Source: an uncultured Lachnospiraceae bacterium (GTDB taxonomy: Bacteria; Bacillota; Clostridia; Lachnospirales; Lachnospiraceae). From it: a stretch of 59,267 nucleotides of DNA. This document shows positions 1 to 59,267 of this stretch, piece by piece. The notes below the pieces were generated by a model, which was not told the origin of the DNA, did not search any database, and saw nothing but the letters and a program-made list of their open reading frames with translations. The position numbers were made by a program, and so were the translations under genes. Numbering within the stretch: the first letter of the stretch is position 1; the number at the start of each line of letters is the position of its first letter. Location of the stretch: the NCBI GenBank assembly GCA_947588845.1, contig CANQAR010000008.1:1-59267 (forward strand). Direction: 5' to 3'.

Positions 1-41
1 TGTCTTACATCGCAATTGGAGGTAACAATATAAGACTTCAT
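1..41 (-). CDS. possible start of a leftward gene (partial)
   Basis: An ATG at 41 opens a leftward frame (MKSYIVTSNCDVR) that stays open to the window edge. It lies about 34 nt downstream of the predicted start of transcription from the leftward promoter at 82-110. The ribosome binding site is weak. A second in-frame ATG, for a different frame, is at 54. Only 13 codons are visible, so no product can be named. The promoter is the better evidence that a gene begins here. Confidence 0.25.
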   Translation of the reverse strand, partial: MKSYIVTSNCDVR

Positions 42-81
42 TTGATCTGTCCATCTTGTGGATCAGTGACTTTATGGTTGT

Positions 82-130
82 ATAATATACCGTTTTCCCA
101 TTCTTCACAAGCCGCCCCCGGGGATATATT
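82..130 (-). promoter_or_regulatory. leftward promoter with shared GC-rich box
   Basis: On the minus strand TTGTGA (105-110) and TATTAT (82-87) are separated by 17 bp. Directly upstream of the -35 is the box TATCCCCGGGGGCGGC, preceded by an AT-rich tract. The same 16-bp box abuts the -35 of the methyltransferase promoter at 285-330 and of the DUF2292 promoter at 8680-8726. The contact with the -35 suggests an activator site. The gene it serves lies mostly left of the window. Confidence 0.6.
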
Positions 131-284
131 TTTTATTTTTTTACAAATATTTTTTTCTTTATAAAATCTGGCTTTTTCCGCTCTTCAATTGTTTTTCTCA
201 GAGGAAAATAACCCCTATCCGGGGTTAAAAAGCTTCCGCCAGACCGCATAAAATGATGTGAGCGGTGCTATGATTTTACCTGCT

Positions 285-330
285 AATATCCCCCGGGGAG
301 GCTTGTTCCTTTTGAAAAAAGATTTATACT
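285..330 (+). promoter_or_regulatory. promoter of the first methyltransferase with shared box
   Basis: TTGTTC (303-308) and TATACT (325-330) are 16 bp apart. The box TATCCCCCGGGGAGGC lies directly upstream of the -35. It forms an inverted pair with the copy at 103-130, so the roughly 200 bp between 82 and 330 is a divergent promoter region. Transcription would start near 337, giving a short leader before the ribosome binding site at 351. Confidence 0.6.
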
Positions 331-368
331 TGATTTATCAATATCAAATCAGGAAAGGATTCACAATT

Positions 369-1148
369 ATGACACAGGCAGAACCCCTGATCAGCGAAAT
401 CCAGCACTACTGGACTGACCGCTGTCACAGTTACTCGGAAGAAAACATCGCGGAAATGGACAGCTGGAAGCGCGAAGCCTGGCGGCGGCAGATCCTGGAT
501 CATGCACCAAAGGGAAATCCCCTGCGCATCCTTGATATCGGTACCGGCCCCGGCTTTTTTGCCATCAATCTGGCGCTTGCCGGCCATCAGGTCTGGGCAG
601 TGGATGTAACCGAACACATGCTCGGGCACGCACGTCTGAACGCAGATACCTACGGCGCAAAGGTAAATTTCTGTCTCCAGAACGGCGATCATCTGGAATT
701 TGAAGGCGACAGCTTTGATCTGGTGGTAAACCGGAACGTACTTTGGAACTTTGAACATCCCCTGCTGGGATTAAAAGAGTGGAAACGGGTGCTGCGTCCC
801 GGAGGACGGATGATCTATTTTGACTGTAATCATTATCTGTATCTGGATGACGAGGAGCTGGCCAGAGAAACAAATAATGCCCGTATGGAATGGGAAAGAA
901 ATTTCCCGCAGCAGGCGCACAGGATTGACGCTGCGCGGCGTGCGCGCGAAAAAGATTTGGAAGAGATCGCCAGAACACTTCCACTCTCCCATGTGCTGCG
1001 TCCTGAATGGGACCGGCAGGCTTTGAATGAGATCGATATGGAAATCATCACCATTCAGGAAGATATCGGAAAAAATGTATGGAATGAAGACGAACAGCTC
1101 CACTACCGGACAGCGCCCATGTTTATGGTATGCGCGCAGAAGCCCTGA
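369..1148 (+). CDS. class I SAM-dependent methyltransferase
   Basis: A 259-residue class I methyltransferase. The SAM-binding motif I, ILDIGTGPGFFAIN, sits near residue 55, followed by an acidic strand end (VDVTEHM) and the motif IV/post-motif region FDLVVNRNVLWNF. The start at 369 was chosen because AGGAAAGG lies 10 nt upstream; an upstream in-frame ATG at 258 precedes the promoter -10 and would make an unlikely tail. It is a clear paralogue of the product of 2363-3121, sharing motif I, the N-terminal 'YW..R...YS' segment and the C-terminal 'PMFMV' ending. The methyl acceptor is unknown. Its promoter box is shared with the DUF2292 gene next to the nickel/peptide-type transporter, which suggests a joint role in uptake or modification of a small molecule. 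Confidence 0.85.
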   Translation: MTQAEPLISEIQHYWTDRCHSYSEENIAEMDSWKREAWRRQILDHAPKGNPLRILDIGTGPGFFAINLALAGHQVWAVDVTEHMLGHARLNADTYGAKVNFCLQNGDHLEFEGDSFDLVVNRNVLWNFEHPLLGLKEWKRVLRPGGRMIYFDCNHYLYLDDEELARETNNARMEWERNFPQQAHRIDAARRAREKDLEEIARTLPLSHVLRPEWDRQALNEIDMEIITIQEDIGKNVWNEDEQLHYRTAPMFMVCAQKP

Positions 1149-1157
1149 TTCGTCGGA

Positions 1158-1201
1158 CTGGCCGGCTTTCATGTGCCGGCCAGCGGCAACCAATTTTTTT
1201 T
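1158..1201 (+). terminator. Rho-independent terminator
   Basis: A perfect 9-bp stem (CTGGCCGGC / GCCGGCCAG) with an 8-nt loop is followed closely by eight Ts. It lies 10 bp after the methyltransferase stop codon and isolates that gene from the Rpn gene downstream. Confidence 0.9.
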
Positions 1202-1322
1202 AACCATTTGTGCTTATCCGATCCCTTCCCATCTTTCAAACGTTGAAAGCTCGGATGAGTGATTTGGTTCTGTCTCTCTGCATAAGTTTCTCCTATCACT
1301 GATAACTGTTTTTATAAATCAC

Positions 1323-1350
1323 TTGACAACGTCTTTGTTTGTGTTATACT
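1323..1350 (+). promoter_or_regulatory. promoter of the Rpn-type gene
   Basis: TTGACA (1323-1328) and TATACT (1345-1350) are 16 bp apart, close to a consensus housekeeping promoter. It leaves an AT-rich leader of about 130 nt before the ATG at 1486. The rest of the 1149-1485 gap holds only the terminator before it. Confidence 0.75.
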
Positions 1351-1485
1351 ATCTAAATATATCATATCAAACATTTCATAGGACATATAATATCTCATAA
1401 AATCAGTGTAATTCATTTTATTCCATCTGATATTAATTGTTGAAAAAATATGACAAATACGATAAAATAGGAAAGGAGCATACAC

Positions 1486-2295
1486 ATGGCAAAAAAATAC
1501 GAAGAACTGGACTTTACCGATGATTTCATGTTCGGGAAAGTTCTGTACCACAACCCGGAACTCTGCAGAGAACTGCTGGAGCTGATCCTGAACAAAAAAA
1601 TCAGAAAAATATGTTTTCCCGAAACACAGAAAAGCATATCCATCACCGGCGACAGCAAGGGCGTCCGTTTTGACGTTTATACGGAGGATTCGGAAAATAT
1701 CATTTACGATGTGGAAATGCAGACAACCACCAATGAGAATCTTCCCAAAAGAAGCCGCTACTACCACAGCATGCTGGATTTGAATCTGATCGAGAAAGGG
1801 ATGGACTACAAAAAGCTGAAAAAATGCTATGTCATATTCCTCTGCAAAAAGAATATTGGCACGCTTCCCATCTACGCCTACCGTATGAGATGCGACGCGG
1901 ACCCGGAGGTCGAACTGAGAGATGACGTGCGAACGGTTTTTGTCAATTCCTACGGCAGATCGGAAGGGATTTCCCGGGAACTGAAGGAGTTTCTTGCTTA
2001 TATAAGAACAGGGCAGGCTTCCAGCGATCCGGAAAGTCTTACCCGAAGACTGCAGAACTGTGTGATACATGCCAGAAAGCACAAAGAATGGAGGGCTGAA
2101 TATATGACGCTGTTAATGAGAGACCAGGAAATGAGAGAAGAAGGATTAAAAGAAGGACACAAGGAAATCAATCAGTTAAATATGGCATTAATTGCAGACA
2201 ACCGCCTGGATGATTTGAAGCGTTCCGCTGCCGACGGGCCATTCCAGGAACAGCTTCTGAGAGAATATGGGATCCGGAAATATGAAAATGTCTAA
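1486..2295 (+). CDS. Rpn-family recombination-promoting nuclease / PD-(D/E)XK 'transposase'
   Basis: A 269-residue protein of the Rpn (PDDEXK_2) family, DNA nucleases once annotated as transposases. The opening 'DFTDDFMFGKVL' is the family signature. The PD-(D/E)XK core is visible as VRFDVYTED followed by YDVEMQT around residues 60-85, and 'RSRYYHSMLDLNLIEKGMDY' is also typical. The C-terminal third, with 'MREEGLKEGHKEINQ', matches the charged tail seen in many members. AGGAAAGGAG lies 7 nt before the start. It has its own promoter and stands between two paralogous methyltransferase genes. No terminal inverted repeats are visible, so movement as a discrete element is not supported. Confidence 0.88.
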   Translation: MAKKYEELDFTDDFMFGKVLYHNPELCRELLELILNKKIRKICFPETQKSISITGDSKGVRFDVYTEDSENIIYDVEMQTTTNENLPKRSRYYHSMLDLNLIEKGMDYKKLKKCYVIFLCKKNIGTLPIYAYRMRCDADPEVELRDDVRTVFVNSYGRSEGISRELKEFLAYIRTGQASSDPESLTRRLQNCVIHARKHKEWRAEYMTLLMRDQEMREEGLKEGHKEINQLNMALIADNRLDDLKRSAADGPFQEQLLREYGIRKYENV

Positions 2296-2310
2296 AATTA
2301 ACTATTCTAT

Positions 2311-2344
2311 GAGGGCAGAAAGTGCAAGCCGCTTTTCTGCCCTC
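2311..2344. terminator. hairpin between convergent genes
   Basis: GAGGGCAGAAA pairs with TTTTCTGCCCTC around a 10-11-nt loop between the convergent Rpn and methyltransferase genes. There is no long T-tract on either strand, so a shared bidirectional terminator is the natural reading but its strength is uncertain. Confidence 0.6.
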
Positions 2345-2362
2345 AAATTATCCGTATGGTTT

Positions 2363-3121
2363 CTATTTTCTTCCCTTTACCATAAAGACCGGCGTCGATT
2401 TATAGTTAATCTTTTCCGCCTCGCTGAGCACCCTCTCCCCGGCTGTCTCGTCCACTTCCACCCATTCAAATCCGATTTCTTTCATCACCCTGAGATCCCA
2501 GTCCGGCCTGTGGATCCTGCTCAGCGGCATTTCATACGCCAGACGTTCCATCTCCGCAATGTCCGTCCCCTCGTAATAGTCCTGCACCTGATGTTCCGCA
2601 GCGCTCTTGCGGTCCGCAATATAGGCCTTCCGAAGCTCTTCGTCATAGAGATATGCATACCAGTTTGCGTCAAAATTGAGCAGAATCCCGCCTTTTTTCA
2701 GCACACGATACCATTCCCTGTATGCTCTTTCAGGATCTTTCAGATTCCATGTCAGATTTCTGGTGACGATCATATCAAACGTATCATCCGCAAAACCGAG
2801 ATCCTGCGCGTCCATCTGCATCCAGACGATCTTGTCCCGCCAGCTGCCTGCATTTTTCCGGGCCTCGTTCAGCATCTCTTCCGTATAGTCGACAGCGGTT
2901 ACCTGATAACCCGCCTCCGCAAGAATGATCGCGAAAAATCCCGGACCGGTTCCGACGTCAAGAACTGTCGTGTCCTCCGGCCTCTTCTGTGTTCCGGACT
3001 GCCTGATTTCCCGCAGCCATTTTTTGCGCTGACCGCTTTTCAGTTCTTCCTGATTCACCTCGGAGTATCCTGCTGCGCGGCCCGCCCAGTATTTCTCTAT
3101 ATCTGCCAAAAACTGCGTCAT
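2363..3121 (-). CDS. class I SAM-dependent methyltransferase (paralogue)
   Basis: A 252-residue methyltransferase with motif I VLDVGTGPGFFAI near residue 54, VDYTEEML after it, and FDMIVTRNLTWNL as the motif IV region. It resembles the 369-1148 product over its whole length. A GGAGAG site precedes the ATG. It is the last gene in the direction of the nickel/peptide-type transporter operon, separated from the binding protein by a terminator hairpin and a dispersed repeat, so it may be partly independently expressed. A methyl-transfer step on the imported or exported small molecule is inferred from this linkage only. Confidence 0.85.
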   Translation of the reverse strand: MTQFLADIEKYWAGRAAGYSEVNQEELKSGQRKKWLREIRQSGTQKRPEDTTVLDVGTGPGFFAIILAEAGYQVTAVDYTEEMLNEARKNAGSWRDKIVWMQMDAQDLGFADDTFDMIVTRNLTWNLKDPERAYREWYRVLKKGGILLNFDANWYAYLYDEELRKAYIADRKSAAEHQVQDYYEGTDIAEMERLAYEMPLSRIHRPDWDLRVMKEIGFEWVEVDETAGERVLSEAEKINYKSTPVFMVKGRK

Positions 3122-3170
3122 ATCTATGTGCTCTCCATTCTTCTCTTTAGACTTTCAAGGTCAAAACCAA

Positions 3171-3280
3171 ACTTCCATACCAGGCCTGCGATCGAGTAGG
3201 CGGCGGTTTTTCCTCCTGCTCGCCCGCGCGGCCCAGGTGCTGCGTCAGCAGCTGGTTTCCCTGCCTGGGCCTGCGCACAA
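3171..3280. repeat. dispersed structured intergenic element, copy 1
   Basis: About 110 bp, closely similar to 8314-8424 and partly to 28349-28417. It folds into a hairpin with one arm ending CCTCCTGCTC, an inner GCTGC/GCAGC hairpin and a longer stem GGCCCAGG / CCTGGGCC. In copy 2 the last stem has different bases but still pairs, which indicates that pairing is conserved. It sits between the terminator after the binding-protein gene and the start of the methyltransferase gene. Confidence 0.75.
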
Positions 3281-3286
3281 GACATA

Positions 3287-3307
3287 AAACCCTCCAGAGG
3301 AGGGTTT
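3287..3307 (-). terminator. terminator after binding-protein gene
   Basis: AAACCCTCC and GGAGGGTTT form a perfect 9-bp stem with a 3-nt loop, 6 bp beyond the binding-protein stop codon. The T-tract is short (TTTT within the stem end), so some readthrough into the methyltransferase gene is plausible. Confidence 0.7.
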
Positions 3308-3313
3308 CATGTG

Positions 3314-4867
3314 TCATGAAGCGCTGATATCCAGATCCGCCGTGACCTGATAATAGTCGCAGGCATGGGCGGTATAATTGCTCACATTGCTCTTGGAGAT
3401 CATATTCATCTCCAGGAAAGAACAGAATACGTAAGCGTCGTCATCCAGAATCGCCTGCTGAAGCTGAACGGCAAGTTCACCACGCTTCGCGGTATCAAAT
3501 TCCGTGGAAAGCTGCTCGATCAGGCTGTTGACTTCCTCATTGTTGTAGGCGCCGAAATTATAGTCCATTCCCGGAAGACAGCTGGTAGTGAAGAAGTACT
3601 GCGGATCTCCTGAAGGCGCCGTAACCAGCGCGGAAGCATAAATATCCCACGAACTCATGTCGGCAAGGAATTCTCTCCGGTTGGCGGTGCAGTTGATGTC
3701 AACTTCCATACCGATTTCTTTCAGGGCTGCCTGAGCGGATTCAGCCAGAAGAGGCAGTTCCTGCCTGCTCGGGTAGGTCAGCCAGCGGATCACCAGCTTC
3801 TCTCCGTCTTTCTCGCGGATTCCGTCTCCGTCCTCATCCGTCCATCCGGCTTCCTCAAGAACGGTTTTCGCTCCTTCCGGATCATAAGGTTTTGCTTCGA
3901 CGTTCTCACCACCGAAAGTTCCAAAACCGTCCGGGAAAGCGCCGTTCGCGGGGACACCGTGGCCTTCCAGCAGCGTCGCCACAAATCCTTCCTTATCAAT
4001 ACCCATGGCAAGAGCTTTGCGCACGGCAGGATCCTGCATGACAGTGCTTTCCATATTCATGGACCCGAAGAAAGCACGGGATGTCTGGATACTCGAAAAC
4101 TGATAGTTATCATTCTCAAAGTTCGGATAAGCCTCATAGGCCATACCGTAAGCGGCATCGATGTCGCCTGCCTGCAGCGCGGCAGAGAGCGTGTCTCCGT
4201 CGGAAATGGTCCGGATCGTCAGCTCATCGATCGACGGTGTGCCGTTCCAGTAATTCTCATTTTTTGTAAGAGTCAGATGATCGTCCGTCTTCAGATCCGT
4301 GACAATATACGGCCCGGTACCTGCGACAATGCCGGTTTCAAAGTCGCTGGCATCCACGTCAATGATGCAGCCGTACGGATCGCCGAGATAATTCATCAGC
4401 GCGGGATTCGGTTCCGTGGTGGTGACGGTCAGCACCTGTCCGTCCGCCTGAATCTCCGCGATTTTGGTATCGCTGGGAGCTCGGTCATGATTCTCCAGCA
4501 GATGATCAAGGCACTGCTTCACTGCCTCGCCGTCCATCTTCCGTCCGCTTGAAAAGGTCACATCGTCCTGCAGTGTAATGGTCCACGTCAGGTTTCCGTC
4601 ATTTTCCCAGGACTTTGCCAGCCATGGTTCGAGCTCCATGGAATCGGTGTAGCGGACCAGCGTCTCACCGACGCCATAACGGATGCAGGCCCAGCCATTG
4701 TAGGTGCGGTGCGGGTCTACGGTCTCCTCCCAGTTTTCCGAGTTGAATGTGGTATCCCCGATGACCATCTTCTTTTCGGCTGCCGCTTCGCTTCGTGTGC
4801 CGCCGGCAATCCCGGCCGCTAGGCACAGAGCCAGCGAAACTGACAGTATCTTCTTCCTTCTTTTCAT
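3314..4867 (-). CDS. ABC transporter substrate-binding protein, nickel/oligopeptide family (SBP_bac_5)
   Basis: A 517-residue extracytoplasmic binding protein of the DppA/OppA/NikA family. The N-terminus is a Sec signal peptide (KRRKK, a hydrophobic stretch, then SEAAAE). The mature part begins with the family pattern 'DPHRTYNGWACIRYGVGETLVRY', which in my recall is closest to the nickel-type branch, and continues with 'LAKSWENDGNLTWTITLQDDVTFSSG'. The signal region has a Cys (LALCLAAG) but no proper lipobox, which is unusual for a Gram-positive binding protein. It is the fifth gene in the BCDE-A order with the permeases and ATPases upstream. Ligand assignment to nickel, another metal chelate or a peptide cannot be decided from sequence alone. 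Confidence 0.88.
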   Translation of the reverse strand: MKRRKKILSVSLALCLAAGIAGGTRSEAAAEKKMVIGDTTFNSENWEETVDPHRTYNGWACIRYGVGETLVRYTDSMELEPWLAKSWENDGNLTWTITLQDDVTFSSGRKMDGEAVKQCLDHLLENHDRAPSDTKIAEIQADGQVLTVTTTEPNPALMNYLGDPYGCIIDVDASDFETGIVAGTGPYIVTDLKTDDHLTLTKNENYWNGTPSIDELTIRTISDGDTLSAALQAGDIDAAYGMAYEAYPNFENDNYQFSSIQTSRAFFGSMNMESTVMQDPAVRKALAMGIDKEGFVATLLEGHGVPANGAFPDGFGTFGGENVEAKPYDPEGAKTVLEEAGWTDEDGDGIREKDGEKLVIRWLTYPSRQELPLLAESAQAALKEIGMEVDINCTANRREFLADMSSWDIYASALVTAPSGDPQYFFTTSCLPGMDYNFGAYNNEEVNSLIEQLSTEFDTAKRGELAVQLQQAILDDDAYVFCSFLEMNMISKSNVSNYTAHACDYYQVTADLDISAS

Positions 4868-4909
4868 GTTTTGTTTCCCTCCTGTTAAAATAAATTTATA
4901 GTTATATTT

Positions 4910-5674
4910 TTATAACACACTGTCGATCAGGCTCTTTGTGTACTCATTCCGGGGATTTCGGATCACCTCGTCCGGGATCCCCTGCTCCACGATCTCCCCA
5001 TGATACAGCACCAGCACCCGGTCACAGAATTCCTGAACCAGGGCAATATCATGACAGATGAACAGGATCGACAGATCCGCGCCAGCCTGTCTGCGCAGTC
5101 TGCCGAGCAGTTCCAGAACCTCCTTCTGGATCGTAACATCCAGGGAGGATGTTGCCTCATCACAGATCAGCAGCTTCGGTCTGATCGCTAAAGCGCGCGC
5201 GATCGCGGCGCGCTGGCATTGCCCTCCGCTAACCTGGTGCGGATACCGTCCGGCAAAATCAGCCGGCAGGCCGCACATTTCCAAAAGGCGGCTCACTTCC
5301 TTTTTCGCGTCCGCCGCTGACATTCCATGATTTCGCAGACTTTCCCCGATTCCGTCTCCCAGTGTCCGTCTGGGATCAAAGGACTCTGTGGGCGTCTGAA
5401 AGACCATCTGCATTTTCCGGTAAGCCTTGCGAAGCCGGGATCCCTTCGCTGTGGTAATATCCTCCCCGTCCAAGGTGATGCGTCCGCCGCTGGCGTCCAG
5501 CAGTCGCGTGATCATGTTGACAACGGTCGTCTTACCGCTGCCGCTCTCCCCGATAATGCCAAGGCACTCCCCCGGCATCAGCTCAAAATTTACGTGACTG
5601 ACCGCGGTAAAATCCGGCTGGCCGCCGCGGGAAAAAACTTTTGTCAGATCCTCGATTTTCAGAACTGGTTCCAT
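4910..5674 (-). CDS. ABC transporter ATP-binding protein (OppF/NikE type)
   Basis: A 254-residue ATPase energising the importer. It shows Walker A GESGSGKTT near residue 42, the signature VSGGQCQRAAIARAL, Walker B LLICDEATSSLD and the switch histidine in FICHDIAL. The C-terminus 'YTKSLIDSVL' is typical of the OppF/NikE side. The ATG lies 5 bp beyond the stop codon of the partner ATPase gene, with a strong GAGGAGGTGA site overlapping its end, so the two are translationally linked. Confidence 0.93.
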   Translation of the reverse strand: MEPVLKIEDLTKVFSRGGQPDFTAVSHVNFELMPGECLGIIGESGSGKTTVVNMITRLLDASGGRITLDGEDITTAKGSRLRKAYRKMQMVFQTPTESFDPRRTLGDGIGESLRNHGMSAADAKKEVSRLLEMCGLPADFAGRYPHQVSGGQCQRAAIARALAIRPKLLICDEATSSLDVTIQKEVLELLGRLRRQAGADLSILFICHDIALVQEFCDRVLVLYHGEIVEQGIPDEVIRNPRNEYTKSLIDSVL

Positions 5675-5678
5675 CTTA

Positions 5679-6458
5679 TCACCTCCTCAGGCGCGGCACG
5701 GCGGACATAAGCTTTCGCGTATAATCGCTCTCCGGCGCGTTCAGCACGCGCTGTGTCTCGCCATACTCCACCATTTCGCCGTTTTTCAGTACCAGCACTT
5801 TATCCGCCATCGCGCCGATCACGCCGATATTATGCGCCACAAGGATAATGGAGGTTCCAAATGTCTCGCGCACCAGAAGCATCTCCTCCACAACCTGCTT
5901 CTGAACCAGAACGTCCAGCGCAGAGGTAGGTTCATCCGCGAGAAGAACCTTCGGATTCAAAAGCATCGCCGCGGCAATCCCCACACGCTGCTGCATCCCG
6001 CCGGAAAGCTCAAAAGGATAACTGTCCAGGATTCTCCCGCCGTCATCAAACCGCAGTTTCTCCAGCAGGTCCACTGCCCGCTGCCGGAATTCCTCTCTGG
6101 AAAGCGGTTCGTGCTCGCTCATCGCTTCATAGAGCTGCGCGCCTACTGTGCGGATCGGGCAGAAAGAACTGCCTGCGTACTGAAAGATCATCCCGAGCTC
6201 CGGACCGTTAAGCTTCAGAATTTCCTGTTCCGAAAGATCCGGAATATCCCGTCCCCTGTACCAGATATCCCCGCGGGTAACCATACCGGAAGGACCCAGC
6301 AGTCCCATCGCCGCCTTGATCAGCGTTGACTTGCCGCTGCCGCTCTCCCCCACAATTCCAAGTATCTCGCCTTCCTCCAGCGTAAAACTCACATCCCGGA
6401 CGGTAAGAACCTGATTGTAAGAAATATCCACATGTTCATACCTGAGTATCTCTCCCAT
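5679..6458 (-). CDS. ABC transporter ATP-binding protein (OppD/NikD type)
   Basis: A 259-residue ATPase with Walker A GESGSGKSTL, signature LSGGMQQRVGIAAAM, Walker B VLLADEPTSALD and VAHNIGV as the switch region. The OppD-like insertion 'FQYAGSSFCPIRTVG' is present. It is shorter than OppD because it lacks the long C-terminal oligopeptide/iron-sulfur segment, in keeping with NikD-like members. A 4-bp gap separates it from the upstream permease gene. Confidence 0.93.
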   Translation of the reverse strand: MGEILRYEHVDISYNQVLTVRDVSFTLEEGEILGIVGESGSGKSTLIKAAMGLLGPSGMVTRGDIWYRGRDIPDLSEQEILKLNGPELGMIFQYAGSSFCPIRTVGAQLYEAMSEHEPLSREEFRQRAVDLLEKLRFDDGGRILDSYPFELSGGMQQRVGIAAAMLLNPKVLLADEPTSALDVLVQKQVVEEMLLVRETFGTSIILVAHNIGVIGAMADKVLVLKNGEMVEYGETQRVLNAPESDYTRKLMSAVPRLRR

Positions 6459-6462
6459 ACGC

Positions 6463-7317
6463 TCACCTCCTCCTGTTCTTCGGATCCGCGTAATCGCGGA
6501 TGGTATCGCCCAGAAGATTAAAGATCATGACGGACACAAAAACGGCAATGCCCGGAGACAGAGTAACCCATGGAGCCGTGCTTAAAAGGCTGCGGGTATC
6601 GCTCATCATGCTGCCCCATTCGGCAATGGGCGGTTTCGCGCCCAGTCCAAGGAAACTAAGACCCGCCAGTTCCATCATCATCGTGCCGATATCCAGCATG
6701 GAAGTGACCAGAACAGGTCCCATAATATTGGGAAGAATATGTTTAAAAATGATCTTTACCGTACTGCTGCCAGCCAGCCTCGCCGCTTTCAGATAAGCAG
6801 TTTCTTTCAGCGCCAGTGTCTGGCTTCGGGCAATGCGGGCATATTTGGGCCATGAGATGGCCGCCAGGGCAATAATGGCGTTATGCAGGCCGCCTCCCAG
6901 CACTCCTGCCACCGCAAGCGCGAACACAAGCCCGGGGAATGCCAGAAAAATATCAGAGATGCGCATGAGCACGGTATCGGTTCTGCCGCCGTGCCACCCG
7001 CAGAAAACGCCGATAGCTGTGCCCAGAGCCGTAATGACCGCGACAAGCAGCAGCGTGGAAAAAATACTGGTCCAGCTTCCCACGATCACGCGGGAAAGCA
7101 TATCCCGCCCATAGCGGTCGGTCCCCAGCAGATGCGCCGCGGACGGAGCCGCTTTCGCGTTTCTCAGATCCTGCAGATAAGGATCATACGGCGTCAGATA
7201 TTTCGAGAAAATGGCGCCAAGCAAAAGCAGTACGGCGAGCGTTCCAAAAATGATCAGCCTCATCTTCACACTGTCCCTGCGGATCTTCTGAACTCTTACA
7301 GTCGGTTCCTTCATCAC
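6463..7317 (-). CDS. ABC transporter permease (OppC/NikC type)
   Basis: A 284-residue inner-membrane permease with one early membrane span ('LIIFGTLAVLLLLGAIF'), the OppC_N segment 'HLLGTDRYGRDMLSRVI' and a BPD_transp_1 core with the EAA-like loop around 'LKAARLAGSSTVKIIFKHILPN'. It ends with 'FNLLGDTIRDYADPKNRRR', the family's usual C-terminus. Its start overlaps the preceding permease stop by 4 bp (ATGA). Confidence 0.93.
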   Translation of the reverse strand: MMKEPTVRVQKIRRDSVKMRLIIFGTLAVLLLLGAIFSKYLTPYDPYLQDLRNAKAAPSAAHLLGTDRYGRDMLSRVIVGSWTSIFSTLLLVAVITALGTAIGVFCGWHGGRTDTVLMRISDIFLAFPGLVFALAVAGVLGGGLHNAIIALAAISWPKYARIARSQTLALKETAYLKAARLAGSSTVKIIFKHILPNIMGPVLVTSMLDIGTMMMELAGLSFLGLGAKPPIAEWGSMMSDTRSLLSTAPWVTLSPGIAVFVSVMIFNLLGDTIRDYADPKNRRR

Positions 7318-8252
7318 TCACTCACCCCCAGCCGGATACGCGGATCAAGCGCATGATACAGCAGATCCGTAATAAGATTTACCATCACATAAATGATCGC
7401 CATCCATACAACATATGCCTGAATCAGCGGATAATCGCGCATGGTAATGGCGTCCACCGCCAGCTTTCCCACGCCGTCCCACATGAAAATGCTCTCGACG
7501 ATGGCAGTTCCGCCCAGCAGGCTGCCGATGGACAGCGCCAGCAGCGTAATGATCGTCAGCATGGAAGATTTCAGCACACTCTTCCAGAGCACAACGCGGC
7601 TCCTGACTCCCCGCGCTTTCGCTCCCGCCACGTAATCTTTATTCAGTTCCTCCATAACCGTCGCGCGCACCTGGCGCATATACTTGGAGGACATGGCGAT
7701 CGCCAGCGTCAGCGTCGGCATCACAGCGCTTTTGAACGAAATCCCATCCGATATCACAGGCAGCAGGTTCCATTTGATCGCGAAGAACTCCATGAGCAGC
7801 AGCGCTACAAAAAAGTTTGGCAGTGAATTCCCGATAAAACTGAAAAACCGCAGGAAATAATCGGTAAACCGGTCATGCCGGACAGCCGCCAGTACCCCCA
7901 GCGGAATGGAAATGACAATCGTCAGCAGGATAGACAAAACTGTCAGCATCAGTGTCGCCGGAAGTTTGGATATGAAAGTCTTAAACACATCCTGCCCGGA
8001 AACGTAACTCGTCCCCATATCGCCGGTCATCATGCCGCCGACCCAGACGAAATACTGTGTCAGAAAAGGCTTATCAAGCCCCAGCTCCGCCCGCTTCGCG
8101 TCAATGATCTCCTGCGCCACAGCCCCTTTATCTCCATAAAGCTCTGTCACGGCGTCGCTGCCTGCCATGCGCATCATCGCGAACGACAGGAACGTGATGC
8201 CAATGAGAACCGGAATCAGCTGCAGCAGCCGTCTCACCACATATCGTCCCAC
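7314..8252 (-). CDS. ABC transporter permease (OppB/NikB type)
   Basis: A 312-residue permease beginning with 'GRYVVRRLLQLIPVLIGITFLSF', the standard OppB/DppB/NikB N-terminus, and ending with 'NLITDLLYHALDPRIRLG'. The start is taken as GTG at 8252, because AAGGAGGGAG lies 5 nt upstream; a longer frame to 8327 would add 25 unlike residues. First gene of the transporter operon, located downstream of a strong terminator and repeat copy 2, so the promoter that serves it is not obvious. Confidence 0.92.
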   Translation of the reverse strand: MGRYVVRRLLQLIPVLIGITFLSFAMMRMAGSDAVTELYGDKGAVAQEIIDAKRAELGLDKPFLTQYFVWVGGMMTGDMGTSYVSGQDVFKTFISKLPATLMLTVLSILLTIVISIPLGVLAAVRHDRFTDYFLRFFSFIGNSLPNFFVALLLMEFFAIKWNLLPVISDGISFKSAVMPTLTLAIAMSSKYMRQVRATVMEELNKDYVAGAKARGVRSRVVLWKSVLKSSMLTIITLLALSIGSLLGGTAIVESIFMWDGVGKLAVDAITMRDYPLIQAYVVWMAIIYVMVNLITDLLYHALDPRIRLGVSE

Positions 8253-8313
8253 AAAAACTCCCTCCTTATTTTTCCGCAAAATTTTTCCCGACATGAACAA
8301 AGAATCCCACGGA

Positions 8314-8424
8314 ACTTCCATATGCAAGCCTGCGATCGAGTAGGAGGCGGTTTTTTCCTCCTGCTCACCGCGCGGTCCGCATGCTGCGCCAGCAGCTAAT
8401 CTCCATGTGCGGGCCTGCGCACAA
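8314..8424. repeat. dispersed structured intergenic element, copy 2
   Basis: Matches copy 1 (3171-3280) over its length in the same orientation. The first hairpin is GAGTAGGAGG / CCTCCTGCTC and the inner one GCTGC/GCAGC. The long stem is GGTCCGCATG pairing with CATGTGCGGGCC, with base changes relative to copy 1 on both arms. Like copy 1, it lies between a minus-strand terminator and the start of the next minus-strand gene. Confidence 0.75.
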
Positions 8425-8472
8425 AAAAAGCAGGCACAGAGCGCATACTTTCTGTATGCTCCATGTCCTGCT
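8422..8472 (-). terminator. strong Rho-independent terminator after DUF2292 gene
   Basis: On the minus strand a long stem starts AGCAGG, contains the inner GCATAC / GTATGC hairpin, closes with CCTGCT and runs into seven Ts. It lies 25 bp after the DUF2292 stop codon and before the permease gene, so the small gene is probably transcribed mostly alone, with readthrough as the link to the transporter. Confidence 0.85.
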
Positions 8473-8496
8473 GTTGTTCAGTCGGTACACTCTTCA

Positions 8497-8646
8497 TCAA
8501 AATTTGATACTCTTTTTAATCTCTTCGGCACGGACGGGCTGGCCATCCGCCACGAAAATGCGAACCTCTCCATATCCCAGTTCCCGGATCAGTTTCAGGA
8601 GAAGCTTTTCCTTTTCTGTAAGAGACAAATTTTTTGATTCATTCAA
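8497..8646 (-). CDS. small DUF2292 (YezD-like) protein
   Basis: A 49-residue protein starting at TTG 8646, with GGGAGGT 10 nt upstream. The sequence ends GYGEVRIFVADGQPVRAEEI plus KKSIKF, matching the DUF2292 pattern of a short helix, then 'G-x-V-x-I-x-V-x-D-G-x-x-V' and a basic end. Function is unknown; family members are small single-domain proteins. Its promoter carries the box shared with the methyltransferase promoter. It sits upstream of the transporter operon, separated by a terminator. A downstream ATG in another frame gives an unrelated shadow translation, which supports the TTG. Confidence 0.75.
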   Translation of the reverse strand: MNESKNLSLTEKEKLLLKLIRELGYGEVRIFVADGQPVRAEEIKKSIKF

Positions 8647-8679
8647 AGTATGTACCTCCCTGTTCCAGAATTTCTTTTT

Positions 8680-8726
8680 AACTTAACATGTTTTTTCCCT
8701 GTTCACAAGCCCGGTGGGGGGATATT
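8680..8726 (-). promoter_or_regulatory. DUF2292 promoter with shared box
   Basis: On the minus strand TTGTGA (8703-8708) and a weak TAAGTT (8680-8685) are 17 bp apart, with the box TATCCCCCCACCGGGC immediately upstream. The poor -10 beside a conserved upstream box fits activation-dependent transcription. The remainder of the 8647-8911 gap shows no convincing gene. Confidence 0.6.
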
Positions 8727-8911
8727 TTTTACAAATATCTCAATTGAAACGTATATTACGCATTCAAACACATGTTTTAATCTTGATGAAGACAAATATG
8801 AACAGAAGATCCATATGATGCTGTCCATGCTGCTGCTCCGTCACAAGGACATATTAGCGGAAGACGGATCTGTTTCATTCAGACCAGTCTCCCGCTAAGT
8901 TCAACCGCCTT

Positions 8912-9904
8912 TTACTTAAAATACTTCCTGCTTTGTATATCAATTTCCTCCGATACTGCCTGATATACTCCCGGGAATGTACTGAATGGTCCTCCCTGCG
9001 AGAGGCAGGGGATAAAATATCTGGTTCCGCATGTGCGGCAGGCCTTCTCCACCTCACGCCTCGCATCTTCCCTCGTCCATCCGGGATGATCCACGGTTGC
9101 ACTGTCAATGCCGCCCATAAAAGTAATCTGACCGCCATATTTTTGGATCAGTTCAGGAATATTATTGGTGTTCATCACGCCCTGCCAGATGTCAATTCCC
9201 ATGTCGATCATCATGGGGACAAGAGTCGCCGCATAGGAATCAGAATGATGCACGATTACCTGCACCCCGTGTTCCTTATAGTAACCATACACCTTTTTAT
9301 ATGCCGGATAATAAAATTCTTCAAACATTTCAGGTGAAAGGAAGGTGGAAGTCTGACTTCCCCAGTCGTCATGATGAAAAAGCGCATCCGGATGATAATG
9401 TCTGCAGATTTCCTCTGCGTAAGCCAGTTCCCACTCGGTCAGATAATCAATCAGCTCATGCATCGCTTCCGGCTCATCATAGAAATTTACCAGACATTCC
9501 TGGATCTCCATCAGATAATGGGTCTGCTCAAAAAGTCCAGGGTACACCATGGGCGTTACAAAATATTCGTTTCTGTCGATCTTTTCTACTTCCGCCATGT
9601 ATGGCTCCCATGCCGCCTCCGGATATTTCACCTGAGGAGCGGTTACATAATCCCTCCAGTGAGTGATGTCCTTCACAACGATCTTATCCGGCGTATGTAC
9701 CGGAAATGCACCCGGCGTGTTTTCCGGGAATGAGAGAGTTACACCCCAGGCGTTCACCACATTAGGACCTCCCTTTACCGGTGCGGCGTTGTTGGCAAAG
9801 TAAGGCGTATCCTTGTAAATCTTAAATGCCTCATACATATTTACATATCTGTCAGGATTTCCTCCGCGGATAGTTTCAAGAAGATTTTGTTTTCTGGTCA
9901 GCAT
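8912..9904 (-). CDS. uroporphyrinogen decarboxylase-family protein (methyltransferase-like)
   Basis: A 330-residue member of the UROD/MtaA superfamily. Catabolic relatives such as MtaA and CmuA transfer methyl groups between corrinoid proteins and thiols, using zinc held by His, Cys and Cys. Here the corresponding strand reads VIVHHSDSYAA, so the usual H-x-C is H-x-D or H-S-D, while a later Cys is kept in FIPCLSQGGP. The early 'NPDRYVNMYEAF' and 'MGGIDSATVDHPGWTREDARREV' are also family-like. AGGAGGG lies 6 nt before the ATG. It follows the FAD protein by 54 bp, suggesting one transcript. True heme-pathway UROD is unlikely: its arginine-rich substrate motifs are not visible. Confidence 0.8.
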   Translation of the reverse strand: MLTRKQNLLETIRGGNPDRYVNMYEAFKIYKDTPYFANNAAPVKGGPNVVNAWGVTLSFPENTPGAFPVHTPDKIVVKDITHWRDYVTAPQVKYPEAAWEPYMAEVEKIDRNEYFVTPMVYPGLFEQTHYLMEIQECLVNFYDEPEAMHELIDYLTEWELAYAEEICRHYHPDALFHHDDWGSQTSTFLSPEMFEEFYYPAYKKVYGYYKEHGVQVIVHHSDSYAATLVPMMIDMGIDIWQGVMNTNNIPELIQKYGGQITFMGGIDSATVDHPGWTREDARREVEKACRTCGTRYFIPCLSQGGPFSTFPGVYQAVSEEIDIQSRKYFK

Positions 9905-9958
9905 GATCTGCCCTCCTGTTCTTTATTTTTGGTACCTGCTTATGAAAAACTGCCAGCA

Positions 9959-11347
9959 TCAATTTCTTTCCACAGGCTGAATCGCCTCTATTATATTCCG
10001 CGCCACATAAATCCCGCTGGCCGAGGCATGCGACAGAGAATGAGTGATACCGCTTCCGTCTCCTATGATGTAGAGGCCCTTGTGGCAGGATTCCAGCTTT
10101 TCGTTCACATCCACTTCCATATTATAGAACTTCACTTCCACACCATAGAGCAGCGTATCGTCGTTCGCCGTGCCCGGCGCAATCTTGTCCAGCGCGTAGA
10201 TCATCTCGATAATCCCGTCCAGAATCCGCTTCGGCAGCACCAGACTCAGGTCACCCGGCGTCGCCTTTAAAGTAGGCGTGATAAATGCCTCCTCGATCCG
10301 CTTTGGAGTTGAGCGGTGTCCCCGTATCAGATCTCCAAAGCGCTGAACGATCACCCCGCCGCCCAGCATATTGCTCAGACGTGCAATAGATTCTCCGTAC
10401 CCGTTGGAATCTTTGAATGGTTCGGAGAAATGTTTTGCCACCAGAAGCGCGAAATTTGTATTCTCCGTATGTCTGGACGGATCTTCATAACTGTGTCCGT
10501 TCACGGTTATGATTCCGTTCGTATTTTCCGTTACCACCGCGCCTTTGGGATTCATGCAGAATGTTCTCACTTTATCCCCGTATTTCTGTGTGCGGTAGAC
10601 AATCTTGCTTTCATACAGTTCATCCGTCAGATGGGAAAACACTTCCGCCGGAAGCTCCACGCGCACTCCGATGTCCACGCGGTTCGAGTGAGTGGAAATA
10701 TGCAGATCCCTGCAGACACTCTCCATCCATTTGCTTCCGCTTCTTCCCGCCGATATGACGCACCTGGTACAGGTATATTCTTTGCCTCCGCTCGTGACCG
10801 CATAACCGGACTCCGCCACAGCCACCTTATCTACCGGAGAGTCAAAGTAAAAATCAACCTTCTTCTCCAGAAAAGCATAGAGATTTTCCAGAACTTTATA
10901 GTTGACATCCGTCCCCAGATGACGCACAGACGCATCCAGAAGATGCAGGTCGTACTGGATACATTCTTTTTTGAACTTTGTCCCGGCTGTCGAGTAAAGT
11001 CTGGTGCCCTCTCCGCCGAATTTCATATTGATTCCGTCCACATACTGCATGAGTTCATATGCGCGTTTTTTCCCTATGTACTCATGCAGGGTACCTCCAA
11101 AATCATTGGTTATGTTGTATTTTCCGTCAGAAAAAGCTCCCGCGCCGCCAAACCCGGACATGATTGAGCATGTCCTGCAGCCAATACAGGACTTAACTTT
11201 CTCTCCGTCAATCGGGCATTTCCGCTCATGCAGGGCATGCCCCGCCTCAAATACGGCAATCTTCAGATCAGACTTGTTTAAACATAACTCATATGCCGTA
11301 AAAATACCTCCGGGACCTGCCCCGACAATAATCACATCGTAATTCAT
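9959..11347 (-). CDS. FAD-dependent dehydrogenase-like protein (COG2509 type)
   Basis: A 462-residue flavoprotein with an N-terminal Rossmann dinucleotide motif VGAGPGGIFTAYEL and a C-terminal FAD motif LYIIGDGSGITHSLSHASASGIYVA. A cysteine cluster near residue 55-70 (RKCPIDGEKVKSCIGCRTC) and the following GFGGAGAFSDGKYN are hallmarks of the uncharacterised FAD-dependent dehydrogenase family. ATG 11347 is preferred because GGGAGGT lies 6 nt upstream; the alternative TTG start overlaps that site. It lies between the DUF1703 gene and the UROD-family gene in the same direction. Substrate unknown. Confidence 0.85.
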   Translation of the reverse strand: MNYDVIIVGAGPGGIFTAYELCLNKSDLKIAVFEAGHALHERKCPIDGEKVKSCIGCRTCSIMSGFGGAGAFSDGKYNITNDFGGTLHEYIGKKRAYELMQYVDGINMKFGGEGTRLYSTAGTKFKKECIQYDLHLLDASVRHLGTDVNYKVLENLYAFLEKKVDFYFDSPVDKVAVAESGYAVTSGGKEYTCTRCVISAGRSGSKWMESVCRDLHISTHSNRVDIGVRVELPAEVFSHLTDELYESKIVYRTQKYGDKVRTFCMNPKGAVVTENTNGIITVNGHSYEDPSRHTENTNFALLVAKHFSEPFKDSNGYGESIARLSNMLGGGVIVQRFGDLIRGHRSTPKRIEEAFITPTLKATPGDLSLVLPKRILDGIIEMIYALDKIAPGTANDDTLLYGVEVKFYNMEVDVNEKLESCHKGLYIIGDGSGITHSLSHASASGIYVARNIIEAIQPVERN

Positions 11348-11379
11348 ATGCTTACCTCCCAAAAACAGAAACTATATGG

Positions 11380-13044
11380 TTATAATTCATTTACTTCCAC
11401 ATGACAGTCCTTCTCTGAAAAAGAAATGCCATAAGTTATGACGCGGTATCTCCTCCGCTGATAGGGCCAGCCATACTGCCGTTCCACGATCTGCTCTATC
11501 GCTTTCCGGGCGTCCTCTTCCAGAAACTCATATCCGGCAGACCGCTTTGTCTCAATGATGACCGCCCGGCGGTTTCTGCCGTCCTCGATCACAATGTCGC
11601 TCCTTCCCTTCCCCATCTCATAATTGGAGCGGACCCGGCAGGTTCCATCCAGCAGCAGCCCGACAAGCAGCGCATGGTAATAATTCTCGTGATAATCATA
11701 ATAGCTGATTGTATCCATCAGAATATTGCATAGCCTCGTCTGAAGCGCCGCCGCGTTCCCATTCCAGATTTCCTCGTACAGCCCGTCTCTTCCCGGGACA
11801 GCCACTTTCTCCGCGAACCAGTCCTGTACCTTCTCGATAAAGATCTCCCTGACCTCACGGTTGGGAATAACAAACCGGGCGTACCCGCGCAGTTTTGACC
11901 GGCTGTTCTCATCCAGCGTCAAATATCCCGTCTGATACAGTACACTCCACAGAAGCTCTTTTTTGTCCAGCTCATCATACGTCAGATTCATGACCAGCTT
12001 CTTTTCCAGAGCTTCTCCAGCGATCAGCCTCTCGATATCATCCTGTTCCGCGACATCCGCAAGATCGATGAAATGCCGGATCAGCTGATTGGAACTGCTG
12101 TTCTCCCAGTACAGATCCGGCTCCGCGTCCGGGATCTGCAGCAGCCTGTCGCAGTGATTGATCACATCCCACGGACAGTAGACGTCCGTATTTCCAAAGT
12201 GATATCCGTCATACCATTTTTTTATATTGTCATAGGCATACGACAGTCTGTAATCCATCAGTATCTTCCTCACATCCTCATCCGTAAATCCAAAGTATTC
12301 ATCGAAACGCACATCGGAGATCGTGTCGATTTTCAGGTTGTTTATCCCGGTAAAAATGCTTTCTTTGGAAATGCGCAGACACCCCGTTGCCACGGCAAAA
12401 TACAGATCCGGATTCGTCTTGAACGCTTCTCCCAGAAACCCCCTGAGGAAATTCACCATCTCCCGATAATAGCCGTTGTTGTTCGCCTTGTCCAGAGGAA
12501 CATCATATTCGTCGATTAGCAGAATTACTTTCTGCCCATAATGAGCATGGAGCATCCCCATCAGTGTGACAAGAGAATCCTGAAGATCAGATTCATCCGC
12601 TCTTCGCATCAGCAGCTTTTCAAAAACATCTTTATAGACTGGCAGCACTCTGTCGCTTTCCATCAGATCGTACAGCCTTGCGCATTCATTGGAGATCAGA
12701 AAAGCCAGCATACGCAGCGCCTCGTCATACGTCAGCCCATTGACGCTTTTCAGGGACAGAAAGATCACTGGGTACTTTCCCTGATATTCCCGACAGAGTT
12801 CTTTTTCACGGCTGATCGCAAGTCCGTCAAACAGAGAAAGATCCGTGCCTGTCTCAAAAAAGGCCTTCAGCATGCTTATATTCAGGGTTTTTCCAAAACG
12901 GCGCGGACGGGTGAACAGGTTCACCTCTCCCCGATTTTTCAACAATTCCCTGATAAGCCAGGTCTTATCCACATAATAAAATCTTTCAGAAATTAGTTTG
13001 TCAAAATCGTCTATTCCGATCGGAAGTTTTTTTCTTTCAGACAT
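11380..13044 (-). CDS. AAA-ATPase-like / DUF1703 PD-(D/E)XK protein
   Basis: A 554-residue protein common in Lachnospiraceae and Bacteroidetes. The N-terminus 'LPIGIDDFDKLISERFYYVDKTWLI' leads into an AAA-ATPase-like domain, with the degenerate P-loop region FTRPRRFGKTLNISML near residue 45 and the Walker B-like LLIDEYDVPLDKA. The C-terminal part holds a nuclease-like core 'GKGRSDIVIEDGRNRRAVIIETK', consistent with D...E-x-K. The start at 13044 has AAAGGAGATG upstream. It begins 54 bp after hsdR, so it may be cotranscribed with the restriction locus. Function is not established. Confidence 0.88.
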   Translation of the reverse strand: MSERKKLPIGIDDFDKLISERFYYVDKTWLIRELLKNRGEVNLFTRPRRFGKTLNISMLKAFFETGTDLSLFDGLAISREKELCREYQGKYPVIFLSLKSVNGLTYDEALRMLAFLISNECARLYDLMESDRVLPVYKDVFEKLLMRRADESDLQDSLVTLMGMLHAHYGQKVILLIDEYDVPLDKANNNGYYREMVNFLRGFLGEAFKTNPDLYFAVATGCLRISKESIFTGINNLKIDTISDVRFDEYFGFTDEDVRKILMDYRLSYAYDNIKKWYDGYHFGNTDVYCPWDVINHCDRLLQIPDAEPDLYWENSSSNQLIRHFIDLADVAEQDDIERLIAGEALEKKLVMNLTYDELDKKELLWSVLYQTGYLTLDENSRSKLRGYARFVIPNREVREIFIEKVQDWFAEKVAVPGRDGLYEEIWNGNAAALQTRLCNILMDTISYYDYHENYYHALLVGLLLDGTCRVRSNYEMGKGRSDIVIEDGRNRRAVIIETKRSAGYEFLEEDARKAIEQIVERQYGWPYQRRRYRVITYGISFSEKDCHVEVNEL

Positions 13045-13098
13045 GACACATCTCCTTTCCGCCCATTCTTCCTCGCATATGGAAGATTTTTCCTGCAT

Positions 13099-16056
13099 CT
13101 ACCCAAACAGAGGACTGATTTCCGGCATCAGCGTCTCCTTAAAATCTTTTATCAGAGCATTGTTAAATTTGAATTTCGGCAGAGCATCTGGTGTCGCCGC
13201 CTTATAAGCCGCATAATCCGCACTGTTTTTCAGCTTGTTTTCACTGGTCATCTGTCCATCCCTGAAATTATATGCTTCATATTTAACAACGTCAAAATCA
13301 ATAAACCATTTTTCTGCAAATTTTTTGATTTCAGCATCGATGGCCGCATATCTCATCTGATTGATAACAACGGAAATATCCTGTCCCATAAAGTTTCTTT
13401 TATCCCGCTCAATTTCGTCCAGAATCTGCATAAGCAGAGCGCCGAGTTTCGGATTATTGTCCGCAAAGTCATTTAAAATTTCCTTCAATTCTCTCCGTCT
13501 GCTCTCAAATTCCGTTTCATTAAAGTCTTCTTTCTGCTCCAGAAGCTTCACAAATCCCCGCAGAAGGTCCACTATGTATTCAAAATCTATGCGGAACGTA
13601 TTATATGCAATCAGGTCGTAATCATCCCGTATTGGTTCTTCATCCGGATCTTCTTCATCCCGCTCCTGCTTTAATTCCTCGATTACATTCTTATACACAG
13701 CGGCGTAGTTATCATACTCATCCTGTGAAAAATTGAATTTATCCAGCATCTCAGGTTCATATACAGAAAATGACTTCAGATGCGCGAAATCATGATCCAG
13801 GTCTCTGAACAGACGGATAAACATTTTCTTTTGTTTTTCAGACAGATTATTCACATCCGCAGGCGTAGGCGCAAGAGCATGTATCGCTTTAAGAGAAATA
13901 ATAAAATTCTCCAGTACTGTATCCCAGTCCTCCGCAATCGCTTTCCCGATCCCTCCCACTGAGTAAAGAACCAGAGCGTTATCTATCTTCTCCTTATACT
14001 CCTTTGGACTGCGAAAAGTCACGATCTGCCCGTACTGCTTATTTTGATCATACAGACGATTTGTCCGTGAAAACGCCTGAATAAGACCTTGCGGTTTCAT
14101 CGGTGGCCTGTCGATAAACAACGTTGAAAGGCATGGCGCGTCAAACCCGGTAAGCAGACGGTCAACCACAATAACCAGATCAATCTGCTGTTCCCTGTCC
14201 TGATATTTTTTCTCTTTCCTGGCCAGCCTGTCATTTAGATTATCATTGTACGCGCTGATTCCGTCAATCTTATACTTTGTATCGAATAGTTTATTATAGT
14301 AAGCAAGGTAACGTTTCATTGCATCCTGATTTTTCCGGGAAGTTTCATCGTTCTCCGTCACAGAAAAGGTGATCGCGATTTTCGGAAAATCCGGCAGCGC
14401 CTTTTTTACCCTTTCGCAGATTTTTAACTCATCTTCACCCGCTTTAATCTTCAGAAGCATATCATAATATCTCTGAGCAGCCGCAATGGATTCAACTGTC
14501 AGCATTGCTTCATAAGTTTTCCCTCTGCCATTCTGCATTCCAAACTTTGCATAAGACTGATTCAAAATAACATTGAGAACTCTCCTCATATGCGTTTCAC
14601 TGTCGTAATATTTTTCTGCTTCCTCTTCTTCCATCCCCTTAGGTCCAAGATTTTCCACGTGAAATCCGAGAACCGCTTCATCATGAATCGCCTCTTTTAT
14701 CGTGTAGCTGTGCAGACATGGACCATATAATTCCTCTGTTGTCTGGGGAAGATCCCCTTTCTGCTCATATCCATTTTCTTCAAAAACAGGCGTTCCTGTA
14801 AATCCAAACCAGATCGAATGACTGAAAAACCGCTCCAGATCTCTCTTGGTCTGCGGCGTCACGGCCCTGTGACATTCATCTACAACAAAGGCAATCTTTA
14901 ATGAGCGAATCCTGTCATAACGCTTTGTTCCTTCTTTCAGACGCTTTTTTATCATTGTCTGCATCTTCTGTCTTGTCGTCACGATCATCTGTCGATTATT
15001 ATCCGACATTTTCTGAATCAAACTGTTCACATTTTCGGTGTCATCCACATCAATCGTGTCATTATCTGCGTAAGACTGAAATGCTCCTTTTGTCTGCATA
15101 TCAAGATCTTTCCGGTCAATGAGAAACACCGTTTTTTCAATCGAAGGAATATCCATAAGCAGATTTCTTGTCGCTTTATACGAGGTCATAGTTTTTCCGG
15201 AACCGGTTGTATGCCAGATAAAGCCTGATTTTCCAATCTTTGATGCCGCCCGCATCGCCTCGATTGCATGAATCTGATATGGTCTTAAGATAAGCAGTTT
15301 CCTTTTATCATTATCCAAAACTATATACTTTGTAACCATTTCATGCACCATGGGAATTTTAAGAACAGTTTCCGCAAAATCCCTGCAGTCACAAACCGGA
15401 TGATTATATTCATCAATCCATCCCGTCAGAAACTTTCTATTTAACTCTGTATCACGTGCGGCAGCAAAGTATTTTGTATCCACCGCATTGCTCACAACAA
15501 ACATCTGAACATTGGAAAAAATACCGCGGAACTTTCCCTCCGCAATATATTTCCGAATCTGACGATATGCGTCCATATAGGAGTGTTCCTTATTTTTCAG
15601 CTCAATATGAATCATGGGAATCCCGTTAATGAGAAGCGTAACGTCAAACCGCCGGTTTCTGCTGTTCTCATCCTCTTCTGACCCGAATGCCTGATACTGG
15701 TTGATCACTTCATATACGCTCGACCCTCCGTTTACATGCTCATTATTCAGAACCATGAGATGCAGAGACTCGTTTCCCCTCTGCACATGCACGTATACTT
15801 TTCCATTTTCCCCAGCCAGCCATTTGCCGGCATCATAAAACGAAGCGTGAGACAGATCGTTTTTAATCTTTGCAAACTCTGATTCACTAAGCGAAACTCC
15901 ATTCAGTTTTGCTTTGTTATTTTGTTCCAGGATGTATCTGAAATTATTCCAGAGCTGCTCTTCCGTTCTGATATCCGGCCTGTATGTCCACTGGGATTCG
16001 CCGTTACAGAGCTGGTCGATCAATCTCTTTTCTATCATTGATTCTGTCTCTGCCAT
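13099..16056 (-). CDS. hsdR: type I restriction enzyme endonuclease/translocase subunit
   Basis: A 985-residue HsdR, which translocates and cuts unmodified DNA in complex with HsdM and HsdS. The N-terminal nuclease core is seen as FDVTLLINGIPMIHIELKNK near residues 138-157 (D and E-x-K). The SF2 helicase follows, with Walker A HTTGSGKTMTS, the DEAD-type box VVDECHRA, motif III FTGTPVF and motif VI region QAFSRTNRLYD. Length is normal for the family. AAAGGA precedes the ATG. It is the last hsd gene; its partners lie upstream in the same direction, separated by a frameshifted small gene. Confidence 0.95.
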   Translation of the reverse strand: MAETESMIEKRLIDQLCNGESQWTYRPDIRTEEQLWNNFRYILEQNNKAKLNGVSLSESEFAKIKNDLSHASFYDAGKWLAGENGKVYVHVQRGNESLHLMVLNNEHVNGGSSVYEVINQYQAFGSEEDENSRNRRFDVTLLINGIPMIHIELKNKEHSYMDAYRQIRKYIAEGKFRGIFSNVQMFVVSNAVDTKYFAAARDTELNRKFLTGWIDEYNHPVCDCRDFAETVLKIPMVHEMVTKYIVLDNDKRKLLILRPYQIHAIEAMRAASKIGKSGFIWHTTGSGKTMTSYKATRNLLMDIPSIEKTVFLIDRKDLDMQTKGAFQSYADNDTIDVDDTENVNSLIQKMSDNNRQMIVTTRQKMQTMIKKRLKEGTKRYDRIRSLKIAFVVDECHRAVTPQTKRDLERFFSHSIWFGFTGTPVFEENGYEQKGDLPQTTEELYGPCLHSYTIKEAIHDEAVLGFHVENLGPKGMEEEEAEKYYDSETHMRRVLNVILNQSYAKFGMQNGRGKTYEAMLTVESIAAAQRYYDMLLKIKAGEDELKICERVKKALPDFPKIAITFSVTENDETSRKNQDAMKRYLAYYNKLFDTKYKIDGISAYNDNLNDRLARKEKKYQDREQQIDLVIVVDRLLTGFDAPCLSTLFIDRPPMKPQGLIQAFSRTNRLYDQNKQYGQIVTFRSPKEYKEKIDNALVLYSVGGIGKAIAEDWDTVLENFIISLKAIHALAPTPADVNNLSEKQKKMFIRLFRDLDHDFAHLKSFSVYEPEMLDKFNFSQDEYDNYAAVYKNVIEELKQERDEEDPDEEPIRDDYDLIAYNTFRIDFEYIVDLLRGFVKLLEQKEDFNETEFESRRRELKEILNDFADNNPKLGALLMQILDEIERDKRNFMGQDISVVINQMRYAAIDAEIKKFAEKWFIDFDVVKYEAYNFRDGQMTSENKLKNSADYAAYKAATPDALPKFKFNNALIKDFKETLMPEISPLFG

Positions 16057-16131
16057 AATTGTCTGTCCTTTCGTATCATATCGTATCGTCTTCCCGTTTC
16101 TGTCAGACTGTCCATATTTTAAGATTTATTA

Positions 16132-16397
16132 TCAATCTGCCATCAGCCTTTTTACAGTCGCAAGCGATATCTGCAGTTCCTGTTTTAGCTGGGCCTGTGT
16201 AACCGACGAATCTGCTGTATCAGCTTCAGAACTCTGGCATCACTTTCAGAAATGGTATCATTGGTATCACGTTTGGTGTCATTGGTGTCAGGTTTGGTAT
16301 CATGTTTGGTGTCATTGGTGTCAAATTTAGTATTATATTTGGTATCATTATATTCCACATTTACAGACTCGTCCAAAAACAATGTATCTTCTTCCAT
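16132..16397 (-). pseudogene. frameshifted repeat-linker winged-helix protein
   Basis: The main frame (16185-16397) begins MEEDTLFLDESV, then carries nine- and twelve-base repeats encoding NDT and K-x-D-T units. It ends in an unlikely tail after VLKLIQQ. In the adjacent frame the sequence continues ADSSVTQAQLKQELQISLAT and then VKRLMAD to a stop at 16132. That segment looks like a winged helix-turn-helix ('T-Q-x-x-L-x-x-E-L-x-I-S-x-x-T-V-K-R'). A single shift near 16208-16215 therefore separates the repeats from the DNA-binding part. GGAGGG precedes the start. The gene lies between hsdS and hsdR and may once have encoded a small regulator. Confidence 0.65.
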
Positions 16398-16452
16398 TAC
16401 TGCCCTCCATGCGCTTTTTTATATTTTACCATGCCATTTTCTGTCTATATTC

Positions 16453-17682
16453 TTAAATAAACATATTTTTCAGCATAACCTTTTTGATATCCTTCAATTC
16501 ATCATACTTACGCTGATGAAGCATGATAAGGTCGTCGAGGGAGGTCAACCACTCACCAATTTTTCGTTGCTCTACTATATCTGGATATGGAACAGGCATT
16601 TCAAAAAAGAGGTTGTCTTTTATTGAAAACCTATCTGAACGTGCGCCAGAATCCCCGTTGAACCTCATAAACGAATGCCAGTAGACACTTTTGAAAAACT
16701 GCTCAAGGTATGTGATATCTACGTCATGTGTTCGAAACACAGTGTAAAGAGGCGACATTACGCCAATCCTGCCTAATTTGTTGCAGTTGATAGGACCAAC
16801 AGGCGCAGTTACCGATATACGCGGATTGTAAACGAAGTCTTCTTCACGAACAACATAGTATCCGTCCAAGCTCTCTATTTTAGAAATATCGCGGTCGAAA
16901 AAGTCTCGCTGGCTAATGACGCCAAACTCTGCCGAGTTAGTAAACGTTTCAATATATAGTAGTCCGGTATTCTTTTCAATCACTTTGTTGGCAATATCTC
17001 CGAGCTTACGCTGTTCCCAAGCATCAGTAAATCCGAAAAATCGAATCTCCGGAATTTTCTCTCCTTTTTTCGGGAACATTTTTTGAAGCATAAATTTCTT
17101 TAATTCTTTTGTCTCATTAATCTTACGCTGATGATGAGTGATAAGGTTGTCGAGGCTCTTAAAAAATGCTGAAATTGCCTGCTGTTCCTCTAAAGAAGGG
17201 AATTGTACCATACCTTTAAGCGCATTGTCATCAGACACCTTCATGTCGTTTTTTGCTCCCTTATTAACCAACGGATGCAAGTAATTGTTGAGCCTTGTAT
17301 CCTGTTCAAAGTAACACTGGACAAAATTAGGATCAACATTCACATTAGGATGGTAGACTGCATATAAAGTTGACACAATGCCCGGCTTTCCTTTGTTTGC
17401 CTTGATTATTCCATAAGGATTTGACCTAAGAGGAGACTTTGTATAAACAACGTCGCCTGTCCCCACAACACCATAATTTAAAACCGATGCTCCCGCAAAG
17501 CTGCGTCCTTGAAACTCTATTTGATTTACAATACCGACATCACCCGATACAGATAAAACATCCTCCTTAGTGTATGTCCCAACAACATTTTTTTCTGACG
17601 AGGTAGTTAAATAGTCACTCAACTTACGTTGTTCCCAATCATCTGTAAATCCTTTAAATCTTATCTTTGGTGTGTTCGCCAT
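16453..17682 (-). CDS. hsdS: type I restriction-modification specificity subunit
   Basis: A 409-residue HsdS with the usual two target-recognition domains and two conserved regions. Each half opens with FTDDWEQRKLSDYL or FTDAWEQRKLGDIA and closes with a helical spacer, 'LEEQQAISAFFKSLDNLI' in the first and 'VEQRKIGEWLTSLDDLIMLH' in the second. The N-terminal half would read one part of a bipartite site and the C-terminal half the other. The start is 5 bp after the hsdM stop, with GGGAGGTG inside the hsdM end, so translation is coupled. Confidence 0.95.
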   Translation of the reverse strand: MANTPKIRFKGFTDDWEQRKLSDYLTTSSEKNVVGTYTKEDVLSVSGDVGIVNQIEFQGRSFAGASVLNYGVVGTGDVVYTKSPLRSNPYGIIKANKGKPGIVSTLYAVYHPNVNVDPNFVQCYFEQDTRLNNYLHPLVNKGAKNDMKVSDDNALKGMVQFPSLEEQQAISAFFKSLDNLITHHQRKINETKELKKFMLQKMFPKKGEKIPEIRFFGFTDAWEQRKLGDIANKVIEKNTGLLYIETFTNSAEFGVISQRDFFDRDISKIESLDGYYVVREEDFVYNPRISVTAPVGPINCNKLGRIGVMSPLYTVFRTHDVDITYLEQFFKSVYWHSFMRFNGDSGARSDRFSIKDNLFFEMPVPYPDIVEQRKIGEWLTSLDDLIMLHQRKYDELKDIKKVMLKNMFI

Positions 17683-17687
17683 AGCTG

Positions 17688-19283
17688 CTACACCTCCCCA
17701 AGGACCTTCATAAGCGCTTCAATGGCCTCTTTTGTCTCCGAATTATCAAAAGTCAATTCTCCAAGCATTTCCAACAAAGCATGATTAGTTTCCTTTATTT
17801 CCCTGTCTGTTTCCTTCATCTGACTTGAAAGCTGCATTAAGTCGATCTCTTCTTCCTCTTCACTTGTATCAACGTATCTCGGAATATTCAGATTGAAATC
17901 ATTTGACTCAATCTCTTCATATGAGGCAAGGTATGACATCTTTTCGACAGTTTTTCTTTCATTATAGAGTTCCAGCACTTTATCAATATGTTCTTCATTC
18001 ATTACATTCTGCTTCTTTTCCTTCTTATACAAGTCCGAAGCATCAATAAACAGAACATCTCTTCCTTCCCGATGCTTTTTCAGCACAATGATACAGGTGG
18101 GAATCGTCGTGTTGTAAAACATATTGGCCGGCAGTCCGATAACTGCATAAATGGAACCGTTTTTTAACAGGATTTTTCTTATTTCTCCTTCCGATGCTCC
18201 TCTGAAAAGAACCCCATGAGGCAACACGATTGCCATTGTCCCCGTCTGCTTTAAGTGATAAAACCCATGAAGCAGAAACGCATAATCCGCCTTGGATTTG
18301 GGCGCAAGTTTTCCGCCATAATCCATAAATCTCTCATCCTGTTTAAAACCTTCCGCCGCAGACCATCTCGCAGAATAAGGTGGATTCATTGTCACAACAT
18401 CAAATTCTGTCACTTCATCCACAGGCCAGTCGGCATCCAGAGTATCGCCGTTCCGCAAGTGCTGATTTTCCGGAAATACTCTGTGCAAAAACATATTCAT
18501 TCTTGCAAGATTATAGGTTGACGGCATAAGTTCCTGTCCGTAATATTTAATATAGTCTGGTTCCTTCGAATAATTCCTGCAGCTGAGCATTAAAGAAGCA
18601 GAACCCATACATGGATCATATACCTGCAGTCCTCTCTTACTTTCCTGTCCGGTCATTGCAATACGGCAGAGAATCTGCGCCGGACCATGCGGAGTATAAA
18701 ATTCTCCTGCCTTCTTGCCTGTCTCAGACGCAAACTGTCCAATCAGATATTCATATGCGTTTCCAAGCACGTCACCTTCCGCATGAATCAGATCCGCACC
18801 ATCCAAAACTTTGATCACCTCTGCAATGGTGGAACTCTGTTTCTGGTCCCCCGTTCCAAGCCTGTTGGAATATAGATCGACATCCGCAAATAATCCGTTA
18901 AACAACTCGTCCGACTCCTGAATACGATTGAATGCCTCCTGCAGTTTTTCTCTGCTAAATACATTGTTCTTTGCGCTGTTCAGAATACTTACATACGTCA
19001 TATCCGGATCCAGCGTATAATGCAGCGAGTCCTTCAATTCTTGAAGAAGTTCCTCTGCGTCGTCAGACTTCATTATTTCCTCATACTGCGCCTGTGCCTC
19101 TTCCAGGCTGTCAGGCGTCTCGTCATTTAAAAGATCATACACCTTTGCCAGGTAGGAGTCTGACAGATATTTATAAAAAATCAGTCCCAATAGATAGGTT
19201 TTATACTCATTAGCATCCATTTTTCCTCTGAGGACATCCGCCCCGCTCCATAATACGGTGAGCAGGTTTTTGCTTTCGGCCAT
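17688..19283 (-). CDS. hsdM: type I restriction-modification DNA methyltransferase subunit
   Basis: A 531-residue adenine-N6 methyltransferase. The N-terminal HsdM domain reads LLTVLWSGADVLRGKMDANE. The catalytic domain contains GEFYTPHGPAQILCRI, the SAM-binding motif VYDPCMGSASLML and the catalytic NPPY in VVTMNPPYSARW. Length and order are normal. GGGAGGATCA precedes the ATG. It lies 35 bp downstream of the broken GHKL ATPase gene and overlaps the translation signals of hsdS. Confidence 0.95.
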   Translation of the reverse strand: MAESKNLLTVLWSGADVLRGKMDANEYKTYLLGLIFYKYLSDSYLAKVYDLLNDETPDSLEEAQAQYEEIMKSDDAEELLQELKDSLHYTLDPDMTYVSILNSAKNNVFSREKLQEAFNRIQESDELFNGLFADVDLYSNRLGTGDQKQSSTIAEVIKVLDGADLIHAEGDVLGNAYEYLIGQFASETGKKAGEFYTPHGPAQILCRIAMTGQESKRGLQVYDPCMGSASLMLSCRNYSKEPDYIKYYGQELMPSTYNLARMNMFLHRVFPENQHLRNGDTLDADWPVDEVTEFDVVTMNPPYSARWSAAEGFKQDERFMDYGGKLAPKSKADYAFLLHGFYHLKQTGTMAIVLPHGVLFRGASEGEIRKILLKNGSIYAVIGLPANMFYNTTIPTCIIVLKKHREGRDVLFIDASDLYKKEKKQNVMNEEHIDKVLELYNERKTVEKMSYLASYEEIESNDFNLNIPRYVDTSEEEEEIDLMQLSSQMKETDREIKETNHALLEMLGELTFDNSETKEAIEALMKVLGEV

Positions 19284-19318
19284 TACTGATCCTCCCTTAT
19301 CTTAAATTTTTTGACTCA

Positions 19319-20304
19319 TTAACTACTTATTCGATTTCTTCTCTTTAACAGTAAACTAAGGCTTTCTCCCAAAATATGTTTCTTTTTCTCATCTTTTTCA
19401 GTCTGATATTTTCTTTCCAGCTGTAATGCCATATAATCCAGTCTTTTTGAAAAAAATACAATTCCGCTGAAAAATTTCCTACGCTTGTCAGAAGTTCCCT
19501 CCACTCTTCATCTGCAGCCCCCTCTGACACTTCCTCTTTTATATCCGCCAGTTCATCCGCCATATTTATTTCCATTCTCTGTGCTTCCAGATTCATCCCC
19601 GGACAATGTGCTTTTGCCTCTTCCTTAAATTCATCTGACTCTATATCACATACAAGCATCTGTGAATCAGAAGAATAATGCAGTCTGATTATGCTAACAC
19701 AGTTGATTCCCAGCTGAATTTTGTTAAAATATTTTGTCACATTCTGCCGGTTCTTTTTATATTCTACCTGGATCCGCATCTTATCATCATTATAAGTTCT
19801 GGACAAAAAGTCCCTCAGATTACGCACCCGTGACTCTGTCCAATTATCCCGAAGATTTTCAATCTCAATCCTGGTGCCGCTTTTTTCCAGTGCCTGATAC
19901 GTTTCCAACGTATTTGTATTCCAGTCAGTCTTCCACAAAACACTATCCTGACCATCCATTTTTGAAAGAACGCAGTCCCTGGCCCCCAGACGTGCTATGG
20001 CAAACCTGCCAACTCCCTTAGATCCTGCCAGAACTCTTGCTGACCCGCCTTTGCCCATGATATATTCTTTATCACTTTTCCCGATATGCATCCATGCATC
20101 AAGTATTTTCTGTCGATTCATTCCAACACCATCGTCCTCGACAACGATCCGATCTTTGGAAATTATAACAATAACATTTGCTGCCTGAGCGTCATACGCG
20201 TTTTTAATAAGTTCCAGTACTGCGGATTCTTCATTTGAAAAATTCTGTATCCCCAAAATTTCTGCTATCGTACTATCCTCAATTACGTATTCCAATTTTT
20301 CCAT
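19319..20304 (-). pseudogene. truncated, frameshifted GHKL (Hsp90-like) ATPase
   Basis: The main frame (19345-20304) encodes an HATPase_c_3 domain: ELIKNAYDA (N box), VEDDGVGMNRQKILDAWMHIG (G1 region, D-x-G-x-G) and GSKGVGRFAIARLG (G2). Many defence-associated ATPases of this type are two to three times longer. After FSAELYFFQK the frame becomes unlike protein; shifting at the seven-T run gives SKRLDYMALQLERKYQTEKD and a charged helix ending at 19319. Even repaired it would be about 328 residues. A GGGGGAT site precedes the start. It is the first gene of the hsd operon, so it may be the remnant of an accessory defence gene. Confidence 0.65.
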
Positions 20305-20378
20305 GAATTATCCCCCAAATCAATATCCAGCATTTTTTTAATTATGATGATCTCCGCGATTTCTACAGTCCTTTGATA

Positions 20379-21140
20379 TTATCCAAGCAGCCTCCGGTAA
20401 ATCTGATAATCCATATCCTTGAAAACATTGAAGATCACCTTTATATCGCCTCTGTGCTGCCGGACGGTCTGTACCGCAATCTCCGCCGCCAGCTCATTTG
20501 GAAAATGAAATTCTCCTGTGGAGATACAGCAGAACGCAATGCTCCTGACTCCGTTCTCCCGCGCAAGCTCCAGGCAGGAGCGGTAGCAGGAAGCCAGCAG
20601 TTCCCTGTCCTTCTTTGTGACTGCCCCGTAAATGATCGGACCTACTGTGTGGAGCACATACCGGCAGGGCAGATTATAGGCCGACGTGATCTTTGCCCTT
20701 CCTGTCGGCTCCTCGTACCCCTGCTCTTCCATAAGTTCTGCACAGGCAAGTCTAAGCTGAATCCCTGCATAAGTATGGATACAGTTATCAATGCACCGAT
20801 GGCAGGGAACATAGCAGCCGGTCATCTGGCTGTTGGCAGCATTTACAATAGCGTCACAATGAAGCGTAGTAATATCACCCTGCCAGAGACAGATGCCTTC
20901 TTCAATCGTCGGCAGGTCCGCAACATCCGTGATCCCTTTTTCGGCTGTCGCCGCGCGCAGATATTCATCCTGCACCGCCAGAAAATCTGCCGTTGCCGCG
21001 CGCGGCGGACGCACATTCATCAGAGATCGGAGCAGTTTTTTCTGTTCCTCCTCGTCAGACGGAACCCGCAGACTCCGGTACTGCGGTACCTCGTCAATCA
21101 ATGTCTGTATGAGAAATTTTCTGCGTTTACTCTGCATCAT
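20379..21140 (-). CDS. zinc-containing macrodomain protein-ADP-ribose hydrolase
   Basis: A 253-residue protein with an alpha-helical N-terminus and a macrodomain from about residue 80. The signature 'GDITTLHCDAIVNAANSQMTG' is followed by CYVPCHRCIDNCIHTYAG, the Cys/His arrangement of Zn-macrodomains, and later 'GPIIYGAVTKKDRELLASCY' and IAFCCISTGEF. Relatives remove ADP-ribose from proteins and often pair with SirTM and lipoate-carrier genes, but none of those is adjacent here. GGGAGGGT precedes the ATG. Its placement beside the restriction locus might reflect a defence role, which is speculative. Confidence 0.9.
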   Translation of the reverse strand: MMQSKRRKFLIQTLIDEVPQYRSLRVPSDEEEQKKLLRSLMNVRPPRAATADFLAVQDEYLRAATAEKGITDVADLPTIEEGICLWQGDITTLHCDAIVNAANSQMTGCYVPCHRCIDNCIHTYAGIQLRLACAELMEEQGYEEPTGRAKITSAYNLPCRYVLHTVGPIIYGAVTKKDRELLASCYRSCLELARENGVRSIAFCCISTGEFHFPNELAAEIAVQTVRQHRGDIKVIFNVFKDMDYQIYRRLLG

Positions 21141-21191
21141 ATTTACCCTCCCTCATTATAATATATCACAAAAATGCGTTCAAACCAATAT

Positions 21192-21229
21192 AAAAACCGC
21201 GGGCTGTTTTTTTATAAACAATCCCGCGA
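21192..21229 (-). terminator. terminator after the long DUF362 gene
   Basis: On the minus strand CGCGGG, a TTGTTT/AAACAG inner pairing and CCCGCG form a stem followed by GTTTTTAT. It lies about 70 bp beyond the DUF362 stop and before the macrodomain gene. Confidence 0.75.
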
Positions 21230-21301
21230 TTCTGTTCTTCGTTATTCAATCATGTCATTATTCAGATCCTGAAACATCTGTATTCTCTTTTATACAACTT
21301 T

Positions 21302-23011
21302 TTACAGAACCTTTACCTTTCCGGATCCTGTGCTCCATTTGCTGTAAGCTTTGACCGTTTTGCCTTTCTTCCTGTATGTTGTAAAAGCTCTCGTCCTCAC
21401 ATAATATGTTTTCCCGCTTTTCAGCTTGCCTTTAGAAATATTTATTGAGTTCTTTGCCAGGAATTTACTGAAAATAATCTTGCTGTTCCTGAAGTTCCTG
21501 ACACTGGAAATCTGCACCTGATATCCCTTTACTTTCGATACCTTTTTCCAGGATACGCTGATCTTCCTTTTGCCTGTACTCTTTACCTTGAACTTTGTAA
21601 TCGTTACCCGGGCCATCTCTTTTTTCGCATTCTGTTCGGCCTTGTTTTCAGTTTTAGACTGAGAAGGCTGCGCCGGCTTCGAATCCGGTATGGTTTCCGG
21701 CTCAGGAGGCGGTTCCGGCCCTGGTATGGAACCTGATGTATTTTCTGATTCAGATTCCGGTCTTTTTGAAGTTTCTGTCTCTGGATTCGTTTCTCCCGGC
21801 TTTTCTGCTTCGGGCTCTGTTTCTTTCGGTTTCTCTGTCTCTGGCTCTGTCTCTTCCGGTCTCTCCGTCACAGTCTCTGTCTCTTCCGGCTTCTCTGTCT
21901 CAGTCTCTGTCTCTTCCGGTTTCTCTGTCTCTGGCTCTGTTTCTTTCGGACCCTCTGTCTCTTCTTCAGAGATTTCCGCAATATCTTTCAGACTATATGT
22001 ACGGCTTCCCAGTCCGATTTCCTGTGCATGCTCCAGCGTGTGGAGCCCATTCTGCCGACTGACCCGCTGCTGCAGCGACCCGCTTCCCTCTGCCGCAAAA
22101 CACAGGTCAATAGAAGCCTGATCAATGGCAACCGGATCTGTCGACGCCAGAATACCGATATCATGAATGTCCGGCTCGGCGGGATTTCCGTCACAGTCGC
22201 AGTCGATTGAAATGTTATTCAGAACGTTCACATAAACGATCCTGCTCCCATTGGACAGATAATCGGACACGGATTTCCCTGCTTCCGCCATCGACTCCGT
22301 AAAAGCTGTCTGATCCCCGCCCCAGGGACTGGTATGGCTTCTGCCGCCCGTGTGAATGAGACATTTTCCTTCTTTCGAGCCAAGACCGATGGAGATATTT
22401 TTGATCGCTCCTCCAAAACCCGCCATCGCGTGTCCTTTGAAATGGGAAAGTACAATATAAGAATCATAATTTCCAAAATGCGAGCCGACCAGATTCTCCG
22501 AAAGCCGGCTGCCGCCCCTCACAGGAAGCTCCATGGAACCGTCGGCGTCAAGAATATCCACATCCGCGATATCCGTAAAACCGTGATCCTTCGCTACCTG
22601 CATATGCATGGCGGTCTCCGTGCGGGAGCCTCCATAGGCGGTGTTGCATTCCACAATCGTTCCCTTCACAGACTGTACCAGATCCCTGATAAGTTCCGGG
22701 CGCAGATAATTGCTGGCAGGCGGCTCTCCCGTGGAAAGTTTGACAGCCACATTTCCGGTCGGTTTCCAGTTCAGCGCCTGATAAACATCCATCATACCAT
22801 CCGGAGAGATATCCGATGTAAAAAATACAACCGATTCCCCCACAGCCGCGCTCTCGGGACTGTCCTGTTCCTGTATCACTATACTGTTGTCTGAACTCGT
22901 CTTCTGTACATCCGCTGTTTTCTGATCTGCCATGTCTGCCGCCGCAGAAATATTTCCGGCGGCCGGGATCAGAAGAACCGCTGACAGGATCAGCGCAATC
23001 AGCTTTTTCAT
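21302..23011 (-). CDS. exported DUF362 protein with acidic repeats and fibronectin-like C-terminus
   Basis: A 569-residue exported protein. A signal peptide (KKLIALILSAVLLIPAAGNISAAA) is followed by a DUF362 domain from about residue 55 to 345, with 'AVKLSTGEPPASNYLRPELI', HFKGHAMAGFGGAIKNISIG and DIGILASTDPVAIDQA. Then comes a linker of PEETETETEK-type repeats, then proline-rich sequence, then a domain 'VSWKKVSKVKGYQVQISSVR ... GKTYYVRTRAF' that resembles the fibronectin type III-like modules of Lachnospiraceae surface proteins. DUF362 members are often iron-sulfur proteins of unknown function, but no ferredoxin Cys motif is visible here. It is paralogous to 32560-33543 and last in the cluster's direction. 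Confidence 0.88.
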   Translation of the reverse strand: MKKLIALILSAVLLIPAAGNISAAADMADQKTADVQKTSSDNSIVIQEQDSPESAAVGESVVFFTSDISPDGMMDVYQALNWKPTGNVAVKLSTGEPPASNYLRPELIRDLVQSVKGTIVECNTAYGGSRTETAMHMQVAKDHGFTDIADVDILDADGSMELPVRGGSRLSENLVGSHFGNYDSYIVLSHFKGHAMAGFGGAIKNISIGLGSKEGKCLIHTGGRSHTSPWGGDQTAFTESMAEAGKSVSDYLSNGSRIVYVNVLNNISIDCDCDGNPAEPDIHDIGILASTDPVAIDQASIDLCFAAEGSGSLQQRVSRQNGLHTLEHAQEIGLGSRTYSLKDIAEISEEETEGPKETEPETEKPEETETETEKPEETETVTERPEETEPETEKPKETEPEAEKPGETNPETETSKRPESESENTSGSIPGPEPPPEPETIPDSKPAQPSQSKTENKAEQNAKKEMARVTITKFKVKSTGKRKISVSWKKVSKVKGYQVQISSVRNFRNSKIIFSKFLAKNSINISKGKLKSGKTYYVRTRAFTTYRKKGKTVKAYSKWSTGSGKVKVL

Positions 23012-23086
23012 ATTCTTTCCTCCCGAAAATTATTTTTTTGTCTTTATTTTAGTCTGTTTTCATCTGCTCTGCGTCCTGTGATTTTC

Positions 23087-23122
23087 AAAAAAGCGCACCG
23101 TGTGTTTTTCGATGCGCCTTTT
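23087..23122 (-). terminator. terminator after aldo/keto reductase gene
   Basis: On the minus strand AAAAGGCGCA pairs with TGCGCTTTTTT around a 15-nt loop, ending in six Ts. It separates the aldo/keto reductase gene from the exported DUF362 gene that follows. Confidence 0.8.
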
Positions 23123-23153
23123 GTTCATAAACTGTTCAGGTCAAAAGTCTCCA

Positions 23154-23993
23154 TTACAGATCGGGCTGCAGTTCCATCTTCGCATAGGCCGCAAGCATTT
23201 CCGGAGTTGCCGTATAATACCGCACACCCTTATCCACTTTGGCGATCTCAGCCATCTCATCCTCTGTAAGTGAGAAATCAAAGATGTTGAAGTTGTCTCG
23301 GATATGATCCGGATTTTTCGATCCCGGGAAGACCACATTGCCGCTCTGAATATGCCAGCGCAGGATAATCTGGGCATTGCTCTTTCCGTACTTCTGAGCC
23401 AGCTTTGTAAATATCGGCTCCTGAATCAGGTTCTTGTCCCCATGTCCCAGCGGATACCATGCCATCAGTCCCATATTCGTTTCAGCAAGAATCTTTTTCA
23501 GCTCCGTCTGCGGATAATAAGGATGCGCCTCCACCTGCACGATCTGAGGTTTGATCTCCGCAGTGTCAATGGCCTCGCGGAGCAGCTCATCCGGGAAGTT
23601 GGAAAGGCCGATTGCCTTTACCTTGCCGGCTTTGACCGCCTTTTCAATATTCTTATAGCCTTCGCGCCAGTTACCGGCAGGCTGGTGCAGGAACAGCAGG
23701 TCGATATAGTCCGTGCCGAGCCTTGCAAGGGTCTCCTCCACCGCTGTTTCCTTCTCATAGACGGTCGGCCAGAGCTTGGTCACGAGGAAGATCTCTTCTC
23801 TTGCCACGCCGCTCTTTTTGATGCCGCGTCCTGTTCCGCTCTCGTTCATATAGCCGTTGGCCGTGTCGATCAGACGAACGCCGCTTTTCAGTGCACTCTC
23901 TACTGCAGCTTCCGCATCCGCAGGAGACATCATGAACACGCCGATACCGGCCATGGGCATCTTAACTCCGTTGTTTAATGTAATATATTCCAT
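23154..23993 (-). CDS. aldo/keto reductase
   Basis: A 279-residue NAD(P)H-dependent carbonyl reductase of the AKR superfamily. 'YITLNNGVKMPMAGIGVFMM' opens it; the catalytic tetrad is represented by D in RLIDTANGY, Y in NGYMNESGTGRGIKKSG, K in FLVTKLW and H in LLFLHQP. The cofactor end 'FPGSKNPDHIRDNFNIFDF' is present. AAGGGGGAT precedes the ATG. Its promoter carries the 45-bp element shared with 27265-27332 and 35753-35820. It closely resembles 26385-27233. Confidence 0.93.
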   Translation of the reverse strand: MEYITLNNGVKMPMAGIGVFMMSPADAEAAVESALKSGVRLIDTANGYMNESGTGRGIKKSGVAREEIFLVTKLWPTVYEKETAVEETLARLGTDYIDLLFLHQPAGNWREGYKNIEKAVKAGKVKAIGLSNFPDELLREAIDTAEIKPQIVQVEAHPYYPQTELKKILAETNMGLMAWYPLGHGDKNLIQEPIFTKLAQKYGKSNAQIILRWHIQSGNVVFPGSKNPDHIRDNFNIFDFSLTEDEMAEIAKVDKGVRYYTATPEMLAAYAKMELQPDL

Positions 23994-24044
23994 TGTAAAA
24001 TCCCCCTTCTGTCTTGTTTGTTACTCTTTTGTTTTCTTGTCTCC

Positions 24045-24112
24045 ATTTTAGTCCTGTTTTATCCGCGAGAGAAGTCTCGATTGGTTTATTAGTTCCAACC
24101 ACAGGTTATAAC
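24045..24112 (-). promoter_or_regulatory. promoter with 45-bp activator-like element, copy 1
   Basis: The element spans 24068-24112 on the minus strand, beginning GTTATAACCTGTGGTTGGAA and ending GAGACTTCTCT. Its last six bases, TTCTCT, form a poor -35 located exactly 17 bp from TAAAAT (24045-24050). Two other copies show the same length and the same position relative to the -10. An element abutting a weak -35 is the usual layout of an activated promoter, for example LysR-type. Confidence 0.75.
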
Positions 24113-24128
24113 AGCGCTTCGCTGCTTT

Positions 24129-25118
24129 CTATTTTACTGTCTTTGAACCGCCAAATACATCGGACATTTCCATGTGATTGAGCGCGCAGTCGATATGCGC
24201 CAGTTCCTCCGGCGTCAGTTCGATCTCCGCCGCAGCCGCATTTTCTCGAAGACGTTCTGATTTCCTCGTGCCCGGAATAGGAACCAGATTATGGTGCTTT
24301 GCAAGCATCCATGCAAGGGAAATCTGCGCCGGCGTCGCATTCTTTTCCTTGGCAGTATGTTCCAGAAATGCGAGCAGTTTCTGGTTCTGTCTGACGCCCT
24401 CAGCAGTGAACTGCGGCATCCGGCTGCGGTAATCAGTGCCCGGCTCAAATTTTGATGTCTCATCATACTGCGCGGACAAAAATCCGTTCGCCAGCGGAGA
24501 GAACGCCACGTATCCGATATGCAGCTCCTCCAGTACGGCAAAAAGCGGTTCGTGCCAGCGGGCCATCATGGAATAACGGTTTTGTACCGCCGTCACCGGG
24601 CAGACGGCGTGGGCCCGTCGCAGATATTCCTCATTTACTTCCGAAATTCCCCAGTAACGGATCTTCCCCTCTTTGATCAGCTGCGCCATCGTCTCCGCTA
24701 CCGTCTCCGGTTCCACTTTTGGGTCGATTCGGTGCTGATAGTAGAGATCAATATGGTCTGTATCCAGTCGTTTGAGGCTCCCTTCCACAGACCTGCGTAT
24801 CGTCTCCGGACTGGAATCAGTGAGCAGTCCATCCGGGGAGTGCTGCACCCCGCATTTTGTGGCGATAATCACTTTATCCCGATAAGGTTTCAGCGCCGGG
24901 CCAACCAGTTCCTCATTGTAAGCGGTGCTGCCGTCTGGCAAGGTTCCGGTATAGCATTCCGCCGTATCAAACATCGTATAGCCGAGATCCACCGCCTCGT
25001 GGATCAGTTTCGTCATCTCCTTTGTATCGGACGGCGCGCCAAACGCGTGAGTCATGCCCATGCAGCCGAGGCTGACTGCCGATACGGTTAAATCTCTCCC
25101 CAAGGTTCTGTATTTCAT
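24129..25118 (-). CDS. aldo/keto reductase (AKR13-like)
   Basis: A 329-residue aldo/keto reductase of the longer bacterial type: 'KYRTLGRDLTVSAVSLGCMG' at the start, the catalytic Asp and Tyr in MFDTAECYTG, Lys in VIIATKCG and His in LYYQHRIDP, and IPGTRKSERLRENAAAAEI for the cofactor end. GAGGGAG precedes the ATG. It follows the iron-type alcohol dehydrogenase by 38 bp and is probably in the same transcript as 25157-27233. The terminator-free gap downstream contains the next promoter element. Confidence 0.93.
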   Translation of the reverse strand: MKYRTLGRDLTVSAVSLGCMGMTHAFGAPSDTKEMTKLIHEAVDLGYTMFDTAECYTGTLPDGSTAYNEELVGPALKPYRDKVIIATKCGVQHSPDGLLTDSSPETIRRSVEGSLKRLDTDHIDLYYQHRIDPKVEPETVAETMAQLIKEGKIRYWGISEVNEEYLRRAHAVCPVTAVQNRYSMMARWHEPLFAVLEELHIGYVAFSPLANGFLSAQYDETSKFEPGTDYRSRMPQFTAEGVRQNQKLLAFLEHTAKEKNATPAQISLAWMLAKHHNLVPIPGTRKSERLRENAAAAEIELTPEELAHIDCALNHMEMSDVFGGSKTVK

Positions 25119-25156
25119 AGAATTCTCCCTCTTTTATTAAATAATCTGAGTAACCC

Positions 25157-26323
25157 TCACAGACATTCATTCAGAACTTCGAGCAATTCCTCTTTCGTAA
25201 ACTTTTTACAGCAGCCGCCGGTCAGGACGGTGCTGTCTGCGACTGCTTTGAAATCGGTCGTCTTGTCAATTCCCATCTCAGAGAATGTCACCGGCAGCCC
25301 TGCCTCACGAATGAACGATGCAAGCGCGTCAATAAAAGCAAGCGCCAGTTCCTCCTCTGTCTTCCCCTCCGGATCAATCCCCCACACATTCACAGCGAGG
25401 CGGGCAAACTGCGGCGCGGCTTCCGGCAGCATATGCCGATACAATACCGGATGAATGACCGCCAGGCCTTTTCCGTGATTACAGTCTGTGTAAGCGCCCA
25501 GCTGATGCTCCAGCATATGTGCCTGAAAGTCCGTGACCTTACCGATCTTGAGGATTCCGTTTTCCCCCATCGCCGCCGCCCAGACGAGCTCGCTTCTCGC
25601 GGCAGTGTCCTTCGGATCTTTAAGCGTCGCACGCAGGTTCCGGATAATATTTCTCTGGCACGCCTCATTGATCTCATCGGAAAGATTCGTCTCCCGCGGC
25701 GCACCCATATAAGTCTCCATGCAGTGGGAAAGAGCGTCAAATGAACCGGAAATCACCTGGCTTATCGGCATGCTCATGGTATACGCCGGATCAAGAATCG
25801 CAAAATTATAGAATGCTCCCCAAAGCGGTCCCTTGACCTTTTTTTCCTCGTTCGTGATAACCGCACCGTTGTTCATCTCGGCGCCCGTTCCAAATGCCGT
25901 CACGACCGCTCCCATAGGAATAAACTCTGTAGGGCCGCCGTGTTTCACTGTTTCAAGCTCCCAGATGTCTTCCTCTGTCTTTGCCTGGGCGGATATGACC
26001 TTACAGCAGTCGATCACACTGCCGCCTCCGACGGCAAGAATAAAGTCGATCTGCTTCTCTTTCGCCAGTTTTGCGCCCTCCTGCACTTTGGCGTAAGTGG
26101 GATTGGACATGATTCCCGAAAATTCTGTAACCGTCTTTCCGGCTGCAGTCAGCAGTTCCATCAGTTCCCCATAGATCCCGTTTTTCTTCACAGATCCGCC
26201 GCCGCAGGCAAGCAGTACATTTTTGCCTGTCTTCGCAAGCTCGGCAGGCAGATTATTGGCCGCTGCCTTCTCCCCAAAATAAACGGTTACAGGATATTTA
26301 TAAGTAAAAGTGTTCATATTCAA
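25157..26323 (-). CDS. iron-containing alcohol dehydrogenase
   Basis: A 388-residue group III alcohol dehydrogenase (BDH/YqhD side). The NAD(P) motif reads FILAVGGGSVIDCCK, and the metal ligands are in the expected order: D-x-x-x-H around SFDALSHCMETY, H in FQAHMLEHQLGAY, and DCNHGKGLAVIHP. A GGAGGAT site precedes the ATG. It would interconvert aldehydes and alcohols in the cytoplasm. Position between two aldo/keto reductases suggests joint reduction of a carbonyl substrate. Confidence 0.93.
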   Translation of the reverse strand: MNMNTFTYKYPVTVYFGEKAAANNLPAELAKTGKNVLLACGGGSVKKNGIYGELMELLTAAGKTVTEFSGIMSNPTYAKVQEGAKLAKEKQIDFILAVGGGSVIDCCKVISAQAKTEEDIWELETVKHGGPTEFIPMGAVVTAFGTGAEMNNGAVITNEEKKVKGPLWGAFYNFAILDPAYTMSMPISQVISGSFDALSHCMETYMGAPRETNLSDEINEACQRNIIRNLRATLKDPKDTAARSELVWAAAMGENGILKIGKVTDFQAHMLEHQLGAYTDCNHGKGLAVIHPVLYRHMLPEAAPQFARLAVNVWGIDPEGKTEEELALAFIDALASFIREAGLPVTFSEMGIDKTTDFKAVADSTVLTGGCCKKFTKEELLEVLNECL

Positions 26324-26384
26324 ATCCTCCGGAATTTTTTAAATAGTATACTGTGTTTTTCAACGTGTTTTCTGGAATGGGAGT

Positions 26385-27233
26385 TTACTTTGCAAACCTG
26401 CCATGCAGAGCCCGGACAAAGTTCGGATCAAAGTGGTTGACGATCTCGCTGTGCCCGATGTCAAACGACGCGATCTGATTCATCTCCTCATCTGTCAGCG
26501 AAAAGTCCCAGATATTAAAGTTCTGCTCCATACGCTTCCTGTGAATAGATTTTGGAATAACCACGACACCGCGCTGCACATTCCAGCGGAGAACGACCTG
26601 AGCCGCACTTTTCCCATATTTTGCGCCGATTTCAGTCAAAATGGGATTGGTAAAGATTCCATGTTTTCCTTCTGCAAAAGGTCCCCAGGCCTCCGGCTGT
26701 ACCTCATACTCTTTCATCAGAGCAAGCGCTTCCGGCTGCTGGAAGAACGGATGAAGTTCCACCTGATTGACTGCCGGAGTGACCTCGACTGTCTCGCAGA
26801 TATCGGCAAGAACATGCGGATAGCAGTTGCAGACACCGATCGCACGAACCAGACCTTCTTTGTAGAGTTCTTCCATCGCCCGATATGCCCCGATGTAATC
26901 ACCCATTGGCTGGTGAATAAGATACAGATCAAGATATTCGAGACCGAGTTTCTTCAGTGATGTTTCAAACGCCCGTTTTGCTCCGTCATAACTCGAATCG
27001 GACACCCACAGCTTCGTCGTAATAAACAGATCCTCACGGCAGGCGCCGCTTTTTTTGATCGCCGCGCCGACCGCCTCTTCGTTCCCATAGGAAGCCGCCG
27101 TGTCAATCAGACGATATCCTACGCTGATCGCATCCAGCACCGCCTGTTCGCACACATCCGGATCCGGTACCTGAAAAACTCCAAAACCTTCCATCGGCAT
27201 TTTGACACCGTTATTCAATATTGTGTATTCCAT
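26385..27233 (-). CDS. aldo/keto reductase
   Basis: A 282-residue aldo/keto reductase closely resembling 23154-23993, starting 'EYTILNNGVKMPMEGFGVF' and keeping RLIDTAASYGNE, LFITTKLW and LYLIHQPMGDY for the catalytic tetrad, and IPKSIHRKRMEQNFNIWDF for cofactor binding. First gene after the second copy of the 45-bp element, so it heads the AKR-alcohol dehydrogenase-AKR unit. AAGGGGAT precedes the ATG. Confidence 0.93.
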   Translation of the reverse strand: MEYTILNNGVKMPMEGFGVFQVPDPDVCEQAVLDAISVGYRLIDTAASYGNEEAVGAAIKKSGACREDLFITTKLWVSDSSYDGAKRAFETSLKKLGLEYLDLYLIHQPMGDYIGAYRAMEELYKEGLVRAIGVCNCYPHVLADICETVEVTPAVNQVELHPFFQQPEALALMKEYEVQPEAWGPFAEGKHGIFTNPILTEIGAKYGKSAAQVVLRWNVQRGVVVIPKSIHRKRMEQNFNIWDFSLTDEEMNQIASFDIGHSEIVNHFDPNFVRALHGRFAK

Positions 27234-27264
27234 GGTAAAATCCCCTTTTTGTTTTATTTTCTAT

Positions 27265-27332
27265 ATTTTAGCCCGGTTTCATCTCAAGGAGAAGTCTTGA
27301 TTAGTTCATCAGTTCCAACCAAAGGTTATAAC
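27265..27332 (-). promoter_or_regulatory. promoter with 45-bp activator-like element, copy 2
   Basis: The element at 27288-27332 begins GTTATAACCTTTGGTTGGAA on the minus strand and ends with AAGACTTCTCC. TTCTCC (27288-27293) is exactly 17 bp from TAAAAT (27265-27270). It has the same length and phasing as copies at 24068-24112 and 35776-35820. Drives the AKR-alcohol dehydrogenase-AKR genes. Confidence 0.75.
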
Positions 27333-27371
27333 ATTGCCGTTCGCTTCACGCCGGTACTGTAACGGACATAA

Positions 27372-28316
27372 CTATTTTGTCAAAGTGGCAAGCTTTGCGT
27401 ACTCTTCATCGGAAATACGATCGAACCATTCAAGACCAGTCAATTCAGGATTTGTGTTGACCGCTATATGAGCAAATGATGTATCTGCGCTGCCCCCATG
27501 CCAGTGTTTTACCCCCGGAGGACAAAAAGCAACATCGCCCGGATGCAGTACTTCCACCGGCTCTCCTTCGATCTGGTGATAACCGATCCCGTCTGTAGCG
27601 ATCAGGATCTGCCCTCCTTCATGAATATGCCAGTTATTAATTACGCCAGGGTCAAAAACCACGTAGTGCAGAGCTGGCGCTCCGGCAGCATTATCGCTGC
27701 TGATAAGAGAAGACACATAGGCCGGTCCGCTGAATGTATCAGAAGGGAACGACTGCTCTGCCCGCTGAAACATAAACGGGTTATCTTCTGTAATACTTCG
27801 GCCTTCATATTCCACCGCTTCCAGCCCTGCGTAATACTCATCCGAAACTGCTTCTTCTGCGGAAGCCTCCCCGTCCTCCGGTACATAGCCGGAGTCATAG
27901 ATCACCATCTGGGAAAACCAGCTGTCTGGCGCCGCCCCATGCCAGTGTCTCACCCCGGCGGCACATTCTATCACATCGCCTTTCCGGATGATCTGGGCGG
28001 GCTGTCCCTCTTCCTGATAATATCCGACGCCTCCTGTGACCAGGATGATCATTCCGCCGTGACTGTGCCACCCGCTTCGTGCACCCGGCTCAAAAGAAAC
28101 ATTGTTCGTCGCCGGAAAATGATATGTGTCATCGTTTTCTATCATAGGCATAAGATAAGCAGTTCCGGTAAAAGCGCCCGAACTCATCTCAAATCCGAGC
28201 GGGAATACAAGTTCTTCACTTGATGCAATCTCCTCACCCAGAGCTGTGCAGGACGTAAATGTCAGGATCAGGCACGCTGCCATCCACCCATAGATGCTCC
28301 TTCTTATTTTCTTCAT
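27372..28316 (-). CDS. exported double-cupin protein
   Basis: A 314-residue protein with an N-terminal signal and a Cys at TFTSCTALG, possibly a lipoprotein though the lipobox is not ideal. Two cupin domains follow (about residues 60-135 and 205-295). The metal-ligand pairs are seen as 'RSGWHSHGGMIILVTGGVGYYQEEG' with CAAGVRHWHGAA, and NNWHIHEGGQILIATDGIG with CPPGVKHWHGG. Double cupins of this kind are often found with flavodoxin, carboxymuconolactone decarboxylase and AKR genes. The 56-bp gap to the terminator upstream holds repeat copy 3. The reaction is not known. Confidence 0.85.
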   Translation of the reverse strand: MKKIRRSIYGWMAACLILTFTSCTALGEEIASSEELVFPLGFEMSSGAFTGTAYLMPMIENDDTYHFPATNNVSFEPGARSGWHSHGGMIILVTGGVGYYQEEGQPAQIIRKGDVIECAAGVRHWHGAAPDSWFSQMVIYDSGYVPEDGEASAEEAVSDEYYAGLEAVEYEGRSITEDNPFMFQRAEQSFPSDTFSGPAYVSSLISSDNAAGAPALHYVVFDPGVINNWHIHEGGQILIATDGIGYHQIEGEPVEVLHPGDVAFCPPGVKHWHGGSADTSFAHIAVNTNPELTGLEWFDRISDEEYAKLATLTK

Positions 28317-28348
28317 GCGTCATTACCCCCATAAATTTTCTTACAAGA

Positions 28349-28417
28349 ACCTGATCGAACAGGAGACGGCTTTTCCTTCCTGCTCGCCGCACGGTCCTTC
28401 CATATGCAGGCTCGTGT
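28349..28417. repeat. dispersed structured element, shorter copy 3
   Basis: A diverged, shortened relative of 3171-3280 and 8314-8424. It keeps CTGATCGAACAGGAG, a spacer, CTTCCTGCTCGCCGCACGG and then CCATATGCAGGCTCGTG. AACAGGA and TCCTGCTC still pair, and CACG/CGTG close a second, smaller stem. As in the other copies, it lies between a minus-strand terminator and the next minus-strand gene. Confidence 0.5.
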
Positions 28418-28420
28418 ATC

Positions 28421-28450
28421 AAAACGGAGCTGCCGGAAAAATCCGACAGC
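28421..28450 (-). terminator. terminator after flavodoxin-hydrolase gene
   Basis: GCTGTCGGA and TCCGGCAGC form a stem on the minus strand with an ATTTT-type loop, followed by a short CTCCGTTTT. It lies 18 bp beyond the fusion gene's stop codon and separates it from the cupin gene. Confidence 0.7.
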
Positions 28451-28467
28451 CCCAATCCTTTCTCTAA

Positions 28468-30132
28468 TCAGCCAAGTGTACTCTGGATCCAGTTCTCGAT
28501 ATGTTCCGCGATCACGTCATTATTCAGATCCTGGAACATCATATGATCGTTTCCGTAGATCCCTTCATCCGGCAGACTCACCACGGTACAGGTACCGCCT
28601 GCAGCCGTATATGCTTCTTCAAACACATCCGCCGATGATTTCATCATAGTCCACATACCCGCTGCCGGAACATCTGTGAACTCTTCTCCAATGTAATCTC
28701 CATAGTAAAACGCCACCGGTATCTGCTTTTCCACAAGAGCCTGATAATCTTCGCTGTCCGTCATAGGAGCTCCGCCCGGTTCGATCGCTATGATCGCCGC
28801 AATATGATCCGTGTATCTGGCCGTCTCCCATCCAGGCATGCCGCCCTGGGAATGTGTGACGAGAATGGAATCCTTTCCGGTTCTCTCATATACTTCGTCG
28901 ATGGCAGCCGCCACTGCCTGCGCCACTACTGTAGTATCAATATTCTGGTCCCCGTTTGCAGAATCCATTGCCGTATCCGGCGTCATCTGACGGAAGAACT
29001 GATCCAGCACTTCTTCACCCTGCGGGAACTGGGAATTCTCATTGTAAGTAAACGCGCCGTCGATATAAGTTCCGATACGGAACTGCGTGTACCAGGTCTG
29101 ATCCGAAGGCTCCGTGCTTATTGTACCGGCAACGGATGTCTGCCCCGCTTCTCCGCGTCTTGGCTGGTCAATCAGAAACACACCGTGTCCCATTCTCAGA
29201 AACATGTCAGACCAGCCTTCCCTGCCGTCCGGCGTAGTCATCCAGGACATTCTGGACTGCCCATACCCATGAAGGAACACCATCGGGAGTCCCGTTTCTT
29301 CCGCCGGAATCTGATACAGCACATTCGCGTGATCCACATGAGAAGTCGAACCCTCTCTTGACGTATAATAGCTGGAAACGTCAAATGTCCCGTCCGATTC
29401 TGTCACGGTCCCTCCTGCGGAAAAGATTCCCTGATCCGCGATCATCAGGACATCCGTACTTTCCCGTGCCACATCGGCATCTTCCTCTGCTGTCTCATCA
29501 GAAGCCTGCTCCGCCGCAGTTTCAGCCGGAAGCGCCAGACTGCTGACCCACTCCGCAACCTCTTCGGCATCTGCGGAAGAAGAAAAGCGCTTTCCTTCCA
29601 GCCAGTCGCCTGTTCCGGCGGCCTCCGCCAGCAGTTCTCCGCTCTCACCAAATCCGGAACTCGACGATGTGCAGAAAGGAATCACTGTTTTTCCTGTAAA
29701 ATCATTGGCAGCGATAAATCCGTCCACGACCCAGGAAGCATTTCCCCACCAGATCGGATACCCGATAAACACTGTGTTGTAAGACTCCCATCCCTCAACC
29801 GTAGTCTCTTCAAGCTCCACTTCCCTGTCCTCTGGATGCTCATGTTCGTAACAAACCCGGCTGTTTTCGTCTGTCCAGTCCAGATCTGCGTCACTGTACG
29901 GTTCTGTCGGGATCAGCTGAAACAGGTCCGCATTTAATGTCTCTGCGATATCATTTGCGACCGCCTCAGTATGGCCTGTTGCGGAATAATAGACTACCAG
30001 TGTCTTTCCTCCGTCTGTCTCCGCGCTTTCTGCCCTCGCGATTCCACAGGCATACGCCCAGCTGAACACAAGCAGAACGCCCATCAAAACCATGATCCAC
30101 ATTCTGTTTTTTAATACCAGTTCTTTTTTCAT
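28468..30132 (-). CDS. exported flavodoxin fused to an alpha/beta hydrolase
   Basis: A 554-residue fusion. An N-terminal signal ('WIMVLMGVLLVFSWAYACG') is followed by a flavodoxin domain (about residues 35-190) with the FMN phosphate loop YYSATGHTEAVA and the Flavodoxin_4-like TVFIGYPIWWGNASW. An acidic linker leads to an alpha/beta hydrolase (about 230-550), with VFLHGYGQSRMSW, the nucleophile elbow VTHSQGGMPG and a late His in GNDHMMFQDL. Start at 30132 has AAGGAGG 6 nt upstream; an earlier ATG overlaps no ribosome site. It would place a flavoprotein and a hydrolase outside the membrane in one chain, which is unusual. Last gene before a terminator in the operon that starts at 35693. Confidence 0.85.
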   Translation of the reverse strand: MKKELVLKNRMWIMVLMGVLLVFSWAYACGIARAESAETDGGKTLVVYYSATGHTEAVANDIAETLNADLFQLIPTEPYSDADLDWTDENSRVCYEHEHPEDREVELEETTVEGWESYNTVFIGYPIWWGNASWVVDGFIAANDFTGKTVIPFCTSSSSGFGESGELLAEAAGTGDWLEGKRFSSSADAEEVAEWVSSLALPAETAAEQASDETAEEDADVARESTDVLMIADQGIFSAGGTVTESDGTFDVSSYYTSREGSTSHVDHANVLYQIPAEETGLPMVFLHGYGQSRMSWMTTPDGREGWSDMFLRMGHGVFLIDQPRRGEAGQTSVAGTISTEPSDQTWYTQFRIGTYIDGAFTYNENSQFPQGEEVLDQFFRQMTPDTAMDSANGDQNIDTTVVAQAVAAAIDEVYERTGKDSILVTHSQGGMPGWETARYTDHIAAIIAIEPGGAPMTDSEDYQALVEKQIPVAFYYGDYIGEEFTDVPAAGMWTMMKSSADVFEEAYTAAGGTCTVVSLPDEGIYGNDHMMFQDLNNDVIAEHIENWIQSTLG

Positions 30133-30186
30133 TTTCTGCCTCCTTATAATTTCCTTTAACTTCATTTCCTTCTATTTCTCACACTG

Positions 30187-30969
30187 TCACTGGTTAAACA
30201 GCCAGCCCATTATTTTTTCATCGCGGGCAAAGAGCCCGCCTCCGCCATGCTGGTTATTCATACCTCTGTCTGTGAAATAGCTTTCGTCTTTAATATCCAG
30301 GACCAGCAGCTTATCGATTTTTCTCTCCGACAACCCCTGCTGCACATACAGTTCATGCAGTGTGTCATAAGCTTCCTGTGTCGGTTCAGAGCCATAATAT
30401 TCATCGTCCTGCCCTACGGCAAGATAAACCGGGGTGCGGCTTTGCGCCAAAACTTTCAGATCTCCGTCCCACTGAGAGCTGCAGTGCAGGTAGGCCGTGA
30501 ACAGCTCCGGGCGTTTCCCCATGACGATGGACATGGTCTCCCCGCCGCCGGAATAGCCGTTGGCGTAGACTTTCGTTCTGTCAATGTTATACTGCTCCAG
30601 AAAGTATTCCAGAAGAGCAATCGTCTGATCCGCGGAGGTTTCGCCCCAGTCGGAAAGCTGCGGAGCGACGATGATCATTTTTTCATTGTATTTCTGCGCT
30701 TCAAATCCGAACGCCTCGGATTTCAGATTCTGCGCGACACCCTGAAAATACAGGCCCTCATATCCCGGCAAGGTGAAATACAGCGCGTATGGTTTGCTTC
30801 CATCATAACTTTCCGGAATATAGACATTATAATGAATATCCCCATCCGTTTTTGAATGAAAAACGTTGTCCGTTATAAAACCGCGATACTTTCCGGTTCC
30901 GGTCTGAACAGGAGGAACAGTGCCGGAACCATTTATAGTTCCTGGTCCGTCACGCTCTTTTTTATCCAT
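30187..30969 (-). CDS. esterase (PHB-depolymerase/feruloyl-esterase-like), possibly made by frameshifting
   Basis: A 260-residue alpha/beta hydrolase. 'YNVYIPESYDGSKPYALYFT' begins the fold, the nucleophile elbow is NGYSGGGETM near residue 143, Asp may be in VGQDDEYYG and His in NNQHGGGG. The only ATG, at 30969, lies inside the flavodoxin gene, overlaps it by 37 nt and has no clear ribosome binding site. There is no signal peptide, although all partner hydrolases in this operon have one. A -1 shift at the A AAA AAG site would join it to the exported flavodoxin. Alternatives are coupled re-initiation or a recent frameshift mutation. Confidence 0.8.
   Translation of the reverse strand: MDKKERDGPGTINGSGTVPPVQTGTGKYRGFITDNVFHSKTDGDIHYNVYIPESYDGSKPYALYFTLPGYEGLYFQGVAQNLKSEAFGFEAQKYNEKMIIVAPQLSDWGETSADQTIALLEYFLEQYNIDRTKVYANGYSGGGETMSIVMGKRPELFTAYLHCSSQWDGDLKVLAQSRTPVYLAVGQDDEYYGSEPTQEAYDTLHELYVQQGLSERKIDKLLVLDIKDESYFTDRGMNNQHGGGGLFARDEKIMGWLFNQ
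30895..30963 (-). promoter_or_regulatory. candidate -1 ribosomal frameshift signal
   Basis: The heptamer A AAA AAG (30957-30963, minus strand) is read in the flavodoxin frame as ATA AAA AAG, the canonical X XXY YYZ register. A -1 slip continues as GAG CGT GAC, which is exactly the esterase frame. Downstream, GGTTCCGG (30923-30930) and CCGGAACC (30895-30902) form a perfect 8-bp stem, and GGAAC/GTTCC at 30925-30942 offers a shorter alternative. Spacing to the stems (14-26 nt) is longer than the usual 5-9 nt. Confidence 0.5.
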
Positions 30970-31562
30970 TTATCCACTGTTTTCTGCGATGGGACGCCAT
31001 AAAAATTACGTCCTTTCAGCCATTTCGTTTTGCCGGAAATAATCGCGCTTTTCTTAAGATGTTTCGCGCTGCTTCCAATTCCGCTGCTTGAGGAAGTGCA
31101 GAACGGAACTACCGTCTTTCCTTTCAGACTGACCTTTTCAACAAGACTGTACAGGATATGCGGCGCTTCGCCCCACCAGATCGGATATCCGATATAAACT
31201 ACGTCCGCCTTTTTGACAGCCTTTTTAATAGCATTTAAATTTCTGATCTCAGGCCTCACTTTGCTTTTTGCTGGAGAAGCCGCGCTTTCATGCTCGATTG
31301 TCACACGGCTGTTATTGTCTGTCCAGTCAATGTCTTCATCCGTATAGGGGTCTGCCGCCTTGATCTCAATGAGCTGTCCCTTTGTGTTCTTTTTAATCCT
31401 CTCCGCAGCCCCTTTTGTAGTTCCCGTTGCGCTGAAATACAGAATCACAGTATTTTTCTTTGTTTCTGCCTCCGCAGCAGTTCCATTCGTCTTTGCACAC
31501 GCAAAGGCTATGGCAAATACTAAAAACAGCGACAATAAACGGAACTGTCTTTTTCTTCTCAT
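30933..31562 (-). CDS. exported flavodoxin
   Basis: A 209-residue protein. A signal segment (FRLLSLFLVFAIAFACAK) leads to a flavodoxin domain with the FMN loop YFSATGTTKGAA, 'VVYIGYPIWWGEAPHILYSL' and PFCTSSSSGIGSSA, all of the Flavodoxin_4 type and close to the N-terminal half of 28468-30132. The start at 31562 is set by GGAGGAG about 12 nt upstream; longer frames extend into the permease gene. An exported flavodoxin is unusual because FMN must be bound outside or carried through a folded-protein route. The end of the gene overlaps the esterase and holds a slippery heptamer. Confidence 0.85.
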   Translation of the reverse strand: MRRKRQFRLLSLFLVFAIAFACAKTNGTAAEAETKKNTVILYFSATGTTKGAAERIKKNTKGQLIEIKAADPYTDEDIDWTDNNSRVTIEHESAASPAKSKVRPEIRNLNAIKKAVKKADVVYIGYPIWWGEAPHILYSLVEKVSLKGKTVVPFCTSSSSGIGSSAKHLKKSAIISGKTKWLKGRNFYGVPSQKTVDKWIKKSVTDQEL

Positions 31563-31585
31563 TTCTATAACTTCTCCTCCTTCAT

Positions 31586-32500
31586 TTAAATAATCTGATT
31601 GACGATCAGCCCTGTAACAAGCGAAAACGCCATCACAAAGGCGAGATACAGCAGAAACCGTCTGATTCCAAGAACGATCTTCAGCGCGCCCAGATTGGTG
31701 ATCTTCGTGGACGGCCCGGTCAGCATGAACGCCGCCGCGCTTCCCATGCTCATGCCGGAATACAGCCACTCCCGGATGAGCGGGATCGTACCGCCTCCGC
31801 AGGCGTAGAGCGGCACGCCGATCGTCGCAGCCATCAGAACGCCGAAGCCCTCATTGGATTTCCCGAACAGCGAAGCAAAGGAATCCGCCGGTACGTACCT
31901 CTGGAACAAAGCCGACAGCAGCACACCGACAAGGAACCACGGACCGGTTGCCCGGATATTCCTGCCAATGTTTTTGACAAGCCGCAGAACAATGTTCGGA
32001 TCTGTGTCATGGTTATGCGGCCCGTCAAAGCCGGTAAAATCGAAAAACGATTTATCCCTGTAGAAAAAACGGATCAGGAGCCCCGCCACGCAGCCGCAGA
32101 TGAAACAGGATACAATCCGGATCGCCAGCGCTGCGCTTCCCAAAGCCGTACTGTAAATAATGAGCTGCGGGTTAAGCAGGATAGAACTCATCATAAACGC
32201 CGCAAGCCAGTCATCCCGCATGCCGCTTTTGGAAAAGGACGCAGCCAGTGGTATTGTTCCGTACATACACAGAGGGGAGGCAATGCCGAGAATACTCGCA
32301 GGAATCACGCCCAACGCGCCCAGCTTTTTATCACTCATACTGCGGAACAAACCGTGAATGCGGTCCTTGACAAAAACAGAAATCACGCTGCCAAGGACAA
32401 TGCCCAGCACGTAATACCAGAAGATCTGCCTCAACTGAACAGTAAAATAATACCAGACATAGATAAATTCACGCTGGATCACTTCCCCTGCCTGTCCCAT
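31586..32500 (-). CDS. YraQ/UPF0718-family permease
   Basis: A 304-residue polytopic membrane protein with about eight spans. 'GVIPASILGIASPLCMYGTIPLA' and 'GVPLYACGGGTIPLIREWL' are the paired re-entrant segments of the permease family that includes YraQ and the organoarsenical exporter ArsP. The Cys in SPLCMYGTIPL and CGGG match the metal-related positions of that family. No arsenic genes are nearby. AAAGGAG precedes the ATG. The transported compound is unknown; the setting suggests transport of a substrate or product of the exported enzymes. Confidence 0.88.
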   Translation of the reverse strand: MGQAGEVIQREFIYVWYYFTVQLRQIFWYYVLGIVLGSVISVFVKDRIHGLFRSMSDKKLGALGVIPASILGIASPLCMYGTIPLAASFSKSGMRDDWLAAFMMSSILLNPQLIIYSTALGSAALAIRIVSCFICGCVAGLLIRFFYRDKSFFDFTGFDGPHNHDTDPNIVLRLVKNIGRNIRATGPWFLVGVLLSALFQRYVPADSFASLFGKSNEGFGVLMAATIGVPLYACGGGTIPLIREWLYSGMSMGSAAAFMLTGPSTKITNLGALKIVLGIRRFLLYLAFVMAFSLVTGLIVNQII

Positions 32501-32559
32501 ACGAAATCACTCCTTTCCGTGGACTTATATTTGTGGTGGTTCAAATACCGAAGACTGCC

Positions 32560-33543
32560 TCAGTCATCAATGTTCTTCAGCTGATAGGTACGGCTTCCCA
32601 GACCGATCGCTTCCCCGGCTTCCAGGACATGCGCGCCGTGCTGTCCTTCGACGCGGCGGACGAAGCTTTCATTTCCCTCCGCCTGATAAATCAGATCCAG
32701 GCAGGCCTGATCCAGCGCTACAGGGTCGGTGGAAGCGAGAATACCGATATCGTGGATATCCGGCTCTGCGGGATTGCCGTCGCAGTCACAATCGATGGAA
32801 AGGCGGTTCATCACATTCACAAACAGAATATTTCCGTCCAGATAATCCACCACCGATTTTCCGGCGTCCGCCATGGACTCAAGAAAAGCGTCCTGGTCTC
32901 CGCCCCATGGGCTTGTGTGGCTGTTTCCCGCCGTATGGATCAGACATTTCCCTTCCTGCGAGCCGATACCGATCGAGATGTTCTTGATCGCGCCTCCGAA
33001 ACCGGCCATCGCATGGCCCTTGAAATGGGATAATACCAGAAATCCGTCAAAATCGCCGAAATGCGCGCCCACATAATTTTCAGAGAGCCGCTGTCCGCCC
33101 TCCACGGGAATAATCATGGAATCATCCTCGTCCATAATGACAAAGCCTTTTCCCAGATCCGTGAAACCGTGATCCTCCGCCACCTGATAGTGCATGGCCG
33201 TCTCAGAGCGGGAACCGCCATACGCCGTATTGCACTCCACAATAGTTCCGTCCACACGTTCCACCAGATCACGAATGAGATCCGGATCCAGGTAATTGCT
33301 GGCTGGCGGCTCTCCCGTGGAGAGCTTGACCGCGATGTTGTCACCGGTCAGTTCCACACCCAGCGCCTCATAGACCGCCATCAATCCCTCCGGGGAGATA
33401 TCTTCCGTCATATAAACCACGGAGGAAGAACTGTTCCCGTCCTCCGCACCACTTTGATCTTCGGTTTCTGCTGCCTGACTGACACAGGTAAAAAGACCTG
33501 ATGCCAGAGCAAAGCTTAAAAAGAATGCAGTTAATTTTTTCAT
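32560..33543 (-). CDS. exported DUF362 protein
   Basis: A 327-residue protein with a signal peptide (KKLTAFFLSFALASGLFTC ... SQAAE) and one DUF362 domain. It shares with 21302-23011 the long matches 'AVKLSTGEPPASNYL', VECNTAYGGSR, HFKGHAMAGFGGAIKNISIG and DIGILASTDPVALDQA, but lacks the repeat and fibronectin-like parts. Invariant Cys in CDCDGNPAEPD and HIS-rich HFKGHAMAG might bind metal. AGAAAGGAG precedes the ATG. It is the second gene of the operon headed by the large esterase. Function unknown. Confidence 0.88.
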   Translation of the reverse strand: MKKLTAFFLSFALASGLFTCVSQAAETEDQSGAEDGNSSSSVVYMTEDISPEGLMAVYEALGVELTGDNIAVKLSTGEPPASNYLDPDLIRDLVERVDGTIVECNTAYGGSRSETAMHYQVAEDHGFTDLGKGFVIMDEDDSMIIPVEGGQRLSENYVGAHFGDFDGFLVLSHFKGHAMAGFGGAIKNISIGIGSQEGKCLIHTAGNSHTSPWGGDQDAFLESMADAGKSVVDYLDGNILFVNVMNRLSIDCDCDGNPAEPDIHDIGILASTDPVALDQACLDLIYQAEGNESFVRRVEGQHGAHVLEAGEAIGLGSRTYQLKNIDD

Positions 33544-33692
33544 GATTGTACTCCTTTCTATTAATCTTCATTTGTCCGAAAAGATCTGTTTTTCGGTAAT
33601 GTTGAGGCAAACGATATTTTGTCTCCATAATGCCAAAATCAAAAGCCGGGCGCTGACTGCATTGTCAGAATTATTTGCTTTCCACCATGTCG

Positions 33693-35693
33693 TTACATCT
33701 GCCGTTCCCAAAATGCCACAGCGTCGTTGATCCAGCCCTCCGCCACAGTGCCTGTTCCCAGTCCAAATCCATGAGGCAGTCCCTTATAGGCGTGAAATTC
33801 TGTCGGAATGCCAGCGGCGTCCATCGCTTTCAGGCGGCTCTGCATCGTCCTCCAGTTTGCAATCCAGTCGTTTGTTCCGACGCAGACATAGGTCGGCGGA
33901 TCGGTTTTCTGATATTCAGTATGGCCCGTATACTGCATGACAACGGTCCCTGCCTGCGGCAGATTGTCACCGCCAAAATAAGCCGGGCCATAGGAACCGA
34001 CATCCGCGGCCATTCTCGCGCCCGCCGAACCGCCCCACAGGGAATAACAGTCCGTGTCCACTTCCAGTTCATCCGCATGGGCAAAGATAAAGCTGACCGC
34101 TCTTGCCAGATCCTCGCAGGCAGTATCCCAGCCGGGACGATAGATCAGCGCAAAGGCGTTGTATCCCATTTTTGAAAGCTCCAGAGCGTGGGGAAAGCTG
34201 TCATGCATGGCCCCTACATAGGCAAACCCGCCCCCTGCGTTACAGACCGCAAATTTTCCTCCGGGATTTCCTTTAAAGAAGAATAAGCCGGTATCTGCTT
34301 TATCCGGGTCCACGGCCTTTTCCTCGTCAGTATAGATATCATAAAAAACCGTCTCGCCCGCTTCTGCGTGAGATTTCATGTAATTGACAATCTCCACTGT
34401 TTTGTTGGGGTCGATATAGTTGTACCATGTAAGCTGAAGATCCCCAAGTGTATCTCCGCTCCAGTAACCTGTATCTGCCGGAAAAATCAGCCTTCCGTAA
34501 TCTCCGAAAACCGGGTCGTTCATGACATCAGAAATCAAGGTATCATCTGTAAAGACTGTCGACCCTTCTGTATGCAGTTCTGTCTCCAGCCCTTCCTGAA
34601 AGTCCCCACTGTCATGGAAAAACAGAGGAAGCGCATTATAGAGATATTCCTGCACGGCGTCAAAGTCGTGATAGCCGCCGTCCTTCTGATAAAAAACATA
34701 ATGTTCCGGCGTAAACACATCATTTCTTTCCAGCATTTCTTCCGCCTGCATCAAAGTCTGACTCTTCACAGCGTCCTGTGTACCGACGGCATGATAGATA
34801 AAATAGCCTCTCTCATCCAGATTCTCATCTTTCACAAGCTGCTCGATGAAATCTACATTCTTTTCCGTCTGGAAATCGCCGTAAGTCCCATAGTACCAGC
34901 AGGAGCCGCTCATCGGCAGAAAATACCGGATATAATCATAGTCATAACAGAACTGCAGCCATGTGGTGACAGAGCCCAGAGAAAAGCCTCCAAACGCCCG
35001 GTGATCGCGGGACGCTTTCAGATCCTCCTCTGAGGCCGACCGCGCATAGGTATGGAACCTTCCTTCCACCGCAGGCATCAGATAATCTTCAAAATCCCGA
35101 TGGAACTGCCGGAATTCCTGAATGGAACTGCTAAAATCGGTACTGCTGTTCTCGTTATAAAACGTAGCCGATACGATAATGAGCGGCGGAATATCACCGT
35201 TTGCGATCAGATTGTCAAACAGATTTTTCGTCCCGGAAAACTCAAAATACTCTCCGGCATGACCGCCCCAGCCATGCATAAGATAAAGAATATTATACCG
35301 TGTCTTTGTGTCACTTTCGTCATATCCGTATGGCGTATAAACATAAGCAGTTTTCGTGATGGCAGCGCCGTCCCGGACATAATCTCTGGATCCGTAGTCA
35401 AGACGCACAATGCTGCCCTGTTTATCGGCCGTTTCTGTGTATTCTTCCGGCACAGCTGTCGTCCAGCCAGTCTGGGAAATTTCCATCTTCATGTCATCCT
35501 CTTCTGTTCCCGTATTTTTATCCGATACACTGCTGTTTTCCGCTTCCTGCATTTCGTCTGATTCACTTTCGTTTTCCGATTTGTCTTCCAATCCCGGAGA
35601 CTCGTCTGAGGCACTTCCGTTTGCTCCGCAGGCATTTAGAAAAATGAGGATCAAAACCATCATTATCAGGAATATCACATATTTTTGTTTCAT
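33693..35693 (-). CDS. lipoprotein with two esterase domains
   Basis: A 666-residue predicted lipoprotein (lipobox FLNACGANG), with an acidic linker and then two alpha/beta hydrolases. The first (about residues 90-370) resembles XynZ-type feruloyl esterases: YLMHGWGGHAGEY, FGGFSLGSVTTW for the nucleophile, and YHDFDAVQEYL for a possible His. The second (about 450-665) resembles BD-FAE-type esterases: NAGGGFAYVG as oxyanion hole, LWGGSAGARMAAD as nucleophile elbow and KGLPHGFGLG for His. GAGGGG precedes the ATG. It heads the operon under the third copy of the 45-bp element. Confidence 0.85.
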   Translation of the reverse strand: MKQKYVIFLIMMVLILIFLNACGANGSASDESPGLEDKSENESESDEMQEAENSSVSDKNTGTEEDDMKMEISQTGWTTAVPEEYTETADKQGSIVRLDYGSRDYVRDGAAITKTAYVYTPYGYDESDTKTRYNILYLMHGWGGHAGEYFEFSGTKNLFDNLIANGDIPPLIIVSATFYNENSSTDFSSSIQEFRQFHRDFEDYLMPAVEGRFHTYARSASEEDLKASRDHRAFGGFSLGSVTTWLQFCYDYDYIRYFLPMSGSCWYYGTYGDFQTEKNVDFIEQLVKDENLDERGYFIYHAVGTQDAVKSQTLMQAEEMLERNDVFTPEHYVFYQKDGGYHDFDAVQEYLYNALPLFFHDSGDFQEGLETELHTEGSTVFTDDTLISDVMNDPVFGDYGRLIFPADTGYWSGDTLGDLQLTWYNYIDPNKTVEIVNYMKSHAEAGETVFYDIYTDEEKAVDPDKADTGLFFFKGNPGGKFAVCNAGGGFAYVGAMHDSFPHALELSKMGYNAFALIYRPGWDTACEDLARAVSFIFAHADELEVDTDCYSLWGGSAGARMAADVGSYGPAYFGGDNLPQAGTVVMQYTGHTEYQKTDPPTYVCVGTNDWIANWRTMQSRLKAMDAAGIPTEFHAYKGLPHGFGLGTGTVAEGWINDAVAFWERQM

Positions 35694-35752
35694 CTAATCC
35701 CCCTCTCTTTCGAAATACCATCTGGCTGCAGCTGAAATAAAACTTTTCTTAC

Positions 35753-35820
35753 ATCATAATAAAATCGAGGCTTCCTGAGAAGTCTCGATTCGTTCATTAG
35801 TTGGAACCAGAGGTTATAAC
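35753..35820 (-). promoter_or_regulatory. promoter with 45-bp activator-like element, copy 3
   Basis: The element at 35776-35820 begins GTTATAACCTCTGGTTCCAA on the minus strand and ends GAGACTTCTCA. TTCTCA (35776-35781) is exactly 17 bp from TATGAT (35753-35758). Compared with copies 1 and 2 the GG at the element's centre is replaced by CC, leaving GTT-NN-AAC intact. Drives the large esterase operon. Confidence 0.75.
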
Positions 35821-35871
35821 TGGATTTAAACACCAAAAGAAGTACGCTGCCAGACATTTTTCCAAAACCGC

Positions 35872-35900
35872 TTGCGTTCTTCTGCCGGATGTGCTATATT
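35872..35900 (+). promoter_or_regulatory. promoter of the antisense RNA
   Basis: TTGCGT (35872-35877) and TATATT (35895-35900) are 17 bp apart on the plus strand. It reads toward the 3' end of the small toxin gene. The sequence just downstream resembles, in inverted orientation, the leader of the toxin mRNA. Confidence 0.65.
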
Positions 35901-35906
35901 GAGATC

Positions 35907-36010
35907 AGAAAAAGGGAAAACCAGAGACATGGCTTACCCTCAACGTTACAGCATTAGCCCTTTACAGGGTCAGCCGTCATTAGTGCGAGTAATGGCGGCT
36001 TTATTTTTTT
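35907..36010 (+). ncRNA. candidate antisense RNA antitoxin
   Basis: A predicted RNA of about 100 nt from the promoter at 35872 to a strong terminator: AGCCGTCATTA pairs with TAATGGCGGCT, followed by TTATTTTTTT at 36001-36010. It has no plausible coding frame. Its 3' end overlaps the toxin stop codon on the other strand, as in TxpA/RatA- and BsrG/SR4-type pairs. Near its 5' end it contains CATGGCTTACCCTC, which recurs in the toxin mRNA leader, as an inverted repeat in the DNA. Confidence 0.6.
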
Positions 36011-36093
36011 CCCTTGAAAATCTGATAACACAGACCAACAAGAGCCACAATGAATATTCCAGTCTGAACAAGGTCAGAATATGTAATCATCAT
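36001..36093 (-). CDS. holin-like type I toxin (30 residues)
   Basis: A 30-residue peptide with a short polar N-terminus (MMITYSDLVQ), a single membrane span (TGIFIVALVGLCYQIF) and a basic end KGKK. That is the design of the 'putative holin-like toxin' peptides of type I toxin-antitoxin loci. The ribosome binding site GGGGGG lies about 7 nt upstream, within a leader of about 100 nt that can fold (GGAGGG/CCCTCC and ACCC/GGGT hairpins). A longer frame to 36192 is rejected because it would translate this structured leader. Likely membrane-active when not repressed by the antisense RNA. Confidence 0.7.
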   Translation of the reverse strand: MMITYSDLVQTGIFIVALVGLCYQIFKGKK

Positions 36094-36199
36094 TGGCAAG
36101 CCCCCCTTTCTTTCGTACCCAAAGGGTATGATGTCTGGAGGGTAAGCCCCTCCAATAAGCAGAGGGTAAGCCGCCCGGCTCTGGTTTCCCATGTCTCAG

Positions 36200-36228
36200 A
36201 TTATATCACACGTTTCTCAATCAGACAA
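36200..36228 (-). promoter_or_regulatory. promoter of the toxin mRNA
   Basis: On the minus strand TTGTCT (36223-36228) and TATAAT (36200-36205) are 17 bp apart. Transcription would begin near 36193 and give a 100-nt leader. The consensus -10 makes it stronger on paper than the antisense promoter. Confidence 0.7.
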
Positions 36229-36258
36229 TCAGAAAAATCTTCTCGTTAAAATCCACCT

Positions 36259-37149
36259 CTATTCGATCACCGTCTTGACAGCTCCAAGGAACCGCCTGAC
36301 TGTATCGGAGGGGTGTGTTGAATACAGCACGCCAAAAGGAATGCTGTGATCCCACTCTACGGGAATCACCTTCAGCATCGGATGTACGCAGTCCCAGCTT
36401 TTTATAACCAGCAATACATTTTTTTCCAGTTCGCAACGGTTAAAAATATTTATATCATAAAAATCAAAATCTACGATATTGATCTGATGATGGTGTTCTG
36501 TAAGTTCATCCCGCAGTCTGTCCACATAATGGCTCCAGCCGCGATGTATCATCAGAAAATTTTCGCCATACAAATCCTGTACTGTCAGTTTGTCTTTGCC
36601 GGCCAGCGGATGATAGATGGAAACAGCACAGCACAGTGGTTCTCTCGCGATTTCAAACCCGGAGCACCCGCGCACCTCAAGCAGTGTATCATCGAAAATA
36701 CCTGTCACGACATCAATGTTCTGTCCAAGATTTTTCAGGATTTCCCTCGCGTTCTCCGGCGTGTTCTCAAAAGGAACAAGCTGAAAGCTGATATCCGAAC
36801 AATGCTCATGTATTCTGGGCCACAGGTCAGTAAGTATCTGAGCAGGCGTCATGGGAGAAGTTCCGATGCGGATGAGCGAACTTTTCTCAGCCGCGGCGCT
36901 TCTGGCCCGCCTCACCGCTTCCTGGTAGTATGCAACTATATATTTTGCATCTCTGTAAAGAGACTTTCCAGCTTCCGTCAGTCTCACTCCCCGATGTGTC
37001 CGTTCAAAAAGCTGCGCGCCCACATCGTTTTCCAGGAGATTAATCTGTTTGATAACCGCGGTAGAAGTGATATACAGTTCTTCCGCCGCCTTATTAAAAC
37101 TCCCGGCCTCCACAATATGGATAAATGTCTCAAGATGGATATTATTCAT
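36259..37149 (-). CDS. LysR-family transcriptional regulator
   Basis: A 296-residue LysR-type regulator. The N-terminal winged helix reads LETFIHIVEAGSFNKAAEEL then YITSTAVIKQINLLEND and LFERTHRGVRLTEAG; the effector-binding domain follows from about residue 90. AGAGGTGA precedes the ATG. It lies upstream of the esterase operon in the same direction and is the only complete transcription factor in the cluster, so it is a candidate to act at the three 45-bp elements. It might instead regulate the Etf-dehydrogenase operon on its other side. Confidence 0.93.
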   Translation of the reverse strand: MNNIHLETFIHIVEAGSFNKAAEELYITSTAVIKQINLLENDVGAQLFERTHRGVRLTEAGKSLYRDAKYIVAYYQEAVRRARSAAAEKSSLIRIGTSPMTPAQILTDLWPRIHEHCSDISFQLVPFENTPENAREILKNLGQNIDVVTGIFDDTLLEVRGCSGFEIAREPLCCAVSIYHPLAGKDKLTVQDLYGENFLMIHRGWSHYVDRLRDELTEHHHQINIVDFDFYDINIFNRCELEKNVLLVIKSWDCVHPMLKVIPVEWDHSIPFGVLYSTHPSDTVRRFLGAVKTVIE

Positions 37150-37193
37150 GCTGGATCGTCACCTCTTATCTGTCTGAACAAATAAATATTTTG

Positions 37194-37235
37194 CAAAAAC
37201 CGACAGTCTTTTCCAGAAGAAAAGGACTGCCGGTT
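37194..37235 (-). terminator. terminator after the YkvI-like gene
   Basis: On the minus strand AACCGGCAGTCCTTTT pairs with AAAAGACTGTCGGTT around a short loop and runs into TTTTTG. It closes the Etf-dehydrogenase-YkvI operon before the LysR gene. Confidence 0.85.
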
Positions 37236-37248
37236 TCCTGTTTTTCTT

Positions 37249-38427
37249 TTAGATTTCCTTTCCTTTTGTTACAATTGCGTGAATTACGAACGGCACAAAC
37301 AGCGTGATAAGCGCCGCGTATCCAAGGTACGCATAGCCTTTGCTGACCACTGCCATCAGGCCGAACTGCGCGATCGCGAATGCAAGGAACGTGAAGATCA
37401 GCGTGAACACGGCGTTGCGGCCAAGATGTCCCTGCTCCTTCTGCGCCTGCGTCGCCATGCGGCGCTCAATTGCGTTGACACAGCGCGTAACGATGCCGGA
37501 GATCATGTTGACCGCCGTCGAGATCGCGCCGAGGATGATCAGCAGGGAAATGATCGGGGTCAGGATCTTCGCGCCCACTCCGTTCTGGACGAGAACGAGC
37601 ATCGGGACAGACGCGGTCGCCATATCAGCCACATAAGACACCGCGAGGAGTCCGACGATAGAGAGTTCCATCGCGACAAAGTTGCAGACAAACATGCCGA
37701 TCGCCGCGCGGTTGATCTGCTTTGCATCCGTCACCGCCTCCATATGCTGATACATAACGGAGACAGAAGCCAGCTGGAAGAAGAAATACAGGACTGCCGA
37801 CCAGAGAGCCGGTCCGAACGCGCCTGTCTGCGTCGAACGGATGACCATCTCTCCTCCGGCCATACGTCCAATGGAAGTCGAAATTTCGCCCCACTGCACG
37901 ATAATATTGGGGACAAGCACCAGCACAAGGCCGATAATGATCAGAACGCTGAGCGTGGACGCACATTTACGCACAACACTCGTTCCAAATAAAGCGATCA
38001 CAAAGATGAACACCGCAACAATGAGCGTGCACAGCCAGTACGGAATTCCAAACAGTGTCTGGATCGTGGAGCCGCCGGTAGCGAACGCCGCCGCGGAAGC
38101 CGTCGCGATCATGATCAGATAGCATACTTCATAGAGATTGGACATCACGTAACGTGTCTTTCCGTAAATGCTGTCCGAAAAGCTTCTGTAATCATAGGTT
38201 TTGTGTTTGTAGGCATACCGCATGCCATACCAGAAGAACAGTGCGTACAGTCCCTGCGTCAGAGCGGGAAGGATGAGACACCAGATACCATAGTTGATAA
38301 AATACTGATAAATCTGTGCGCCGGACGCAAAGCCGCCGCCGAACTGCGTCGTGAACGCCACGAACGCAATGCCCATCGCGAGGGGCATTTTATTTTTGTC
38401 TACAAGTAAAGAACGTTTTCCGCTCAT
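37249..38427 (-). CDS. YkvI-like multi-spanning membrane protein
   Basis: A 392-residue membrane protein with about ten hydrophobic segments. The N-terminal 'AMGIAFVAFTTQFGGGFASGAQI' and 'LYEVCYLIMIATASAAAFATGG' match the YkvI family, distantly related to amino-acid permeases of the LeuT fold. The start at 38427 is set by AAAGGAG 6 nt upstream; an earlier ATG overlaps the dehydrogenase stop. It is the last gene of the operon and may carry the hydroxyacid used by the dehydrogenase, an inference from position only. Confidence 0.85.
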   Translation of the reverse strand: MSGKRSLLVDKNKMPLAMGIAFVAFTTQFGGGFASGAQIYQYFINYGIWCLILPALTQGLYALFFWYGMRYAYKHKTYDYRSFSDSIYGKTRYVMSNLYEVCYLIMIATASAAAFATGGSTIQTLFGIPYWLCTLIVAVFIFVIALFGTSVVRKCASTLSVLIIIGLVLVLVPNIIVQWGEISTSIGRMAGGEMVIRSTQTGAFGPALWSAVLYFFFQLASVSVMYQHMEAVTDAKQINRAAIGMFVCNFVAMELSIVGLLAVSYVADMATASVPMLVLVQNGVGAKILTPIISLLIILGAISTAVNMISGIVTRCVNAIERRMATQAQKEQGHLGRNAVFTLIFTFLAFAIAQFGLMAVVSKGYAYLGYAALITLFVPFVIHAIVTKGKEI

Positions 38428-38459
38428 ATTTTTCTCCTTTTCTAAACTTTCATGCTTTC

Positions 38460-39875
38460 TCAATTAAACTCCACCACTTTGCCTGGATTCAGGATCAGCC
38501 TCTCATCGAACGCGAGCTTGATCGCCTTATAAAGCTGAATCATCCGCGGCCCGACAAATTCCTCCAGAAATTCCAGTCTGCCGTTTCCGATTCCATGTTC
38601 TCCGGAAAGCTGACCGCCAAGTTCTTTCGACAGCGCGTACAGCTCCACGAGGCTTGCATGCGTCGCACTCTTCCACTCTTCGTCGCTCATCTCCGGTCCG
38701 CGCAGCATCTCCGTATGGATGTTGCCGTCGCCACAGTGGCCGCACGGTTCGACACGGATACCGTGCGAGAGCGCAATCTTCTTCGCGGCCTTGACATACT
38801 CCGCAATCCTGGAACGCGGAACAACGACGTCGCATTCTTCCTGCGCCACCGAATCCGCTTTCATACCCTCAAGGATACCGCCGCGCACAGCCCAGACTGT
38901 TCCTGCACGCTCCGGTGTGTCCGCAAGGAAACAGTCGAGCGCTCCGTTCGCGAGCGCGGCCTCTGACGCGGCTTCCACCGCGCTGTCCAGCTCCTGCTGA
39001 CTTGACGCGTCGTACATGACGATCAAAACGGCGTCACCCTCTTTTACCGGAAACATCTTGTTCAGATTCCGCTCCACGATATCGATCAGCTCTCTCTCAA
39101 GGAACTCAATCGCGGTCGGCACAAACGGGAGCTCCAGCACCTTCGGCACCATATCGGCGCACTCTTCAAGACTGTGAAACGGCATGACGAGCGTACAGGT
39201 GCAGGTCGGCGCGGGAAGCAGCTTCAGCGTCACTTGTGTCAGCACGCAGAGCGTCCCCTCAGAACCGATAATCAGATCCTTCACGCTGTATCCGGTCGTG
39301 TTCTTCACAACATTTGACGAAAAATTCATGATGGAACCGTCCGGCAGAACTGCCTCAATGCAGCGAACGAAATCGCGCGTCAGGCCGTAGCGCACTGCCT
39401 TCATGCCGCCCGCATTCGTGATGACATTGCCGCCGATCGACGCTGTCTTCTCACCGGGATCCGGCGGATAAAACAGTCCTTCCGCCGCAGCCGCGGCCTG
39501 CACATCGACGAGATACGCGCCCGGCTCGACCGTGATCGTCTGATTTTTGTGATCGACCGGGAAAATCCGGTTCATGCGCATGACGGACATCATGATTCCG
39601 CCGTATTTGCAGGTCGCGCCGCCCGCAAGCCCTGTCCCGGCTCCGCGGCAGACGACCGGAATATTATTATCCCAGGCGTATTTCATAATCGCCGACACTT
39701 CTTCTTTATTAATTACTTCGACATACAGCTCCGGAGGAAACACGCCGTACTCCGGCATCTCGTCCCGGTAATACTCATTCGCGATCTCATCGCCTACCCA
39801 GACGCGGTCCGCCGCTGTCGCCAAGCGGATATAATCGATATCCGCCTGCTCAATTTTCTTATAGGGATATGGCAT
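38460..39875 (-). CDS. FAD-binding 2-hydroxyacid dehydrogenase (GlcD/LctD type)
   Basis: A 471-residue flavoprotein of the FAD_binding_4/GlcD family. The PP-loop region reads PVVCRGAGTGLAGGATC near residue 75, then GEKTASIGGNVITNAGGMKAVRYG, and a C-terminal VEPCGHCGDGNIHTEML is the family's Zn/substrate motif. Related LctD of Acetobacterium forms an electron-confurcating lactate dehydrogenase with EtfAB, and the gene order here (EtfB, EtfA, dehydrogenase) is the same. AGGAGGACTG precedes the ATG. D-lactate is a fair guess; glycolate or another 2-hydroxyacid is possible. Confidence 0.9.
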   Translation of the reverse strand: MPYPYKKIEQADIDYIRLATAADRVWVGDEIANEYYRDEMPEYGVFPPELYVEVINKEEVSAIMKYAWDNNIPVVCRGAGTGLAGGATCKYGGIMMSVMRMNRIFPVDHKNQTITVEPGAYLVDVQAAAAAEGLFYPPDPGEKTASIGGNVITNAGGMKAVRYGLTRDFVRCIEAVLPDGSIMNFSSNVVKNTTGYSVKDLIIGSEGTLCVLTQVTLKLLPAPTCTCTLVMPFHSLEECADMVPKVLELPFVPTAIEFLERELIDIVERNLNKMFPVKEGDAVLIVMYDASSQQELDSAVEAASEAALANGALDCFLADTPERAGTVWAVRGGILEGMKADSVAQEECDVVVPRSRIAEYVKAAKKIALSHGIRVEPCGHCGDGNIHTEMLRGPEMSDEEWKSATHASLVELYALSKELGGQLSGEHGIGNGRLEFLEEFVGPRMIQLYKAIKLAFDERLILNPGKVVEFN

Positions 39876-39879
39876 GGCT

Positions 39880-41070
39880 TCAGTCCTCCTTCCGATTCTG
39901 AACGAGCGCCGTCAGCTTCGGCACGACCTGATAGAGATCGTCCACGATACAGTAATGCGCCACTTTGAATATCTGCGCTTCCGGATCATTGTTGATCGCG
40001 ACAATGCACTCAGACCCCGTCATGCAGGAGGTGAACTGAATCGCCCCCGAAACGCCGCAGGTAATGATCAGCTTCGGCCTGACTGTACGGCCCGACAGAC
40101 CAATCTGGTGCGCCGTATCGCCGTAGCCACTCTCCACCATCGGACGGGTGAACGCAAGCTGTCCGCTCAGCGCATCCGCCAGTTCCCGGCACATCTCGAC
40201 ATCCTTCTCCGTGCGGACGCCGCGCCCTGCAACGACAAGGATATCCTCCTCCTCGAGACTCTTCTGCCGCTCGATCACTGTGGAAGAAAGAATTTTTATC
40301 CTGGAAACCGCCATCTCATCATTTACCGGACACAGAACCACTTTGCCGGCCGGAGATTTGACCCGCTGCGCGCGGTCCATCACGCGATAACGAACCGTCG
40401 CAAACTGCGGACGCGACCGCGTGATCGCAATCTGCGCCATAATGTTTCCGCCGAATGCCGGACGAATCTGTACCATATCCGTGTTCGGCTTGATATCCAG
40501 CGTCGTACAGTCCGCCGTGAGCCCCGTGTGGAACCGGGTGGAAAGCCTCGGCGCAAGCGAGCGTCCAAGCGCCGTCGCCCCGATCAGCACGGAACTCGGC
40601 CTTGTCGCCGCGATACAGTCCGCCACAGCATCCGCGTAGCAGTCCGCCCGGAAGCCTTCAAACCCCTCATGTTCATAGACATACACATGGTCGACCCCAT
40701 ATTCCAGCAGTTTCTCCGCGTTTGCCGCCGTACCTGTTCCGCCGACCATCACACAGTTGACTTTGAAATTCACCTTGGCGGCCATCTTCCGCGCTTCTCC
40801 GATCAGTTCAAATGCGACCGGATGGATCTCGCCGCACTCCTGCTCCACATAGATCAGGAAATCATTCCATTTGCTCTTATCCACTGTACTCGCGCGCTGC
40901 TCAAAACGGATCGCCTTTTCCGGACAGTGCCGCACACAAAGTCCGCACATCCGGCAGGTGTCCCCGACCACGATACCGTCTCCCTCGATATGCAGCGCGT
41001 TGAACGGGCACTTTTCCACGCACAGACCGCAGAGGATACATTTCTCCGCATTAAATTTCAGAAATTCCAT
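39880..41070 (-). CDS. etfA: electron transfer flavoprotein alpha subunit with ferredoxin domain
   Basis: A 396-residue EtfA. Two 4Fe-4S motifs are at the N-terminus: CILCGLCVEKCP and CRMCGLCVRHCP. The EtfA domain follows, and its C-terminal FAD-binding part holds 'VVAGRGVRTEKDVEMCRELA', LSGRTVRPKLIITCGVSGAIQ and IVAINNDPEAQIFKVA. An added ferredoxin domain is found in Etfs of confurcating lactate and caffeyl-CoA systems (LctC, CarE). It starts 14 bp after etfB and its product should form a complex with EtfB and the FAD dehydrogenase. Confidence 0.93.
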   Translation of the reverse strand: MEFLKFNAEKCILCGLCVEKCPFNALHIEGDGIVVGDTCRMCGLCVRHCPEKAIRFEQRASTVDKSKWNDFLIYVEQECGEIHPVAFELIGEARKMAAKVNFKVNCVMVGGTGTAANAEKLLEYGVDHVYVYEHEGFEGFRADCYADAVADCIAATRPSSVLIGATALGRSLAPRLSTRFHTGLTADCTTLDIKPNTDMVQIRPAFGGNIMAQIAITRSRPQFATVRYRVMDRAQRVKSPAGKVVLCPVNDEMAVSRIKILSSTVIERQKSLEEEDILVVAGRGVRTEKDVEMCRELADALSGQLAFTRPMVESGYGDTAHQIGLSGRTVRPKLIITCGVSGAIQFTSCMTGSECIVAINNDPEAQIFKVAHYCIVDDLYQVVPKLTALVQNRKED

Positions 41071-41084
41071 TTCGTGCCCCTCCC

Positions 41085-41873
41085 TCAGATAATTTTCTTC
41101 TTTGTCAGAATCTCAAACAGCTGTTCCGTCTTCCCGTCTGCATCGCCCTCAAGATACACCTGCTTCTCGATCTCCGGCGGGGCAAACATCCGCTCCACCG
41201 ACGTCGGGGAACCGACCAGCCCATACCGGCTCAGATCCTGATCCGGCATGTCCGTAAATCCCATAATACGGACTGGACGTCCTGCCGTCTTCTTTTTCAA
41301 AAGATAAGAGGGAAGCCTCGGAACACAGATATCCTTGTCCACCGTGATCAGACATGGATACGGAATCTCCGACACCTGTGAAACGCTGACCAGATCCTGT
41401 CTTACACGGATCGATGTATCGTCGGCATCCAGGATTTCCGCGACCCAGGCCGCGTGCGGAATATGCATATGCTCTGCGATCGCAGGGCCGACCTGCGCCG
41501 TATCTCCATCTGTCGTCTGCCTGCCGCAGATGATCAGATCTGCATCGCCCAGCACATGGATTGCCTGCGACAATGCATAGGACGTAGCAAGTACATCAGC
41601 TCCCGCAAATTTGCGATCCGATAAGATAACCGCATCGTCCGCCCCCATCGCATAGGCATCCTTCATCATCGTCTCCGCCTGAGGCGGTCCCATTGTCAGC
41701 ACTGTCACCGTTCCTCCGGTCTTTTCCCGGAGATCCAGCGCCGTCTCCAGCGCGAACAGATCATACGGGTTCGTCCTCGTATCGCCGCTCATGCGCTTCA
41801 TTGCGCCCGTCTCGGGATCGATATCAACCTTCGTCCCGGCAGGCACCTGCTTCATACATACAACAATCTTCAT
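41085..41873 (-). CDS. etfB: electron transfer flavoprotein beta subunit
   Basis: A 262-residue EtfB opening with MKIVVCMKQVPAGTKVDIDP. The nucleotide-binding parts 'NPYDLFALETALDLRE', VLTMGPPQAETMMKDAYAMG and 'ADLIICGRQTTDGDTAQVGP' are typical. The start at 41873 has GGAGG 5 nt upstream; a longer frame reaches 41903 without a site. First gene of the operon and transcribed from the promoter at 41968-41996. Together with the ferredoxin-bearing EtfA it would bifurcate or confurcate electrons between NAD, ferredoxin and the dehydrogenase flavin. Confidence 0.93.
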   Translation of the reverse strand: MKIVVCMKQVPAGTKVDIDPETGAMKRMSGDTRTNPYDLFALETALDLREKTGGTVTVLTMGPPQAETMMKDAYAMGADDAVILSDRKFAGADVLATSYALSQAIHVLGDADLIICGRQTTDGDTAQVGPAIAEHMHIPHAAWVAEILDADDTSIRVRQDLVSVSQVSEIPYPCLITVDKDICVPRLPSYLLKKKTAGRPVRIMGFTDMPDQDLSRYGLVGSPTSVERMFAPPEIEKQVYLEGDADGKTEQLFEILTKKKII

Positions 41874-41933
41874 GTCAACCTCCAGCGGCGCTTTGGGCGC
41901 CATAAAAGTTCCAGCTCACATTCTCATTTGTTT

Positions 41934-41996
41934 ACTTTGAAACTTTAAAGTCATAAAAACAGTGTTTATTTTATCACTTTTGATGAAAATTGTCGA
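41934..41996 (-). promoter_or_regulatory. Etf-dehydrogenase promoter with downstream palindromic operator
   Basis: On the minus strand TCGACA (41991-41996) and TAAAAT (41968-41973) are 17 bp apart. About 10-28 bp after the predicted start lies ACTTTGAAACTTTAAAGT (41934-41951), an imperfect palindrome. Its position downstream of the promoter fits a repressor site. Confidence 0.6.
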
Positions 41997-42032
41997 GTGC
42001 TTTTATACAGTTTTTACAGTTTTTACAGTTTT

Positions 42033-43976
42033 TCAATTTTCCTCCATTTCCTCGAAATCTGTTTCAGATTCTGATTCGCTCATTGCCTCTTCCTGAGACT
42101 CCAGTCCCAGCATATCGCTGACCATTTCTTCCGGCATCTCTTCCAGCACTACAGACAGCACACCGCCCATCATGTCATATAAAACCATCTGTATATCTGT
42201 ACTGATCTCGTCAATTGCCTCGGCCGGCTCCAGTTCCGCCAGGTCGATGGCGTCCGTATCATCAGCCGGTACCCACTCCGCACCGCCTTCCGGCTCAGTC
42301 ATGCTGAATACAATCTCCACGCCGTTTTTTATTTCCATCGTCTGCTGTTCAGGCATCCTGTAATTGTATATTGTGAGTTCCTTACCGACAATGTCTGCAC
42401 CGAAAGCGTTCCATACAGGCGCTTCGTCTCCGACAGATACTCCAAAGGACCCTGCAATCGCTCTGTAATCTTCACCATCCGTTCCCCACAAAATGGCGCC
42501 GCCTTCCGGCTGAATATTCTGTGCTTCAAGCCTCTTCTTCACGCCTCCATCGATCCCCATTTCAGAGCAGATCTCAAGCAGCCGTTTCATATGCTTACGA
42601 TTCAGCACAATTCCGCTGCGGTGAAACGTTCCCTGGTCGCTTTCCACTTCCTCATTTCTTACAGCGCCCTCATTAATCAGAAGATACGCCTCGTTGACCA
42701 GTTTCACAAAGCTGGTAAGCGAAAGTCCATTAATCATAAGCCCATTGGAGTTGGGTTCTGCGGCTCCGTTTGTCTCCGGTTCCGCTTCGCCAGATTCTGA
42801 CTCTTCTGTTTCAACTTGGTTCGTCTCCGACTCCGTTTCTCCAAGTTCTGACTCTTCTGTTCCGACTCCGGTTGTTTCCAACTCCGTTTCTCCAAGTTCT
42901 GACTCTTCTGTTCCGACTCCGTTTGTCTCCAACTCCGTTTCGCCAGATTCTGGCTCTTCTGCTTCAACTCGGCTCGTCTCCGGCTCTGTTTCACCAGATT
43001 CTGACTCTTCTGTTTCGTCTCGGTTCGTCTCCGGCTCTTCCGATTCCTCTTCCGGACTAACAGGTTCAGTCTCTGTCCCTTCTGTCTCAGATTCCATTTC
43101 GCTTTGCTCTGTAATCGAATCCTCTGTCAATCGTTCGGTCTCCTGATCCTCGAAATCAGAACCAGCGCCGACTTCATTATCCATTGCCCCGCGCAAAAAC
43201 AAATTAAAATCATCACTGTCCAGAATCGTTGTCAGCGTCTCTGAATTAATTTTATATTTTACTGTCTGTCCGCTCAATCCTCCATGCAGCACAATCAAAA
43301 CCGTACCGTCCATATAAGAGATGGCAATATATCCTGCCTCTGTCCCTCCGCTGTCGACAAGCAGCCTGACGCCGGAAACATTCTCTTTTTTAGCAAAATC
43401 CAGTTCCGCTTTCAGACTGTCCACATCCATCGTCACTTCGCCATCGTTATAGATCGTAAAATGTTTCAGCATGTAGCCTGTGCCCGTGCCTTTTTCCGCC
43501 GAGCTTATGTCATCTGTCTCTTTCTCTGTCGCTGCCTCTTCTGCGTTTTCCGTCACTGCTGCTTCAGCAGTCCCTTCTCCTGGCACCGACCCGGAAGATT
43601 CTTCCGTCGCAGTTTCGGCACTTTCTCCCTCTGTCATTGTCTCTTCCGAGTTTTCCGTCGGAGCGGTTTCAGCAGTCTCTCCTCCTGACACCGACCCGGA
43701 GGACTCTTCCGTCGCAGTTTCGACACTTTCTCCCTCTGTCATTGCTTCTTCTGCGTTTTCCATCACCGCTGCTCCGGCAGTTTCTTCTCCTGACATCAAC
43801 CCGGACGATTCTTCAGCTGTGACTCCAGCTGCCCTTCCCCCTGTCATCCCTTCGGTCAGTTCCTCTGCTGTTGTTTCCCGGGCTGGTCCTTCCGCTGCCG
43901 TCGTTACAACAGGCAGAACCAGTACCGCACAAAGAGACAATGCAGTCACTTTTTTAATAAATGATGTTTTTTTCAT
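42033..43976 (-). CDS. exported acidic repeat protein, unknown function
   Basis: A 647-residue exported protein I do not recognise. It has a signal peptide (TSFIKKVTALSLCAVLVLPV ... TTAAEG) and then low-complexity Glu/Thr/Ser-rich repeats of the type ESSGSVSGGETAE and TEGESVETATEE. A folded segment of about 120 residues begins 'GYMLKHFTIYNDGEVTMDVD', followed by a second repeat block of 13-residue units like TEESELGETELET. A C-terminal domain of about 220 residues begins GLMINGLSLTSFVKLVNEAY and ends in acidic sequence. GGAAGGAA precedes the ATG. No sortase motif is seen. It stands alone between a terminator-free gap and a palindromic repeat. Confidence 0.75.
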   Translation of the reverse strand: MKKTSFIKKVTALSLCAVLVLPVVTTAAEGPARETTAEELTEGMTGGRAAGVTAEESSGLMSGEETAGAAVMENAEEAMTEGESVETATEESSGSVSGGETAETAPTENSEETMTEGESAETATEESSGSVPGEGTAEAAVTENAEEAATEKETDDISSAEKGTGTGYMLKHFTIYNDGEVTMDVDSLKAELDFAKKENVSGVRLLVDSGGTEAGYIAISYMDGTVLIVLHGGLSGQTVKYKINSETLTTILDSDDFNLFLRGAMDNEVGAGSDFEDQETERLTEDSITEQSEMESETEGTETEPVSPEEESEEPETNRDETEESESGETEPETSRVEAEEPESGETELETNGVGTEESELGETELETTGVGTEESELGETESETNQVETEESESGEAEPETNGAAEPNSNGLMINGLSLTSFVKLVNEAYLLINEGAVRNEEVESDQGTFHRSGIVLNRKHMKRLLEICSEMGIDGGVKKRLEAQNIQPEGGAILWGTDGEDYRAIAGSFGVSVGDEAPVWNAFGADIVGKELTIYNYRMPEQQTMEIKNGVEIVFSMTEPEGGAEWVPADDTDAIDLAELEPAEAIDEISTDIQMVLYDMMGGVLSVVLEEMPEEMVSDMLGLESQEEAMSESESETDFEEMEEN

Positions 43977-44010
43977 GAATGATTCCTTCCTTTCCCGCAC
44001 GGATACGATA

Positions 44011-44119
44011 GTTACCGTTCACTCCCCGCTGAGCTCAAAGTCTGAGGCGCGAAATGCTGCGAAAGCAGCATTTCTGTGCATCGCGAAGCGTTGTTGCTGG
44101 TCACGGAGTGAACAGTAAC
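44011..44119. repeat. 109-bp palindromic element (MITE- or REP-like)
   Basis: The outer arms GTTACCGTTCACTCC (44011-44025) and GGAGTGAACAGTAAC (44105-44119) pair with one mismatch. Inside is a perfect hairpin GAAATGCTGC / GCAGCATTTC with a 4-nt loop. It fills most of the divergent gap between the repeat protein and the M3 peptidase. No second copy occurs in this window. Mobility is not shown. Confidence 0.65.
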
Positions 44120-44151
44120 AACGCAAGTAAACAATCGTACACAAATTTGCC

Positions 44152-44180
44152 TTGTGGTTTCTTTACTGACATGTTACTAT
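44152..44180 (+). promoter_or_regulatory. promoter of the M3 peptidase gene
   Basis: TTGTGG (44152-44157) and TACTAT (44175-44180) are 17 bp apart. It gives a leader of about 100 nt before the ATG at 44287. Confidence 0.6.
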
Positions 44181-44286
44181 AACCATTACAAATAGTCAAC
44201 AATCCCACCGCAGGCGTATGATGGCTTATTGCTGGCAAAAATTATTATTCAAAAATCAACATTCGATGAATGGAGGAATATCAGGA

Positions 44287-45990
44287 ATGAAATTTTCAGA
44301 AATGTCTTATGAACGTCCTGACCTTGAAACAATGAAAGGTCAACTGGAAAATTTAACGCAGCGTCTCCGTAATGCCGTGGATTATGCAGAAGCAAAACAG
44401 ATTTTTCTGGAAAAAGAAATCTTTGACAAACACATCAGCACACTGAACTCTCTGGCAAATATCCGCCACACAATTGATACCAGGGATACTTTTTACGACA
44501 ATGAAATGAAATTCTGGGATGAAACAATGCCGGTTCTTGCCGAGCATGACCAGGCATGGACCACAGCCATGTTAGAAAGTCCGTTTCGGCCTGATTTTGA
44601 GGCAGAATATGGAAATCTGATGTTTATAAAAGCAGAAATGGATCTGAAGACTTTCGCCCCGGAAATTATCCCGGAGCTGCAAAAAGAAAATGAACTGAAA
44701 ACAACTTACGAAAAGCTTCTGGCTTCCGCACAGATTCCATTTGAAGGAAGTACATACACCATCTCCCAGATGAGCCCGTTTAAAAATGATCCCGACGACG
44801 CCAGACGCCTCGCTGCCTGGAAAGCGGAAGGCCAGTGGTACAAGGACAACCAGAAACAGCTCGACGAGCTTTACAGCCAGCTTGTCCAGGTACGCGATGC
44901 CATGGGCCGCAAACTTGGCTACGACGGTTTCACACAATTGGGCTATTACCGTATGGAACGCAACTGTTATACAAAAGAAGATGTCGAAAAGTTCCGCGCT
45001 GCCGTCATCCGGTATCTCGTACCCGTGGCGGACCAGATCTATCGTACACAGGCCAGACGTCTTGGTAAAGAATATCCCATGAGCTTTGCAGACAACGCGC
45101 TCAAGTTCCGCTCTGGAAATCCAAAACCTGCAGGCACACCGGCCGACATCCTCGAACAGGGAAGAAAATTCTACGGCGAACTTTCCCCGGAAACAAGCGA
45201 ATTTTTTAACATGATGCTCGAAAATGAACTGCTCGACGTACTTTCCACCGAAGGAAAAGCAGGCGGCGGCTACTGCACAACTATCCCCGATTACAAAGCT
45301 CCTTTCATTTTCGCAAATTTTAACGGTACACAACATGATGTGGAAGTTATCACACATGAGGCAGGACATGCGTTCGCTGCCTGGATAAACCGGGATCGTA
45401 TTCCAATGGCCTATATCTGGCCGGGGCTTGAAGCGTGTGAAGTACATTCCATGTCAATGGAATTTTTCGCATGGCCTTGGGCAGAAGGATTTTTCGGAAA
45501 AGATACGCGCAAATTCCGCTACTGTCATCTTTCCGACGCGCTGACTTTCATTCCCTATGGGACAATGGTTGATCATTTCCAGCATATTGTGTACGAAAAG
45601 CCTGACCTGACACCGAAGGAGCGGCACGGAGTCTGGAAAGAACTGCTCGGTATTTACATGCCCTGGATGAAACTGGACGGCGATATCCCATTCTACAGCG
45701 AGGGAGAAGGATGGCAGAGACAACACCATATTTATTCCTCTCCTTTCTATTACATAGACTACTGTCTCGCGCAGGCCATATCCCTGCAGTTCTGGGCAAA
45801 AATACAGAACGATCCAAAAGACGCCTGGGCGCATTACATGGCATACACCAGGCAGGGAGGAAGCCGCGTATTTACAGAACTGCTGAAAAATGCGGGACTG
45901 GAAAGTCCGTTTGGAGACAGCGGACTGAAAGATGCGTGTGAAAAAGCAAGTCAGTGGCTGAAAGATTATGATCTGAGTGGTATTGAATAA
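44287..45990 (+). CDS. M3-family oligoendopeptidase
   Basis: A 567-residue cytoplasmic zinc metallopeptidase of the PepF/M3 oligoendopeptidase family, which trims short peptides. The zinc motif is VITHEAGHAFAAW (H-E-x-x-H), with the third ligand Glu in EACEVHSMSMEFFAWPW. The C-terminal substrate region reads 'FYSEGEGWQRQHHIYSSPFYYIDYC'. Starts at 44287, with GGAGG and AGGA upstream; an in-frame ATG at 44218 has no good site. The only long plus-strand gene in the middle of the window, with its own promoter and a terminator hairpin. Confidence 0.95.
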   Translation: MKFSEMSYERPDLETMKGQLENLTQRLRNAVDYAEAKQIFLEKEIFDKHISTLNSLANIRHTIDTRDTFYDNEMKFWDETMPVLAEHDQAWTTAMLESPFRPDFEAEYGNLMFIKAEMDLKTFAPEIIPELQKENELKTTYEKLLASAQIPFEGSTYTISQMSPFKNDPDDARRLAAWKAEGQWYKDNQKQLDELYSQLVQVRDAMGRKLGYDGFTQLGYYRMERNCYTKEDVEKFRAAVIRYLVPVADQIYRTQARRLGKEYPMSFADNALKFRSGNPKPAGTPADILEQGRKFYGELSPETSEFFNMMLENELLDVLSTEGKAGGGYCTTIPDYKAPFIFANFNGTQHDVEVITHEAGHAFAAWINRDRIPMAYIWPGLEACEVHSMSMEFFAWPWAEGFFGKDTRKFRYCHLSDALTFIPYGTMVDHFQHIVYEKPDLTPKERHGVWKELLGIYMPWMKLDGDIPFYSEGEGWQRQHHIYSSPFYYIDYCLAQAISLQFWAKIQNDPKDAWAHYMAYTRQGGSRVFTELLKNAGLESPFGDSGLKDACEKASQWLKDYDLSGIE

Positions 45991-46020
45991 AATTTTACCA
46001 GGCCTGCGCATAAGGCAGGA

Positions 46021-46046
46021 ACAGCCGGGCATTTCTGCCCGGCTGT
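46021..46046 (+). terminator. hairpin after the peptidase gene
   Basis: ACAGCCGGGC and GCCCGGCTGT form a perfect 10-bp stem with a 6-nt loop, 30 bp beyond the stop codon. No T-tract follows, so it may act as a bidirectional or Rho-assisted terminator. The rest of 46047-46165 shows nothing. Confidence 0.65.
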
Positions 46047-46165
46047 AATAGGGGAATGCGGAAAATGGAATACCGCACCTGCCATTATGCGGCATCCCGG
46101 TAGCTGTCTCCAATTAACACTGCTCCTGCAGGCAGATGAAACTCATTGCCCACGAAGGCAGATGT

Positions 46166-47281
46166 TTATTCAAACGGGAAATGGAACTGCGTCAAACCAA
46201 GCTCATCACGAAGCTGAATGAACTCTTTCTGAACTGCTTCCGTCACCGGAACACCTTTGTCTTTTCGGTACATCCATACATCATATTCTTTTTCACCTGC
46301 CGTGTAGATCCGCTCCGCACCCGGGGCTTTCTGAGAACCTCTGAGTTCTCTCAGAATATCTCCGCACGTCTTCTTGAATGTTTCCGCACCCATGAATGCT
46401 TCTGTATCGATCGCCATGAAGAAATGACCAAGATGATACGGACGTGTCTTTCCATCCTCGTCCTTACCATCAAGCGCACGCAGGAAGATACCCGACTGAA
46501 GCGCTGCCGAGAGAATCTCGACAACCGTCGCATAACCATAGCCCTTATATCCGGCAAACAACTCTCCGATACCGCCGAGCGGTGCAAGCGCCGCTTTCTG
46601 ACTTCTGATATCTTTCAGGATCTGCGCGCTGTCGGTCATGGCAGAGCCATCTCTTCCTATTACCATGCCTTCCGGTGTGTCGTGTCCGATGCGGGCATAG
46701 TATTCAATTTTCCCATTCTGAATAATGGAAGTCGCACAGTCAAGCATAAACGGGAACGGCTCATCCGTCGGCATACCAAATGTCAGCGGATTTGTACCAA
46801 GCATGTTTTCTACGCCAAACGTCGGAGCAATAGACGGTCTCGCATTCGTTCCGGTGATACCGATCATGTTCTCCTTAACAGCCATGGAGGCCCAGTACCC
46901 GGCAATCCCATAATGGGAAGAATTGCGGACGGCCACCATACCAAGTCCGTATTTATGCGCTTTCTCGATACACATATCCATAGCCTTCTTGCTGGCCACC
47001 ATACCCATACCGTCGTTCGCGTCAAGAACCGCCGTGGTCGGCGTCTCCTTCAGAATATCGATTTTTGTCACCGGATTCAGGATACCTGCTTTAATACGGT
47101 CAATATAGATTGGTTTGAAACGGTTGCATCCGTGGCTCTCGATTCCACGGCGGTCGCTCTCAAGAAGAACATCCGAACAAAGCCTCGCGTCCTCCTCCGG
47201 AACTCCCATCTTCACAAAAACAGCTGTCATAAAATCATCAACTAACTGCCATGGTATAAAAGGTCTCGTTTCTTTTTCCAT
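46166..47281 (-). CDS. Ldh-family (malate/L-sulfolactate/ureidoglycolate-type) oxidoreductase
   Basis: A 371-residue NAD(P)-dependent dehydrogenase of the Ldh_2 family. 'ESDRRGIESHGCNRFKPIYI' contains the catalytic His, VAVRNSSHYGIAGYWA and 'GTNPLTFGMPTDEPFPFMLD' are family signatures, and GYKGYGYATVVEILSAAL follows near residue 250. The start at 47281 has GGAGGAT upstream. Substrate may be malate, sulfolactate, 2,3-diketo-L-gulonate or another 2-hydroxyacid; nothing nearby decides this. It lies alone between the peptidase and the MgtC-like gene. Confidence 0.92.
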   Translation of the reverse strand: MEKETRPFIPWQLVDDFMTAVFVKMGVPEEDARLCSDVLLESDRRGIESHGCNRFKPIYIDRIKAGILNPVTKIDILKETPTTAVLDANDGMGMVASKKAMDMCIEKAHKYGLGMVAVRNSSHYGIAGYWASMAVKENMIGITGTNARPSIAPTFGVENMLGTNPLTFGMPTDEPFPFMLDCATSIIQNGKIEYYARIGHDTPEGMVIGRDGSAMTDSAQILKDIRSQKAALAPLGGIGELFAGYKGYGYATVVEILSAALQSGIFLRALDGKDEDGKTRPYHLGHFFMAIDTEAFMGAETFKKTCGDILRELRGSQKAPGAERIYTAGEKEYDVWMYRKDKGVPVTEAVQKEFIQLRDELGLTQFHFPFE

Positions 47282-47462
47282 GTTTTTATCCTCCATATAA
47301 TAATTTCAATATTAATATATCATAAAAACATCTATTTTTCAATCTATTAATTATCTGATTTTCAAAAAATTATATTGCGGCAAACATCCGCTCAAGATGA
47401 ACCCACAGATCCTGAATTTCTTCCGGCTGCAAATCAAACCTTCCGGAAGATATACAAAAACC

Positions 47463-48176
47463 TTACAATTCTTCAACAGAAATCACACCATCCTGCTCTT
47501 TTGCTTCCCGGAACACAGCATTGCGCGGTTTCCATCTTGCTGCTTCAAGAGTCGCCTGAACACTAATGACATCACTCTTGGAGCTTTTATCTATATAGGT
47601 GTTTGTGACTTTGATGTCCGAATCATTCAGTTTCTTGATCGCGGCCCTCATCTTGTCATCGTTTTCAAATTCCATGTACACTTCATATATGCTGGAATGC
47701 TGCTCCACATATTTGTCAATAAACTTAAAATACTTGAATACGACCATAATACACGCAGCAGTCATGATCGCACCGCTGTAAAATCCGATACCAACCGCAA
47801 GTCCAATGCCTGCGGATGCCCACAGACTGGCCGCCGTTGTAAGTCCGGATACTTCATGACGCTGTCCGGTCACCATGATCGTTCCAACACCGAGGAAACC
47901 GACGCCGCTGATTACCTGCGCGCCGAGTCTTGCCGTGTCGCCGACGCCGACACCATTTGAGTAAAGATGTATGTATTCTCCTGTCATCATGATCAGTGTC
48001 GCGCCAAGGCAGACAACCATATGTGTCTTGACCCCGGCAACTCTTTTTTTCATACCTCTGTCAATACCGATGATGCAGCTTAAAGTCATCGCCAAAAGCA
48101 GGCGAAACGCGGTGGAAACCAGATTCAGGTCATGCAGGTATGCACTAATGGCATTACATATCCCTAATAATCCCAT
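47463..48176 (-). CDS. MgtC/SapB-family membrane protein
   Basis: A 237-residue protein. The N-terminal half has about five membrane segments with 'LSCIIGIDRGMKKRVAGVKTHM', GAQVISGVGFLGVGTIM and LTTAASLWASAGIGLAVGIGFY, the MgtC signature. The C-terminal half is soluble and looks like an ACT-type domain ('YEVYMEFENDDKMRAAIKKL'). MgtC proteins affect growth at low magnesium and inhibit the ATP synthase in pathogens; the role here is unknown. GCCTCCTG on the plus strand is its ribosome site. It follows the ugp-like operon's terminator. Confidence 0.93.
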   Translation of the reverse strand: MGLLGICNAISAYLHDLNLVSTAFRLLLAMTLSCIIGIDRGMKKRVAGVKTHMVVCLGATLIMMTGEYIHLYSNGVGVGDTARLGAQVISGVGFLGVGTIMVTGQRHEVSGLTTAASLWASAGIGLAVGIGFYSGAIMTAACIMVVFKYFKFIDKYVEQHSSIYEVYMEFENDDKMRAAIKKLNDSDIKVTNTYIDKSSKSDVISVQATLEAARWKPRNAVFREAKEQDGVISVEEL

Positions 48177-48202
48177 GATCCTGCCTCCTGTAAAATTCTG
48201 CC

Positions 48203-48236
48203 AAAAGGGGATATTGCCGCAGCCGGCAATACCCCT
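48203..48236 (-). terminator. terminator of the ugp-like operon
   Basis: AGGGGTATTGCC and GGCAATATCCCCT pair on the minus strand around a short loop and run into TTTT. It lies 9 bp beyond the binding-protein stop codon. Confidence 0.85.
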
Positions 48237-48244
48237 GTAAAAAT

Positions 48245-49561
48245 TTATTCGATCGACGCGTTGTAGTTCTCAATTGCGGAATTAACCTGGGACGCAAGCT
48301 GCTCCACGCCTTCCGCAGGTGTGATCTTTCCGTCATATACCTGAGCCATCAGATCGTTGAAGATCAGACGGGACTCTGTCTGCACGCCTGAAAGAACGCC
48401 CGCTGTGTAGGTGTTGACCGGAGAATCCTTCAGCTGATTGATCGCCACGCTGAATCCCGGGAACTCTTCAACATACGCTTTCATCTCATCAAGATCGTAT
48501 GCCGCCTCGTTGATTGCGAAATAGCCTGTTCCCATGTTCCACTTGGCCTGAACTTCCGGCTGAGTCGTGTACTCAATGAACTTCCACGCCGCATTTTCTT
48601 TCGCCTCGTCGCCTGTGTTCATCATCCAGAGAGAACCGCCGCCGATGATAACGCCGCCGTCCTCATTGCCCTCAAATCTCGGGAAATAGCCTGTGCCAAC
48701 CTCGAACGGAGAAGAATTAATCGCGTTCTTGAGGATTGCCGTGGACTCAATGATGATACCGACCTGACCTGCGAAGAATGCTGTCTGCGTATCAGCCGTA
48801 GTTGTCCCGTAGTTTTCAAAGTATCCTGACTTATACATATCCAGCCACATCTGGAAGATCTTCTCGCCGCCGCCGTTGGAATCAAACTCAACTGCCGTCA
48901 CCGGCTCCGTACGTCCGTTGTCGTTGTTGCCATAGCAAAGATCAAGGCCTGCCAGCTGCTGCTCGAAGAACCATCCGTAGATTGCCTGTGAGTAGCCGAC
49001 CGGCGCCGCGCCGCTGTCAACGATCTGTTTTGCGAACTCAAGGATCTCCTCATATGTCTTGGGCGGCGTCTCCGGATCAAGACCTGCTGCCTCAAATACA
49101 TCCTTGTTGTAGTACAGCATCGGGGTAGAAACGTTGAACGGCATCGCGTACTGCTTGCCCTCTACGGAATAGTAGCTGGAGATAACATCCATAACCGTGC
49201 TCTTGTCATAGCCTGTTGTTTCGAACATATCTTCCACCGGAATTGCCGCGCCGCTGTCATACATGAACTTTGTACCAACGTCGTACATCTGGCATACATC
49301 CGGAAAACCGGTACTGCTCTGGATCGAAGCTTTCAGCTTTGTGATCGTGTCGTCATAGGTTCCCTGATACTCTGTATTTACATGTACCTCATCCTGTGAT
49401 TCGTTGAAGTCCTTAACGATCGACTCAAGAGTCTCACCGTTCACTCCGCCCATCGCGTGCCAGAACGTAATCTCAACCGGTCCGTCAGCGTGCGCTGTCA
49501 GAACAAGTCCTGCGGCCATGACAGCGCCAGCCATCAGACCAATCCATTTCTTTAATTTCAT
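48245..49561 (-). CDS. glycerol-3-phosphate-type ABC binding protein (UgpB-like)
   Basis: A 438-residue extracytoplasmic binding protein of family 1 (SBP_bac_1/UgpB). The signal peptide (WIGLMAGAVMAAGLVLTAHA) lacks a lipobox Cys. The mature start 'EITFWHAMGGVNGETLESIV' is the UgpB pattern, followed by GFPDVCQMYDVGTKFMYDSG and 'VGIIIESTAILKNAINSSPF'. AAAGGAGGACTG precedes the ATG. It is last in the operon after the two permeases and the glycerophosphodiesterase, which supports sn-glycerol-3-phosphate or a glycerophosphodiester as ligand. Confidence 0.88.
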   Translation of the reverse strand: MKLKKWIGLMAGAVMAAGLVLTAHADGPVEITFWHAMGGVNGETLESIVKDFNESQDEVHVNTEYQGTYDDTITKLKASIQSSTGFPDVCQMYDVGTKFMYDSGAAIPVEDMFETTGYDKSTVMDVISSYYSVEGKQYAMPFNVSTPMLYYNKDVFEAAGLDPETPPKTYEEILEFAKQIVDSGAAPVGYSQAIYGWFFEQQLAGLDLCYGNNDNGRTEPVTAVEFDSNGGGEKIFQMWLDMYKSGYFENYGTTTADTQTAFFAGQVGIIIESTAILKNAINSSPFEVGTGYFPRFEGNEDGGVIIGGGSLWMMNTGDEAKENAAWKFIEYTTQPEVQAKWNMGTGYFAINEAAYDLDEMKAYVEEFPGFSVAINQLKDSPVNTYTAGVLSGVQTESRLIFNDLMAQVYDGKITPAEGVEQLASQVNSAIENYNASIE

Positions 49562-49645
49562 TGCCAGTCCTCCTTTAATTTAAATAATTTTATTTTACCG
49601 GCGCGCAGACAGCACGCGCCGGGTGTTGCCATAAACATCTGATAA

Positions 49646-50464
49646 TCAGCCTTTCACAGCGCCGGCCGTCAGCCCGCTGATCATCTGTTTCTGTCCGATG
49701 ATGAATACCAGGATAGACGGGATCAGGATCAGCATGGCGCCGGCCATAACCGGACGGAAATCGGTACCCTCAGAATTCGTCAAAATACCAAGGCCAATCT
49801 GCACGGTTCTCATCTCAACGCTGTCCGTAACAAGCAGCGGCCACAGATAGTAGTTCCAGCTCTGCAGGAACACGTAGATGATCAGAGCGCCAAGAGACGG
49901 TTTGATCAGAGGGACGCCGACCTTGTAAAGGAACTGGAAGTTCGTGCAGCCGTCAATCAGAGAAGCATCCCGGATCTCAAACGGAAGTCCGAGGAACGCC
50001 TGACGCATATTGAACACTGCGAAAGCTGCCGCCGCATTCGGAAGAATCAGAGCGATATAGGTATTTCTGAGTCCCCAGTTCGCGATTGTCAGGTAGTTCG
50101 CGATGATAATCGCCTGCGACGGGATCATCATCGTCGCCAGCATGACCATGAACAGCGCATGCTTGCCCTTGAAATCCATCATCGCGAACGCGTAGGCCGC
50201 GAGCGCTCCGGTAAGCACCTGAGCAAACGTGATAAATCCGGATACAATCAGAGAGTTCTTAATGAAAGTAAAGAACGGAGCCAGCTGCAGCGCCCTCACA
50301 TAGTTGTCTGTCATAAACCTGGAGGGGAGAAGTCTGCCGCCATACACATCCTTCAGATCCATCATACTGACGCTGAAACAGTACAGAACCGGAACCATGA
50401 TAATGACCGCGAAAATAATATTCAGAGCATAAATCGTAATCGTAAAGGATTTTTTATCTTTCAT
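49646..50464 (-). CDS. ugpE: ABC permease (UgpE-like)
   Basis: A 272-residue inner-membrane permease with the MalG/UgpE-type EAA loop 'EIRDASLIDGCTNFQFLYKV' followed by GVPLIKPSLGALIIYVFLQSW. It ends 'KQMISGLTAGAVKG', the usual C-terminus. Its ATG directly abuts the UgpA stop codon, so translation is coupled. Pairs with UgpA in the importer. Confidence 0.92.
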   Translation of the reverse strand: MKDKKSFTITIYALNIIFAVIIMVPVLYCFSVSMMDLKDVYGGRLLPSRFMTDNYVRALQLAPFFTFIKNSLIVSGFITFAQVLTGALAAYAFAMMDFKGKHALFMVMLATMMIPSQAIIIANYLTIANWGLRNTYIALILPNAAAAFAVFNMRQAFLGLPFEIRDASLIDGCTNFQFLYKVGVPLIKPSLGALIIYVFLQSWNYYLWPLLVTDSVEMRTVQIGLGILTNSEGTDFRPVMAGAMLILIPSILVFIIGQKQMISGLTAGAVKG

Positions 50465-51337
50465 CTAGTACGTCACCTTCTTTTCCAGTCTGAACTGCAG
50501 GGCAGTCAGTATAATCAGAATAATAAACAGGATTACAGACTCAGCACAGGCCACGCCGAAGCGGCTGTTGATAAACGCCTGCTGGTAAATTTCATACACG
50601 ACAATGTTGGTACTGCTCGCAGGGCCGCCCGAGGTCATCATCTTAACCTCCGCATACGCCTGAATCGAGTTGATCACATTGATGATCAGCAGGAAAAACA
50701 GAGTCGGGGATACGCCGGGAATCGTCACATATCTGTGTTTCTGGAAAAAGTTCGCACCGTCAAGCGACACGCTCTCATACAGCTCGACCGGCACGCTCTG
50801 GATCGCCGCGGTCAGATAAATGAAATTCATACCGATCGCAATCCAGACACTGACGATGGTGACGGCCATCAGAGCATATCTCTGATCGGTCAGCCAGCCG
50901 ATATGGGTACCGAGGAGTTTATTCAGAATACCTACGGAACCATGGAATACGAACATGAAGATAACTGCCGCCGCAGATGCCGAAATCGCCATCGGCAGCG
51001 CGTACATGGTACGGAAAAATCCTTTCCCCTTAATTTTCTCCGTACTGATAATCGCGAGAATAAAGCCCAGCGCAATTGAGAAAACAACCCTGCCTGCGGC
51101 GTACTTCAAAGTCACGATCAAGCTGTTTACAAAAGCGCCGTTCGTCAGGATATCAATGTAATTTTTCGCTCCGATGTATTTGGCCACCCGACCGAGAGGA
51201 TCTGTCAGAGCGAAACTGAGCTGGATCGTCTTAATAAAGGGCCAGAAAACAAACAGCGCGAAAAGCACCAGGGCCGGTACCAGGTACAAATACGGTTCAA
51301 TCGCTTTAAACACAGGATTTTTAGCTTTCAATTGCAT
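50465..51337 (-). CDS. ugpA: ABC permease (UgpA-like)
   Basis: A 290-residue permease with 'PALVLFALFVFWPFIKTIQL' near the start and the EAA loop YESVSLDGANFFQKHRYVTI-PG. The partner of UgpE. It follows the glycerophosphodiesterase by 19 bp. No ATP-binding protein is encoded in this operon, so the importer must borrow an MsmX/UgpC-type ATPase encoded elsewhere. Confidence 0.92.
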   Translation of the reverse strand: MQLKAKNPVFKAIEPYLYLVPALVLFALFVFWPFIKTIQLSFALTDPLGRVAKYIGAKNYIDILTNGAFVNSLIVTLKYAAGRVVFSIALGFILAIISTEKIKGKGFFRTMYALPMAISASAAAVIFMFVFHGSVGILNKLLGTHIGWLTDQRYALMAVTIVSVWIAIGMNFIYLTAAIQSVPVELYESVSLDGANFFQKHRYVTIPGVSPTLFFLLIINVINSIQAYAEVKMMTSGGPASSTNIVVYEIYQQAFINSRFGVACAESVILFIILIILTALQFRLEKKVTY

Positions 51338-51356
51338 TCACCCACCTTTTCATTTA

Positions 51357-52097
51357 TTATACACATCTCTCATCAGCAATCCTGCGCCCCCGGTCAGGAA
51401 AGTTGGTGATGATGGTGTTCACACCCCATTTTTTCATCCGGCGCATGTCCTCCTCTTCATTGACCGTATAGACATTGACGCCAACCCCGTTCTCCGAGCA
51501 GTTCTTCACGTGCTGCTCCGTCAGAAATTCGAGATTCGGATGATAATACTCCACTCCGCACATCCGTGCGTAAACGCCGGCATTCTCCAGATACCGGCCA
51601 ACCAGAAAGCCGCACTCGATTGAATCGTCCTTGCGCTTGCATTCGACCACGGAGGCGCCATTGAACGATGAAAGAATAATCCGCTTCTCAAGTCCATATC
51701 TGCGGACCATCTCGATCACCTTCTTCTCCATACCTCCGTAGTAGTAAATATTGTTCTTCAGTTCAATGTTCGTGACAATATTTACCGCCTCTTCCTTCAT
51801 CCAGACCAGATATTCCTCGAGCGTTGGAATTTTCTGCACCCCGTATTTTCCCTGAAATCTGTCAGGGTAACTGCAGTCAAGCTGCTCAATCTCCTCACAG
51901 ATAAAATCGCGGATATAACCGGTGCCGCTGCTCGTCCGGTCCACCAGCTCATCATGCATGATCACAGGAACCAGATCCTTTGTAAGCTGAACGTCAAGCT
52001 CTATGCCGTCCGCGCCCGCCTCCACAGCCTTGCGGAACGCAAGCATGGTATTCTCCGGATATTCACCGCTGAATCCGCGGTGTCCAAATATTTTCAT
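51357..52097 (-). CDS. ugpQ: glycerophosphodiester phosphodiesterase (UgpQ-like)
   Basis: A 246-residue GDPD-family hydrolase that releases glycerol-3-phosphate from deacylated phospholipids. 'MKIFGHRGFSGEYPENTMLA' carries the catalytic His, Arg and Glu/Asn; 'GADGIELDVQLTKDLVPVIM' carries metal ligands, followed by HDELVDRTSSGTG. The C-terminal VNVYTVNEEEDMRRMKKWGV is also typical. The start at 52097 has GAGGAGGAG upstream. First gene of the operon. Its product is likely to act on the imported diester, since no signal peptide is visible. Confidence 0.93.
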   Translation of the reverse strand: MKIFGHRGFSGEYPENTMLAFRKAVEAGADGIELDVQLTKDLVPVIMHDELVDRTSSGTGYIRDFICEEIEQLDCSYPDRFQGKYGVQKIPTLEEYLVWMKEEAVNIVTNIELKNNIYYYGGMEKKVIEMVRRYGLEKRIILSSFNGASVVECKRKDDSIECGFLVGRYLENAGVYARMCGVEYYHPNLEFLTEQHVKNCSENGVGVNVYTVNEEEDMRRMKKWGVNTIITNFPDRGRRIADERCV

Positions 52098-52268
52098 CGT
52101 AATCTCCTCCTCATAATCAGATTTCTTCAACTCCGGTCCGCTGCCGTAACCTGCAGCATTCATTCCCCCGGCAGGCTGCAAACAGCGGCATTCCCATCTG
52201 TTCTTACAGAATACAAACGCAATGTAAAATTCACTGTTACCGTCCTGTAAAATTTACCAGAAAAACAA

Positions 52269-52295
52269 TACGGGAAAATTGCATTGCTTTTCCCG
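52269..52295. other. perfect hairpin in the ugp leader
   Basis: ACGGGAAAA and TTTTCCCGT form a perfect 9-bp dyad with a 9-nt loop, about 100 nt into the predicted leader of the ugp-like mRNA. On the minus strand it is followed by ATTGTTTTC, so it might act as a weak terminator or attenuator, or as the terminator of an upstream transcript. Confidence 0.5.
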
Positions 52296-52396
52296 TTACT
52301 GCTTCCTGATGTACTGCCCTGATGGTGTTTTTTAATACATACTAAATAATATAACTACTATAACATTTCCTTAAATATCTTTGATTTATGTCTTTA

Positions 52397-52425
52397 ATAA
52401 TAACATATCATTCAAATTTTCACAA
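52397..52425 (-). promoter_or_regulatory. promoter of the ugp-like operon
   Basis: On the minus strand TTGTGA (52420-52425) and TATTAT (52397-52402) are 17 bp apart in a strongly AT-rich 250-bp stretch (52330-52600). It would give a leader of nearly 300 nt. Apart from this promoter and the hairpin at 52269-52295, nothing is seen in the gap 52098-52613. Confidence 0.65.
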
Positions 52426-52613
52426 GTTATTTCTTTTATAAATGATTTTTTTGTAGATTTTTCATAAATATCATTTGCGGTTTTTGTGCATTATTTTTAT
52501 TTTTTAATAAAAATCACAGGAAAATGCGACTTATAATTTAGCTTTTGCATAATTTTTCCATTTTCTCAAAAACCACATGATCATAACCCAAATTTCTTTT
52601 TTTTCTTAACGTT

Positions 52614-54485
52614 TTATAAAGTTACTCCGGAAAACAAATCATATAGTTTCTGATTCAGCCTGCGCAGCTCATCCTCATCAAACTTCCCGACTTCGCGGTC
52701 GTACGTCATCAGGCCGTTGATTTCTTCCTCGATATCCGTCGTCTGCGTATAAATTGCGGCGCTGAGCCCTTTCTCCACATTCGGATAAATCTCCCGTTCC
52801 CAGAGCCTCCGGTAAGCATCTGTCAGTTCCTCTCCGGAAGTCCAGCTCTGATAGCCGAATGCCTTCTCACAGGCCACATGACCCTCAACGGCCCACGCAT
52901 ATCCTCCAAACTCTGTCAAAGCAACGACGCGGTCCTGCTGCGGCGCTACAGCCAGTCCTTCTGAATAATTATGGATACTGTACATATCGCCTCCACCCTG
53001 ATCAAACCAGCCGCAGGCTTCATTGATCAGACGTGTCTCATCCTGTGAACGGATCAATGCCGTCGCCTTCGCAGCGTCAAACTGTCCCCAGCCTTCATTG
53101 AACGGCGTCCAGACAGCAATTGACGGATAATTGTAAAGAGCAGAAACCATACCGGACAAATCTTCGTAATACTGCCGCCGCCCTTCTGCATCTTCCCGGC
53201 GGAACATGGCGTACTGCTCCGCGCCGTCCTTTACACTTCGGGCAAACTCATCCGACGCATTCGGTTTATCCGTGACAAAGTTCATATCATAGTCGCCTCC
53301 GCCGTTCGGCATGTCCTGCCAGACGATCATGCCAAGCCGGTCACAATGGTAATAAAAACGCTCCGGCTCCACTTTGATATGTTTGCGGATCGTATTATAG
53401 CCAAGCTCCTTCAGCCGGACAATGTCGTAGACCAGCGCTTCATCAGAAGGAGGTGTCAGAAGACTCTCCGGCCAGTACCCCTGATCCAGAATACCGTTAA
53501 AGAAAAACGGCTGATTGTTCAGGAAAAACCTCAGAATTCCATGTCCGTCCCGACCCACGGACAGTTTGCGCATGCCAAAATAAGAGGAAACCTGATCCTT
53601 CCCCGCTTCCACAAGCAAATCGTAGAGATATGGATCCTCCGGGCTCCACGGGTGCATAGCCGGAAGTTTTATTCTGACGGCCTGTCCCGGCAAAGTCTCG
53701 GCCGCCGCTACAACCCCGTTCTGATCCCAGACGGTAATCCTGACAGTCTCCCGCCTCTCAGCTTCTTCATCTCCGGGTTCAGCCTTTCCGGCCGCATCTG
53801 CTTCAATTCCTTCGGGTCTGGCATCCTTATCTTTGTGATTTTGGCTCCTGGTCAGCGATGCGCAGACTTCCACCGCTCTCTCATCGAAAAACGGCGTGAT
53901 CCGAAGAGATTCCACATACAGTTCCTCCACACTCTCCAGCCAGACCGTCTTCCAGATTCCGCTCTGCGGCGTATAGAACAGAGAACTGTATCTACTCTTC
54001 TTCACCAGCTTCTGCTTTCCGCGCGCATGCGGAGCTTCTTCAGTCCGGTCCGTGACGGTCAACTTCAGTTCATTATCCCCGGATATAAGGACATCCGTAA
54101 TATCAAAATAAAACGGAAGGTAACCCCCCTTATGACTGCCCACCAGGGTTCCGTTCAAAAATACTTCACATTCCTGATCCACCGCTCCAAAATGAAGCAG
54201 CAGTCTTTTTTTCAGAAACCCTTCCGGTAAGCGGAACACTTTCCGGTAATGCAGGAAATCTCCAGGCCGTACGATTTTCCCGATCCCCGACAGCAGAGTT
54301 TCCGGGGAGAACGGCACAAGGATTTTCCCGTCATATATGTCTGTCGTTCTCTCCTGGCTGATGCAGCAGTCCCATTCCCCATTCAGGTTCAGATAGCTGT
54401 CGCGCACCATCATAGGACGGGGATATTCCTGCAGCACCTGATCCTTTTTAAGATCTTTCCCCCATTTCGTAATTAATTGAATCAT
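52614..54485 (-). CDS. glycoside hydrolase family 2 enzyme
   Basis: A 623-residue GH2 enzyme (beta-galactosidase/glucuronidase/mannosidase superfamily). The sugar-binding domain begins 'RDSYLNLNGEWDCCIS', a jelly-roll and Ig-like part follow, and the TIM barrel has 'LKELGYNTIRKHIKVEPERF' and LGMIVWQDMPNGGGDYDMN. The acid/base Glu is in TPFNEGWGQFD and the nucleophile Glu in VALTEFGGYAW. The start at 54485 has GGAGG upstream. No signal peptide, so it cleaves imported glycosides. It follows the ribose-type transporter genes and may use their substrate. Confidence 0.9.
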   Translation of the reverse strand: MIQLITKWGKDLKKDQVLQEYPRPMMVRDSYLNLNGEWDCCISQERTTDIYDGKILVPFSPETLLSGIGKIVRPGDFLHYRKVFRLPEGFLKKRLLLHFGAVDQECEVFLNGTLVGSHKGGYLPFYFDITDVLISGDNELKLTVTDRTEEAPHARGKQKLVKKSRYSSLFYTPQSGIWKTVWLESVEELYVESLRITPFFDERAVEVCASLTRSQNHKDKDARPEGIEADAAGKAEPGDEEAERRETVRITVWDQNGVVAAAETLPGQAVRIKLPAMHPWSPEDPYLYDLLVEAGKDQVSSYFGMRKLSVGRDGHGILRFFLNNQPFFFNGILDQGYWPESLLTPPSDEALVYDIVRLKELGYNTIRKHIKVEPERFYYHCDRLGMIVWQDMPNGGGDYDMNFVTDKPNASDEFARSVKDGAEQYAMFRREDAEGRRQYYEDLSGMVSALYNYPSIAVWTPFNEGWGQFDAAKATALIRSQDETRLINEACGWFDQGGGDMYSIHNYSEGLAVAPQQDRVVALTEFGGYAWAVEGHVACEKAFGYQSWTSGEELTDAYRRLWEREIYPNVEKGLSAAIYTQTTDIEEEINGLMTYDREVGKFDEDELRRLNQKLYDLFSGVTL

Positions 54486-54591
54486 GTTTCCATGACCTCC
54501 TTCCTTTTGCCTTTGTTCACTCTCCTGAAACTCTTCGTGCGGGTCTCTGCGGCTTTGCACCGCACTCGCGCGCCCCTGCCATAGTAAACAT

Positions 54592-54617
54592 GGACAGGCA
54601 TGTTTCCATGCCTGTCC
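54592..54617 (-). terminator. terminator after the transporter permease gene
   Basis: GGACAGGCATG and CATGCCTGTCC form a perfect 11-bp stem with a 4-nt loop. No long T-tract follows, so termination may be partial and the GH2 gene may receive readthrough. Confidence 0.65.
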
Positions 54618-54673
54618 GACTTCATCGTTCTGCAATATTCACAACGATCCGCAGATCACTTCAGATCTGTCCA

Positions 54674-55672
54674 TCAGGCCTGTCCGCGTTTCCCTGGTCT
54701 GAGATTCTGCAAAACTTCCGACTGCACGCCGACAGAAATCAGCACCAGAATTCCCATGATAACGGACTGCCAGTGTACCGAGATACCCGACGGCAGATAA
54801 GTGAAGATCGTATCGATAATAAAATAAACAAGAATTCCAAAGAAAGTTCCGGAGAATTTTCCCTCGCCTCCCGTGAGCTTGATACCTCCGATCGCGCACA
54901 TTGCAATCGCATAAGTCTCATATGTATTTCCTGCGCTCAATGTAGCGCTGCCGCTTCCTGAGGCAAGCATAATGCCCGACAAAGCAGCCAGAAAACCACA
55001 GCAGACAAACGCCTTGATCTTGATCTTTGTCACGTCAATCCCCATCATCTTTGCAGCTTCGCCATTGCCGCCCACCGCATAGATTCCCATACCGAACTTT
55101 GTATTTCTGCCGATGTACATACAGATCAGTGTCAGTATGAAAAAGATGGGAATCATAATGGAAATGCCGCTCATGGCTCCTGGAATCGTCTTCTTCAGAA
55201 AGTTCGTATTCGCAAACCGCAGCAGCGCGTTTTCAATCGCAACCGATCTTCGGGCTACAATCTGAATCATGCCGCGCAAAGCGAACATCATCGCAAGGGA
55301 AGCAATCCAGGAAGAAATGCGCATTTTGGTTACCATCAGACCGATCAGAAGACCGGAGACGACACCCACCATCAGACCGCAGACAATCCCGAGGAAAGGA
55401 TTGATCTGCCCTACGAGCCCCATCACAACGCCGCTGAGCGCGTATACAGCGCCTACCGAGAGGTCAATCTCCGCACAGAGGATGACAAATGTCATACCCA
55501 GCGCCAGAAGACCTCCATTCCTCGCAGATTTCAGCAGCACATTGATCAGATTGGGAGCAGAAAGGAAATTCCTGTCCCGGAAGAAAATGCTGGCGAACAC
55601 CACTAACAGTAAAAACGCTAAGATAGTACTTCGGGAATAGAACGAACGATAAGCTTTTTTGATTGTATTCAT
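54674..55672 (-). CDS. ribose-type ABC transporter permease (RbsC-like)
   Basis: A 332-residue permease of the BPD_transp_2 family with about eight to ten spans. 'GMTFVILCAEIDLSVGAVYALSG', 'GNGEAAKMMGIDVTKIKIKAF' and TGGEGKFSGTFFGILV are diagnostic. AAGGAGGTTAA precedes the ATG. It follows a second permease of the same family, suggesting that the two form a heterodimer. Confidence 0.93.
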   Translation of the reverse strand: MNTIKKAYRSFYSRSTILAFLLLVVFASIFFRDRNFLSAPNLINVLLKSARNGGLLALGMTFVILCAEIDLSVGAVYALSGVVMGLVGQINPFLGIVCGLMVGVVSGLLIGLMVTKMRISSWIASLAMMFALRGMIQIVARRSVAIENALLRFANTNFLKKTIPGAMSGISIMIPIFFILTLICMYIGRNTKFGMGIYAVGGNGEAAKMMGIDVTKIKIKAFVCCGFLAALSGIMLASGSGSATLSAGNTYETYAIAMCAIGGIKLTGGEGKFSGTFFGILVYFIIDTIFTYLPSGISVHWQSVIMGILVLISVGVQSEVLQNLRPGKRGQA

Positions 55673-55686
55673 ACCTCTTAACCTCC

Positions 55687-56646
55687 TTACTTCGCCTGTT
55701 CGCGCTGAATATATACAGCAAATACAATGATGAGTGCCTTAAATACCTGTGCGTACGGATCCGGAATGTTGTTCATGACACAGGTCAGCGTAATCATCTG
55801 CATGATGAGCGCACCGATCACCGTGCCAAGCACGCGCGCCTTGCCGCCTGACATCGGCGTCCCGCCGATTACAACCGCCGCGATCGCGTCGAGCTCTGCC
55901 AGCTGTCCGAGAGAGCTTCCCGCTGCCACACAGACTCTTGCCGACTGGAAAATTCCGGCAAACGCCGCGCAGAATGCGCTGAAGCCGTACACAAACATCA
56001 TAACGCCCGCCGTATGGATACCGGAAAGCATACTGGAACGAATATTATCTCCGACTGCCTGGATCTGCCTGCCGAGCACCATCTTTTCCGCGAGGATCCA
56101 GACCGCCACAACCGCAACCACGATCGGCACGATCTGAATCGGAATCACGCCTCCGATCTTGTAGATACCGAAAGCCGCAAGCTTCGCTCCTGCGTCTCCA
56201 AGCGTATTGAAATAGATATCACGGCCGTTGCAGAGAACCTGCGCAATACCACGTACACCGAGCATCATGCCCAGTGTGATAACCATGGCCTGCAGCCGCA
56301 GCACACCCACGAAAAATCCAACTACGCAGCCGAGCGCCACAGATGCGAGAACTCCCAGCACAATCGCGGGAAAAATTCCGATCTGAGACATATATTTCGC
56401 GGTCATAACACCCGCAAGGGCCATGACCGAACCGACAGAAATATCAATTCCGCCGGTGGAGATGACCAGAGTCATGCCCATGCCGCAGAGTATGGTCGGG
56501 CAGATCTGAGTGATCACATTGTTCAGATTTCCCAGCTGGAAGAAATTGGGAGTAAACAGCGAGTTCAGCACAATAAAGACCAGAAGCATGGCTAACGCGC
56601 TGTATTTCTTTAAAATTTGTATTGTATCCTGTTTTGTTTTCGTCAT
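55687..56646 (-). CDS. ribose-type ABC transporter permease (RbsC-like)
   Basis: A 319-residue permease of the BPD_transp_2 family, with 'GMTLVISTGGIDISVGSVMAL', 'AVGDNIRSSMLSGIHTAGVM' and IGGTPMSGGKARVLGTVIGA. Its ATG overlaps the ATPase stop by 4 bp (ATGA). It forms the membrane channel with the next gene's product. Confidence 0.93.
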   Translation of the reverse strand: MTKTKQDTIQILKKYSALAMLLVFIVLNSLFTPNFFQLGNLNNVITQICPTILCGMGMTLVISTGGIDISVGSVMALAGVMTAKYMSQIGIFPAIVLGVLASVALGCVVGFFVGVLRLQAMVITLGMMLGVRGIAQVLCNGRDIYFNTLGDAGAKLAAFGIYKIGGVIPIQIVPIVVAVVAVWILAEKMVLGRQIQAVGDNIRSSMLSGIHTAGVMMFVYGFSAFCAAFAGIFQSARVCVAAGSSLGQLAELDAIAAVVIGGTPMSGGKARVLGTVIGALIMQMITLTCVMNNIPDPYAQVFKALIIVFAVYIQREQAK

Positions 56647-58160
56647 ACTCTGCCCTCACTTTCACTTCCCTGCGCGATCAGTTCCATGATCTTATCCTGA
56701 TGGATATCCTGATCAATAACTTCTCCGATCACCTTTCCGTCTCTCATAACAATGATGCGGTCACAGTTGCGCTCGAGCTCCGCGATCTCCGAGGAAATCA
56801 TCAGAACAGAGATACCGCTCTTCGACAGCTCCTGGATCAGCACTTCGATCTCGGCCTTCGCGCCAACGTCGATTCCTCTCGTGGGCTCGTCCAGGATCAT
56901 GAGCTTCGGATTCATACACATCCATCTGGCCAGAAGCACCTTCTGCTGATTGCCGCCGCTCAGGTTCCGGATCGCCTGTTCCGGTGAAGGAGTCTTGATC
57001 TTCAGTCTCTCAATATATTTGTCAACAATCTCATCCTGTTCTTTCTTTTTCACAAACCCGAATTTCTGCAGTTTGGGAAGAAGGGCAATCGTCATATTCT
57101 CTTTCACGGAGAGATTCGGCACGATTCCTTCCACCTTGCGGTCTTCCGTACAGAAGCCCATTCCCTTTTTAATCGCGTCGGATGGGGAATGAATCCCGGC
57201 GGACGAACCCATCCAGAATACTTCTCCTTCATCCGGCATGTTTACACCGAACAGCACCTGCGCAAGCTCCGTCCTTCCGGAACCAAGCAGTCCGGCAAGT
57301 CCTACAACCTCGCCCTGTTTGATCACGGCATTAATCCCATGCAGGCGCATACCCTGTTTGATATTTTTCACCTCGACCAGAGGAGAAGCATCCGCAAAAT
57401 CATAACCTGTCTTCTTTCTCTCAAGCGCAACGGTATCCTTGCCGACCATGAGAGAAATCAGACGGAACTGATCAATATCCTTGATATCATATTCGCCGAC
57501 ATACTCGCCGTCCTTGAATACGGTCATTCTGTCACAGATTTCATAAATCTCATCCAGTTTGTGACTGATGAAGATGACCGCGATGCCTCTGGATTTCAGC
57601 TTTCGAATGATGCCGAACAGAACCTGCACCTCTTTCTTGTCCAGAGAAGAAGTCGGCTCATCCATGATCACAAGCTTCGCGTTGATACTGACAGCCCTCG
57701 CGATCGCAACCATCTGCTGAATTGCAGTGGAGTACGCTTTCAGGGGTTTCGTCACGTCAATATGAATCCCGAAGTCTTTCAGGATCTTGTCCGTCTGTTC
57801 GATCATCGCCTTCCGGTCGATTGCGCCAAAACCCGTCCTCGGCTCGCGTCCAAGGAACAGATTCTCATAAACCGTCTGGAACAGTACCAGATTCAGTTCC
57901 TGGTAGATCGTGGATATTCCTACTTCATTCGCCTCGATCGGCGTTTTGCAGTCAATCTCTTTCCCGTCAAACCGGATCGTCCCGCCATTTTTCTGATAAA
58001 TGCCGGTCAGAACCTTGATCAGCGTTGATTTCCCGGCTCCGTTTTCTCCCATGAGGGCATGCACTTCGCCTTTGTTCACGGTCAGCTGTACCCCTTTGAG
58101 CGCACGCACCCCGGGGAATGTTTTTTCCAATCCTTTTATTTCAAGCAAAACCTCTGCCAT
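56643..58160 (-). CDS. ribose/galactose-type ABC transporter ATPase (RbsA/MglA-like)
   Basis: A 505-residue ATPase with two tandem nucleotide-binding domains. The first has Walker A GENGAGKSTLIKVL and Walker B LVIMDEPTSSLD. The second has a weaker Walker A (GLLGSGRTEL), the signature NLSGGNQQKVLLARWM and Walker B LMILDEPTRGIDVGAK. Length is normal for the family. GGGAGGG precedes the ATG. Pairs with the two permeases and with the binding protein whose gene is broken upstream. Confidence 0.95.
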   Translation of the reverse strand: MAEVLLEIKGLEKTFPGVRALKGVQLTVNKGEVHALMGENGAGKSTLIKVLTGIYQKNGGTIRFDGKEIDCKTPIEANEVGISTIYQELNLVLFQTVYENLFLGREPRTGFGAIDRKAMIEQTDKILKDFGIHIDVTKPLKAYSTAIQQMVAIARAVSINAKLVIMDEPTSSLDKKEVQVLFGIIRKLKSRGIAVIFISHKLDEIYEICDRMTVFKDGEYVGEYDIKDIDQFRLISLMVGKDTVALERKKTGYDFADASPLVEVKNIKQGMRLHGINAVIKQGEVVGLAGLLGSGRTELAQVLFGVNMPDEGEVFWMGSSAGIHSPSDAIKKGMGFCTEDRKVEGIVPNLSVKENMTIALLPKLQKFGFVKKKEQDEIVDKYIERLKIKTPSPEQAIRNLSGGNQQKVLLARWMCMNPKLMILDEPTRGIDVGAKAEIEVLIQELSKSGISVLMISSEIAELERNCDRIIVMRDGKVIGEVIDQDIHQDKIMELIAQGSESEGRV

Positions 58161-58176
58161 ATAGCCCTCCCTTTCT

Positions 58177-58202
58177 AAAAAAGGGGCACCCTGCGGTACC
58201 CC
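58177..58202 (-). terminator. intra-operon terminator after the binding-protein gene
   Basis: GGGGTACC and GGTGCCCC pair on the minus strand, followed by six Ts. Such hairpins between a binding-protein gene and the ATPase gene commonly let the binding protein be made in excess. It overlaps the upstream region of the ATPase ribosome site. Confidence 0.75.
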
Positions 58203-58223
58203 TCTCCATCATGACCAGTCTGA

Positions 58224-58931
58224 TTAGAAGCCCATCTCAACATCAACATTTTCTGCGGTGTAAAGTGTATCTGTGTTCGTAATGTGCGCTTCAATCTCCT
58301 CTCCATTGATGATCGCCGTGATTGTATCAAGCACAACCGGTCCGAAATACGGAGTACATGTGCAGGAAGCAAGCTGTTTACCGGAGGCAACCGACTCAAG
58401 CGCCGCACGTGTGCCGTCGATGCCGAGAGTCAGGATATCTTCGCCCGGCTTCAGGCCTGCCGCCTCGATCGCGTTCATCGCGCCCTGTACCATATCATCC
58501 GTCACACAGAAGACAGCGTCAATCTTGTCGCCGCCCTGCGCCTGGATCGTACTTTCCATAACCGCCTGCGCCTCATCCATCAGCCAGTTGCCGTTCTGCT
58601 CCGCCACGATCGTATACTCGTATCCCGCCGCGTCAAGAGCATCGACAAAGCCGTCCTGTCTGTCCGTAGATGTGGATGAATCATAACCGCCATTGATGAT
58701 CACGATATTCGCTCCGTCCGGAAGAGCCTCCATCAGGGCATTCGCGCACTGTTCGCCTTCCCAGAAGAAATCTGACATAATAGCTGTCGTGTAATGTACG
58801 CCTGCCTCGCCGGCAATCGCGCGGTCAACAAGAATTGTCGGGATCTCATTCGCCATAGCCTCTTCAAGAGCACCCTGAAGGCCATTGTCCTCGAGCGGGG
58901 CAACAACAAGGAAATCAACGCCGAGCGCGAC
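58224..58931 (-). pseudogene. sugar-binding protein gene (RbsB-like), N-terminus removed by an IS
   Basis: The remaining frame encodes the last 235 or so residues of a Peripla_BP_4-type sugar-binding protein. It begins at the IS junction with VALGVDFLVVAPLEDNGLQG, and continues IPTILVDRAIAG, 'VIINGGYDSSTSTDRQDGFV', 'DAVFCVTDDMVQGAMNAIEA' and LGIDGTRAALESVASGK. The family is normally about 320-350 residues, so the signal peptide and roughly the first 80-100 residues are missing. At 58932 the sequence changes to AT-rich IS DNA and the frame stops at 58941-58943. A methionine at 58856 could start an internal fragment but it would not be exported. Confidence 0.85.
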
Positions 58932-59267
58932 TAGTATAACCTAATTTAATTAGACATACGTTTAAATTTATAGTATAATGACCTTATCAAAGGGAGGTCA
59001 TGTTATGCCGAATTTAGTAAAGCCCATTAATCTTACAGATGATGATAAAGCCACTTTAGAAAGTATCCTGCACCAGAGTACTGTGGAGGCAAGAACCTAC
59101 ATCAGAGCTAAAATACTGATGCTCAAATCCGAATGTATGTCAAATGAATCTATTGCGGATAAACTTGACATCTGCGTTACAGCTGTAAGGCCAATGTCAT
59201 TAAGTTTAGCTGAAACGGACAGAGCCGGAAGCTTTCCTGAAAGGGCTGAACTGCTCCGGAGGCTGTC
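58932..59267 (+). mobile_element. IS630-like insertion sequence (left end, partial)
   Basis: An abrupt change from GC-rich coding sequence to AT-rich DNA at CTAGTATAACC marks the element's left end, next to a TA dinucleotide, the usual IS630 target. A promoter-like TATAAT precedes the transposase gene. The right end lies outside the window, so the inverted repeat cannot be checked. Confidence 0.75.
59005..59267 (+). CDS. IS630-family transposase, N-terminal part
   Basis: The frame opens at ATG 59005, with AGGGAGGT upstream, and stays open for 87 codons to the window edge. 'NLTDDDKATLESILHQSTVE', ARTYIRAKILMLKSE and SNESIADKLDICVTAVR form the helix-turn-helix start of IS630 transposases. Beyond about residue 60 (PMSLSLAETDR) the translation is less like the family, which may mean a frameshift. 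The DDE catalytic domain is outside the window. Confidence 0.75.
   Translation, partial: MPNLVKPINLTDDDKATLESILHQSTVEARTYIRAKILMLKSECMSNESIADKLDICVTAVRPMSLSLAETDRAGSFPERAELLRRL

Follow-up and report, generated by a model that had tools for sequence, protein, structure and literature searches.

The window, i.e., the whole analysed stretch of 59,267 nucleotides from an uncultured Lachnospiraceae bacterium, carries the gene of an exported flavodoxin and, directly behind it, an esterase reading frame (Table 1). As described preliminarily, the esterase ORF is in the -1 frame relative to the flavodoxin and is open from an A_AAA_AAG heptamer, which lies in exact register, 21 nt before the stop codon and 24 nt from the end of the stop. 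The 3' end of the flavodoxin gene reads ATA AAA AAG AGC GTG ACG GAC CAG GAA CTA TAA. The sibling gene was also correctly described as an in-frame fusion; its flavodoxin is joined to a hydrolase other than the junction esterase.

Table 1. Features of the flavodoxin-esterase locus in the window.
Feature	Position	Strand	Basis
Exported flavodoxin (Flavodoxin_4), 209 aa, zero frame	30933..31562	minus	Pfam PF12682, E 1e-36
Signal-like N-terminus of the flavodoxin, MRRKRQFRLLSLFLVFAIAFAC	within the gene 31562-30933	minus	
Esterase ORF, -1 frame, 260 aa from the ATG at 30969	30187..30969	minus	tblastn, Pfam, AlphaFold model
Candidate entry into the esterase frame under the recoded reading	near 30941-30934	minus	
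Sibling gene, in-frame exported flavodoxin-alpha/beta hydrolase fusion	28468..30132	minus	Pfam
A_AAA_AAG heptamer of the preliminary description	30957..30963	minus	in register, unconserved
Conserved candidate shift region G_GAA_CTA_TAA, i.e., G of CAG, GAA, CTA, and stop TAA	30933..30942	minus	
Hairpin 5' arm GGTTCCGG, 8 nt after GAA	30923..30930	minus	window folding; pair counts in 20 loci
Hairpin 3' arm CCGGAACC	30895..30902	minus	window folding; pair counts in 20 loci; family-level synonymous-shuffle test

The esterase is an alpha/beta hydrolase. Residues S140, D189, and H241 (numbering of P0001) were conserved and are, by analogy, the putative catalytic residues. The closest solved structures were the thermostable esterase 3doh (TM 0.70) and the C-terminal esterase of LC-Est1. 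The catalytic domain of the junction esterase is complete; the export signal found in relatives is absent from it. In the AlphaFold model of the window esterase, residues 1-16 were unordered and the first strand was placed at 26-28, so the start of the ORF would resemble a linker. In agreement with the preliminary description, the window esterase showed no signal peptide and no clear ribosome site. The SD-like site of its ATG is weak (-2.4 kcal), and the ATG stands immediately 3' of a stop codon in the esterase frame.

Conserved region and candidate start codons at the flavodoxin stop

Relatives were collected by one scan of genome contigs, which gave 80 loci, and by searches of 1,687 whole genomes, which gave more. 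Duplicates, i.e., loci with an identical esterase core, were removed before counting. In 32 distinct loci, window included, the -1 frame carries the esterase immediately behind the flavodoxin stop. These junction loci comprise 25 from one rabbit-gut MAG set, the window, a goat MAG, two public MAGs, and three more genomes, and counts over them are not phylogenetically independent. The flavodoxin or esterase ends are damaged or cut in four (L047, L049, L085, and L108). That the -1 arrangement goes beyond chance is borne out by its recurrence in 31 further distinct loci.

A G preceding a GRN codon was found in 32/32 junction loci and in 11 of 59 other flavodoxin ends among the fetched loci, a set that includes weak hits. 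The GRN codon was GAA in 19 loci, GGG in eight, GGA in three, and GAC in two, i.e., the tetramer was G_GGN in 11/32 and G_GAA or G_GAC in 21/32. It was followed by CTA in 23 loci, by CCA and TTA in one each, and directly by the stop in seven. The stop codons of the junction flavodoxins were TGA (16), TAA (15), and TAG (1). CTA is a rare codon (12 of 939 Leu codons in these same genes). It makes up 23 of the 24 terminal Leu codons at the junction, compared with 0/16 in other flavodoxin ends.

The RNA model R1 gave one strong match per genome (44-75 bits, next 22) in 15 genomes, which had been picked for carrying the junction and in which 150 candidates were scored per genome; every strong match was the junction. 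R1 does not detect the group of L018, L099, L101, L121, and L149, and no real match to the element model was found in L037, L040, L142, and L077. A search of Rfam with five loci returned no family at the gathering score. Over the window genome, a simple pattern gave one exact match, i.e., the junction, and many chance matches.

Frame entry was analysed in the 20 of 32 loci that can be aligned without gaps, the same set that was used for pair counts and pN/pS. The -1 frame contained eight stops in the last 10 flavodoxin codons and none after the flavodoxin stop. The pN/pS of the esterase frame was 2.0 before the stop, 0.79 in the first codons after it, 0.61 in the loop, and 0.27 and 0.16 further in. 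By this measure, protein constraint on the esterase frame is absent before the stop, weak just after it, including the loop, and strong further in. Because stops and missing constraint occur only ahead of the flavodoxin stop, the esterase frame is entered within the last few codons.

The codon over the flavodoxin stop was ATG in 16/32 loci and ATA in the other 16/32, and never GTG or TTG. GTG and TTG are better start codons than ATA. On a quick esterase tree with 31 of the 32 loci, at least eight switches between ATG and ATA were counted. In L051, the esterase frame is closed by a stop 13 nt ahead of the flavodoxin stop, and no ATG, GTG, or TTG follows until a TTG at residue 55 after the flavodoxin stop. 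In L105, the first such codon is a GTG at residue 20, so the conserved GTETYNGF and the first strand would be cut off. Neither locus has ATG, GTG, or TTG ahead of the folded domain. Judged from the reading frames, the junction esterases are without a reliable start codon.

Several other candidate sites were tried. A_AAG tetramers roughly 28 nt upstream of the flavodoxin stop would be usable in some loci; they are far from the stem and are blocked by a -1-frame stop in L051, L058, L085, L086, and L105. An esterase start at the NTG of the flavodoxin C-terminal Trp codon (-22/-25) is missing in L051, L105, and L130, and the protein it would encode is unconserved. A bypass hop to the matching codon in the 3' arm was also considered; it fails to give the esterase frame, because that GAA is in the flavodoxin frame. 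An internal SD stimulator was not enriched in the 32 junction loci (mean -5.9 kcal) compared with 13 comparators (-6.6).

Hairpins behind the candidate shift site

The stem named in the preliminary description is present in the window (z -2.54), and 4/200 dinucleotide shuffles equal it. Its distance from the heptamer had been raised as a weakness. This objection is lifted, because the conserved G_GAA_CTA_TAA sits about 20 nt past the heptamer and only 8 nt from the stem. Across the family, the hairpin starts 6-8 nt past GRN in 28/32 loci; the distance is 5 nt in L018, 10 nt in L049 and L067, and 4 nt in L149, which is without a good stem.

In the 20 gap-free loci, 96.7% of the cells of the nine pairs of the main hairpin were paired, and 12 cells were altered on both sides. 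The covariation score was matched by 0/500 shuffles, and the pair count (98/500) and pair-type count (417/500) of the same loci were unremarkable. In a MAFFT alignment of all 32 loci, 85.1% were paired with 17 double-changed cells (0/500 shuffles). When stem arms were picked per sequence, 88.1% were paired and slid controls gave 17.8-47.8%; the 88.1% is biased, because the arms were selected for best pairing. When synonymous codons were shuffled with the esterase protein kept, the junction hairpin was stronger than its shuffles in 24/32 loci (mean z -2.7), and seven control windows gave 0-6 positives of 31-32. The same test was not significant for the window (z -0.62, p 0.27), L049, L059, L067, L149, and three more. 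From this comparison of sequences, the junction hairpin is under selection.

RNAalifold with all 32 loci preferred a competing hairpin, formed by the shift site and the 5' arm of the main hairpin. It pairs TGGRNC with GGTTCCG (window 30943-30924) and was 96.7% paired in the 20 loci, with 14/500 shuffles as high. The two hairpins are mutually exclusive. The competing hairpin could by itself account for part of the G_GRN conservation.

Signal peptides and fusions in the esterase family

The tree and the signal tally used loci with an esterase match of at least 190 aa (111 rows); L108 was in the tally and not in the tree. In the hydropathy test, an esterase signal peptide was negative in 31/32 junction loci, and one locus passed the threshold (2.7). 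Of the relatives without the junction, 58/80 showed a signal peptide. Among the 22 signal-less relatives, 15 form an in-frame fusion with a domain upstream, eight of them with a flavodoxin, and one has a signal further upstream. Relatives outside the junction group carry an in-frame flavodoxin-esterase fusion (8/111 tree rows, including L002, L056, and L063), another in-frame upstream domain, or their own signal peptide. The in-frame flavodoxin-esterase and flavodoxin-hydrolase fusions place the same two domains on one exported chain, but they use one frame and have no element. Among the junction flavodoxins, 28/32 showed a signal-like stretch, and 27 a lipobox pattern; the four lacking the stretch have a truncated or broken 5' end.

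Four loci with their own esterase signal peptide (L037, L040, L142, and L077) nest in two clades of junction loci, each with SH-aLRT 99. As read from the tree, a separate signal peptide was either acquired or retained at the junction position in these loci. Within the clade that includes the window, the esterase of L032 carries a signal peptide, and L031 and the window have the element.

In L033 (1727-2218) and L035 (1725-2216), a first flavodoxin with its own stop precedes a flavodoxin-element-esterase unit. These first flavodoxins are 79% and 76% identical to the window flavodoxin. The layout points to a likely source of the window form, in which the first flavodoxin would have taken over the element. 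Of the second flavodoxin, apparently only the last codons and the element remain in the window.

In L077, L091, and L110, the lipoprotein signal of the esterase starts at the NTG of the flavodoxin C-terminal Trp codon and overlaps the flavodoxin gene.

Proposed recoding and its alternatives

The comparison of loci establishes that the -1 frame relation and the element are conserved and that they alternate in the family with in-frame fusions and signal-peptide forms. These features are probably explained by programmed -1 recoding at the C-terminus of the flavodoxin, by which an exported flavodoxin-esterase fusion would be produced beside the flavodoxin alone. A ribosome at the last codons of the flavodoxin would meet NNG_GRN, then the rare CUA or the stop, and then the hairpin. 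A fraction of the ribosomes would slip one base back and go on to translate the esterase in the -1 frame. The likeliest step is a -1 slippage of the peptidyl-tRNA on GRN, which would re-pair with GGR while CUA or the stop waits slowly in the A site; the hairpin would be positioned at the mRNA entry during slippage. Two products would result, i.e., free flavodoxin and a fusion exported by the flavodoxin signal peptide. The occurrence of the shift, the precise codon, the efficiency, and the role of the fusion are inferred.

Measured slip sites bear on this reading in both directions. Single-tRNA A_AAG shifts, including that of B. subtilis cdd, are a precedent for slippage without a heptamer (PMC5009743, available text). 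In the E. coli reporters described in the available text of PMC4066793, G_GGG was not shifty despite a strong stimulator. G_GAA and G_GAC would be poorer still as slip sites, which counts against recoding on GRN. Signals exceeded background both for G_GGG and for its non-shifty control in these reporters, and the authors suspected low initiation at the -1-frame AUA (PMC4066793).

This last result fits translational coupling, although at the present junction the G-run lies just 2 nt before AUA. In coupling, the ribosome would terminate at the end of the flavodoxin, step back by one base, and start again at AUG (ATGA) or AUA (ATAA), giving a cytosolic signal-less esterase. An overlapping stop and start is the usual mark of coupling in the available part of PMC3711429, and the ATGA overlap is present in 16/32 loci. 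The lipoprotein esterases of L037, L040, and L142 begin at exactly the stop-overlapping ATG. However, the other 16/32 loci have only ATA over the stop, with the repeated switches and the lack of GTG or TTG described above, and the nested, signal-bearing L077, which has ATA, starts its signal at an upstream ATG instead. A cytosolic esterase conflicts with the 58/80 signal-bearing relatives and the eight fusions, and a covarying hairpin a few nt past the start codon would have no role. In the ATA loci, the signal-less esterase, and the covarying hairpin, the junction differs from ATGA coupling (PMC3711429). Coupling is considered unlikely on this balance.

A shift of the window genome at its local A_AAA_AAG, with the downstream element as a relic, is very improbable. 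The heptamer is in register, the esterase frame is open from it, and, among bacterial slip motifs, it is used most often in the surveyed IS elements (PMC4066793). But it is absent in 31/32 loci, including the nearest one, L031 (89% esterase identity); the window's copy is the sole in-register X_XXZ_ZZN in the last 25 codons across the 32 loci. The stem lies 26 nt from it, and the downstream element is intact in the window. The preliminary description had taken this heptamer as the shift signal, and this part of it fell. Its alignment check kept the frame relation in 32 loci and the heptamer in the window alone. What stood of the frameshift reading is a conserved -1 change that would join an exported flavodoxin to a signal-less esterase, with a stem downstream. 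Findings that had been named in advance as arguing against a frameshift were partly met with, i.e., in-frame fusions and separately initiated lipoprotein esterases occur among relatives, and the heptamer is unconserved. However, conservation is found for a different element, which the nested relatives with their own signal peptide do not have.

A frame break of a former in-frame fusion, by gene decay or assembly error, is the least credible explanation: breaks of this kind are seen within otherwise intact fusions or genes in L080, L082, L085, and L108, where they are presumably decay or assembly errors, but for the family it is refuted by 32 distinct loci in which the frame, the element, and the esterase sequence (pN/pS 0.16) have all been kept.

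The proposed recoding was compared with known systems. Canonical -1 frameshifting (dnaX, IS3/IS911) is alike in producing a -1 fusion beside a short product and in its hairpin, which at the junction is mostly 6-8 nt off the candidate codon. However, X_XXZ_ZZN is absent in 31/32 junction loci, where a G and GRN are followed by the rare CTA or a stop. The canonical cases are transposase genes or dnaX, whereas the junction belongs to an exported lipoprotein gene. A hairpin at about the canonical distance, 5-8 nt after the slip codon, is present. The slippery X_XXZ_ZZN or Z_ZZN motif is not a shared feature of the junction loci, and the optional internal SD is not enriched. Because the stem spacing agrees and the motif does not, the junction would work like a programmed frameshift outside the canonical motif class.

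The bypass in gene 60 of phage T4 has a Gly GGA before the stop and a hairpin at the site. The junction is similar in its GGA or similar codon before the stop and in its hairpin; it differs in having no long untranslated gap and in a -1 frame that is open from the stop on. In B. subtilis cdd, the stop follows directly after CGA AAG. The cdd shift is alike in being a -1 shift at the last sense codons (PMC5009743), but its extension is short and described as incidental, whereas at the junction an entire second domain follows, there is a hairpin, and the arrangement is conserved in 32 loci. The A_AAG slip codon before the stop, which is typical of cdd, is absent from the junction, which ends with GRN-CTA-stop or GAA-stop.

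It is quite possible, though somewhat less likely than not, that the junction represents a new class of -1 signal, in which single-tRNA slippage on G_GRN, CUA or the stop in the A site, and gating by two hairpins would be combined, and that the family switches repeatedly among four ways of esterase export. In the gating, the shift site would pair with the 5' arm before the ribosome arrives, and the 5' arm with the 3' arm once the ribosome covers the site. Export would rely on a signal of the esterase itself, on in-frame fusion, on -1 recoding, or perhaps on +1 recoding or read-through (L076 and L087). Recoding would then form an evolutionary bridge between separate and fused genes.

Bacterial -1 frameshifting is known mostly from mobile elements, according to the available text of PMC3711429. 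This text, a survey of 1,106 prokaryotic genomes, mentions neither flavodoxin nor esterase, and, in the collection of papers searched, none joined programmed ribosomal frameshifting, flavodoxin, and esterase, and related terms gave no fitting entry. If the recoding is true, conserved recoding in ordinary chromosomal genes would decide the export of an enzyme, which would be a new use of recoding. Because the site departs from the slippery rules established by E. coli measurements, an annotation pipeline would predict two separate genes and a cytosolic esterase. In this family, one enzyme pair can be compared naturally as a fusion, in the proposed recoded arrangement, and as separate genes.

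Further arrangements were observed in single loci or pairs of loci. In L076, the flavodoxin ends with TTT CCC TGA C and a signal-less esterase follows in the +1 frame (one locus); CCC_TGA looks like a +1 slip site. In L087 (about 2950-3005), flavodoxin and esterase are in the same frame, split by a TGA alone, and a hairpin of -33.3 kcal/72 nt follows (one locus); stop read-through is possible there. In L016 and L039, the esterase domain lies in frame behind a hydrolase, the C-terminus of which resembles that of window gene 33693-35693.
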